From the NCBI GenBank assembly GCA_017386585.1, contig JAFNPO010000034.1, positions 1 through 36,486 on the forward strand: a stretch of DNA of 36,486 bases. Reading direction: 5' to 3'. This document shows, one piece after another, positions 1 through 36,486 of the stretch (position 1 is the first letter of the stretch; each line of letters opens with the position of its first letter). The notes beneath the pieces are model-generated. The model did no database searches. It saw only the letters and a list, made by a program, of their open reading frames with translations, and was not told where the DNA came from. The DNA comes from Aeriscardovia sp. (GTDB lineage Bacteria > Actinomycetota > Actinomycetes > Actinomycetales > Bifidobacteriaceae). Made by a program: the position numbers and the translations under genes.

Positions 1-7
1 GAATGCA

Positions 8-919
8 GTGGGCGGCGTCGCTCAGTCTCGGGAAGATCTTCTGAGAATTCTTAGTTTCACGGTCGTTGGCCGCGCGGCAGACCGGCTGTGCCTTGATGGT
101 GTATGCTCCTACTTCCCCACTGGTCGTACTTACGGCGGCCAGCTGATGTCGCAGGCTATCGCTGCGGCGGGGTTGAGCGTGCCCGAAGGTCGATTGCCTC
201 ATTCGGTGCACTGCTACTACATCACCCCCGGACACTTGGACGAACATATTCGGCTGGATGTGGACGTGGTGCGCGATGGCGGATCCTTCAGCCAGCGCGC
301 CGTCATTATCTCACAGGACGACAGCACGCTGATGCGTGCCATGCTGAGTTTCCAAAAAGTCGGACAGCAGGGAATCGACTATTCGAACCCTGCGCCGGCG
401 AACCTACCCAACCCGGAAAGCCTAGAATCCTCTTTTGAACAGATGCGTCCCTACGAGAACGAATCTGCGTTCGCGCGATACTACTCGTGCGTTTCAGCTT
501 TTGACATTCGGCGCATCGGCACTCCCGGGCTCGTCAACTTTAACAACGCTGACATGACGGGAAGCGATACGTTCGAATCGTGTCAGATGGCCTGGGTTCG
601 TCTCATCGAAACGGATGCTGATTCAGACGATCAGACTCTGCAGCGGGCGCTGCTGGCTTACGGTTGCGACCAGATCATGCCGGAGCCGGCCATGCGCCGC
701 AGCGGTATCAGCTTCATAACGTCAGGACTGGTCGTGGCCACACTTGACAGTTCGCTGTGGTTCTACCACGACGTCGACACGACGCGCTGGCATCTGTACG
801 TCCAGGATTCACCGGTTGCTGGTCATGGGCGCGCTTTCTGCCGCGGGCGCGTCTATCAGGACGGTAGGCTCTGTGTCGAAATCGCGCAGGACGTGCTCAT
901 TCGCCTGTCGCGTAAGTAA
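8..919 (+). CDS. tesB: acyl-CoA thioesterase II (TesB family), possibly 5'-truncated by the window edge
   Basis: Predicted cytoplasmic double-hotdog thioesterase hydrolysing acyl-CoA to free fatty acid and CoA. As read from the GTG at 8 it has 303 residues, close to the roughly 290 of E. coli TesB. The first hotdog has the RTYGGQLMSQA segment (compare FGGQ in TesB). The three catalytic positions of E. coli TesB (Asp204, Thr228, Gln278) are matched by Asp221 in the YGCDQ context, Thr245 in ATLDSS and Gln294 in EIAQDV, with nearly the same spacing (24 and 49 residues against 24 and 50). The frame stays open to the left edge, so the true start may lie outside the window. The next 1.3 kb hold no supported gene, so this is probably the last gene of its transcript. 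Family call is secure; substrate chain length cannot be read. Confidence 0.88.
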   Translation: MGGVAQSREDLLRILSFTVVGRAADRLCLDGVCSYFPTGRTYGGQLMSQAIAAAGLSVPEGRLPHSVHCYYITPGHLDEHIRLDVDVVRDGGSFSQRAVIISQDDSTLMRAMLSFQKVGQQGIDYSNPAPANLPNPESLESSFEQMRPYENESAFARYYSCVSAFDIRRIGTPGLVNFNNADMTGSDTFESCQMAWVRLIETDADSDDQTLQRALLAYGCDQIMPEPAMRRSGISFITSGLVVATLDSSLWFYHDVDTTRWHLYVQDSPVAGHGRAFCRGRVYQDGRLCVEIAQDVLIRLSRK

Positions 920-2222
920 TCTAACAGCGAAAAGCAAAATTTGCTCGTCTTCTGTCGAGAAATACGCGAATAGCGGCGGCCGAGTTTGTCGTCAAGACGT
1001 TCTCAAGCGCTTTCCTCAGAACCGAAACTGAAAATTTTGGCAGTATTTCGGAACGACTAATGACACCCTTGTCGGCCTGCTGTTCGCGCCCTCTAGCCGC
1101 CATTGATCATCTTCATCACCGCCTAAACAAAGCGTGGGAACTTCTTGTGCGGTAGTAGAATCCTTCTGCTCGTGGTGCGTGGTGAAAGTCTTTGTCGCCG
1201 TCACGCTCCCCATGGCTTCAGGGCGGCGACTCCCTTACAGGCCTTCTATTTGTTTCAGCAGTGTTCTTCGCCCTCATGGTTTTCTTCCTGAAAACATATT
1301 CGTCACTCATCCGGTGCCGATGTTCTTGCAGGAATTGCTTATGGGAGCGGTTGATGTGGTCGGCCTTGAGCCGCCAAATGGACCCGGATAGCCGCATGGA
1401 GGACGAACGGGTCGGTCGGTGCGTGTGACTGTGCGCGGATGCAGGAATCAGAGCTCTTGCCATTGTGGAAGACAAACATGTTGAAGTTCTCCAGCAGGCA
1501 TCTAACCTCGCGGTAGAGCGAACTCAGATTGCTCGCAATGCTCTTGCAGTCCTTCCCCGCCTGGAGGCTTCCGGCACCGCCATCAGGTTTGTGGTAGGCG
1601 TTCACGGCGTTTTCTGCTGGTTGGAGGGATTGAACGCAGCCGTGGACACATCAGGCCTGCGAATCAACGGGCACGAATGCGTCGGGGCTCTCTCCTATTC
1701 CAGTTGCACGATTTGCAAATGTCGATGATGGGTCTATCGTCCACACGTACAACAGAATCTAGCACGGGACGCAACAGTTTATTCCATAGGTTGCAAACGT
1801 TCGGGAAATAGAGCGCCCCGATACCGTCGGACGCAAGGCGTTAGGCGAGGCATGTCAGGGTACGCAAAATTATGGGCGAGACTTTGACAGCTTTCTACGT
1901 TCCCTTAGCAGCGTCGACAGGTTCAGGCGCCGAAACCGTAGCCATCCGCAAAGTACAAGATATCAACGAAAAAGGTTTACTCCCTCGAAGTAATGAGTTT
2001 TCTCCACCAAATATAGCTCAGCTTCGCGATAAATTTGGACGGTTATCTGACCTGGACTCAGGCTGATCATCACCAGGACGACAGTTCCAGTGGAAACGGG
2101 ATGTAGTCAGCTTGAAAGTCTTCACGATTTCAGTGCGCACCGTCGGTACACAACCTTGCTAAGTCCTGCAATCCCATCGGACGAGGCCAGGAGGATAACC
2201 ATTGACCCATCCGCAAGTCTGC
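920..2222. other. 1.3-kb stretch without a supportable gene
   Basis: Between the thioesterase stop and the end of the DUF3180 gene only short open frames are present on either strand, none with a recognisable domain or a good ribosome binding site. One plus-strand frame is open from 1192 to 1728 apart from a single TGA at 1426-1428; it begins with a hydrophobic stretch, and this could be a decayed gene, but antisense frames of similar length overlap it. From about 1740 to 2150 the base composition is visibly richer in A and T than the flanking genes. I see no tRNA, no strong intrinsic terminator and no repeat. It may be gene remains or a diverged accessory insertion. Confidence 0.5.
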
Positions 2223-2783
2223 TCAAAAGCCTCCAGCAGCTGATTCTCGCTCCTTAGCTGACTTCCCACTCCGTGACCGGCGACCACGGCGCTGTCCAGC
2301 GAGCGCTTGCTGGTTCTGCTTCGCGGGGTTCTCGGGTCCGTCAATCGGCGGAAGCTCGCACCAGTGCTCTGCGAGGGTACCGCACACAATGTCGAAGATG
2401 CTCATTGCTGCGCAAACGGCACACTGCAACGCTACGCGCTTGAAATAGTCGTCGTCTAGATGGGGGGCGACGACGAGGATTTGGCCGCTGTACCAGCCGA
2501 CGAGCACGGAGCCGGCCAGCTCTAGGGATTTGGCGATGATGAGGGTGATGTAGGCGCGGCGCGGCTCAATATCCTTGAGTTCGCCGACGACGTATTTGTG
2601 CACGGTCCAGCCTAGCCACAATGCTGTCAGGCCAACAGCGAATAGCAAGATGGGCACAATGATAGTGGTTCCGAGGATGAGGGTGTGTGAGGCCAACGCT
2701 TCCGCGGCGAGCCACGCACCGCTGGCGAGGCCGGCGAGAATCGCTAGGAGGAAGTAGTACCAGGGTGTGTGGCGCGCTTTCAT
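2223..2783 (-). CDS. DUF3180-type membrane protein at the end of the folate cluster
   Basis: Small integral membrane protein of 186 residues. Four hydrophobic segments are visible at roughly residues 9-31, 34-60, 78-102 and 115-142, followed by a polar, basic C-terminal tail of about 45 residues rich in Arg, Lys, Gln and Ser. Size, topology and position directly after folK match the actinobacterial DUF3180 family, whose function is unknown. Its start overlaps the stop of the folB-folK gene by four bases (ATGA arrangement), so translation is probably coupled. Constant linkage to folK suggests, but does not prove, a link to folate synthesis. No catalytic motif is visible. Confidence 0.78.
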   Translation of the reverse strand: MKARHTPWYYFLLAILAGLASGAWLAAEALASHTLILGTTIIVPILLFAVGLTALWLGWTVHKYVVGELKDIEPRRAYITLIIAKSLELAGSVLVGWYSGQILVVAPHLDDDYFKRVALQCAVCAAMSIFDIVCGTLAEHWCELPPIDGPENPAKQNQQALAGQRRGRRSRSGKSAKERESAAGGF

Positions 2784-3733
2784 GGCAACGATCTTTCTCC
2801 CAGAATCCAGGTGTCGGAGACGCGTTTTACGGCGTGTCTGTCAGGGCACGAGTTCAGGAGTGCTGCTATGGGCCCACCGTGCTCCCCTGATAGACACGCA
2901 TCCGGATTGAGGTCCAGCCAGGGAGCTAGGACGAAGGCACGCTGCCAAGCACGCGGATGCGGCAACGTTAGTTCCGGGTCTGCGCTCGTTAAACCACCGA
3001 AGTCGACGATGTCGATGTCGAGTGGGCGTGAACCCCAGTGGGTTTCGCGGCTTCGGCCGTGCGAGGCTTCGATGAGGTGAATTTCGTCTAGCAGCACCGT
3101 CGGGTCGGCAGCGGTGCTCAGCTGGACAACGGCGTTGAGGAAGTCGGGCGCGGACTCGTCCATACCCCAGGGTGCGGTGTGGTATAACGGCGAGATGCCG
3201 GTGACCTGTGTGCCAGGGATGCTGTCGAGAGAGACGATGGCCTCGCGCATCGCTGTTACTACGTCGCCGAGGTTGCCGCCCAGAGACAGGATAACGGAGC
3301 GTACGGGACGGGATGGAGTACGGTCAGCGGCCGCCGTGCCGGTATCAGGGTCAGTGGCAAGAGAACCGCCGTCAATGCGGGAACGCTCGATGGTGACAGC
3401 GACGTCGTCGAACGGGACAGTCAGCGGCGCTGACGGCTTGTGTACGGTGACAATAACGCGGCGCACGCGTGGGTGGCGTAGGATGGCTTGCGCGATGCGC
3501 TCTGTTAAGGACTCGATGAGGTTACAGTGCGGTCCTTCGACCACGCTAACGATGCGGTGGGAGATTTGTCCGTAGTCGACTGTATCGACTAGATTGTCAC
3601 TGCGCCCCGCGGTTGTCAGGTCCAGGAAGAGACGCGCATCGACGCTGAAGTTCTGCGGACGTGTGTGCTCGAAATCCAGGCAGCCGTGCGTGCCTTGCGC
3701 GCGGATCCCCATCAACGTGATGCAGTCAACCAT
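2780..3733 (-). CDS. folK: bifunctional dihydroneopterin aldolase / HPPK (FolB-FolK fusion)
   Basis: One 317-residue polypeptide carries two consecutive steps of tetrahydrofolate synthesis. Residues 1-118 are FolB, which converts dihydroneopterin to 6-hydroxymethyl-dihydropterin; the conserved Glu74 (ESLTERIA) and Lys99 (HKPSAP) are present. A linker of about 25 residues rich in Asp, Thr, Ala and Ser leads to HPPK (FolK), residues 146-310, which pyrophosphorylates the product with ATP; it shows GGNLGD at 152-157 and the Mg-binding pair Asp239/Asp241 in RPLDIDI. The ATG is preceded by a GGGAG Shine-Dalgarno at suitable distance. The start overlaps the folP end by eight bases. FolB-FolK fusions are known in bifidobacteria. 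Product could equally be labelled folKB. Confidence 0.95.
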   Translation of the reverse strand: MVDCITLMGIRAQGTHGCLDFEHTRPQNFSVDARLFLDLTTAGRSDNLVDTVDYGQISHRIVSVVEGPHCNLIESLTERIAQAILRHPRVRRVIVTVHKPSAPLTVPFDDVAVTIERSRIDGGSLATDPDTGTAAADRTPSRPVRSVILSLGGNLGDVVTAMREAIVSLDSIPGTQVTGISPLYHTAPWGMDESAPDFLNAVVQLSTAADPTVLLDEIHLIEASHGRSRETHWGSRPLDIDIVDFGGLTSADPELTLPHPRAWQRAFVLAPWLDLNPDACLSGEHGGPIAALLNSCPDRHAVKRVSDTWILGERSLP

Positions 3734-4718
3734 GTTTCTCCCTTCTCTCGTGTCCCTTCCATTCTCGCGCGACCGTCAAGGCAGCCGCCGTCGCGGCGAC
3801 GGCGTGGACCCGGACGGCCCATGCACCCTGCAATGCGCACAGCGCCGAAGTGACCGCCGTGGCCGTATCGAGGTCGTGTTCGGCGACTACTTCGTTGCTT
3901 GGGCAGCTGGAGTGGACGCGATTGAGCCGCAGCGCGGCTTTTAGAAACTTTTTACGGGACGCGCCGACCAGAACTGGATATCCAGTTCCGACGAACTGCT
4001 CTAAGTCAGCCAACACTGTGAAATTAGGGTCGATGCCGGTCTTGGAGAACCCCAGACCTGGATCGATAATAATATTTTCTGCGGCGACACCTTGTTTCTC
4101 TATAGTTTCGACCCGGCGCATCAGCTCATCACGGACATCTTCGACCACACCCCCGAAGTAGGTGCAGTCGGTCTGCCCAGTTTCAGCAGCGCCGTCGGGA
4201 TTCATCCAGCCGCGCCAGTGCTGGACGATATACCGGCAGCCGGCCTCGGCTACGACAGGAGTCATACGCGGGTCAAGCAGTCCACCGGACACGTCATTGA
4301 TGATGTCGGCGCCGGCGTCCAGAGCCGCGGCAGCCACCGATGCGCGCGTGGTGTCCACGGAAACGAGGACAGATGCTCCACAGGCGTTCTCTCCCCGCGC
4401 GATCTGCTCCGAACGCCAGTGGACAAGGTTGGAGACGGTTCGGACGACGCGTTCGCGCTCGATTTCCTCGGGGACACGAATGGCGCCTGGCCGTGTGGAT
4501 TCCGCACCAACGTCAACGATATCGGCGCCCTCGCGTACCATGGCCTGCGCATGGGACAGCGCACGCTCCTGGTCGAGCCAGCGGCCACCGTCGGAGAAGG
4601 AGTCCGCGGTAACGTTGAGAATGCCCATGATTGCCGTGCTGCGCCTGTCTGATGGGTCAGACCTACGCACGTCTTCTGCGAGCGACCGTACGCCAGCGCG
4701 CGACTGTTCCGCGGCCAT
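3726..4718 (-). CDS. folP: dihydropteroate synthase
   Basis: Condenses 6-hydroxymethyl-dihydropterin pyrophosphate with p-aminobenzoate to dihydropteroate, the sulfonamide-sensitive step of folate synthesis. The TIM-barrel motifs are all visible: GILNVTADSFSDGG at 32-45, GAESTRPGA at 71-79, a DIINDVSGG strand in the middle, and GASRKKF near the C-terminal part. At 330 residues it is somewhat longer than the usual 270 to 290, through an N-terminal stretch of about 28 residues and a loop near the C-terminus. The start lies one base past the folE stop, and the end overlaps the folB-folK start, so the folate genes are translated as a packed series. Function is confidently assigned; the exact start is less certain. 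Confidence 0.95.
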   Translation of the reverse strand: MAAEQSRAGVRSLAEDVRRSDPSDRRSTAIMGILNVTADSFSDGGRWLDQERALSHAQAMVREGADIVDVGAESTRPGAIRVPEEIERERVVRTVSNLVHWRSEQIARGENACGASVLVSVDTTRASVAAAALDAGADIINDVSGGLLDPRMTPVVAEAGCRYIVQHWRGWMNPDGAAETGQTDCTYFGGVVEDVRDELMRRVETIEKQGVAAENIIIDPGLGFSKTGIDPNFTVLADLEQFVGTGYPVLVGASRKKFLKAALRLNRVHSSCPSNEVVAEHDLDTATAVTSALCALQGAWAVRVHAVAATAAALTVAREWKGHERREKHG

Positions 4719-4719
4719 T

Positions 4720-5337
4720 TCAGACTTTGCTGTCGAGGATGAGACGCATAGCTTCAGACCGGGTCCCAGGGTTGCGCATCATGCCGCGGATGGCGGACGT
4801 CACGGTCTTCGCCTCGGTTTTCTGCACCCCGCGCATGGTCATACACATGTGCTGCGCCTCAAGCACGATGATGACGCCACGGGCGCCGGCGTATTTCACC
4901 AGCGCGTCGGCGATCTGTTCGGTGAGCTGCTCCTGAACCTGTGGGCGGCGCGCGTACACCTCGACGAGACGAGCAATCTTGCTAAGACCCACCACTTTGC
5001 CCTTCTGTGGGATATAGCCGATATGCGCCATGCCGAAGAACGGCAGCAAATGGTGCTCGCATATCGAGTAGAAGTGGATGTCGCGCACGAGAATCATGTC
5101 GTCCGTATCCACGTCGAAATGCTTGTCGAATACCTCCTGGGGTTCCTTACTTAAGCCTCCGAAGATCTCCTCGCAGGCGCGGGCGACACGGTCGGGCGTT
5201 TCCTGAAGGCCGGGGCGATTGGGGTCTTCCCCGATGGACTCCAGAAACAGACGAATCGCTGCCCTCACACCATCCTGGTTGATGGTGTGACGAGCGGGGG
5301 TCTGCACCGCACCATCCTGCTTGGCAGGTTCAGGCAT
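4720..5337 (-). CDS. folE: GTP cyclohydrolase I
   Basis: First committed enzyme of the pterin branch of folate synthesis, converting GTP to 7,8-dihydroneopterin triphosphate. The 205-residue chain has the zinc and catalytic set of the family: Cys93, His95 and His96 in SICEHH, then His163 and Cys165 in [10 protein letters not shown], matching E. coli Cys110/His112/His113 and His179/Cys181. Length is typical of bacterial FolE1. The gene starts inside the 3' end of ftsH (eight-base overlap) and stops next to the folP start, so it sits in the middle of a continuous minus-strand unit. Nothing unusual is seen in the protein. Confidence 0.96.
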
Positions 5338-7429
5338 GCGAGCCTCCCTGCTGCGGGGAATTGGTCGAGGTGCCGCTCCCGTCGGTCATTACCGTTCTGC
5401 GCAGAGTCTCCGGAATTGGGACCGGCGGCATGTCCGACAGGGGGCGGTCCGGGTTGGAAAGCCATTCCTGTCGCACTGGTGCCTTGCGTACGCCGGTGAA
5501 AAGCCGCTTGAGGTCATGCTCGTCGAGGGTTTCCTTAACCAGCAGCTCGCGAACCATCTCGTCAAGAATGTCACGATTCTCGTTGATGACACGCCACGCT
5601 TCAGTGTGCGCGGCCTCTACGAGGCTGTGGACTTCGCGGTCAATTTCAGCCTGTGTCTCGTCGGAGTACTTGTGCGGAGCCAGATCGGACTCGTCGTTGT
5701 TGGAGCCGGCGGGTCCCCATTTGATGGCACCGAGCTTGGTTGAGAAGCCATACTCCATCACCATCTGGCGGGCAATGTTAGTGGCTTTCTCGATGTCGTT
5801 GGACGCACCGCTCGTCGGGTCGTGGAACACGATTTCTTCCGCGGTACGCCCGCCCATGGCATAAGCCAGCTGGTCAAGCATCGCATTGCGGGATTCGGAA
5901 TAACGGTCGGACTGCGGCATGACGGCGGTGTAGCCCAGAGCACGGCCACGCGGCAGGATGGTGACTTTCGTTACCGGGTCGGTGTCGTGCATGGCAGCGG
6001 CGACTAACGCGTGACCAGACTCGTGGTAGGCGGTGTTACGCAGCTCCTCGAGGGCCATGCTCTTCCACTGACGGCGCGGGCCGGCCATGACGCGGTCGAT
6101 GGCCTCGTCGATGGCACGATTGTCGATGAGCTGGGCGTTGGAGCGGGCTGTCAGCAAAGCGGCCTCATTGAGCACGTTAGCTAGGTCAGCGCCGGTCATG
6201 CCAGGGGTACGGACTGCAATCATGTGCAGGTTGACATCCGGAACGAACGGCTTGCCCTTGGCATGGACCCTGAGAATGGCCTCACGGCCGGCGAGGTCCG
6301 GGGCTTCGACGGCTACCTGGCGGTCGAAACGACCAGGACGCAGTAGCGCGGAGTCGAGGACATCCGGACGGTTCGTCGCCGCGATAACGATGATGCCAGT
6401 GTCATTGTTGAATCCATCCATCTCAACGAGCAGCTGATTGAGGGTCTGCTCACGCTCGTCATGGCCTCCGGTCATGCCCGAACCGCGCTTACGTCCCACG
6501 GCATCAATCTCGTCGATGAAAATGATGGCCGGCGCATGTTTCTTGGCTTCAGCGAACAGGTCACGAACGCGAGAAGCGCCTAAGCCGACAAACATCTCAA
6601 CGAAATCGGAACCCGCCATGGCGTAGAACGGCACACCTGCCTCGCCGGCGATAGCGCGGGCGAGCAGGGTCTTGCCCGTTCCTGGCGGGCCGTATAGGAG
6701 GACACCGCGCGGGATGCGGGCTCCTAGACGACGGTACTTGGCCGGGTCCTTGAGGAAATCCTTAATCTCCTGAACCTCTTGGACCGCAGCTGGCTCACCG
6801 GCGACGTCGGTGAAACGTGTTTTAGGAATCTCGGAGTTCGGCAGGCGTTTACCGTTCTTGCCGCCGAGGCCCATGATGCCGCCGCCGCTCTGGAGACGAG
6901 ACATAGCCCACCAGAAGATACCGAGGATGATGAGGAACGGCAGGAGGCTGGTGACAACGTATTCCCACATGCTGTTGTTCGGCACGACGGAGTTGTACAC
7001 GTATCCCGGACGCGAGGAAGCATCTTCCACAGCTTTGACAACCTGCGGCCCCTGGGAGGCGACGTAATAGAACTGGACGTCCTTACCGTACTGGACCGTC
7101 TTACCGTCGACCGTCTTGCTGTAGTTGCCCGTCAGCTGTAGCTCGACATGCTGGGTCGGACCATTGATTGTAGCAGACTTTACCTGAACGGTTCCCTGCT
7201 GCTTGAGAAGGTTCAGACCGTCCTGAGTGGTGATGGTTTTCGCGCCACGGACGGTGGTGAACTGAAACCCGAGGAGAGCGATGATAATCAGCAGGACAAT
7301 CCAAAACCAAGGCTGCTTCCAGAAGGGCTGTCCCTTCTTGCCACCATCGAAGCCGCTGTTCTGATTAGATGGTGTCCTCGGCTTTTGAGGATTCGGCCCA
7401 TTGGGCCCTGAGGCCTGAGGCATACTCAT
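5330..7429 (-). CDS. ftsH: ATP-dependent zinc metalloprotease FtsH
   Basis: Membrane-bound AAA+ protease that degrades unassembled or damaged membrane proteins and selected soluble regulators. The 699 residues show a Pro/Asn-rich cytoplasmic N-terminus, a membrane segment at about 40-58, an extracytoplasmic domain, a second membrane segment at about 158-176, Walker A GPPGTGKT at 247-254, Walker B IIFIDEID at 302-309, the second region of homology ending at GRFDR (366-370), the zinc site HESGH at 469-473 and a third ligand Asp545 in SNDIEKAT. The ATG follows an AAGGAG by seven bases and overlaps the hpt stop as ATGA. The order hpt-ftsH-folE is common in Gram-positive genomes. Confidence 0.97.
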
Positions 7430-8007
7430 GCTCGATCTCCTTGCTGCGGCTTAACGACGACAATGGAATCCAGGTTACGGTAGCGCTCGTCATAGTCAAG
7501 ACCGAAGCCGACGACGAACTCATCTGGGATCTCGTATCCCGGATACTTTATGTCGATGTCGTACTTGCGGCGAGACGGCTTCGTCAACAGCGGAAAAACC
7601 TCGACGGAGCGGGCACCGCGCTGCTTGAGGTTGTTGGCAAGCCAATGCAGGGTATAGCCCGAATCAACGACGTCCTCGACGATGAGAATATCCCTGTCCT
7701 TGATGCGGGCCGTCAGGTCGGCGCGGACGGTCACTGTACCGGTGGACTCGCGCATGCCTACCCCGTAGGAGGACAGGGACATGAAGTCCATCTCCGCGGT
7801 GCTGTGCATATGACTATTGAGTCCGACCATCGTGTTGATTGCGCCCTTAAGAACGGCTACCATAAGCAGGTCTTTGCCCCGGTAGTCCTCGTCGATCTTT
7901 CGGGCAACCTCCTCAAGCTTCGCTTCGATTTGCTCGTGAGTCAGGAGAACGCGCTCAACTTCGACATCGTCATAATTCTGAACGTCAGATACTTCCATGA
8001 CGGTCAT
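7426..8007 (-). CDS. hpt: hypoxanthine phosphoribosyltransferase
   Basis: Purine salvage enzyme that transfers the phosphoribosyl group of PRPP to hypoxanthine (and usually guanine). From the ATG at 8007 the protein has 193 residues, the usual size. The PRPP-binding signature VEDVVDSGYT is at 110-119, and the MVAVLKGA and FMSLSSYG strands of the type I PRTase fold are clear. An open frame extends further upstream, but that part lies inside tilS and resembles no Hpt N-terminus. A second ATG three codons on (7998) is equally possible. The start lies inside the 3' end of tilS, and the stop overlaps the ftsH start as ATGA. tilS-hpt-ftsH is a widespread neighbourhood. Confidence 0.94.
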   Translation of the reverse strand: MTVMEVSDVQNYDDVEVERVLLTHEQIEAKLEEVARKIDEDYRGKDLLMVAVLKGAINTMVGLNSHMHSTAEMDFMSLSSYGVGMRESTGTVTVRADLTARIKDRDILIVEDVVDSGYTLHWLANNLKQRGARSVEVFPLLTKPSRRKYDIDIKYPGYEIPDEFVVGFGLDYDERYRNLDSIVVVKPQQGDRA

Positions 8008-9130
8008 TTTGGCACAGCTCAATGACTTGACGCCGCCGGACGATCGTCGTGGCGCAGGAAATGCGAACCTCACCAGCTCCTTGGTCGCGCACGACGAGAT
8101 GCTCTAGTTGATCCGCCTGACGCTCCAGCTGTGCTCGGTTCCCAGAACCGTCAACCCTGGCAGCAACCTCGATCACCAGGCCACACACGCGCCGCCGGAT
8201 TGGCGGCGGCAAGGTCCGCAGGTGCGCGACGTCCCAGCGTGATGGTGTCACGCCTTTGTCGGGTCCAGCAGCTTCCGACATGACACAGCGGCGGAACTCT
8301 CGCTGGGCAACCGCGTCCAGGTATTCCTGGTCCTGGCGCTGACGGGCAGCGAACCCCGCTAGATGGTCGCGAGCCGCCAGACCGCCGACAGCCTCGAGAG
8401 CCGACATCACTGACTGTCGGACCCGCGAGCGTAGCGGCAGCGAGCCACGCTCTGCCTCCGGGAGGTTGTCGCCGTTAGTTGGGTCATCCCACCAGTCCAC
8501 GCCCAACCCCCGACAGATTGCCGTGGTGGCCGATCGGGGCACGTCGAGGAAAGGCCGTAAGTAGAGCACGCCAGAGGAATCGCAGTGCAGGGGCGCCATG
8601 CCGGCAAACGCCGCAGGAGACGAGCTACGCAGCGCACCTAGGAGAACAGTCTCTGCTTGATCGTCTCGTGTATGGGCCAAGCAAACGGCTGCGGCACCGG
8701 TTTCTTCGACTGCAGCGGCGAAGGCCGTGTACCGGGCTGTCCGGGCAGCGGCTTCCATACCAACGCGAACGATATCGGCTTCCGGCACGCGTACGGTTCT
8801 GACGAAAGCCTGCTCAGCACCCAAGGATTCGCAGATTCGGGCGGCTTGCTCCGCGACCGCAGCGGAGCCTAGCTGTAGCTGGTGGTCCACGATAATTGCA
8901 GCGAGGCGCAAGCCGTTCATGCCGGCGACGAGAGCTGCGACGGCCGTCAAGGCCAAGGAATCGCGTCCGCCAGAACAAGCGACGAGAACCAACGGCGCAT
9001 CCGGAGCCGGCCGATGGAGGCCATGCTCGTTGTGACGGGCCAGAACATCCGGCTGTGGGCCCAGTCCGGCTTGCGCAAAGCATCCGCGGACAGCGCCGAT
9101 GGCGGCTTTCAACGAGGGTGACGAAACCAT
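7985..9130 (-). CDS. tilS: tRNA(Ile)-lysidine synthetase
   Basis: Modifies C34 of the CAU-anticodon tRNA-Ile to lysidine with lysine and ATP, so that the tRNA reads AUA. The N-type ATP pyrophosphatase P-loop SGGRDS is at residues 53-58, and the HTRDDQAETVLL segment expected in the family follows. At 381 residues from the ATG at 9130 it lacks most of the extra C-terminal region of the 432-residue E. coli enzyme, as is usual in actinobacteria. The open frame continues upstream into dacB, but the chosen ATG is ten bases after the dacB stop and gives a normal N-terminus. It overlaps hpt at its 3' end. Confidence 0.92.
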   Translation of the reverse strand: MVSSPSLKAAIGAVRGCFAQAGLGPQPDVLARHNEHGLHRPAPDAPLVLVACSGGRDSLALTAVAALVAGMNGLRLAAIIVDHQLQLGSAAVAEQAARICESLGAEQAFVRTVRVPEADIVRVGMEAAARTARYTAFAAAVEETGAAAVCLAHTRDDQAETVLLGALRSSSPAAFAGMAPLHCDSSGVLYLRPFLDVPRSATTAICRGLGVDWWDDPTNGDNLPEAERGSLPLRSRVRQSVMSALEAVGGLAARDHLAGFAARQRQDQEYLDAVAQREFRRCVMSEAAGPDKGVTPSRWDVAHLRTLPPPIRRRVCGLVIEVAARVDGSGNRAQLERQADQLEHLVVRDQGAGEVRISCATTIVRRRQVIELCQNDRHGSI

Positions 9131-9140
9131 GGTGCTCCGA

Positions 9141-10616
9141 TCAGGCGTTTGCCAGGGCCGACACGAAGTTGTTGATGGCTCGTTCGGCGCCGGCTTCGCT
9201 GGCGGGGTTGTTAACGATGACAGAGAAGTATAGCAGGCCGCCCTTAAGGGGCAGGATCGTGCCAGACTGGGCCGTGACATTTCCTAGGGTGCCGGTTTTC
9301 AGGCGCGCTAGGCCGTAAATATCCGGCGCGAAGTCGTGCTCCCGCGCGGTGCCGGAGAAGCCAGCCACGCTTAAGCCTTCCAGCGCGTCGGCGTTAGCGC
9401 TCTCATAGTACTGACGTTCCACCTGCACAAGGGCTGTGACGGTGGCTGTTGACCCGTTGGATAGGCCGGAGCAGTCGGCCATATGCACGCCATTCATGTC
9501 GATGCCTAAACGTGAGTCGATTTTAACGACAGCGCCAGTGGCGCCAGCTGTAGAGTTAGCAGCCCCGACCTTCAGGGCCAGTAGGCGCCCCAGCAGCTCG
9601 ATGAGTGTGTTGTCGGACTGCTGAAGCGTCAAGCGCAGAATTTCCCACAACGGCGCGGAATGGATGACTCCCAGCTGATTGTCGACCGTTTCCGCTTTCA
9701 TCTGAGTGTCCGACGCGGTTCCCCGCTGCGGTGAGACAGTGATGCCATCCTTAGCCAGCAGTTGGGCGAACACGGCGGATACGGCTCCGGCGGGGTCGGT
9801 CTGACGCGGCAAGTACGCGTTCTTGATGTCGTCGGGGTTGGAACCGAGCAAGCCAATCTTGCCTTCGTTAATGGCCATGGAGGACATCGGCGTATAGTCA
9901 CCCATCGCCTCAATACCGGGGATCATGGTCGGCGGCGTAGTTTCGGAACCGAACAATGAGTTGTCAATGTTCAGCGTCACGGACGTGACTTTCCTAGCCT
10001 TCAAGTCGTCGGCAGTCTCCTGCGCCAGCGATGCCAGACCAGCGCGGCCGACCACATGGTCGGGGTCGTTGTAGCCGATTCCTAGGAGCATATCGCCGTG
10101 TCCCTTGAGGACGATGGTGCCCGTAGAGCCGGAGCGGGAGACAAGGTAGGTGTCGGTGGCTAGCGTCGAACCCATATTCAGCGTGTGAACGATCGCGAGC
10201 GCCGTCAGGGTCTTGAGGTTGGAAGCGGGGGTGCGCGGGACCATCGGGTCGAGTGACGCGAGGGTTTTGCCATCGGAGTTCTCGATGAGTACGGAGTTGT
10301 CGCTCCCTAGCGACGGGTTGGATTCGAAGGTTTTCAGCGCCTGGTCGATCACGGACTGGTTGATGGGCGTAGACCGGTCGGTCGCATTGCCGACGAGACT
10401 TTTGGCTGCGACGGTGCTGGCTGGGGCTGGTGCTCCCGGGACGGTTGCGACGGCGCCAGTGGAGGGTGACAATCGGTGTTGCCAGCCGAGACGGTCCCCG
10501 TAGAAGCACGCCGTGCATAGCGCGCAAGCAGCAATTGCCGCGATGGAGATGGTGGTCCACCGTCGCCGGGTGGAGCGCTGGGCGCGATGGACTCCTTGAC
10601 GTGTTTTTCGTGACAT
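9141..10616 (-). CDS. dacB: D-alanyl-D-alanine carboxypeptidase / endopeptidase, PBP4 type (peptidase S13)
   Basis: Trims peptidoglycan stem peptides outside the membrane. The 491-residue chain begins with a basic N-terminus, a hydrophobic signal or anchor at about 21-38 and a Ser/Thr/Ala/Pro-rich linker to about residue 85. The three penicillin-binding motifs follow in order: SNLK (Ser132, Lys135), SDN (334-336) and KTG (440-442), with the large inserted domain between the first two that is typical of S13 enzymes. The ATG at 10616 has only a weak, distant purine-rich tract before it. It lies between the glycosyltransferase gene (34-base gap) and tilS, the usual order in bifidobacteria. Confidence 0.92.
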   Translation of the reverse strand: MSRKTRQGVHRAQRSTRRRWTTISIAAIAACALCTACFYGDRLGWQHRLSPSTGAVATVPGAPAPASTVAAKSLVGNATDRSTPINQSVIDQALKTFESNPSLGSDNSVLIENSDGKTLASLDPMVPRTPASNLKTLTALAIVHTLNMGSTLATDTYLVSRSGSTGTIVLKGHGDMLLGIGYNDPDHVVGRAGLASLAQETADDLKARKVTSVTLNIDNSLFGSETTPPTMIPGIEAMGDYTPMSSMAINEGKIGLLGSNPDDIKNAYLPRQTDPAGAVSAVFAQLLAKDGITVSPQRGTASDTQMKAETVDNQLGVIHSAPLWEILRLTLQQSDNTLIELLGRLLALKVGAANSTAGATGAVVKIDSRLGIDMNGVHMADCSGLSNGSTATVTALVQVERQYYESANADALEGLSVAGFSGTAREHDFAPDIYGLARLKTGTLGNVTAQSGTILPLKGGLLYFSVIVNNPASEAGAERAINNFVSALANA

Positions 10617-10650
10617 GTTCTTTTGCGCTTTCCCGCTGCTTACCCTACTG

Positions 10651-11916
10651 CTACTGATGCTTTGTGCTCTTTGGGGACCTGTTTGCGGTCCGGTCCTGGC
10701 CGTTGTGTGTGATTGGCTTCCATTTTGGTTTGGAGAACAGTGCCACGAAAGCGATGGGGATGTAGCTCAGCATGTATAGCGGGAAGCTGAGCACGTAGGC
10801 GACTAGTTCGCGGTTTGTTGCGCCGATGCGTTGCCGTTCCGCTATCACTGTCAGCGCAGCGATGGCCATCATTCCCAACATACTCCAGCCCGTTCCGTAG
10901 ACCCATGCCCAGAGATTATCGAGTTGTGACTGCCAAGTGACGAAGCCGCAGGCGGCGAACAGGAAGCCTAACAGCTCGCGCACGGCCCAGAAGACCGTCA
11001 GCGGGCAGATCATGAGCATCATGTCGATGGACGAGAAGTCACCTTCGGTAAAAGCGCGGCGCACAAGGTCGGGCCCGTAGTAGCGGAAGACCTGGAGGAA
11101 GCCCTTTGACCAGCGTACCCGCTGACGCCAGCTTTGCGCGAAGGTTACCGGCTGCTCATCGTAGAGTATAGCGTCGCCCACGTAGCCGATACGTTCCCCG
11201 TGAAGGATGGAGTCCAGTGTGAACTCCATGTCTTCGGTCATGAGGTGGAACTTCCAGCCGTCGTTGCGCTCCATAACCTCGCGGGAGAAGAGGAACCCGG
11301 TTCCGCCGACGTGACAGCTTGAGTGGAGGAACATTCGGGTGCTGTTGAGAAAGCGTGACTCGCGCACGAACCATAAGGCAGCGCCGGCGGAGACCCAGTT
11401 GTCGATATTTTTGGAGTTGCGGTAGCTCGTTAGGATGTGGAAACCGGCGTGGAAACCTTTGTTCATCTCGCTGATGTATCGCTCGTCGAGCAGATTATCG
11501 GCATCGAAGACAAAGAAGGCGTCGTAGCGTTGGGCCGCGCCCTGGAGCGTCATCTGGTTGAGCAGATATGTTAGCGCGTAGCCTTTGCCGACGTGGTTCG
11601 TGTCGTGGCGTTCGTGCACATGCTCACCGAGACTTCGTACCAGTTGGGCGGTATGGTCAGTGCAATTGTCGGCCACTAGCCAGATGTCAACGAGGTCCTG
11701 CGGGTAATCGTTCGCTCGGATCGAGGCGACAAGGTTGCCGATGACCTTCTCCTCGTTGCGGGCGCTGATGAGCACGGCGTAGCGCTTATCGGCGGGTGCG
11801 TCCGGGAAAACGAGCGGCTTGGCGAACAGGCCAACGGCGATGTAGAAGATCTGGTAGACAATCATGATTCCGCTGATGATGGCTAGCACCCAGTCTAGGA
11901 AAGTCAGCAAAGCCAC
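10651..11916 (-). CDS. membrane-bound processive family 2 glycosyltransferase
   Basis: A 421-residue GT2 enzyme of the cellulose/hyaluronan/chitin synthase type. A hydrophobic segment covers about 8-31, the GT-A domain runs from about 45 to 275, and further hydrophobic segments lie at about 288-395 before a polar tail. Visible motifs are ISARNEE at 50-56, DAD at 138-140 (metal and nucleotide sugar), TED at 227-229 (catalytic base) and QRVRW at 265-269, the signature of processive members. It probably polymerises a sugar chain across the membrane; product unknown. Translation starts with GTG, with AAGGAG nine bases before it located at the end of the upstream transporter gene, six bases away, so the two are probably coupled. 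Confidence 0.85.
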   Translation of the reverse strand: MALLTFLDWVLAIISGIMIVYQIFYIAVGLFAKPLVFPDAPADKRYAVLISARNEEKVIGNLVASIRANDYPQDLVDIWLVADNCTDHTAQLVRSLGEHVHERHDTNHVGKGYALTYLLNQMTLQGAAQRYDAFFVFDADNLLDERYISEMNKGFHAGFHILTSYRNSKNIDNWVSAGAALWFVRESRFLNSTRMFLHSSCHVGGTGFLFSREVMERNDGWKFHLMTEDMEFTLDSILHGERIGYVGDAILYDEQPVTFAQSWRQRVRWSKGFLQVFRYYGPDLVRRAFTEGDFSSIDMMLMICPLTVFWAVRELLGFLFAACGFVTWQSQLDNLWAWVYGTGWSMLGMMAIAALTVIAERQRIGATNRELVAYVLSFPLYMLSYIPIAFVALFSKPKWKPITHNGQDRTANRSPKSTKHQ

Positions 11917-11922
11917 GCTCAG

Positions 11923-13653
11923 TTACTCCTTGGTCGTTTGAGATGCTGAATCAGACGGATCGGCTGCCTCGGGTGGATCCGAAATCGGAGCGGCAGTAGA
12001 AACGGTAGCTGGCGACGCAGTTTCGGATTGAGCGGCCCGGGGCAATCCACTGGAAACCGGATTGGTCGGTTTGGTTTCCCGTTTCCATAAACGGCGCCTG
12101 GAATTCTCCTGGCTAACACTGGACGTTGCGGTGGTGGCCACCGGCCTCTTGGCCACGCCGGTCAGCTTCTCTAGGCGTTCAGCGCACGGTTTAGGACCAC
12201 CGCCCTCCCCGGGGGTTCTCTTGGGGATGGCCACGGTCCGCGACTGGTCTAGTGTTGTGCCGGGAGTGTATCCTTCGAAGGCGCGAGCGGCTTCGCGCAG
12301 CTGCTCCTCCGTTGACATCACGTGTACAGTAGAGCCGCGCACGGCGCGCGGCAATTTGACGGGTAGATGGACGGTCGCTGCTTTGACGTTTTCCTCTGCT
12401 TTTGCCAGACGGGATTTCCTCTTGGGCTTTGGGTCACTTAGTAGCGGCGAGTCGACGAGTGCCTGACGTTTAACGTAGGCGTCGAAGATCACTTGGATGC
12501 TAGCGGTCACCGGCAGCGCGAGGAACATGCCCAGCGCACCGAATAGCGCACCGAACACGAAGATGGACAGCAGTCCGATGGCCGCGTTGACGGACATAGT
12601 GCGCTGCTGGACGAGCGGAGCGATGAGGTTGTTCTCCAGCTGCTGGTAGACGACAATGTAAATGCTCAGGAACAGCGCGCCGCGAAAGCCTTGGTTGGAC
12701 CAGGCCACCACGATTGGGAGGATTGCGCCGATGCCAGCACCGATCATCGGGATGAACTGGGAGATAATTGCATACAGTAGGCATAGTGGTAGCCAGTACG
12801 GCACGCGCATGACGAGCATGTACACGGACATACACCCCACCGAGATGAGACCCAGAATGACGCGCGAGCTCAGGTAGCTCGACACCTGACCCTGCACCAC
12901 GGTCCAGACGACAAGGAAGCGCTTCTGCTTCTCTGGCTTGAGCCAGGAGCACATGACACGTCGCATTGCCGGACCGCTAGCCATCATGTAGTAGGTGAGG
13001 AACAGCACCAGCAGCAGAGACATGACGAAAGTAGCGGCGGACTCCATGCTTGACAGAGCGGTGCCGGCAAAGTTGGTGAACCAGGAGCTCTGCAAGTTGC
13101 GCATCAGCAGCGTTCCTAGATCGGCAATGCGTGGCATACGGTACGACGTGTGGGAGTCGACGAACTGCGCCAGCCCCTCATAGAGCCGTGGCGCGTTGTC
13201 GACGAGGCCGGAGACCTGTGTGACGAACATCTGGCCAAACATCCAGACAAGGGCCCCGGAAACGAGCAGCACAATAATCCAGCTGGCGCCAGCGGCCACG
13301 CTGCGTTTCCAGCCGTGACGGATGAACCACTGCACCATTGGCTCCATAGCTAGGCTCAAGAAGACACAGATAATAAGGTCGACGATAATCCAGCTGACCT
13401 TGCTCCAGGAGTTCCAAATAAAAAGGAAGACGAAAACAGCGATACCCGTCATGACCAGCGCGCGGGACAGCCATTCAGGGGGACGGCGTGGATCGCCTTT
13501 GCCCGGAATGAGAGACCCCAGATCGTACTGAGACATCCCCCCAGCTCCGACTTGCCGTTCGGCCTTACGGGCTTGTGCCTCCATTCGCCGCTCGGCGCTC
13601 GATTCTTCCGCTCCGCTGGCGGGGAAGACGACGTTCTTCTCCTCCTTGCTCAT
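11923..13653 (-). CDS. AI-2E family transporter (PerM-like)
   Basis: Integral membrane protein of 576 residues from the ATG at 13653. After a charged N-terminus of about 65 residues the chain has repeated hydrophobic segments, including IIVDLIICVFLSLAMEP and, late in the core, the characteristic IGLLSIFVFGALFGALGMFL region followed by ALPV, as in the PerM/YdiK/TqsA family. Members are variously linked to autoinducer-2 export or Na+/H+ exchange, so the substrate cannot be stated. A long polar C-terminal tail of about 150 residues, rich in Thr, Pro, Ser and Lys, is unusual compared with the roughly 350-residue core and may be cytoplasmic. A 36-codon in-frame extension upstream is possible but looks non-coding. 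First gene of the long minus-strand cluster. Confidence 0.8.
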   Translation of the reverse strand: MSKEEKNVVFPASGAEESSAERRMEAQARKAERQVGAGGMSQYDLGSLIPGKGDPRRPPEWLSRALVMTGIAVFVFLFIWNSWSKVSWIIVDLIICVFLSLAMEPMVQWFIRHGWKRSVAAGASWIIVLLVSGALVWMFGQMFVTQVSGLVDNAPRLYEGLAQFVDSHTSYRMPRIADLGTLLMRNLQSSWFTNFAGTALSSMESAATFVMSLLLVLFLTYYMMASGPAMRRVMCSWLKPEKQKRFLVVWTVVQGQVSSYLSSRVILGLISVGCMSVYMLVMRVPYWLPLCLLYAIISQFIPMIGAGIGAILPIVVAWSNQGFRGALFLSIYIVVYQQLENNLIAPLVQQRTMSVNAAIGLLSIFVFGALFGALGMFLALPVTASIQVIFDAYVKRQALVDSPLLSDPKPKRKSRLAKAEENVKAATVHLPVKLPRAVRGSTVHVMSTEEQLREAARAFEGYTPGTTLDQSRTVAIPKRTPGEGGGPKPCAERLEKLTGVAKRPVATTATSSVSQENSRRRLWKRETKPTNPVSSGLPRAAQSETASPATVSTAAPISDPPEAADPSDSASQTTKE

Positions 13654-13659
13654 ACGCTC

Positions 13660-13665
13660 ATTATT
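13660..13665 (-). promoter_or_regulatory. candidate -10 element AATAAT of the transporter gene
   Basis: On the minus strand AATAAT ends six bases before the ATG at 13653, and no usable Shine-Dalgarno intervenes. If used, the transcript would begin at or very near the ATG (leaderless). No clear -35 is seen at the normal spacing. Confidence 0.35.
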
Positions 13666-13777
13666 CCGGCGAAACTTGACAACGAGCATAGCGGCAGCTG
13701 ACAGTATCGACGCACCGGAAGCGTCCGGACAGTTCAATGGAACGCAAGCCATCTGAGTCATGTCAATACTTGGCCTC

Positions 13778-13783
13778 TATTGT
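13778..13783 (+). promoter_or_regulatory. candidate -10 element TATTGT of the divergent glycosyltransferase gene
   Basis: TATTGT is followed by exactly seven bases and the ATG at 13791. A GAGGG tract lies in those seven bases but is too close to the ATG to act as a Shine-Dalgarno. This is the TANNNT-N7-ATG layout of leaderless actinobacterial genes. No convincing -35 is seen. Confidence 0.4.
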
Positions 13784-13790
13784 TGAGGGT

Positions 13791-14714
13791 ATGAAGTCCG
13801 TATCGATCATCATTCCAGCTTGGAACGAGGCCGAGCATATTGCCGACTGTCTTATGAACGCGACGCGCCAGACGATGGCCGCCAAGGAGATCCTTGTTGT
13901 CAACAACAAGTCAACGGACGACACCGTCGCCATCGTCCGCCGGTTCGTCGCCGAGAACCCCGGCTGCCGCGTCAAGCTGCTCGACCAGAACAAAGATCAA
14001 GGTTTGATTCCGACGCGCAACTACGGCTTCGATCACGCTACCGGCGACATTCTGGGACGAGTGGACGCCGACTGCATGCTTCGCCCCGATTGGGTTGAGC
14101 AGGTCTCCCGTACCTTCAGCCGCGACCACACGGCGATGGGCGTCACGGGACCAGTTACCTACTACGATATGCCCGCGGCTGGCGTCAGCCTCGCTGGAGA
14201 CAACCAGATTCGCAAGCACGTGTACCGAGCCGATGGCGGACGCACGCTGTTGTTCGGATCGAATATGGCCATCCGCGCCACGGCCTGGAAGATCATCCGT
14301 ACGCAGGTGTGCCGCGACCACAAAGACATCATGCATGAGGATATCGACGTTTCTTTGCACCTCATCTCCAATGGTCTCAAAACCGTCTACAATCCTAAGA
14401 TGGTCGTGGGTGTCAGTGCTCGACGCATTGACACGTCTCCGCACAGCTTCCTCACCTACCTCAAACGATTCAAGACCACGTTCGACGCGCATCCGGAGCA
14501 TACGCGCACGACCAAGCCGGAGTACGTCTTCACCGCCCTCTACCCCATCCTGCACCTGTGGTACTCGGCATACCAGAAGCAGCTGGAGGAGAAAAACGTC
14601 GACCCCGCTAGGCGCATCTGGCTCCATAAGCAGATGCGCCTAGCACGTCGCCACGAACTGCAGTCCTACACCACGTACGAAGACTTCGAGAAACGCACAC
14701 GCTGCAACGGCTAA
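13791..14714 (+). CDS. family 2 glycosyltransferase, soluble type
   Basis: A 307-residue GT-A fold glycosyltransferase. Residues 4-12 (VSIIIPAWN) open the nucleotide-binding domain, NNKSTDDT at 38-45 continues it, DAD at 92-94 is the metal-binding motif and HED at 182-184 is the likely catalytic region. No membrane segment is evident, so the enzyme is probably cytoplasmic or peripheral and transfers single sugars. An ATG 18 codons upstream is in frame, but homologues of this fold begin directly at the first beta strand, and the promoter-like TATTGT seven bases before 13791 supports this start. It is divergent from the transporter gene and convergent with galE. Sugar donor and acceptor are unknown. 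Confidence 0.82.
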   Translation: MKSVSIIIPAWNEAEHIADCLMNATRQTMAAKEILVVNNKSTDDTVAIVRRFVAENPGCRVKLLDQNKDQGLIPTRNYGFDHATGDILGRVDADCMLRPDWVEQVSRTFSRDHTAMGVTGPVTYYDMPAAGVSLAGDNQIRKHVYRADGGRTLLFGSNMAIRATAWKIIRTQVCRDHKDIMHEDIDVSLHLISNGLKTVYNPKMVVGVSARRIDTSPHSFLTYLKRFKTTFDAHPEHTRTTKPEYVFTALYPILHLWYSAYQKQLEEKNVDPARRIWLHKQMRLARRHELQSYTTYEDFEKRTRCNG

Positions 14715-14972
14715 GGACTGAGTGGAGTAGAACGGACGGGACTGCCTGCCCAGACGGGAGCACGGTACCGTCCGGAACACGCCACTGGCGCGGAAAAACA
14801 GACAAAATACGAAATAGGGAAAGCGGTCGAAAGACCGCAGACGCCCAATGCACCTCTCCATCGTTCAGAACCTATCGGTCTTCCTGAGGGTTCGCAGACC
14901 GTAACGAAACCCCGTCGAACACGAGCCGTCCCACGAGAACGGTCCACGCACGACGGGAACCCCGAAACGCTA
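14715..14972. other. intergenic region between convergent genes
   Basis: No gene is seen. Besides the hairpin at 14823-14838 there is a 7-bp inverted repeat, CGGACGG at 14733-14739 and CCGTCCG at 14768-14774, which might help end the glycosyltransferase transcript but has no T-run. Confidence 0.5.
14805..14838 (-). terminator. possible intrinsic terminator after galE
   Basis: GCGGTC and GACCGC form a perfect 6-bp stem around a four-base loop at 14823-14838. Read on the minus strand it is followed by a T-rich run (TTTCCCTATTT), about 135 bases past the galE stop. The stem is short, so confidence is moderate. Confidence 0.45.
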
Positions 14973-15983
14973 TCAATCGACCTGCTTCCAGTTCTCAACG
15001 TCGATGCGATGCGCCGGATTTGCCTGCCAGGCGTTCCACGCAGATTCCACGATTTCCTTGACGCCGTACTTCGCGTGCCAGCCCATGACCTCATTGATAC
15101 GCTTCGGGGAGCCTATGAGTTTCGGGGGGTCTCCCGCACGGCGTGCCTCGATTTTAGCGACGAACGGCAGCCCGGAAACGGATTGGATTTCGTCGACAAT
15201 CTCCTTGACGGACGTGCCAGTGCCAGTGCCTACGTTGAAAGCGCTGAACTCACGGTCATCGCGGTCGAGGTACTTTAACGCGGCCAAGTGTGCTTCAGCC
15301 AGATCGACCACGTGAATATAGTCGCGGATGCAAGTGCCATCCGGAGTTGGGTAGTCGTTGCCGAAGATGGCGGGCGCCTTACCGGCCTTCAGGTTGCGCA
15401 GCACCATTGGGATGAGATTGAGCGTGGCCGGGTCCTCCAGTTCGACTGGACCGCAGCCAGCGACGTTGAAGTAGCGTAGCGCGCAGAAACGGATTCCGAA
15501 GGCCGTGGCGGCAGCATTGCCCATCCATTCGTCGAAGAGTTTGGTCTGGCCATAAGGGTTGATTGGGAGCATTGGGACAACGTCCTCGGGCACCACATCG
15601 ACCGGCGGCTCACCATAGGTAGCAGCGGAGCTGGAAAAGACGAGCTTGTTGACGCCGGAGTTCTTCATGGCCTGCAGGACATTGAGCATGCCGTTGACGT
15701 TCTGCTGGTAGTACCAGAGTGGTTTCTCGACGGACTCGCCCACCTGCTTACGGGCTGCGAAGTGGATGACAGCGTCGACGTCATACTGCTTCATCGCGTC
15801 GGTGAGCACCTTGGCGGCGCCCGGAGTGGACACATCCTGGACGATTAGCGGGGCGCTCCCGATACGGTTTTTTTCGCCGTAGCTGAGGTCATCGACGACA
15901 ACGACTTTCTCACCCTGCTCGTGAAGCGCATGGATGACGTGCGCGCCGATGTAGCCGCACCCGCCGGTAACGAGAACTGTCAT
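14973..15983 (-). CDS. galE: UDP-glucose 4-epimerase
   Basis: Extended short-chain dehydrogenase/reductase that interconverts UDP-glucose and UDP-galactose with bound NAD+. The 336-residue protein begins with the Rossmann motif GGCGYIG at 7-13, carries the serine region FSSSAATYG near 117-124 and the catalytic YxxxK as Tyr144 and Lys148 in NPYGQTK. Length is typical (E. coli 338). The ATG at 15983 follows an AAAGGA Shine-Dalgarno; an in-frame extension ten codons upstream is not supported. It is last in a minus-strand series rph-rdgB-galE. Other NAD-dependent sugar epimerases look alike, but the fit to GalE is very close. Confidence 0.93.
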   Translation of the reverse strand: MTVLVTGGCGYIGAHVIHALHEQGEKVVVVDDLSYGEKNRIGSAPLIVQDVSTPGAAKVLTDAMKQYDVDAVIHFAARKQVGESVEKPLWYYQQNVNGMLNVLQAMKNSGVNKLVFSSSAATYGEPPVDVVPEDVVPMLPINPYGQTKLFDEWMGNAAATAFGIRFCALRYFNVAGCGPVELEDPATLNLIPMVLRNLKAGKAPAIFGNDYPTPDGTCIRDYIHVVDLAEAHLAALKYLDRDDREFSAFNVGTGTGTSVKEIVDEIQSVSGLPFVAKIEARRAGDPPKLIGSPKRINEVMGWHAKYGVKEIVESAWNAWQANPAHRIDVENWKQVD

Positions 15984-16055
15984 AACGGTCCTTTCGTCTC
16001 GTTTCGAACGCACGGGAACCCGTGCCCAGTTTTCAGGGTAATCTTCGGCTGGCTT

Positions 16056-16724
16056 TCAGAACAGCCGCGCCTGGATATCTTCAAGCAATGCGCGCATGGC
16101 TTTGCCACGGTGAGAGATGGCGTTCTTCTGCTCTGCCGTCAGCTCTGCGCAGGTCCACGGACGGCCCTCCTCCGCAGCCGACAGGTTCAGCTGATCGTCA
16201 GGCACGAAGATTGAGTCGTAACCGAAGCCGTTAAGTCCCCGCGGAGCGTGGGCGATATGGCCCGTCATCTTGCCGGAGCGCACGATTTCCACCGCTTCCG
16301 CGTTGTCATAGCCGCGCGGGATGACGAGCGCCGCACGACATTCGAAGTGAGCCATCCGCTTGCCAGTGGGGATATCCTTGAGCTGTGCCAGTAGCAGACG
16401 GCGGTTCGCTGCATCGTCGCCGTGGACACCGGCCCAGCGAGCCGAGAGGATACCAGGCGCAGCGCCCATGACATCCACGACGAGGCCGGAGTCGTCGGCA
16501 ATGCCTGGCAATCCGGTTCGCTGCGCGACGAAACGGGCTTTAAGCAGCGCGTTCTCCTCGAAGGTTACGCCATTCTCCACCGGGTCCGGCAACCCTAGGT
16601 CGCCCGCGGAGACAAGATCGCAGCGTGTGTTACTCCGAGTTGACAACTGTTCCTCCAGCATGTGCCGCATCTCGGCGACCTTACCGCGGTTGTGCGTCGC
16701 CAGGACAATCCTTACGGTTCGCAT
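16056..16724 (-). CDS. rdgB: non-canonical purine NTP pyrophosphatase (RdgB/HAM1 family)
   Basis: Removes ITP, dITP and XTP from the nucleotide pool by hydrolysis to the monophosphate and pyrophosphate. The 222-residue chain opens with IVLATHNRGKVAEM, the substrate-binding THNxxK motif, and has IADDSGLVVDV with the family's catalytic aspartates, followed by SARWAG. A HAM1-type GFGYDSIF segment is also present. Size is slightly above the E. coli enzyme (197). The ATG follows AAAGGAA at good distance. It lies 38 bases after rph; rph-rdgB adjacency is conserved in many bacteria. Confidence 0.94.
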   Translation of the reverse strand: MRTVRIVLATHNRGKVAEMRHMLEEQLSTRSNTRCDLVSAGDLGLPDPVENGVTFEENALLKARFVAQRTGLPGIADDSGLVVDVMGAAPGILSARWAGVHGDDAANRRLLLAQLKDIPTGKRMAHFECRAALVIPRGYDNAEAVEIVRSGKMTGHIAHAPRGLNGFGYDSIFVPDDQLNLSAAEEGRPWTCAELTAEQKNAISHRGKAMRALLEDIQARLF

Positions 16725-16762
16725 CGTATTCCTTTTATCCGGTTCGATCTCATTCTTTTCAG

Positions 16763-17545
16763 TCAGTTTGCCTGCGGTAGCGGCTGCGCGAGCGCCTGGC
16801 GCTGGGTTTCTTGCAGTTCACGGTTGCCCTTAGCTGCAAGGCCCAGCAATGTATCGAGTTCGCTACTGTCGAATGGGCTCTGCTCGGCGGTACCTTGAAT
16901 CTCGATGAATTTGCCGGAACCGGTCATCACCACGTTCATATCGGTGCCGGCGTTGGAATCCTCCGGGTAAGGCAGGTCAAGCATCGGATGGCCCTGGACG
17001 ACGCCCGCGGACACGGCGGATACCTGGTCGGTCAGGACCTTCGCGTTTTGGGTAAGCAAGTGATGACGTTTAGCCCAGGCAATCGCGTCGGCAAGTGCCA
17101 CGTAGGCGCCGGTGATGGAGGCTGTGCGTGTTCCGCCATCGGCTTGGAGTACGTCGCAGTCAATGAGGATCTGGTTTTCACCGAGGGCCGTGAAGTCAAC
17201 AACGCCGCGTAACGAACGGCCAATAAGGCGGCTGATTTCCTGTGTGCGTCCGCTGAGCTTGCCTTGGGTGGATTCGCGCTTGTTGCGCTCGTTGGTGGCG
17301 CGCGGGAGCATGGCGTATTCGGCGCTTACCCAGCCGAGGCCGGAGTCTTTTCGCCAACGTGGTACGCCAGTTTCCCAGGACGCTGTGCACATGACGCGAG
17401 TGTTGCCGCAGGTGATGAGCACAGATCCTTCGGGGTTGATCGTCCAGCCACGTTGGATAGTCACTGGTCGCAGTTCGTCCATAGCTCGCCCGTCAAGGCG
17501 CACGGTCTCGCCGTCGACGATTTTCGTCAGGCTTATTTCCGTCAT
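16763..17545 (-). CDS. rph: ribonuclease PH
   Basis: Phosphorolytic 3'-5' exoribonuclease that trims the 3' end of tRNA precursors. The 260-residue sequence contains the conserved [12 protein letters not shown] opening, the [17 protein letters not shown] segment (as [15 protein letters not shown]), and [19 protein letters not shown] of the active-site and phosphate-binding region. The ATG at 17545 follows GAGGA at six bases. First gene of the rph-rdgB-galE unit; an 8-bp inverted repeat lies just upstream. No anomalies. Confidence 0.95.
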
Positions 17546-17565
17546 TCCATTCCTCTTTCCTTGGC

Positions 17566-17609
17566 GCCAGAGGTTTTCTTAACAAAATCCACACATAATC
17601 TCCTCTGGC
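17566..17609. repeat. 8-bp perfect inverted repeat upstream of rph
   Basis: GCCAGAGG at 17566-17573 and CCTCTGGC at 17602-17609 are perfect inverted copies separated by 28 bases in the divergent rph/Pr6Pr promoter region. The spacer is A/T rich. It could be a two-half-site operator or a 5' leader hairpin of rph mRNA. Confidence 0.45.
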
Positions 17610-17696
17610 CTACGGTTCCGTAACTTTTCAACGATCCTCGCCCCTAGACGCGGAACCAACACCACGGCACGCTGGCAGTCTGACCGGGTTCTCGTC

Positions 17697-17724
17697 TTGA
17701 AACCACTCCGACCCCCGCTAATCT
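17697..17724 (+). promoter_or_regulatory. promoter of the Pr6Pr-type gene (leaderless layout)
   Basis: TTGAAA at 17697-17702 and TAATCT at 17719-17724 are separated by 16 bases, a good sigma-70-type pair. The -10 is followed by exactly seven bases and the ATG at 17732, with no Shine-Dalgarno, so transcription should begin at the start codon. Confidence 0.65.
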
Positions 17725-17731
17725 AAACCTT

Positions 17732-18526
17732 ATGCGTACCAGAAGAATCATCGTATCCCTCATCGAACTGCTCATCTGCGTCCTCGCCTGGGCTGGGATT
17801 TCACAGTCCTACTGTCAGGGCCAATGGGAAGAATTAACGTACTTCACTTTCCAGACCAACTTCATGGTCGGTGTCGTCTACCTATGGGCCTCCATCGCCA
17901 CCATTACCGGCGGCAAGCAACCTTGGGCTTGGTTGCGCGGTGGCGTGCTCTTGTACATCTTCACTACCGGTCTCGTGGCAAACTTCATTCTGCCCGCTCC
18001 CGACTACGCGACCGAGTACCGCGCCTTTGGTTTCATCCCCAACTCGCTTCTCGTGCACATCAGCGTGCCAATTCTGTGCCTGCTCGACTATATCCTCTTT
18101 GAGCGCCACCGGCACTACAAGTGGTGGTACCCGCTAACGTGGCCGCTGTACATCTACTGCTGGTTCGTCTTCGTCATCATTCGCGCCTCGGCTTTCCCGC
18201 ACACCGGTGTCAAGCCGGGCAGCCATGACCCGTATCCGTACTTCTTCCTTAACATCCCGAAAGTCGGCTGGGGAGGTATCCTCAAGGCCTTCATCCTTTT
18301 CACCATCTTCTTCCTGGTCCTAGGCTACATCCTCTACGGCATCGACAAAGCTCTGCCGCGCATAGCTGTCGTGCCGACCGTAACCCTACAGGACCTGCGC
18401 AAACGCGCCCAACACTCGAAGGACCGTCGAATCGCCCGCATCGAGAACCAGTGGCCACGCGAAAGCCTGTCGCTGGATACGCCAACCATTCTCGACCAGG
18501 ACGGCGTTCCGCACGATCTGGACTAG
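17732..18526 (+). CDS. Pr6Pr-type multi-pass membrane protein
   Basis: A 264-residue integral membrane protein with six to seven hydrophobic segments, at about 5-24, 40-58, 68-86, 108-122, 134-150 and 185-206, then a polar C-terminal tail of about 55 residues. The FQTNFMVGVVYL, FILPAPDY and HISVPILCLLDYILF features fit the Pr6Pr family of prokaryotic six-transmembrane proteins, related in topology to FAR-17a/AIG1 proteins. Biochemical function is unknown; some relatives are discussed as lipid or membrane-associated enzymes. The gene stands alone, with its own promoter and a leaderless start, between rph and pncB. Confidence 0.72.
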   Translation: MRTRRIIVSLIELLICVLAWAGISQSYCQGQWEELTYFTFQTNFMVGVVYLWASIATITGGKQPWAWLRGGVLLYIFTTGLVANFILPAPDYATEYRAFGFIPNSLLVHISVPILCLLDYILFERHRHYKWWYPLTWPLYIYCWFVFVIIRASAFPHTGVKPGSHDPYPYFFLNIPKVGWGGILKAFILFTIFFLVLGYILYGIDKALPRIAVVPTVTLQDLRKRAQHSKDRRIARIENQWPRESLSLDTPTILDQDGVPHDLD

Positions 18527-18967
18527 AATTACACTAAAACAGTCAATAGTATCTGTAAACAAGCCGAACTACACGTATTTATTAGCCACAGGGTTCCGCT
18601 TTTCGTCGCTGCCGTATGCATCCGGTCCGTCCTTGGGGTGCCAATGCTAGGGTATCCAGTCACTGACCGGGTTCACCGAATGCTCGCACAGCACACCGTC
18701 CTCGATTTCGTCTCGTCCAGGTGGCAGTTCTATCAGGGGCGCTCCTAATAGCACTACTACCTGGCTGTTACGCGTGCTCCTGCCCGTGTCCGTGCCAGCG
18801 CGTCCTGACGCCGCCCCCAGGGGATAGGCAGTGCCCCTAAGCTTGTTCATGCGCGCCGGTCTTGGGCTCTGCCCGGCTCGAGGCCCACCGTCTCCTCCTC
18901 ACGCACCATACCTCCTCCTGCACTTAGCGTGCATAATGAAGAGAACACCGTTCACAAGGAGGCGCCT
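18527..18967. other. intergenic region before pncB
   Basis: About 440 bases with no supported gene. The only sizeable frame is a 67-codon minus-strand one at 18647-18850 without a recognisable domain or ribosome binding site. The region carries the candidate pncB -10 at 18932-18937 and its Shine-Dalgarno. No clear terminator for the Pr6Pr gene is seen. Confidence 0.5.
18932..18937 (+). promoter_or_regulatory. candidate -10 element of pncB
   Basis: CATAAT lies 30 bases before the pncB ATG, leaving room for a leader of about 24 bases that contains the strong ribosome binding site. No good -35 hexamer is seen at 16 to 18 bases upstream. Confidence 0.4.
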
Positions 18968-20362
18968 ATGGCAGATTTCGCTCCCATGTACCTCGACCCC
19001 AGCGTGTCAACGCCGGCATTCTTCACCGACGTGTATGAGTACACCATGCTCGAAGCGGCCCGCCGTGACGGCACTGCCGACCGCCGTTGCGTGTTCGAGG
19101 TTTACGCGCGCCATCTGCCCGCAGGACGCCGCTACGGCATTGTCGCCGGCCTAGGTCGCATCCTCGACGCCGTCAAACACTTCCGTACTAACGAGGAACA
19201 GATCCGCTTCCTCCTCGACCGCGACATCGTCAGCCGATCGACGGCGCAGTGGCTAGAACATTACCGGTTCCACGGATCCATTCGCGCTTACCGCGAAGGT
19301 GAAGTCTACTTCCCCAATTCGCCAGTTCTACAAGTGGAATCCACCTTCGCCGAAGGTACTCTGTTGGAAACAATCATTCTCTCAATCCTCAACTATGACT
19401 CCGCCGTGGCATCGGCCGCATCACGTATCACGTCAGCCGCCGGTGACCGGCCTTGCATCGACATGGGTTCCCGACGCATGAACGAATGGGCTTCCATGGC
19501 CGCCGCGCGTGCCTCCATCGTGGGTGGCTTCACCGCTACGTCCAATCTCGCCGCCGCCATGAAGTACAACCTGCCCGCCATCGGCACCAGCGCGCACGCG
19601 TTCACCCTCTTACACGACTCAGAAGAAGATGCTTTCCGTTCCCAAATCAGGGCCTACGGCCCAGACACCACGCTGCTAACAGACACCTACAACGTCAAGG
19701 ACGCCATCCGAACCGCGGTCAAGGTCGCCGGCAGCGGACTCGGCTGTGTGCGCATCGACTCGGGCGATCTGGGTCAGATGGCGCGGATGGTACGCGCAGA
19801 ACTCGACTCCCTAGGCGCGACGCGAACGAAGATCACCGTGACCAACGATCTCGACGAGTATTCCATCGCTGCGCTGCAGAACGCGCCCGTCGACTCCTAC
19901 GGCGTGGGTACGCGCCTAGTAACGGGCTCGGGCAGTCCGACTTGCGAGATGGTTTACAAACTCGTCGAGCGCGAAGGGGACGACAGTGCCATGCATCCAG
20001 TTGCCAAGAAATCCTTGGGCAAACAAACTATCGGCTGGCGCAAGAACGCTTACCGCGTCTACGATGACCATGCCGACAAGGAGGCAGGAGACCAATCGGC
20101 CGTCCTCGAACTCGTCCTCGCCGGCTCACAGGAAAAGCTAGACTCCGTCTCGCTTGATGGCATCGTCGGGCCGATGGAGGATGCGCGCGATCTACTTGTC
20201 ACTGCCATAGACCACGGTGACGTTAACGAGAGGCTGTGCAGCCATCAAGCGTTGCTCGCCGCCCGCGGCTGGCACAGCCATCAGCTACGCGAGTTGCCAA
20301 TGACGGCCTTAAGCCTGTCGGCGGACGACCCGACGCTGCCCACGCAAATCGTGGAACTCTGA
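18968..20362 (+). CDS. pncB: nicotinate phosphoribosyltransferase
   Basis: Makes nicotinate mononucleotide from nicotinate, PRPP and ATP, the entry step of the Preiss-Handler NAD salvage route. The 464-residue protein has the N-terminal FFTDVYEYTMLEA segment that replaces the usual LxTDxY start, MGSRR at 166-170, His210 in GTSAHAF (position of the phosphorylated histidine in the family) and VRIDSGDLG with SYGVGTRLV of the PRPP site. The ATG at 18968 follows AAGGAGG at ideal spacing; an in-frame ATG 13 codons earlier is not supported. A strong hairpin terminator lies 43 bases past the stop. Confidence 0.94.
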   Translation: MADFAPMYLDPSVSTPAFFTDVYEYTMLEAARRDGTADRRCVFEVYARHLPAGRRYGIVAGLGRILDAVKHFRTNEEQIRFLLDRDIVSRSTAQWLEHYRFHGSIRAYREGEVYFPNSPVLQVESTFAEGTLLETIILSILNYDSAVASAASRITSAAGDRPCIDMGSRRMNEWASMAAARASIVGGFTATSNLAAAMKYNLPAIGTSAHAFTLLHDSEEDAFRSQIRAYGPDTTLLTDTYNVKDAIRTAVKVAGSGLGCVRIDSGDLGQMARMVRAELDSLGATRTKITVTNDLDEYSIAALQNAPVDSYGVGTRLVTGSGSPTCEMVYKLVEREGDDSAMHPVAKKSLGKQTIGWRKNAYRVYDDHADKEAGDQSAVLELVLAGSQEKLDSVSLDGIVGPMEDARDLLVTAIDHGDVNERLCSHQALLAARGWHSHQLRELPMTALSLSADDPTLPTQIVEL

Positions 20363-20396
20363 GACTCGGAGATCCCGCATGACCCGAGTTCGCGCC

Positions 20397-20463
20397 AAAA
20401 ACAACAAGAGCAGTGGCTACCTTCCGTTCCTTGGGGAAAGCAGCCACCGCTCTTGTATTGGTT
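20397..20463. terminator. bidirectional intrinsic terminator between pncB and the 142-residue protein gene
   Basis: Arms at 20405-20418 and 20442-20455 form a 14-position stem with one A-C mismatch. On the plus strand it is followed by TATTGGTTT, and on the minus strand by TTGTTTTT, so it can end both convergent transcripts. Confidence 0.85.
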
Positions 20464-20522
20464 TGCGCTGTGATGCGCACTACCCCGCCACGAAAAATCG
20501 CGCAGCAAACCAGAGGGACGTC

Positions 20523-20951
20523 CTACTTTAGGTTCAGCCGCAGCAGACTGGCGGCGCTGTCCTTGGTGAGTTCGTAATTGAGCATATTGACGTTGCTGTC
20601 CAGGCGATCAAAATTGGCGCGGGGAACCCCATCGAGTGCTCCGCGAATGTGCGTGTCGTGCACGGCGTGGTTAACGTCGACGAACTCGACGAAACCATCG
20701 CCAGTAAAGATCATCCGCTCGAGCTGGCCGTTTGCGCTGTCGACAGTCTTCTCATCTATGGTGGCCCCGGCCGCGTCCGGGATGAACGCTTCGACGACGT
20801 CCTGGCCGACCATGAGAATCTGGTTCTTGCTCAAGTCCATGAGCATGACGCTGTTGTAGGTCACACCGTTGATACGCACGCGGAGCCAATCGGAGAACTC
20901 GCTAATGGCGATAGCGCCGGTACGGCCGATCCAGATACCAATGTCTTTCAT
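20523..20951 (-). CDS. uncharacterised 142-residue protein
   Basis: I do not recognise the family. From the ATG at 20951 the chain is acidic and soluble-looking, with no signal peptide or membrane segment. It starts with MKDIGIWIGRTGAIAIS and alternates short hydrophobic strands with polar loops (SVMLMDL, QILMVG, RMIFTGDGFVEFVDV), suggesting a mostly beta fold, and ends in a Leu-rich stretch. A GTG three codons upstream is in frame, but AAAGGG sits nine bases before the ATG and directly abuts the GTG, favouring the ATG. A -10 like TATACT lies about 78 bases upstream and a strong terminator downstream, so it appears to be a real, separately transcribed gene beside the permease. Confidence 0.7.
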   Translation of the reverse strand: MKDIGIWIGRTGAIAISEFSDWLRVRINGVTYNSVMLMDLSKNQILMVGQDVVEAFIPDAAGATIDEKTVDSANGQLERMIFTGDGFVEFVDVNHAVHDTHIRGALDGVPRANFDRLDSNVNMLNYELTKDSAASLLRLNLK

Positions 20952-21028
20952 GGCAATCACCCTTTCACGTCCTGCGCGTGTAAGGTCACCTCCAGTGGCC
21001 TCGTTGCGACAGGAAAAGTGTTGGCTAC

Positions 21029-21034
21029 AGTATA
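21029..21034 (-). promoter_or_regulatory. candidate -10 element of the 142-residue protein gene
   Basis: TATACT on the minus strand would place the transcript start near 21021, giving a leader of about 70 bases. That leader holds a small inverted repeat (AGGCCAC and GTGACCT with one G-U pair) before the Shine-Dalgarno. No strong -35 is seen. Confidence 0.4.
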
Positions 21035-21083
21035 ATCCGGAAAACAGGGAGAAAACCGCTGTCCGAAGAGTTGACGGACCACC

Positions 21084-22589
21084 TCACTCGGCAGCTTCGG
21101 CGTCGTCATTGGGGTTCTGCACACCGGAAACGACCCACGAGGCCGACGGAACAACCTTGTCCCCCTCCTTCTTGTAGGCCTTAACGATTTCGGACAGGCT
21201 GCTCCCCTTACTCTTGAGTTCGTTTTTATAGGCTTTAATGGCCTTCGGGTTCTCAACATCGACGCCAGCGGTCTGGAGAACAGCGACCGTGCGTTTGCTT
21301 GGCTTATTGATGTAGTACACAATGCCGGCGATGACGGCAACACACACACCAATAGCGAAGGTTTCCAACGTGAACTGGAACATCATGTATGCGGAGACAA
21401 TGAGCGCAAGAATCGGGAAAGTGTAACCGCCAGGAAGCTTAAAACCGTTGCCCGGGCACTTTCCAGTGTGTTTGAAGCAGATTACCGAGATAATACTCGG
21501 CACGTACTGGACGAAGGAAGCAAACACGAGCATATTGACCAGGTTGTCATAACTCTGGGTAGCTAGGAAGCAGGCCACGATGATGGTGACGGCAACCGAG
21601 GCCCACGGGCAGCCGTACTTGTTAGTCTTGGTCAGACCACTCGGCAGGAAACGGTGCCGACGAGCCGCGAGGGAGGCCAGGTTCAGCGGGGAGCTGAAAC
21701 TAATGGAGAAGCCGACACCGAAGATGGAGATGAGCATGCCCAGGGCAATGACGATATAGCCCCACTCACCTACGGCTTCCTTGAAGGCGATAGCAACCGG
21801 CAAATCGTAGTTGACGATGCTCGGCCCGACGATACCAATGGCGAAAAGGGCCATCAGGGAGTAGAGCACCGTGCAGGTAATCATGACGGCAATAAGAACC
21901 CTCGGCACGTTCTTCTCAGGACGGTTCATCTTGGAAGCCATGATCGGAATGAAGTTGAAGCCTGTGTACATGTAGAAAACGTCAGCGAACGCTTCGCCGA
22001 AATGATGGAAGAACCCGCCGGCGCTGGTGGCCGCAGCCGGGATAACCGGAGTGAAGTTCTGCTTGTGCAGGAAAAACGCACCCACGATGATAAAGAGTAC
22101 GATGATGGCAATCTTCGCGGTGGAAGAAGTGTTATTGACCCAGGTGACCAAGGTGTCGCCGAAGAGGTTGATGATACCGAAGAGAACGATTAGCGCGATA
22201 GCTGACCACATAGCAACCGTACTGTTGCGGAAGACGGGGAAAAAGCCACCGAGCGTGATAAAGAACGCGACAGATTCGGCTGCGATGGTGCAGGTACCGA
22301 GGAACCAAATGAAAATGCCGACCTCGTAGCCAGTGAACTTGCCGAAGGCCTTCGCCGACGAAATCCAGGCGGCATCAGGACCGGTGAAACGGGACGCCAA
22401 ATCGGCGAAGCACAAGGCGACCATCGTGACGGCCACCGCCGCGGCGACAATCACCAAAACGGATGTCAAATCCATGAATCCGTAAATCGTCTGAATCAAA
22501 AGAAAAGCGCCAGAACCAATCACGCTGTTGACGCCTAAAAGAAACACGGATCCAAAACTTAACTTTTTCGCATCTGCATCAGAAGTCAT
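21084..22589 (-). CDS. APC-superfamily amino acid permease
   Basis: A 501-residue transporter with about twelve hydrophobic segments. It opens with LSFGSVFLLGVNSVIGSGAF, the unwound first helix with a GSGAF variant of the GxG substrate motif, and has the long hydrophilic loop FKHTGKCPGNGFKLPGG before the last helices, typical of amino acid/polyamine/organocation permeases. A charged C-terminal tail of about 75 residues follows. The ATG at 22589 has a strong AAGGAGGGG sequence before it; an upstream in-frame extension of 31 codons is not supported. It stands alone. Substrate cannot be read: glutamate, GABA and other amino acids are all transported by relatives. Confidence 0.85.
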   Translation of the reverse strand: MTSDADAKKLSFGSVFLLGVNSVIGSGAFLLIQTIYGFMDLTSVLVIVAAAVAVTMVALCFADLASRFTGPDAAWISSAKAFGKFTGYEVGIFIWFLGTCTIAAESVAFFITLGGFFPVFRNSTVAMWSAIALIVLFGIINLFGDTLVTWVNNTSSTAKIAIIVLFIIVGAFFLHKQNFTPVIPAAATSAGGFFHHFGEAFADVFYMYTGFNFIPIMASKMNRPEKNVPRVLIAVMITCTVLYSLMALFAIGIVGPSIVNYDLPVAIAFKEAVGEWGYIVIALGMLISIFGVGFSISFSSPLNLASLAARRHRFLPSGLTKTNKYGCPWASVAVTIIVACFLATQSYDNLVNMLVFASFVQYVPSIISVICFKHTGKCPGNGFKLPGGYTFPILALIVSAYMMFQFTLETFAIGVCVAVIAGIVYYINKPSKRTVAVLQTAGVDVENPKAIKAYKNELKSKGSSLSEIVKAYKKEGDKVVPSASWVVSGVQNPNDDAEAAE

Positions 22590-22755
22590 GCTACCCCTCC
22601 TTTTCCATGCACTACGGTCGCCCTTGACCGCACCCGTTCTATCATAGTCACGGTGGCAAGAAACACCCATTAAACCCGCCAAGGCTTCGCCCTGCGTACT
22701 CGGGACGTGTGGGAAGATTCACGCGCGCTTCACTTATTCACTTTTCTGATTGCTT

Positions 22756-23028
22756 TCAACCTTTCATTTGCTCGTAAATACGCTTGCATTCGGGGCACAA
22801 CGGGTAATCCTTGGGATTATGTTTAGGCACCCATACCTTTCCGCACAGCGCGACAACTGGCCGTCCGGTCAGGCGCGACTGCAGCATCTTGTCGCGTGAC
22901 ACATAGTGCGAGTAACGGTCAGCGTCACCGTCGTCCTTGAGCGGAACGGTCTTCTCCTCTGGCTTGTCCAACACGGCGGTGGAGCCATCTGGCTTGTGGT
23001 CGACGCTCACATCATTGAAAACGTCCAT
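22756..23028 (-). CDS. small DUF3039-type protein with a zinc-binding look
   Basis: A 90-residue protein conserved in actinobacteria as DUF3039, function unknown. An acidic N-terminal third leads to DADRYSHYVSRDKM, then a compact C-terminal half with VVALCGKVWVPKHNP and LCPECKRIYEQM. One cysteine followed by a CPEC pair and a histidine could bind zinc. The ATG at 23028 follows TGGAGG; a longer in-frame reading upstream would run through the 21-bp tandem repeat and is rejected. It is divergent from the SepIVA-like gene. Two perfect TATAAT sequences 21 bases apart lie upstream. Confidence 0.8.
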   Translation of the reverse strand: MDVFNDVSVDHKPDGSTAVLDKPEEKTVPLKDDGDADRYSHYVSRDKMLQSRLTGRPVVALCGKVWVPKHNPKDYPLCPECKRIYEQMKG

Positions 23029-23068
23029 TCTTAGCCTCCAAATCTCCGAACGATGCCCCTCATTCACG

Positions 23069-23110
23069 CTTTTTATTATAGGCGAGGAACTTTTTATTAT
23101 AGGCGGGGAA
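23069..23110 (-). repeat. 21-bp tandem duplication carrying a perfect -10 element
   Basis: Two adjacent 21-bp copies (23069-23089 and 23090-23110) differ at one base (GGCGAGGAA against GGCGGGGAA). On the minus strand each contains TATAAT (23080-23075 and 23101-23096), upstream of the DUF3039 gene. Neither has an obvious -35 at normal spacing. This looks like a duplicated promoter core giving two transcript starts 21 bases apart. Confidence 0.75.
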
Positions 23111-23190
23111 ACCATCGTCGCGAAAGACTGCGATACTGAAGGAAAGAGCAGGAAAACGGTTCGGCAATTTTCGACAGATGGGAGTCAGCA

Positions 23191-23820
23191 ATGAGCACCA
23201 TGGGAGAAGCGAAGATTTCGAATTTCAGTGCGACAGTGAACGGCGAGGAAAGAGATCAGGGCAACCGCTCTGTTCCCCAGGCTGAGTTCACGACGGCCTT
23301 CGATCTCATCGACGACATGCAACGGATGTTGGACAACTCTAAACCGGTCGTCTTCTCGCCGGACCTCGTCAAGGTGGACCGCGGCGAGTTCTCCAGCTAT
23401 CTCGATGAACTAAGGAAGGTCCTGCCGGTCCAGCTCGAGCGTGCCTCCGCTTTGATGCGCGAATCGGAGCACCGTCTGCAACAGGCCAATGACAAGTCTG
23501 ATTCCATCTTGCGGAACGCGCGCACCCAGGCCGACCAAATCATCCAGAAGGCCAACGAGCAGGCGGACTTCCTAGCAGGACACCAGAACGTTATTGCCAT
23601 CGCCACTGAGAAGGCTCAAAGTATCGTAGAGACCGCGCAAGCCCAGGCGGACAAGATCACCGCCGGCGCCAATGAGTACTCGGCCACGATGCTCACAGGC
23701 CTAGGTGAGGAGTTGAGTAAGCTCCAGCGTGACGTTAACGGCGGCCTTACGGTCCTACAGAGCCGCCAGCAGGAAGCGGCGGCCCGTCTGCGAAGCGCCG
23801 ACGGCAAATCGGCCAACTGA
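23191..23820 (+). CDS. coiled-coil cell-division-associated protein, SepIVA-like
   Basis: A 209-residue soluble protein. After a short polar N-terminus, residues 33-60 (FTTAFDLIDDMQRMLDNSKPV) form a compact start and about 70-205 read as a long coiled coil rich in Ala, Gln, Glu and Ser. It lies directly before DUF177, rpmF and rnc, the position of SepIVA (Rv2927c) before the DUF177 gene and rnc in mycobacteria; SepIVA is a DivIVA-domain-related septation factor. The family link is therefore inferred from position, coiled coil and size, not from a signature motif. The ATG follows GGGAG. Alternative: a general DivIVA/ATP-synthase-b-like coiled-coil protein. Confidence 0.72.
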   Translation: MSTMGEAKISNFSATVNGEERDQGNRSVPQAEFTTAFDLIDDMQRMLDNSKPVVFSPDLVKVDRGEFSSYLDELRKVLPVQLERASALMRESEHRLQQANDKSDSILRNARTQADQIIQKANEQADFLAGHQNVIAIATEKAQSIVETAQAQADKITAGANEYSATMLTGLGEELSKLQRDVNGGLTVLQSRQQEAAARLRSADGKSAN

Positions 23821-23907
23821 CGACGAGCGTAGGTGCGCGGTGAGCGAACGATGAGAACGACCAGACCGTGAGCGCCCGGCGCAACGAACAACAAGAAAGG
23901 TAGAATA

Positions 23908-24546
23908 ATGAGTACGACACGGGACAAGCACGCCAATCAGTCGCGATGGGCGGTCCCCGTCGCCCAGACAGTATCCCAGCCTGGCGAGACACAGGAACTG
24001 GATGTTGTCTTCCCCGCACCTAGCGGCATCGGCGACGACTTCTACGGCGTGCCCGAAGGTTCTGATATTCATGTCGTGGGCACCTTGGATTCGCTTGTCA
24101 ACGGGCTCATGTTCCGGGGCACCGCCAGCGCGCGAATCGTCGGTCGATGTGCGCGCTGTCTCAAGGATATCTCCCATGATGCCATGGTGGATTTGTCGGC
24201 ATTCATGCCAGTGACCGTCTCGAAGGCTGCGGAAAACGACCGGCTGGGCCGCGGGTCCAAGGTCAGCGAGACACTCGTCGACGAAATGGACGAGGCGGAG
24301 GACGTCTATCCACTGACAGGCAACGGCGAGTTCGCCGACTTCGAGGCGCTGTTACGCGACGCTTTCATTCAGGCTCTTCCCCTTATCCCCTTGTGCTCGC
24401 CGGACTGCAAGGGTCTCTGTCCTCAGTGTGGAATTGATCTCAACAAGAACCCAGACCATCACCATGAGTCGCACGATATACGCTGGGATGCCTTGGAAGG
24501 TCTTAAGCAGCAGCTGGAGAAACAGGACGGCGCCACGGGAGAATGA
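23908..24546 (+). CDS. DUF177 (YceD-like) protein
   Basis: A 212-residue protein of the DUF177 family, almost always encoded just before rpmF; in plants and bacteria members are linked to 23S rRNA accumulation and the large ribosomal subunit. Four cysteine features are visible: CARC in the middle and CSPDCKGLCPQCG toward the C-terminus, which is the family signature and a likely metal site. An acidic loop (DEMDEAEDVYPL) lies between them. The ATG follows GAAAGG at eight bases. The rpmF promoter overlaps its stop codon. Good confidence for the family, none for a biochemical activity. Confidence 0.85.
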   Translation: MSTTRDKHANQSRWAVPVAQTVSQPGETQELDVVFPAPSGIGDDFYGVPEGSDIHVVGTLDSLVNGLMFRGTASARIVGRCARCLKDISHDAMVDLSAFMPVTVSKAAENDRLGRGSKVSETLVDEMDEAEDVYPLTGNGEFADFEALLRDAFIQALPLIPLCSPDCKGLCPQCGIDLNKNPDHHHESHDIRWDALEGLKQQLEKQDGATGE

Positions 24547-24571
24547 CAAATTCCAGGTGCTGCGCTAGACT
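24543..24571 (+). promoter_or_regulatory. internal promoter of rpmF-rnc
   Basis: ATGACA at 24543-24548 and TAGACT at 24566-24571 are separated by exactly 17 bases. The -35 overlaps the DUF177 stop codon. The expected start near 24578 gives a leader of about 42 bases with an AGAGGA site before rpmF. Confidence 0.6.
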
Positions 24572-24619
24572 GACAAAAGCTTAAGCTAGCACATCGATCG
24601 AGATAGAGGATACATTATT

Positions 24620-24814
24620 ATGGCAGTGCCAAAGTACAAGACGTCGCGCGCCAACACTCATACGCGCCGTTCGACGTGGAAGACGTCGGCCGCTCAGACC
24701 GTTGTCTGTCCGAACTGTGGAGCACCAATGCTTCCGCATCTGGCTTGTCCTAACTGCGGCGCATGGCGCGGCCGCGTGTATGCCAAGGCCATTAAGCCGG
24801 GTATGCACAACTAA
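24620..24814 (+). CDS. rpmF: 50S ribosomal protein L32
   Basis: Zinc-binding protein of the large ribosomal subunit, 64 residues. It opens with [20 protein letters not shown] and has two CPNCG motifs (from residue 30 and residue 43), so it is the C+ (zinc-binding) form rather than a zinc-independent paralogue. An AGAGGA site precedes the ATG. The gene has its own promoter and is followed, before rnc, by an intrinsic terminator. Confidence 0.96.
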
Positions 24815-24840
24815 CCGCCGTCCGCTGAATTGCGGTACCG

Positions 24841-24873
24841 ACCCCTGCCATCACTGGGTGGCGGGGTTTTTTG
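24841..24873 (+). terminator. intrinsic terminator between rpmF and rnc
   Basis: CCCC(T)GCCA at 24842-24850 pairs with TGGCGGGG at 24859-24866 (8 bp with one bulged T, eight-base loop), followed by six T at 24867-24872. It lies 27 bases after the rpmF stop and 67 bases before the rnc start, so rnc must depend on read-through or on a promoter not recognised here. Confidence 0.85.
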
Positions 24874-24939
24874 TTACCTTTTCGCAACCGATTTTCGCCG
24901 CCTGCGAGCATACCGCCGAAGCGGCCGACAAGGAACGCC

Positions 24940-25812
24940 ATGGCACATAGCACCGATCGACAGAGCCTCGAGCACCTGAGGCAACAGGCCTCCTTCATCA
25001 AGCCGAAGAAAAAGCGCAGGCGTCGTCGCCATAAAAACAACAAGAGCAACCATTACGGCTTCGTCATGGACAACGGTGACGCGTTACTGGCCGCGCTGGG
25101 AACAACCCTCGAGCCAGGGCTGCTCGTCCACGCGCTCACCCACCGCTCCTTCGCACACGAGAATCCAGAGCTGCCTAATAACGAGCGATTGGAATTCCTT
25201 GGCGATGCGGTACTCGAATTCGTCGTCACCGAAACCATGTACGAGCGTTACCCGGACTGGCCGGAAGGACATCTAGCGAAGATGCGAGCCAAAGCTGTCT
25301 CGGAAGGCGCCCTGGCGACTGTTGGCCGTTCAAAGCTCCACCTGGGACCTTACATCCTGCTGGGCAAGGGCGAAGCCAAGGACAGCGGCCGGGACAAAGA
25401 TTCACTACTATGCGACACCGTGGAGGCCCTTATCGGTGCGGTCTTCGTGGCACACGGCATCGACGGAACGCGTTCGGTCATCCATCGCCTCCTAGACGAC
25501 ACCCTCGCGGAAGTCGCCAAGGAAGGCCCAGCGCTCGACTGGAAGACGGCGCTCGTTGTCCTCAGTCACCAGCTCGATATCCCCGAGCCGACATATCGGA
25601 TGGAAGTCGACGGCGACCTGACGACACCAACGTTCACCGCTCACGTGCTGCTCGACACCGGCACCGACCAACAGTGCAAAGTAGCAAGCGCCACGGGTCC
25701 CAGCAAGCGCAAGGCGCAACTGGCAGCCGCCAGAGAAGCCTACCTGATTCTGTCCAAAGACGAGAACGCCGACAAGCAGGTCAACGATTCCGCGACCTAC
25801 GACAGGCAGTAA
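24940..25812 (+). CDS. rnc: ribonuclease III
   Basis: Cleaves double-stranded RNA in rRNA precursors and some mRNAs. The 290-residue protein has a strongly basic N-terminal extension (KPKKKRRRRRHK, about 21-32) before the catalytic domain from about residue 45. The signature NERLEFLGDAVL is at 81-92, giving Glu82 and Asp89, and Asp159/Glu162 in DTVEALIGAV complete the metal site. The double-stranded RNA-binding domain covers about 205-278 with ATGPSKRKAQLAAAREA. The ATG follows AAGGAA; an internal ATG at codon 43 would remove the basic tail and is an alternative. Eukaryote-like basic extensions are not usual in E. coli-type enzymes. Confidence 0.95.
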   Translation: MAHSTDRQSLEHLRQQASFIKPKKKRRRRRHKNNKSNHYGFVMDNGDALLAALGTTLEPGLLVHALTHRSFAHENPELPNNERLEFLGDAVLEFVVTETMYERYPDWPEGHLAKMRAKAVSEGALATVGRSKLHLGPYILLGKGEAKDSGRDKDSLLCDTVEALIGAVFVAHGIDGTRSVIHRLLDDTLAEVAKEGPALDWKTALVVLSHQLDIPEPTYRMEVDGDLTTPTFTAHVLLDTGTDQQCKVASATGPSKRKAQLAAAREAYLILSKDENADKQVNDSATYDRQ

Positions 25813-25879
25813 ACAAGGAAAACGACCCCGCTGAGCATCCTGCGCGAGTCTCTGTGGGAAAGACAAAGCCGGACACGGA

Positions 25880-25922
25880 GCCGACTCTAGAGTGCCGACT
25901 CTAGAGTGCCGACTCTAGAGTC
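25880..25922. repeat. three tandem 14-bp units each carrying the palindrome ACTCTAGAGT
   Basis: The 14-mer GCCGACTCTAGAGT occurs three times without gap or mismatch (25880-25893, 25894-25907, 25908-25921). Each holds the self-complementary decamer ACTCTAGAGT. It sits in the 121-base gap between the convergent ends of rnc and the ABC-F gene. First and third copies could pair as a 10-bp RNA stem on either strand, so a bidirectional terminator is one possible role. Confidence 0.85.
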
Positions 25923-25933
25923 TTATGTACCGT

Positions 25934-27847
25934 TCAGCTCTCGAGGAACTCCCCCAGCTTCATCCATTCGGACTCGAGGCTTTCAACCTGCGCGTCAACG
26001 TCCTGCAACTCGGCCGCAAGTCGACCCAGTTTCTCGTAGTCGTTCTTCTGCGCCTGCGCAGCCATTTGACTTTCCAAGTCCCGTTTCTGGTCGCGGAGCT
26101 TACCCAGTTTGCGCTCGATGGCCATGATGCGTTTACGGGCGGCATATTTGCGCCGGCGTATCTCCTTGCCATCATCGGTCATAGCTGGAGTGAACGCCCC
26201 GAGGATTGTATTCGCGGACTGATCAGGCTTCTCGCCTGTCGCGACTTCCAACTTGGCGGTCGCGACAGGCGTCTGGTTTGGCTCAGGAACACCTTTGGCC
26301 GCTCGAAAACCCTCGGCTTTACGACGGTCGGCCACAAGACCAAGGTACTGCTCCACACCGCCAGGCAGATGACGAATCTTGCCATCCATTAGAGCGAACT
26401 GCTGGTCGGTAACACGCTCCAGTAGATAACGATCATGGGACACGACGATAAGCGTGCCAGCCCAACTGTCAAGCAGGTCCTCCATAACGGCGAGCATGTC
26501 GGTGTCGAAATCGTTACCCGGTTCGTCGAGGATGAGCACATTTGGTTCGCTCAGTAGGATGAGCATAAGCTGCATTCGCCGCTTCTGACCGCCGGATAGA
26601 TCGCGTACAGGTGTCATCATCTGGGCCGGATTAAAGCCCAGGCGCTCGAGCAGGGCGGCCGGCGAATAGTTTTTACCGTCGATGGTGTACGAGGAATGGT
26701 AGCGTGTCAACACTTCGGCAACTTTGACGTCGCCCAGGGCTTCTATCTCATCCAACCGCTGGGAGAGCACGGCGAAACGCACTGTCTTACCAATCTTTAC
26801 ACAACCCGACGTCGGCTGGATGGACCCGTCGATGAGGCCCAGAAGCGTGGATTTACCGGCGCCGTTGGCGCCCACGATGCCGAAGCGGTCACCGGGGCCA
26901 ATGATCCAGTTGAGATGGTCGATGACTCTGCGCTTCTGAGCCGTGTCACCAATTTCGTACTCCTTCGTAACATCCTCCAGGCGCACTACGTCCTTGCCTA
27001 GGCGAGAGACAGCCATAGCTTTGAGTTCCAGCGACTCGCGCACCGGTGGCACGTCAGCGATAAGAGCCTTTGCCTCCTTGACGTGGAACTTCTGTTTGGT
27101 GGCCCGGGCGCGAGCGCCGCGCGTCAGCCAGGCGAGTTCCTTGCGCGCCAAGTTGCGGCGTCGCTGTTCGGTAATGCGTGCCTGCCGATCACGCTCAACA
27201 CGCTGCATAATGTAGGCCGAATAGCCACCTTCGAACGGATCAATGACGGCGTCGTGGACCTCCCACATACTGGTGCACACCTCGTCAAGGAACCAACGGT
27301 CGTGTGTGACAACCAGTAGAGCGCCGGAGCCGGCGGTCCAGCGGTTCTCCAGATGTTCAGCCAGCCAGTGGATGGTGGCGACGTCGAGATGGTTGGTCGG
27401 CTCGTCGAGAGCGAGGATGTCCCAGTCCTGTAGCAGCAGGCGCGCAAGATCGGCGCGACGGCGTTGACCGCCCGACAGCTCGCCAATCTTCGAATCCAGG
27501 GGAATGTCGGCCAGCAGAGTCTGAACGATGTCCCGCGAGCGCGGATCGGACGCCCATTCGTGGTCCTCGCGTTCCCCTAAGGCCGCCTGGCGGACGGTCG
27601 CATTGCCGTCCAGTTGGTCACGTTGACCGAGGAGGCCCATCGTCAGTCCTCTCCGGCGGTTGACGCGACCGTTGTCCGGCACCATCTGCCCCGATAGCAG
27701 CTTGAGAAGCGTAGACTTACCGTCGCCGTTGCGGCCAACGATACCGATGCGGTCGCCCTCCGACACGCCCTGCGTCACATCAGTGAAAACGGTTTTTGTT
27801 GCATAGGATAACGACAGGTGCTCGCACCCCAGATCGAAAACAGGCAT
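25934..27847 (-). CDS. ABC-F family ATPase, Uup-like
   Basis: Soluble twin-ATPase of the ABC-F type, acting on ribosomes or on DNA-linked processes rather than transport; there is no membrane segment. In 637 residues: Walker A GRNGDGKST at 38-46, LSGGQ at 124-128, Walker B ILALDEP at 144-150, an inter-domain linker with ARATKQKFHVKEAK at about 247-260, second Walker A GANGAGKST at 326-334, LSGGQ at 417-421 and LILDEPGND at 438-446. A C-terminal coiled coil (about 560-637, Lys/Arg/Glu/Gln rich) matches the Uup arrangement. Start at ATG 27847; an upstream in-frame extension overlaps the cysS region and is rejected. DEPGND replaces the more usual DEPTN in the second domain. Confidence 0.88.
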   Translation of the reverse strand: MPVFDLGCEHLSLSYATKTVFTDVTQGVSEGDRIGIVGRNGDGKSTLLKLLSGQMVPDNGRVNRRRGLTMGLLGQRDQLDGNATVRQAALGEREDHEWASDPRSRDIVQTLLADIPLDSKIGELSGGQRRRADLARLLLQDWDILALDEPTNHLDVATIHWLAEHLENRWTAGSGALLVVTHDRWFLDEVCTSMWEVHDAVIDPFEGGYSAYIMQRVERDRQARITEQRRRNLARKELAWLTRGARARATKQKFHVKEAKALIADVPPVRESLELKAMAVSRLGKDVVRLEDVTKEYEIGDTAQKRRVIDHLNWIIGPGDRFGIVGANGAGKSTLLGLIDGSIQPTSGCVKIGKTVRFAVLSQRLDEIEALGDVKVAEVLTRYHSSYTIDGKNYSPAALLERLGFNPAQMMTPVRDLSGGQKRRMQLMLILLSEPNVLILDEPGNDFDTDMLAVMEDLLDSWAGTLIVVSHDRYLLERVTDQQFALMDGKIRHLPGGVEQYLGLVADRRKAEGFRAAKGVPEPNQTPVATAKLEVATGEKPDQSANTILGAFTPAMTDDGKEIRRRKYAARKRIMAIERKLGKLRDQKRDLESQMAAQAQKNDYEKLGRLAAELQDVDAQVESLESEWMKLGEFLES

Positions 27848-27932
27848 ACGGTTTTTCGCTCTTCCTTTTCCATGTCTTTCTTTTGTTCCCCGCCCCTCGA
27901 CTTTACCGCCGCGGCTTGTCCCAAATGTTTTA

Positions 27933-27938
27933 TAGGCT
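27933..27938 (+). promoter_or_regulatory. candidate -10 element of cysS
   Basis: TAGGCT (within TATAGGCT) is followed by exactly seven bases and the cysS ATG at 27946. Only an AGG close to the ATG could act as a ribosome binding site, so a leaderless transcript is likely. No -35 at usual spacing. Confidence 0.4.
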
Positions 27939-27945
27939 CGCAGGC

Positions 27946-29526
27946 ATGGAAAGCATCGCGTCACCGGCATCCCTCCACGGCCTCGCATCCCGTCTAAGCC
28001 TTTATGACTCTGCCACACGCTCCCAAGCGCCGTTCGTCCCCCTTGTCCCCGGTAAAGTGAGTATGTACGTTTGCGGCGCCACTGTCCAAAGTTCCCCCCA
28101 CATTGGCCACATGCGTGCGGCCGTCGCCTTCGACGTGCTGCGCCGCTGGATGGAGAAACTCGGCTATCGAGTGGTTTTCGTGCGCAACGTGACCGACATT
28201 GACGACAAAATCCTGGTCAAAGCCAAGGAAGCCAGTCAGAAGTGGTGGGCGCGTGCCTATCACTACGAACGCGAGTTCACCCGTTCCTATGAGACCCTAG
28301 GCGTCCTGCCACCCACCTATGAACCGCGCGCCACCGGACACATGATCGACATGATCCAGCTCGTCCAGCGGCTCATCGACCGCGGACACGCCTACGTCGT
28401 CGAAAACCCTGACGGCACACCCAGCGGCAACGTCTACTTCGACGTCAGATCCTGGCCAGAGTACGGCGAACTAACGCATCAGAAGACCGGTACCCTCCCA
28501 GACAACGCCGATGAAGCAGCCGCACGCCCGGTGGACCCGTCCGTTGACGCTCCTCCAGCCGAAAAGACCGATAGGTCTAACCGCGCCGACGAAGATGTCT
28601 CCAGTAAGCGAGATCCCCGCGACTTCGCTCTGTGGAAAGCCCCCAAACCCACCGATCCAGACGACGCAAGCTGGCCGACCCCCTTTGGTAAAGGGCGCCC
28701 GGGCTGGCACCTGGAGTGCACCGCCATGAGCCACCGCTACCTCGGCGACGACTTTGATATCCACGGCGGCGGCCTCGACCTGCGCTTCCCACATCACGAG
28801 AACGAGATGGCACAATCCCGTGCCGCTGGATGGGGTTTCGCCCACCACTGGATGCACTCCGCCTGGGTCACCCAAAAAGGTGAAAAAATGAGCAAGTCTC
28901 TGGGCAACGGCCTATCCGTGGACCAGGTACTCGCTGACCATTCCGCCTGGGTCATTCGCTACGCGCTCGCTAGCGTGCATTACCGTTCGATGCTTGAGTG
29001 GAGCGCCGATTCCCTCGACGAAGCCGAGGCCGCGAGCGCTCGGGTTCGCAACTTTTTGGTATCCGCGAAGCGATTCACCGGCGTCCAGCCGTCGCGCGAG
29101 GAAGTCGTCTCCTTCCCTGCTGTCGAGCTACCGGTGGCTTTCAGCGATGCTATGAACGACGATGTCAACGTGGCCGGGGCGTTGGCAGCCGTGTTTAGTG
29201 CCATTCGCGATGGCAACTCTTTCATTGCCAACGGCAAGTTGTCCGATGTTCCGACTGTAGCTCGGATTCTGCTGCAGACGCGCGCCATGCTCGACGTCTT
29301 TGGACTCGATCCGCTTGATCCGCAATGGGTTGGCATCGAATCCGATTCCCGTGGCTGCGCCGAACGTAACGCTCTGAACGCACTCGTCTCCCGTCGGCTT
29401 GAAGCCCGTGCGCAGGCCCGTCACGACCGTGACTTCGTCACCGCTGATGCTATCCGTAGCGAACTCGCTGAATCGGGTATCGCCATCAAAGACGGTGATA
29501 CGGGTTCTACGTGGGAACTGAAGTAA
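27946..29526 (+). CDS. cysS: cysteinyl-tRNA synthetase
   Basis: Class I synthetase charging tRNA-Cys. The 526-residue protein has Cys43 in YVCGATV and HIGH at 52-55, Cys258 in HLECTAM and His/Glu in FPHHENE (about 281-287) as zinc ligands, and KMSKS at 314-318. Compared with the 461-residue E. coli enzyme it carries an acidic, Ala/Pro/Asp-rich insertion at about 185-222 between the two halves of the catalytic domain, followed by DFALWKAPKPTDP. An open frame continues 50 codons upstream but overlaps the divergent ABC-F start; the ATG at 27946 gives the normal N-terminus. The C-terminus carries the DRDFVTADAIRSELAESGI segment of CysRS. Confidence 0.95.
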   Translation: MESIASPASLHGLASRLSLYDSATRSQAPFVPLVPGKVSMYVCGATVQSSPHIGHMRAAVAFDVLRRWMEKLGYRVVFVRNVTDIDDKILVKAKEASQKWWARAYHYEREFTRSYETLGVLPPTYEPRATGHMIDMIQLVQRLIDRGHAYVVENPDGTPSGNVYFDVRSWPEYGELTHQKTGTLPDNADEAAARPVDPSVDAPPAEKTDRSNRADEDVSSKRDPRDFALWKAPKPTDPDDASWPTPFGKGRPGWHLECTAMSHRYLGDDFDIHGGGLDLRFPHHENEMAQSRAAGWGFAHHWMHSAWVTQKGEKMSKSLGNGLSVDQVLADHSAWVIRYALASVHYRSMLEWSADSLDEAEAASARVRNFLVSAKRFTGVQPSREEVVSFPAVELPVAFSDAMNDDVNVAGALAAVFSAIRDGNSFIANGKLSDVPTVARILLQTRAMLDVFGLDPLDPQWVGIESDSRGCAERNALNALVSRRLEARAQARHDRDFVTADAIRSELAESGIAIKDGDTGSTWELK

Positions 29527-29575
29527 GGCGCCCGTTGCCTCGGTCAAAGGGCGTGCTTTCGTACTGAAATGGAAC

Positions 29576-29724
29576 TCATGTCGAAGGGATTCCATCTTCC
29601 CGGGCGGGGGTCTTTGAGAACATCACTACCGCGGTGGGGAGGTTGAGACCGAGTTCATCGAGAATGAGAATCCCTTCTCCTTCAGATCCGGATCGATGCG
29701 CATCGTCGTCGATAGATTCGCCAT
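29576..29724 (-). pseudogene. frameshifted RelB/DinJ-type antitoxin fossil
   Basis: Read on the minus strand from ATG 29724, the sequence gives MANLSTTMRIDPDLKEK, the classic N-terminus of DinJ antitoxins. The original frame then becomes meaningless and stops. In another frame, from about 29672, it continues as ILDELGLNLPTAVVMFSK and TPAREDGIPST, the second half of the family consensus (ILDELGLNLPTAV, REGGIPF), ending in TGA at 29576-29578. So a frameshift at about 29668-29675 splits the two halves and a stop cuts the C-terminus. A GAGAGGAAACG Shine-Dalgarno and a TTGAAT/TACAAC promoter-like pair lie upstream. No toxin gene follows; cysS begins converging immediately. Confidence 0.85.
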
Positions 29725-30393
29725 CGTTTCCTCTCTGTACGTTGTAGCTGCATTACACCGCATTCAAAATATGTGCGCTTTTCATGCTGAGCCGCCCTGT
29801 TCTTCCAACACTGCATCTATGGATACGGGTGGTAACGGTAATCACGCTAGCGGTTGCGGTCGAAATCATCGATTGCGATGGAATCACACATTCGGGCACG
29901 GTTGCCTACGCTTTTCAGCGACTCGACCCACACCACCCACGCGAGATAGCCAGGAGAATGCTTGGTGGATATGTCTTTGAACAAGTGCATGAAGTCCAAA
30001 GGAAGGGAGTGGAGGTTGTTGAGGGGATTGACTGTACCAAACCTGCGGTCTTTGAAATCGACGTTCGCGGGAGGATGCATCCAGCACCTTCAATACTCCC
30101 CCATACGCGTTTTCTCGGCGTTTTTCTGAATTGTCCTCAACACGGCAGATGCTCGTTTTCATTCCAACGACACGGAAAAGCTTTGAGTATGCTGCGTCCC
30201 CCAACTTCATTATTTTCACGTCTCGCATCTCTAGCAACGCTAGAAATCAACCCGCTCTTTTTACACACGCTATCAATCATGATGACGGTTCTGCTATTTT
30301 TCAGCTTTCCATACTAGCAGTCGCCGTGATTCTCCTCACATCTGGCCAAGTGCTCCGTAGCGCGACGCCCCTCTCAAAATAAACTGTTGGCGA
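29725..30393. other. A/T-richer stretch without a supportable gene
   Basis: After the antitoxin fossil about 670 bases carry no recognisable gene. A plus-strand frame of 177 codons (29784-30317) and minus-strand frames of 117 and 77 codons overlap each other; none shows a domain or a good ribosome binding site. Composition is clearly richer in A and T than the flanking cysS and ffh. The minus-strand half-sites TGTA and TACA, seven bases apart near 29743-29757, could be the old antitoxin operator. Probably remains of a small accessory insertion. Confidence 0.45.
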
Positions 30394-30399
30394 TAGACT
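30394..30399 (+). promoter_or_regulatory. candidate -10 element of ffh
   Basis: TAGACT, the same hexamer as in the rpmF promoter, is followed by seven bases and the ATG at 30407. The AAAGG in that gap touches the ATG and cannot be a normal ribosome binding site, so a leaderless transcript is likely. No -35 hexamer is evident. Confidence 0.45.
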
Positions 30400-30406
30400 G
30401 AAAGGC

Positions 30407-32014
30407 ATGGCTTTTAGTTCTTTAACCGACAGACTGTCTAATGCCTTCAAGCATCTGCGTTCGAAAGGCAAACTGTCCGAAACTGATATTGACGGTACAA
30501 TCCGTGAGATTCGCCGTGCGCTTCTCGATGCGGACGTGGCTCTACCAGTCGTCCGCCGATTCTGCGCGCAGGTACGCGAACGCTGCCTGGGCACCGAAGT
30601 CTCAAAAGCTCTGAACCCGGCACAGCAGGTCGTCAAGATCATCAACGACGAACTAACTGACATCCTCGGGGCGGGAGTCGATCGCCCGCTGAACTTTGCG
30701 AAGAAACCACCGACCGTCATTATGCTCGTCGGACTCCAGGGTTCCGGCAAGACCACCTTGGCTGGCAAGCTCGGCTACTGGTTCAAGGATTCAGGTCACA
30801 CCCCGCTCCTCGTCGCGGCAGATCTGCAGCGCCCGAACGCCGTCACTCAGCTGAAAATCGTCGGCGAGCGTGCCGGAGTATCGGTCTTCGCGCCGGAACC
30901 AGGTGTAACTGACGAAACAGGCGGCGCCGTCGCCCCGATGCAGTCCACTGGAGACCCAGTGGACGTGGCACGACGTGCAGTCGAGTTCGCCCGCCAGAAG
31001 CTTTACGATACGGTCATCATCGATACCGCCGGTCGTTTGGGTGTGGACGAGGCACTGATGCGCCAGGCGCGGAACATCCGCAACGCTGTCCACCCGGACG
31101 AAGTGCTCTTCGTCATCGACGCCATGATTGGCCAAGACGCTGTCCAGACCGCGCAGGCGTTTAACGAGGGTGTCGGCTTCACTGGCGTAGTGCTCACCAA
31201 GCTTGACGGCGACGCTCGCGGCGGCGCCGCCCTATCAGTGGTGTCCGTCACCCACGAACCAATCCTCTTCGACTCCACTGGCGAAGGCCTCAAAGACTTT
31301 GAAGTTTTCCACCCGGATCGCATGGCCAGCCGCATCCTCGACATGGGCGACGTGCTTACCCTCATCGAACAAGCTCAGAAGCAGTTCGACGAAAAAGAGG
31401 CCCTGGAGGCTGCCCAAAAAATCCACGAGGGCAGCTTCGGTCTTGACGATTTCATGGCCGAATTGAAACAACTCCGCCAACTGGGTCCGATGAAAAAACT
31501 CCTCATGATGATCCCGGGCATGGCCCAGTACCGCGCCCAGCTCGAGAACTTCGATGAGTCCAAAGTCGACCAGACCGAGGCAATCATCAACTCGATGACG
31601 CCGGCCGAACGCCGAAACCCGAGCATCATCAACGGCTCCCGCCGCGCTCGCATCGCCCTGGGTTCAGGCGTGACCGTCGCTGACGTCAACGGACTCCTCA
31701 CTCGCTTCAACCAAGCTGCCAAGATGATGAAACGCGTCAGCAACAATATGGGTATGGGCGGCATAGGTGGCTATAGCAGCCCCAAGAAGAAGGGCAGCAA
31801 GAAAAAGAAGAAAAGCAGCAAGTCGGGCAATCCAGCGAAACGCGAAGCCGAAGAGAAGGCTTTGCGTGAACGTCTCGCCGGCAAACACAACACTCCGACG
31901 GGTTCGTCCTTCATGAAACAGCCGACGAATCCAACCATCGAGGACATCAAGGCACAGATGGCCAGTGGGAATATGCCCGACCTGTCCAGCCTCAGCGGGA
32001 TGTTCGGCCGTTAA
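30407..32014 (+). CDS. ffh: signal recognition particle protein
   Basis: GTPase that binds 4.5S RNA and signal sequences and delivers ribosomes to FtsY at the membrane. The 535 residues show the N domain from MAFSSLTDRLSNAFKHL, the G1 loop GLQGSGKTTL at 109-118, DTAGRLGVDE and TKLDGDARGG of the GTPase, and the methionine-rich M domain from about residue 335 with MIPGM and MMKRV. It is about 80 residues longer than E. coli Ffh, through a Gly-rich and Lys-rich C-terminal tail (KKKGSKKKKKSSKSG) and a final helix-like segment. Such basic tails occur in actinobacterial Ffh. It leads the plus-strand block to trmD. Confidence 0.96.
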   Translation: MAFSSLTDRLSNAFKHLRSKGKLSETDIDGTIREIRRALLDADVALPVVRRFCAQVRERCLGTEVSKALNPAQQVVKIINDELTDILGAGVDRPLNFAKKPPTVIMLVGLQGSGKTTLAGKLGYWFKDSGHTPLLVAADLQRPNAVTQLKIVGERAGVSVFAPEPGVTDETGGAVAPMQSTGDPVDVARRAVEFARQKLYDTVIIDTAGRLGVDEALMRQARNIRNAVHPDEVLFVIDAMIGQDAVQTAQAFNEGVGFTGVVLTKLDGDARGGAALSVVSVTHEPILFDSTGEGLKDFEVFHPDRMASRILDMGDVLTLIEQAQKQFDEKEALEAAQKIHEGSFGLDDFMAELKQLRQLGPMKKLLMMIPGMAQYRAQLENFDESKVDQTEAIINSMTPAERRNPSIINGSRRARIALGSGVTVADVNGLLTRFNQAAKMMKRVSNNMGMGGIGGYSSPKKKGSKKKKKSSKSGNPAKREAEEKALRERLAGKHNTPTGSSFMKQPTNPTIEDIKAQMASGNMPDLSSLSGMFGR

Positions 32015-32099
32015 CGCGAATCGCGAAATCACCTACCCCCCTACCCCAGTTCGTCGCCGGATCGCTTCTGAACCACTTCTGAAAGGAGACTTCTTCCTT

Positions 32100-33428
32100 A
32101 TGGCATGGCTGTGGATTCTCACCATTCTCATCGGTCTATGGATGTGCTTGCGCTACCTACCGGCGGGGTTTGACGCGAGACGCCCAGTCGGCGAGCTCAT
32201 CGCGCTTACACCTCTGCTGTGCATCCCGCTAGTCGTGCTCGTCGTCGTTTCGGCGTGCATAAACGCCTGGTGGCCATTTGCTATTGAACTATTCCTACTG
32301 GCTTGCGAGGTCTGGTTCCACCGCGGGTATTTCTTCGGCGCCAAGCCAAAAGGCACCGGTCTGAGCCGAGACAACGAGTCAACAACCAACGCGAATAAGA
32401 GCAACGTCAACAAAGATACCGCACGTAACAACGCGCAAATTGATGCCGCAACTAATACCGACGAACTGGAGCAATCCGGCCACAGTGTCCTGGACGTTCT
32501 CCTCGTCGAAAATGGCGGCGCTGAGGACAAAACGGAACCCACTCCAAACGCCTTCCTTCTCAACACCCTAGGTGAGGAGGCAGCCGCAAAGACAACCAAT
32601 CAGAGCGACGAGCAGAAGCTGGCGAACGCCATAGCCGCGCCTCTGCCTGCCACAGAACAGGAGAAGCCAACAGGTCTGACGCTCATGACACTCAACTGCC
32701 GTTACGGTCGCGCCAATCCGAGCGCCATTATCAACGCAGTCCGCCGCTATCACGTGGACGTACTCGCCCTCCAGGAAGCTAGCGCCGAGTTGGAGCAATC
32801 CCTCATCGACGGGCGCCTCATTCTCGATCTGCCTTATCATACCGCCGGAGCGCCGACGAAGAACGACAACGGTGGTTTCAACATGATCTGGACTCGCGAC
32901 GTGCCGGCCACGCTCAAGCCGAGCACCATCGACCTTGAGGCAGCCGCAGCACCGGGCGCTGTCATTAAGGTCGGTGACCAAAGCGTGCTCGTGGCTAGCG
33001 CACATCCCAAATCCCCGCACCGCGGCGGTCAGTATTGGGGCTACGGCATCGCGCACCTGTCCGAGTTTCTCGGCTATACGGGCCTGAGAAAACCGGCAAT
33101 TCCGGCGCATGTCCCTGCTGCGGTCGAACCCATCACACCACGGCCGGAGGAGCATATCGCCGACTCCGTCATTGTCATGGGCGACCTTAACTCCAGCCTC
33201 GACATCCCGTCCTTCCGCTCACTGCTCAACGCCGGTCTTATTGATTCGTCCCTGGAGACGCACAGCGGCATGCACCTGACCTTCCCGACCTCCTGGCCTG
33301 CAGTCCCGCGTGTTCTTGAGCTTGACCACATACTCCACTCCCGTGGGCTAGTCACCACAGAGATCACCGCATTCAAAGTGCCGGGTACCGACCACGCCGC
33401 TCTCATCGCCCACCTCGTGGAAGCCTAA
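32100..33428 (+). CDS. membrane-anchored endonuclease/exonuclease/phosphatase-family protein
   Basis: A 442-residue protein. Three hydrophobic segments at about 3-20, 33-53 and 57-76 anchor the N-terminus; a low-complexity polar linker (about 85-190, rich in Asn, Thr, Asp, Glu) leads to an EEP domain. The domain has the family's metal and catalytic residues: Asn199 (TLNCRYG), Glu226 (ALQEAS), GDLN at 361-364, Asp409-His410 (ELDHIL) and Asp431-His432 (TDHAAL). Topology suggests the catalytic domain is outside the membrane, so a phosphodiesterase, DNase or lipid phosphatase are all possible. ATG at 32100 follows AAAGGAG at eleven bases. It lies between ffh and rpsP. Confidence 0.85.
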
Positions 33429-33487
33429 CCCGTCAGAAACCCCGAAAAGGAACCCGAAATGGCACCGACCCGCAATTGGGCGTTCTT

Positions 33488-33511
33488 TTGACGACCGGTC
33501 GTCCCTATAAT
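33488..33511 (+). promoter_or_regulatory. rpsP-operon promoter region with a perfect palindrome
   Basis: A consensus TATAAT lies at 33506-33511. The best -35 match TTGACG (33488-33493) is only 12 bases away, too close for a normal promoter. The 14-bp perfect palindrome GACGACCGGTCGTC at 33490-33503 sits directly upstream of the -10, where an activator or repressor could act. A leader of about 115 bases follows, with a 6-bp hairpin (33528-33533 with 33545-33550). Confidence 0.55.
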
Positions 33512-33619
33512 GAAGGAGTTATCCGTCCGCGGGAGCCCTCACAACCCGCGCCACGGGAAGCAATGCCAAGCCAAAGGCCATCCCCACATAGCCCACAGCG
33601 AAGCGACCTGAAAAACAAC

Positions 33620-33634
33620 AAGGAGATCCTTTTG
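33620..33634 (+). promoter_or_regulatory. ribosome binding site fixing a TTG start of rpsP
   Basis: AAGGAG at 33620-33625 is six bases before TTG at 33632. No ATG or GTG is in a position to give the normal S16 N-terminus. Confidence 0.8.
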
Positions 33635-34075
33635 TCCACTAGGATTCGTCTCAAGCGCACCGGCAAAATCCACTACGCTTGCTATCGTGTCGTCGTCGTC
33701 GATCAGCGTAAAAAGCGCGATGGCCGCGTCATCGAAGAGGTAGGAACCTACGACCCGAACCCCCAGCCGTCTACCATCCACATCAAGTCGGACCGTGTCC
33801 AGTATTGGCTCGGTCTCGGTGCTCAGCCGTCGGACCCTGTTCTCGTGCTCCTCAAGATTACCGGCGATTGGCAGAAGTTTAAAGGTCTGCCAGGTGCTGA
33901 AGGCACTCTGAAGGTTGCCGAGAACACCAAAGACGTCAAAGCTGCTGTCGCTAAGGTCACCGACGAGGCCCAGAAACTCAAGGCCGACAAGTCAGCCCAG
34001 GAGGAAAAGGCCAAGAAGAATGCCGAAGCCGCTGAAGCCCCGAAGGCCGAGGAGACGGAAAAGAAAGCCGAGTAA
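33632..34075 (+). CDS. rpsP: 30S ribosomal protein S16
   Basis: Small-subunit ribosomal protein. It starts with TTG after AAGGAG, giving [25 protein letters not shown] directly, the normal S16 opening. The 147 residues exceed the 80 to 90 of E. coli S16: residues 1-90 are the core, ending in a [12 protein letters not shown] segment, and the rest is an Ala/Lys/Glu-rich tail likely to be helical or disordered, as is common in actinobacteria. The stop is followed two bases later by the khpA start. A longer in-frame reading of 52 codons upstream crosses the promoter region and is rejected. Confidence 0.94.
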
Positions 34076-34077
34076 CC

Positions 34078-34311
34078 ATGCTCGCTGAAGCGTTGAAACA
34101 TCTAATCAGCACCATCGTTGACTTTCCGGAGGACGTCTCTGTCAAGTCGTACGACAATGGACAAGGTGAACTGCTGCGCGTGCGCGTGAATCCGGAGGAC
34201 ATTGGGCGCGTGATTGGCCATTCCGGACGGACTGCGAACGCCCTGCGCTCTGTCATGCAGGCCGTGTCAGACCACCGTGTTCGTATCGATATCATGGACA
34301 TACGCCGATGA
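34078..34311 (+). CDS. khpA: KH-domain RNA-binding protein KhpA (YlqC-like)
   Basis: A 77-residue single KH domain. The GxxG loop is seen as IGHSGRTANALRS, preceded by VRVNPEDIGRV and ended by RIDIMDIRR, the standard pattern of the YlqC/KhpA family encoded between rpsP and rimM. In Gram-positive bacteria KhpA partners KhpB/EloR in control of cell elongation and RNA binding. It starts two bases after the rpsP stop and overlaps rimM by four bases, so it is translated with them. Confidence 0.9.
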   Translation: MLAEALKHLISTIVDFPEDVSVKSYDNGQGELLRVRVNPEDIGRVIGHSGRTANALRSVMQAVSDHRVRIDIMDIRR

Positions 34312-34868
34312 ACAGCGCTTCCTGCGTTTGCGACGGCCCTCAGCAGCCACGGTTGCTGAGGGTCTGTCGTATCGGTCGCGCGCAGGGCCTCAAAGGTGAA
34401 GTCAATGTCTACAGCTATACCGACGACCCCGAGGACCGGTATGCTGTCGGCTCGCGGCTCGTTGTCCGCGCGAAAGATGGTTCTGCCGGTCGCGAGTTCA
34501 CCGTTGTGTCGGCGCGGCGCTTCAGACAACGTTGGATTCTCCGCTTCTCCGGCGTTACGAACCGCACCTCAGCTGAGGCCCTTTTGGGTATCGAGCTATT
34601 TTATGAACCAGACCTCAAGGATGACAACGAGGACGACGGCATCTATCTAGAGGGTCTCATTGGCCTGAGCGCACAGCTGGAAGACGGCACACCGCTGGGC
34701 AAGGTCACGGACGCCATCAACAGCCCCGGCCAGACGCTCCTGGAACTGACGGAACCACACGGCTCCGTCAGCCTAGTCCCCTACGTGAAAGAAATCGTGC
34801 CAGACATAGACCTCAAGGCCGGTGTCGTTGTCCTCAACCCGCCTGTCGGCCTCCTGCAGGAGCTGTAA
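34308..34868 (+). CDS. rimM: ribosome maturation factor RimM
   Basis: Binds S19 in the 30S head and helps 16S rRNA maturation. The 186-residue protein has the N-terminal RimM barrel with RVCRIGRAQGLKGEVNVYSYTD, a central acidic loop (DLKDDNEDDGIYLE) and the PRC-barrel half beginning LIGLSAQLEDGTPLGKV with LVPYVKEIVPDIDL near the end. Size is typical (E. coli 182). The ATG overlaps the khpA stop. Some forms start a few codons later; the N-terminal 15 residues are not conserved. Confidence 0.93.
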   Translation: MNSASCVCDGPQQPRLLRVCRIGRAQGLKGEVNVYSYTDDPEDRYAVGSRLVVRAKDGSAGREFTVVSARRFRQRWILRFSGVTNRTSAEALLGIELFYEPDLKDDNEDDGIYLEGLIGLSAQLEDGTPLGKVTDAINSPGQTLLELTEPHGSVSLVPYVKEIVPDIDLKAGVVVLNPPVGLLQEL

Positions 34869-34948
34869 ACGGCTCAAGCGCTGACGCAAATCACCATCAC
34901 AGCACACTAAATTGCGAACAACACATAGGGCAAACGCAAGAAGGGCAT

Positions 34949-35446
34949 ATGATTCTCAGCACTCATTTCGGATTGCCTCGCAAAGCCGGCGAATACTGGC
35001 TTGACGCCGTCAGCATCCTACTCGGCCTTATCTGCGCTCAAAGTGCCCGTACTGTTGGGCAGAACTGGGCTGTCTGGATCTTCGAGCTATCGGTCTTCTG
35101 CCAGGTGATGTACTATATCGTCGACGAGGCCGCACGCTTACGCATCTGGAGGCTGGGGCCGCAGATCGTTCAACGCTTGCAGCAAGGACTGCCTGTCGAC
35201 ACACCCGATTTCCACAGCGTTCCTCAGGACCAGATGCCGCGGCAGTGGCCTTCAAGCACAAATCAAGGCTTCGCCGGCCCAAACCACAACGGCATCGGTG
35301 GATTCTTCCCCAACCAGATACCGCACCAGCCGTCGACCATGTTTGTAGCCACGGGGCGTCTCAAGACCCTGATTGCGTGGCGCACGCTGTTGATGGCAGC
35401 GACCACAGTGCTGCTCATTGTTGGTTTGTTTGGCACGTTGTTCTAA
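34949..35446 (+). CDS. uncharacterised small membrane protein between rimM and trmD
   Basis: A 165-residue protein I cannot assign to a family. Hydrophobic segments are at about 17-35 and 41-58 and again at about 143-163 at the C-terminus; between them lies a polar loop rich in Pro, Gln and Asn (about 75-130, with GFAGPNHNGIGGFFPNQ). AAGAAGG precedes the ATG at good spacing and it has its own 80-base gap after rimM, so it is a real gene. rimM and trmD are adjacent in most bacteria, so this is a lineage-specific insertion into the ribosome-maturation operon. Confidence 0.75.
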   Translation: MILSTHFGLPRKAGEYWLDAVSILLGLICAQSARTVGQNWAVWIFELSVFCQVMYYIVDEAARLRIWRLGPQIVQRLQQGLPVDTPDFHSVPQDQMPRQWPSSTNQGFAGPNHNGIGGFFPNQIPHQPSTMFVATGRLKTLIAWRTLLMAATTVLLIVGLFGTLF

Positions 35447-35508
35447 CTTTGTCTCCCATCTGCTTCTCGGGTGCCGCATCGGCCTCCCGTCACTTCGAAG
35501 GTCCATTC

Positions 35509-36381
35509 ATGCGCATCGATATCGTTTCTGTTTTCCCTGACTACTTCCGTGTCCTTAACCTCGGACTACTTGGCAAGGCCCAGAAGCGCGGAATTGTCTC
35601 CATCGCCGCGTACAATCTGCGTGATTGGACGCACGACGTCCACCATTCTGTGGACGATACCCCGATTGGTGGGGGAGCCGGCATGATCATGAAGCCGGAA
35701 ATTTGGGCTGAGTGTCTCGATGACGTACTCAGCGACATTAAGGACGCCGACGCAAGCACCGTCGATGCCAACGGTTCGGCCGTTGATATGCCCCTTCTTA
35801 TCTTTCCAAACCCGTCCGCCCCCCTCTTCACTCAGGCAACAGCCACCGAACTGAGCTGTTCGTCGCGTCATCTTGTCTTCGGCTGTGGACGTTACGAAGG
35901 CATCGACGCGCGTATACCTGACTATTACCGCACCGTCGGTAGACCGCTCACTGCTGACCACGGGGAGAACGCTCCGCGCCAGCCAATCGAGGTGCGCGAG
36001 TACTCCATTGGCGACTACGTTCTTAACGGCGGAGAAGTAGCTGTTTGTACAATGATTGAGGCTATCACGCGCCTATTGCCCGGATTCATGGGCAACCCCG
36101 ACTCCATCGTCAAGGAATCCTACACAAGTGAGCCTCTGCTTGAATACCCGCAGTACACGCATCCGGCTACTTGGCGGGGTCTGACTGTTCCCAAGATTCT
36201 TATGTACGGCGACCATGGCAAAGTAGATCGTTTTCACCGAGACCAGTCACTCGCCAAAACCGCCGTTATCCGTCCTGATCTGCTGGAGCAGATCGAGTGC
36301 GCAAAGCTCAGCAAGCAAGACCGCAAGACTCTCATCGCTCTCGGCTGGGTCGTCAACGGCCAGCACCCGCGGAAAGCGTGA
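35509..36381 (+). CDS. trmD: tRNA (guanine37-N1)-methyltransferase
   Basis: Methylates G37 next to the anticodon using S-adenosylmethionine, preventing frameshifting. The 290-residue SPOUT-class enzyme opens with MRIDIVSVFPDYF and has Asp50 in SVDDTPIGGGAGM (GGGAGM at 54-59), CGRYEG at 126-131 and the trefoil-knot SIGDYVLNGGE at 166-176. It is longer than E. coli TrmD (255) through an insertion around 78-93 (DADASTVDANGS). The ATG at 35509 follows GAAGG; the open frame further upstream lies inside the membrane protein gene and is rejected. Last complete gene of the window. Confidence 0.95.
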   Translation: MRIDIVSVFPDYFRVLNLGLLGKAQKRGIVSIAAYNLRDWTHDVHHSVDDTPIGGGAGMIMKPEIWAECLDDVLSDIKDADASTVDANGSAVDMPLLIFPNPSAPLFTQATATELSCSSRHLVFGCGRYEGIDARIPDYYRTVGRPLTADHGENAPRQPIEVREYSIGDYVLNGGEVAVCTMIEAITRLLPGFMGNPDSIVKESYTSEPLLEYPQYTHPATWRGLTVPKILMYGDHGKVDRFHRDQSLAKTAVIRPDLLEQIECAKLSKQDRKTLIALGWVVNGQHPRKA

Positions 36382-36463
36382 AGACTGCTGGTGAAAAAGC
36401 CGTAAGACATTCGCTTTCCCCACTGCCTTAGCTTGCTTTGCGCACGGAGCACTTTTGTCAAAT

Positions 36464-36479
36464 TCTCACAACAGTGAGA
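36464..36479. repeat. 6-bp inverted repeat near the right edge
   Basis: TCTCAC at 36464-36469 and GTGAGA at 36474-36479 are perfect inverted copies around AACA, just after TTGTCA (36456-36461). It may be an operator or hairpin for a gene beyond the edge; no downstream T-run is visible. Confidence 0.35.
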
Positions 36480-36486
36480 CACGGAA

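Follow-up and report, generated by a model that had tools for sequence, protein, structure and literature searches.

The gap between rnc and a convergent ABC-F gene in this Aeriscardovia genome contains three identical copies of a 14-bp unit, and we think it very probable (roughly 0.87) that the array arose when one 14-bp intergenic stretch was recently triplicated in tandem in this lineage alone, making it a short minisatellite. The window referred to throughout is the whole 36,486-nucleotide stretch of DNA that was analysed. The features involved are as follows.

25060..25812, + strand: rnc, ribonuclease III; start approximate, stop codon ends at 25812; NCBIfam TIGR02191, E 6.9e-57, with relatives found by search
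25880..25893, no strand assigned: array copy 1, 14-bp unit GCCGACTCTAGAGT; from the sequence and Tandem Repeats Finder
25894..25907, no strand assigned: array copy 2, 14-bp unit GCCGACTCTAGAGT; from the sequence and Tandem Repeats Finder
25908..25921, no strand assigned: array copy 3, 14-bp unit GCCGACTCTAGAGT; from the sequence and Tandem Repeats Finder
25897..25922, + strand: hairpin from copies 2 and 3 and the C that follows them, GACTCTAGAGT-GCCG-ACTCTAGAGTC; prediction only, 11-bp stem and 4-nt loop
25934..28018, - strand: ABC-F family ATPase gene, convergent with rnc; start approximate, stop codon 25934-25936; NCBIfam NF000355, E 7.7e-109

The three copies of GCCGACTCTAGAGT run head-to-tail from 25880 to 25921, all identical and without gaps. 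Tandem Repeats Finder gives a period of 14, 3.0 copies, 100% matches and no indels, which bears out the perfect triple repeat of the original prediction. The end at 25922 given there takes in one C past the array and thereby lengthens the last palindrome to GACTCTAGAGTC. The three-copy array is far beyond chance. The window's longest lag-match run at periods 10-30 is 28, whereas 200 versions of it simulated with an order-2 Markov model average 9.9 and reach 14 at most. Each unit contains a perfect 10-bp palindrome. By itself, such a palindrome is unremarkable, as the window holds 46 of them, the array's three included.

The array is contained in the 121-nt gap between rnc on the + strand and ABC-F on the - strand, and the description of these genes as convergent is correct. 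No uninterrupted reading frame belonging to the gap itself is evident across it. A coding repeat was rejected on that ground, in agreement with the earlier remark that no coding explanation exists. The best NCBIfam match of the ABC-F product, ribo_prot_ABC_F, scores 364.8 bits, under the curated cut-off of 380, and searching genome_contigs with the protein returned distant relatives only. The protein was matched in 121 of 121 family genomes. Since every family genome searched gave a match, the gene at 25934-28018 is probably a housekeeping member and not an acquired resistance gene.

The history of the array can be read against the nearest species, G002, in which rnc is 89% and ABC-F 88% identical and which is syntenic with the window over nearly its full length at a DNA identity of about 80-88%. 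At the corresponding position of its syntenic gap, G002 has one diverged unit, GCCGGCTATAGAGC, which agrees with GCCGACTCTAGAGT at 11 of 14 positions. The context is GGA-GCCGGCTATAGAGC-CTT in G002 versus GGA-(GCCGACTCTAGAGT)x3-CTT in the window, and the ABC-F end of the gap is alignable too. In this comparison of two alignable sequences, the window and G002, with one genome per species, the gap is 92 nt in G002 versus 121 nt in the window, a difference of two units and one base. The other member of the genus, G001, is AT-richer, and its rnc/ABC-F gap is 57 nt of unrelated sequence with no unit. In the other family members found to have rnc beside ABC-F, the gap is 14 nt or several hundred bases. 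Because G002 has one unit and G001 has none, the three-copy array appears to be lineage-specific and is most simply derived from one ancestral unit. Because the copies are 100% identical while the remainder of the gap has diverged from G002, the event is presumably recent.

In the sequence of events that we propose, a pre-existing single unit would have been duplicated, and three perfect units would then have arisen as replication slipped between the identical copies. The repeat at lag 14 stops at the array edges, leaving exactly 3.0 copies, and for that reason the initial duplication cannot be seen directly. The one-copy state in G002 and the three-copy state in the window are there in the two sequences; slippage as the mechanism, the recency of the event and an absence of selection are what we infer from them. 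The polarity depends on one sister and one outgroup without the unit, and a loss of copies in G002 is a less probable alternative.

The array was found nowhere else. GCCGACTCTAGAGT has three matches in its own genome, all inside the array. A 25-base probe spanning two units, allowing up to 3 mismatches, matched none of 58 relatives from the genus, family and order, and exact two-copy patterns were not found in genome_contigs (a large genome collection) or viral_contigs. A family-wide conserved element was rejected on these results. The decamer ACTCTAGAGT has no exact copy and four single-mismatch sites elsewhere in the genome, a total below that of the reversed control pattern, and a dispersed repeat or regulon was rejected as no further exact site exists in the genome. 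A known RNA family was likewise rejected: Rfam returned nothing above a gathering score, only one chance-level match outside the array, at 13.4 bits against 90. In the paper library that was searched, no publication prints the repeat sequence. The original prediction had attributed the perfect identity to recent expansion or strong constraint. The single diverged unit at the matching position in G002 supports the first of these, and the second finds no support in an array unique to its own genome among those searched. The search of the genome and relatives that it had proposed thus shows a difference in copy number, with one diverged unit in the sister, but no second array. It had also held that a random unconserved repeat of one isolate would tell against it, and as far as conservation goes, that is largely what was found.

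Short tandem duplication is ordinary in this genome, since there are several other instances in the sequence surveyed (the window and 38 genome stretches, 284 kb readable, several small contigs reading as N). Only 2.8 kb away, at 23069-23110, Tandem Repeats Finder reports a 21-bp unit, CTTTTTATTATAGGCGAGGAA, in two copies at 95%, and G002 is single-copy at the homologous place. The 284 kb of readable own sequence also has another three perfect two-copy tandems, their units 14-25 bp long. One contig (G000:C7, L071) opens, at positions 1-122, with a 9-bp unit, CCTGTTGCG, perfectly repeated 13.6 times. Set against the view of an ordinary event, a unit of this length in three perfect copies occurs once only in the readable sampled sequence. 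PMC2884548 proposes short-repeat slippage as the cause of much small-scale variation of this kind, and such slippage is known to produce small variable segments in bacteria.

Two side observations concern these other repeats. The 23069-23110 repeat is in the gap preceding a + strand ORF, and its unit contains a TATTATA-like sequence, so that the repeat could double a promoter element. The CCTGTTGCG array is perhaps a coding repeat of three codons that ended the assembly.

The predicted stem grows from 4 bp with one unit to 11 bp with two. On the + strand, the hairpin at 25897..25922 folded alone has a predicted energy of -17.2 kcal/mol and is followed by TTATGT; the two-copy hairpin on the - strand is predicted at -15.8 kcal/mol. 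The original prediction that two copies can pair in RNA of either strand is therefore matched by the folding model, with a stem one base pair longer than the 10 bp proposed. The array is separated from the stop codon of rnc by 67 nt and from that of ABC-F by 12 nt, and RNA of either gene would have the hairpin shortly past its stop codon. These are the grounds for supposing that the array is a terminator or a 3'-end stabilising hairpin for the rnc and/or ABC-F transcript, and that a strengthened hairpin is why the expansion was retained, the single unit of G002 being predicted at only -3.7 kcal/mol. The equivalent gap of G001 (L008, 2251-2307) also has a long hairpin with a T-run after it, the canonical terminator layout, and GGCT/AGCC in G002 versus GACT/AGTC here makes one compensatory-looking pair. 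We nevertheless consider this explanation unlikely. The stem is as stable as an intrinsic terminator calls for (11 bp, predicted -17.2 kcal/mol), but the T-run that should follow it is absent on both strands, the + tail being TTATGT. A terminator scan does not list the site, although it lists a canonical terminator with TTTTTT at 24843-24866, after rpmF (a name taken from reading the small upstream protein, not from a family search). Compared with shuffled sequence, the full gap folds only modestly better (z -1.58 and -1.74), and the strong two-copy hairpin is absent in G002. Because it has no T-run, unlike the rpmF terminator, the predicted hairpin may at most be a weak terminator or a 3'-end or exonuclease block for the rnc and ABC-F messages.

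Nothing indicates that the array is kept by selection for a hairpin role. With tandem triplication as the explanation, the hairpin would be a by-product: the unit happened to contain a palindrome, and repeating it made a hairpin-forming sequence. The transcript-end signal of the rnc/ABC-F gap seems to turn over fast between species, as in G001 it consists of a compact hairpin and T-runs. It is quite improbable that slippage at the palindromic unit made a working bidirectional 3'-end hairpin for rnc and ABC-F de novo, possibly one that RNase III cuts. If true, it would mean that tandem triplication had given rise to a transcript-end element, with RNase III possibly cutting its own message.

The unit resembles the GTCGACTCTAGAG polylinker. 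The genome is a draft in 138 contigs with an estimated contamination of about 6%, and tandem repeats are liable to assembly error (PMC6868369). An assembly or adapter artefact is still very improbable. The unit itself is taken as real because a diverged native copy stands at the matching place in another species, and typical reads are longer than the 42 bp of the array; the count of three in a draft assembly is putative. Least likely is that the palindromes serve a dimeric DNA-binding protein as operators, the phased array of the original prediction: a perfect 10-bp palindrome does recur in each of three copies, but the array is unique among the genomes searched and sits where both genes end, exact matches to the decamer occur nowhere else in the genome, the palindrome is imperfect in the single unit of G002, the window holds 46 such palindromes, and steps of 14 bp do not amount to full helical turns and would put the sites off one helix face.

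Among known systems, the array is most like bacterial minisatellites or VNTR loci, with a short non-coding unit in the usual range of ~10-60 bp, identical head-to-tail copies (3.0 copies, 100%) and a copy number that differs between close relatives (three in the window, one diverged in G002). It is unlike them in having only three copies of 14 bp. Enterobacterial palindromic units or BIMEs (REP) are similarly intergenic, palindromic and clustered, but those of E. coli, as given in PMC2884548, are 30-37 bp and dispersed over the genome, whereas here there is a single locus in place of many dispersed copies. Intrinsic terminators between convergent genes are likewise sequences able to form a hairpin where the two genes end; the array differs in lacking a T-run, and its strong hairpin is not common to G002.

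As it stands, the array matters little; it is one more short intergenic tandem array. It is also a possible strain-typing locus. What it offers is a clean one-copy/three-copy pair, in which a short palindrome, once expanded in tandem, goes from a predicted 4-bp hairpin to an 11-bp one beside the ends of genes.
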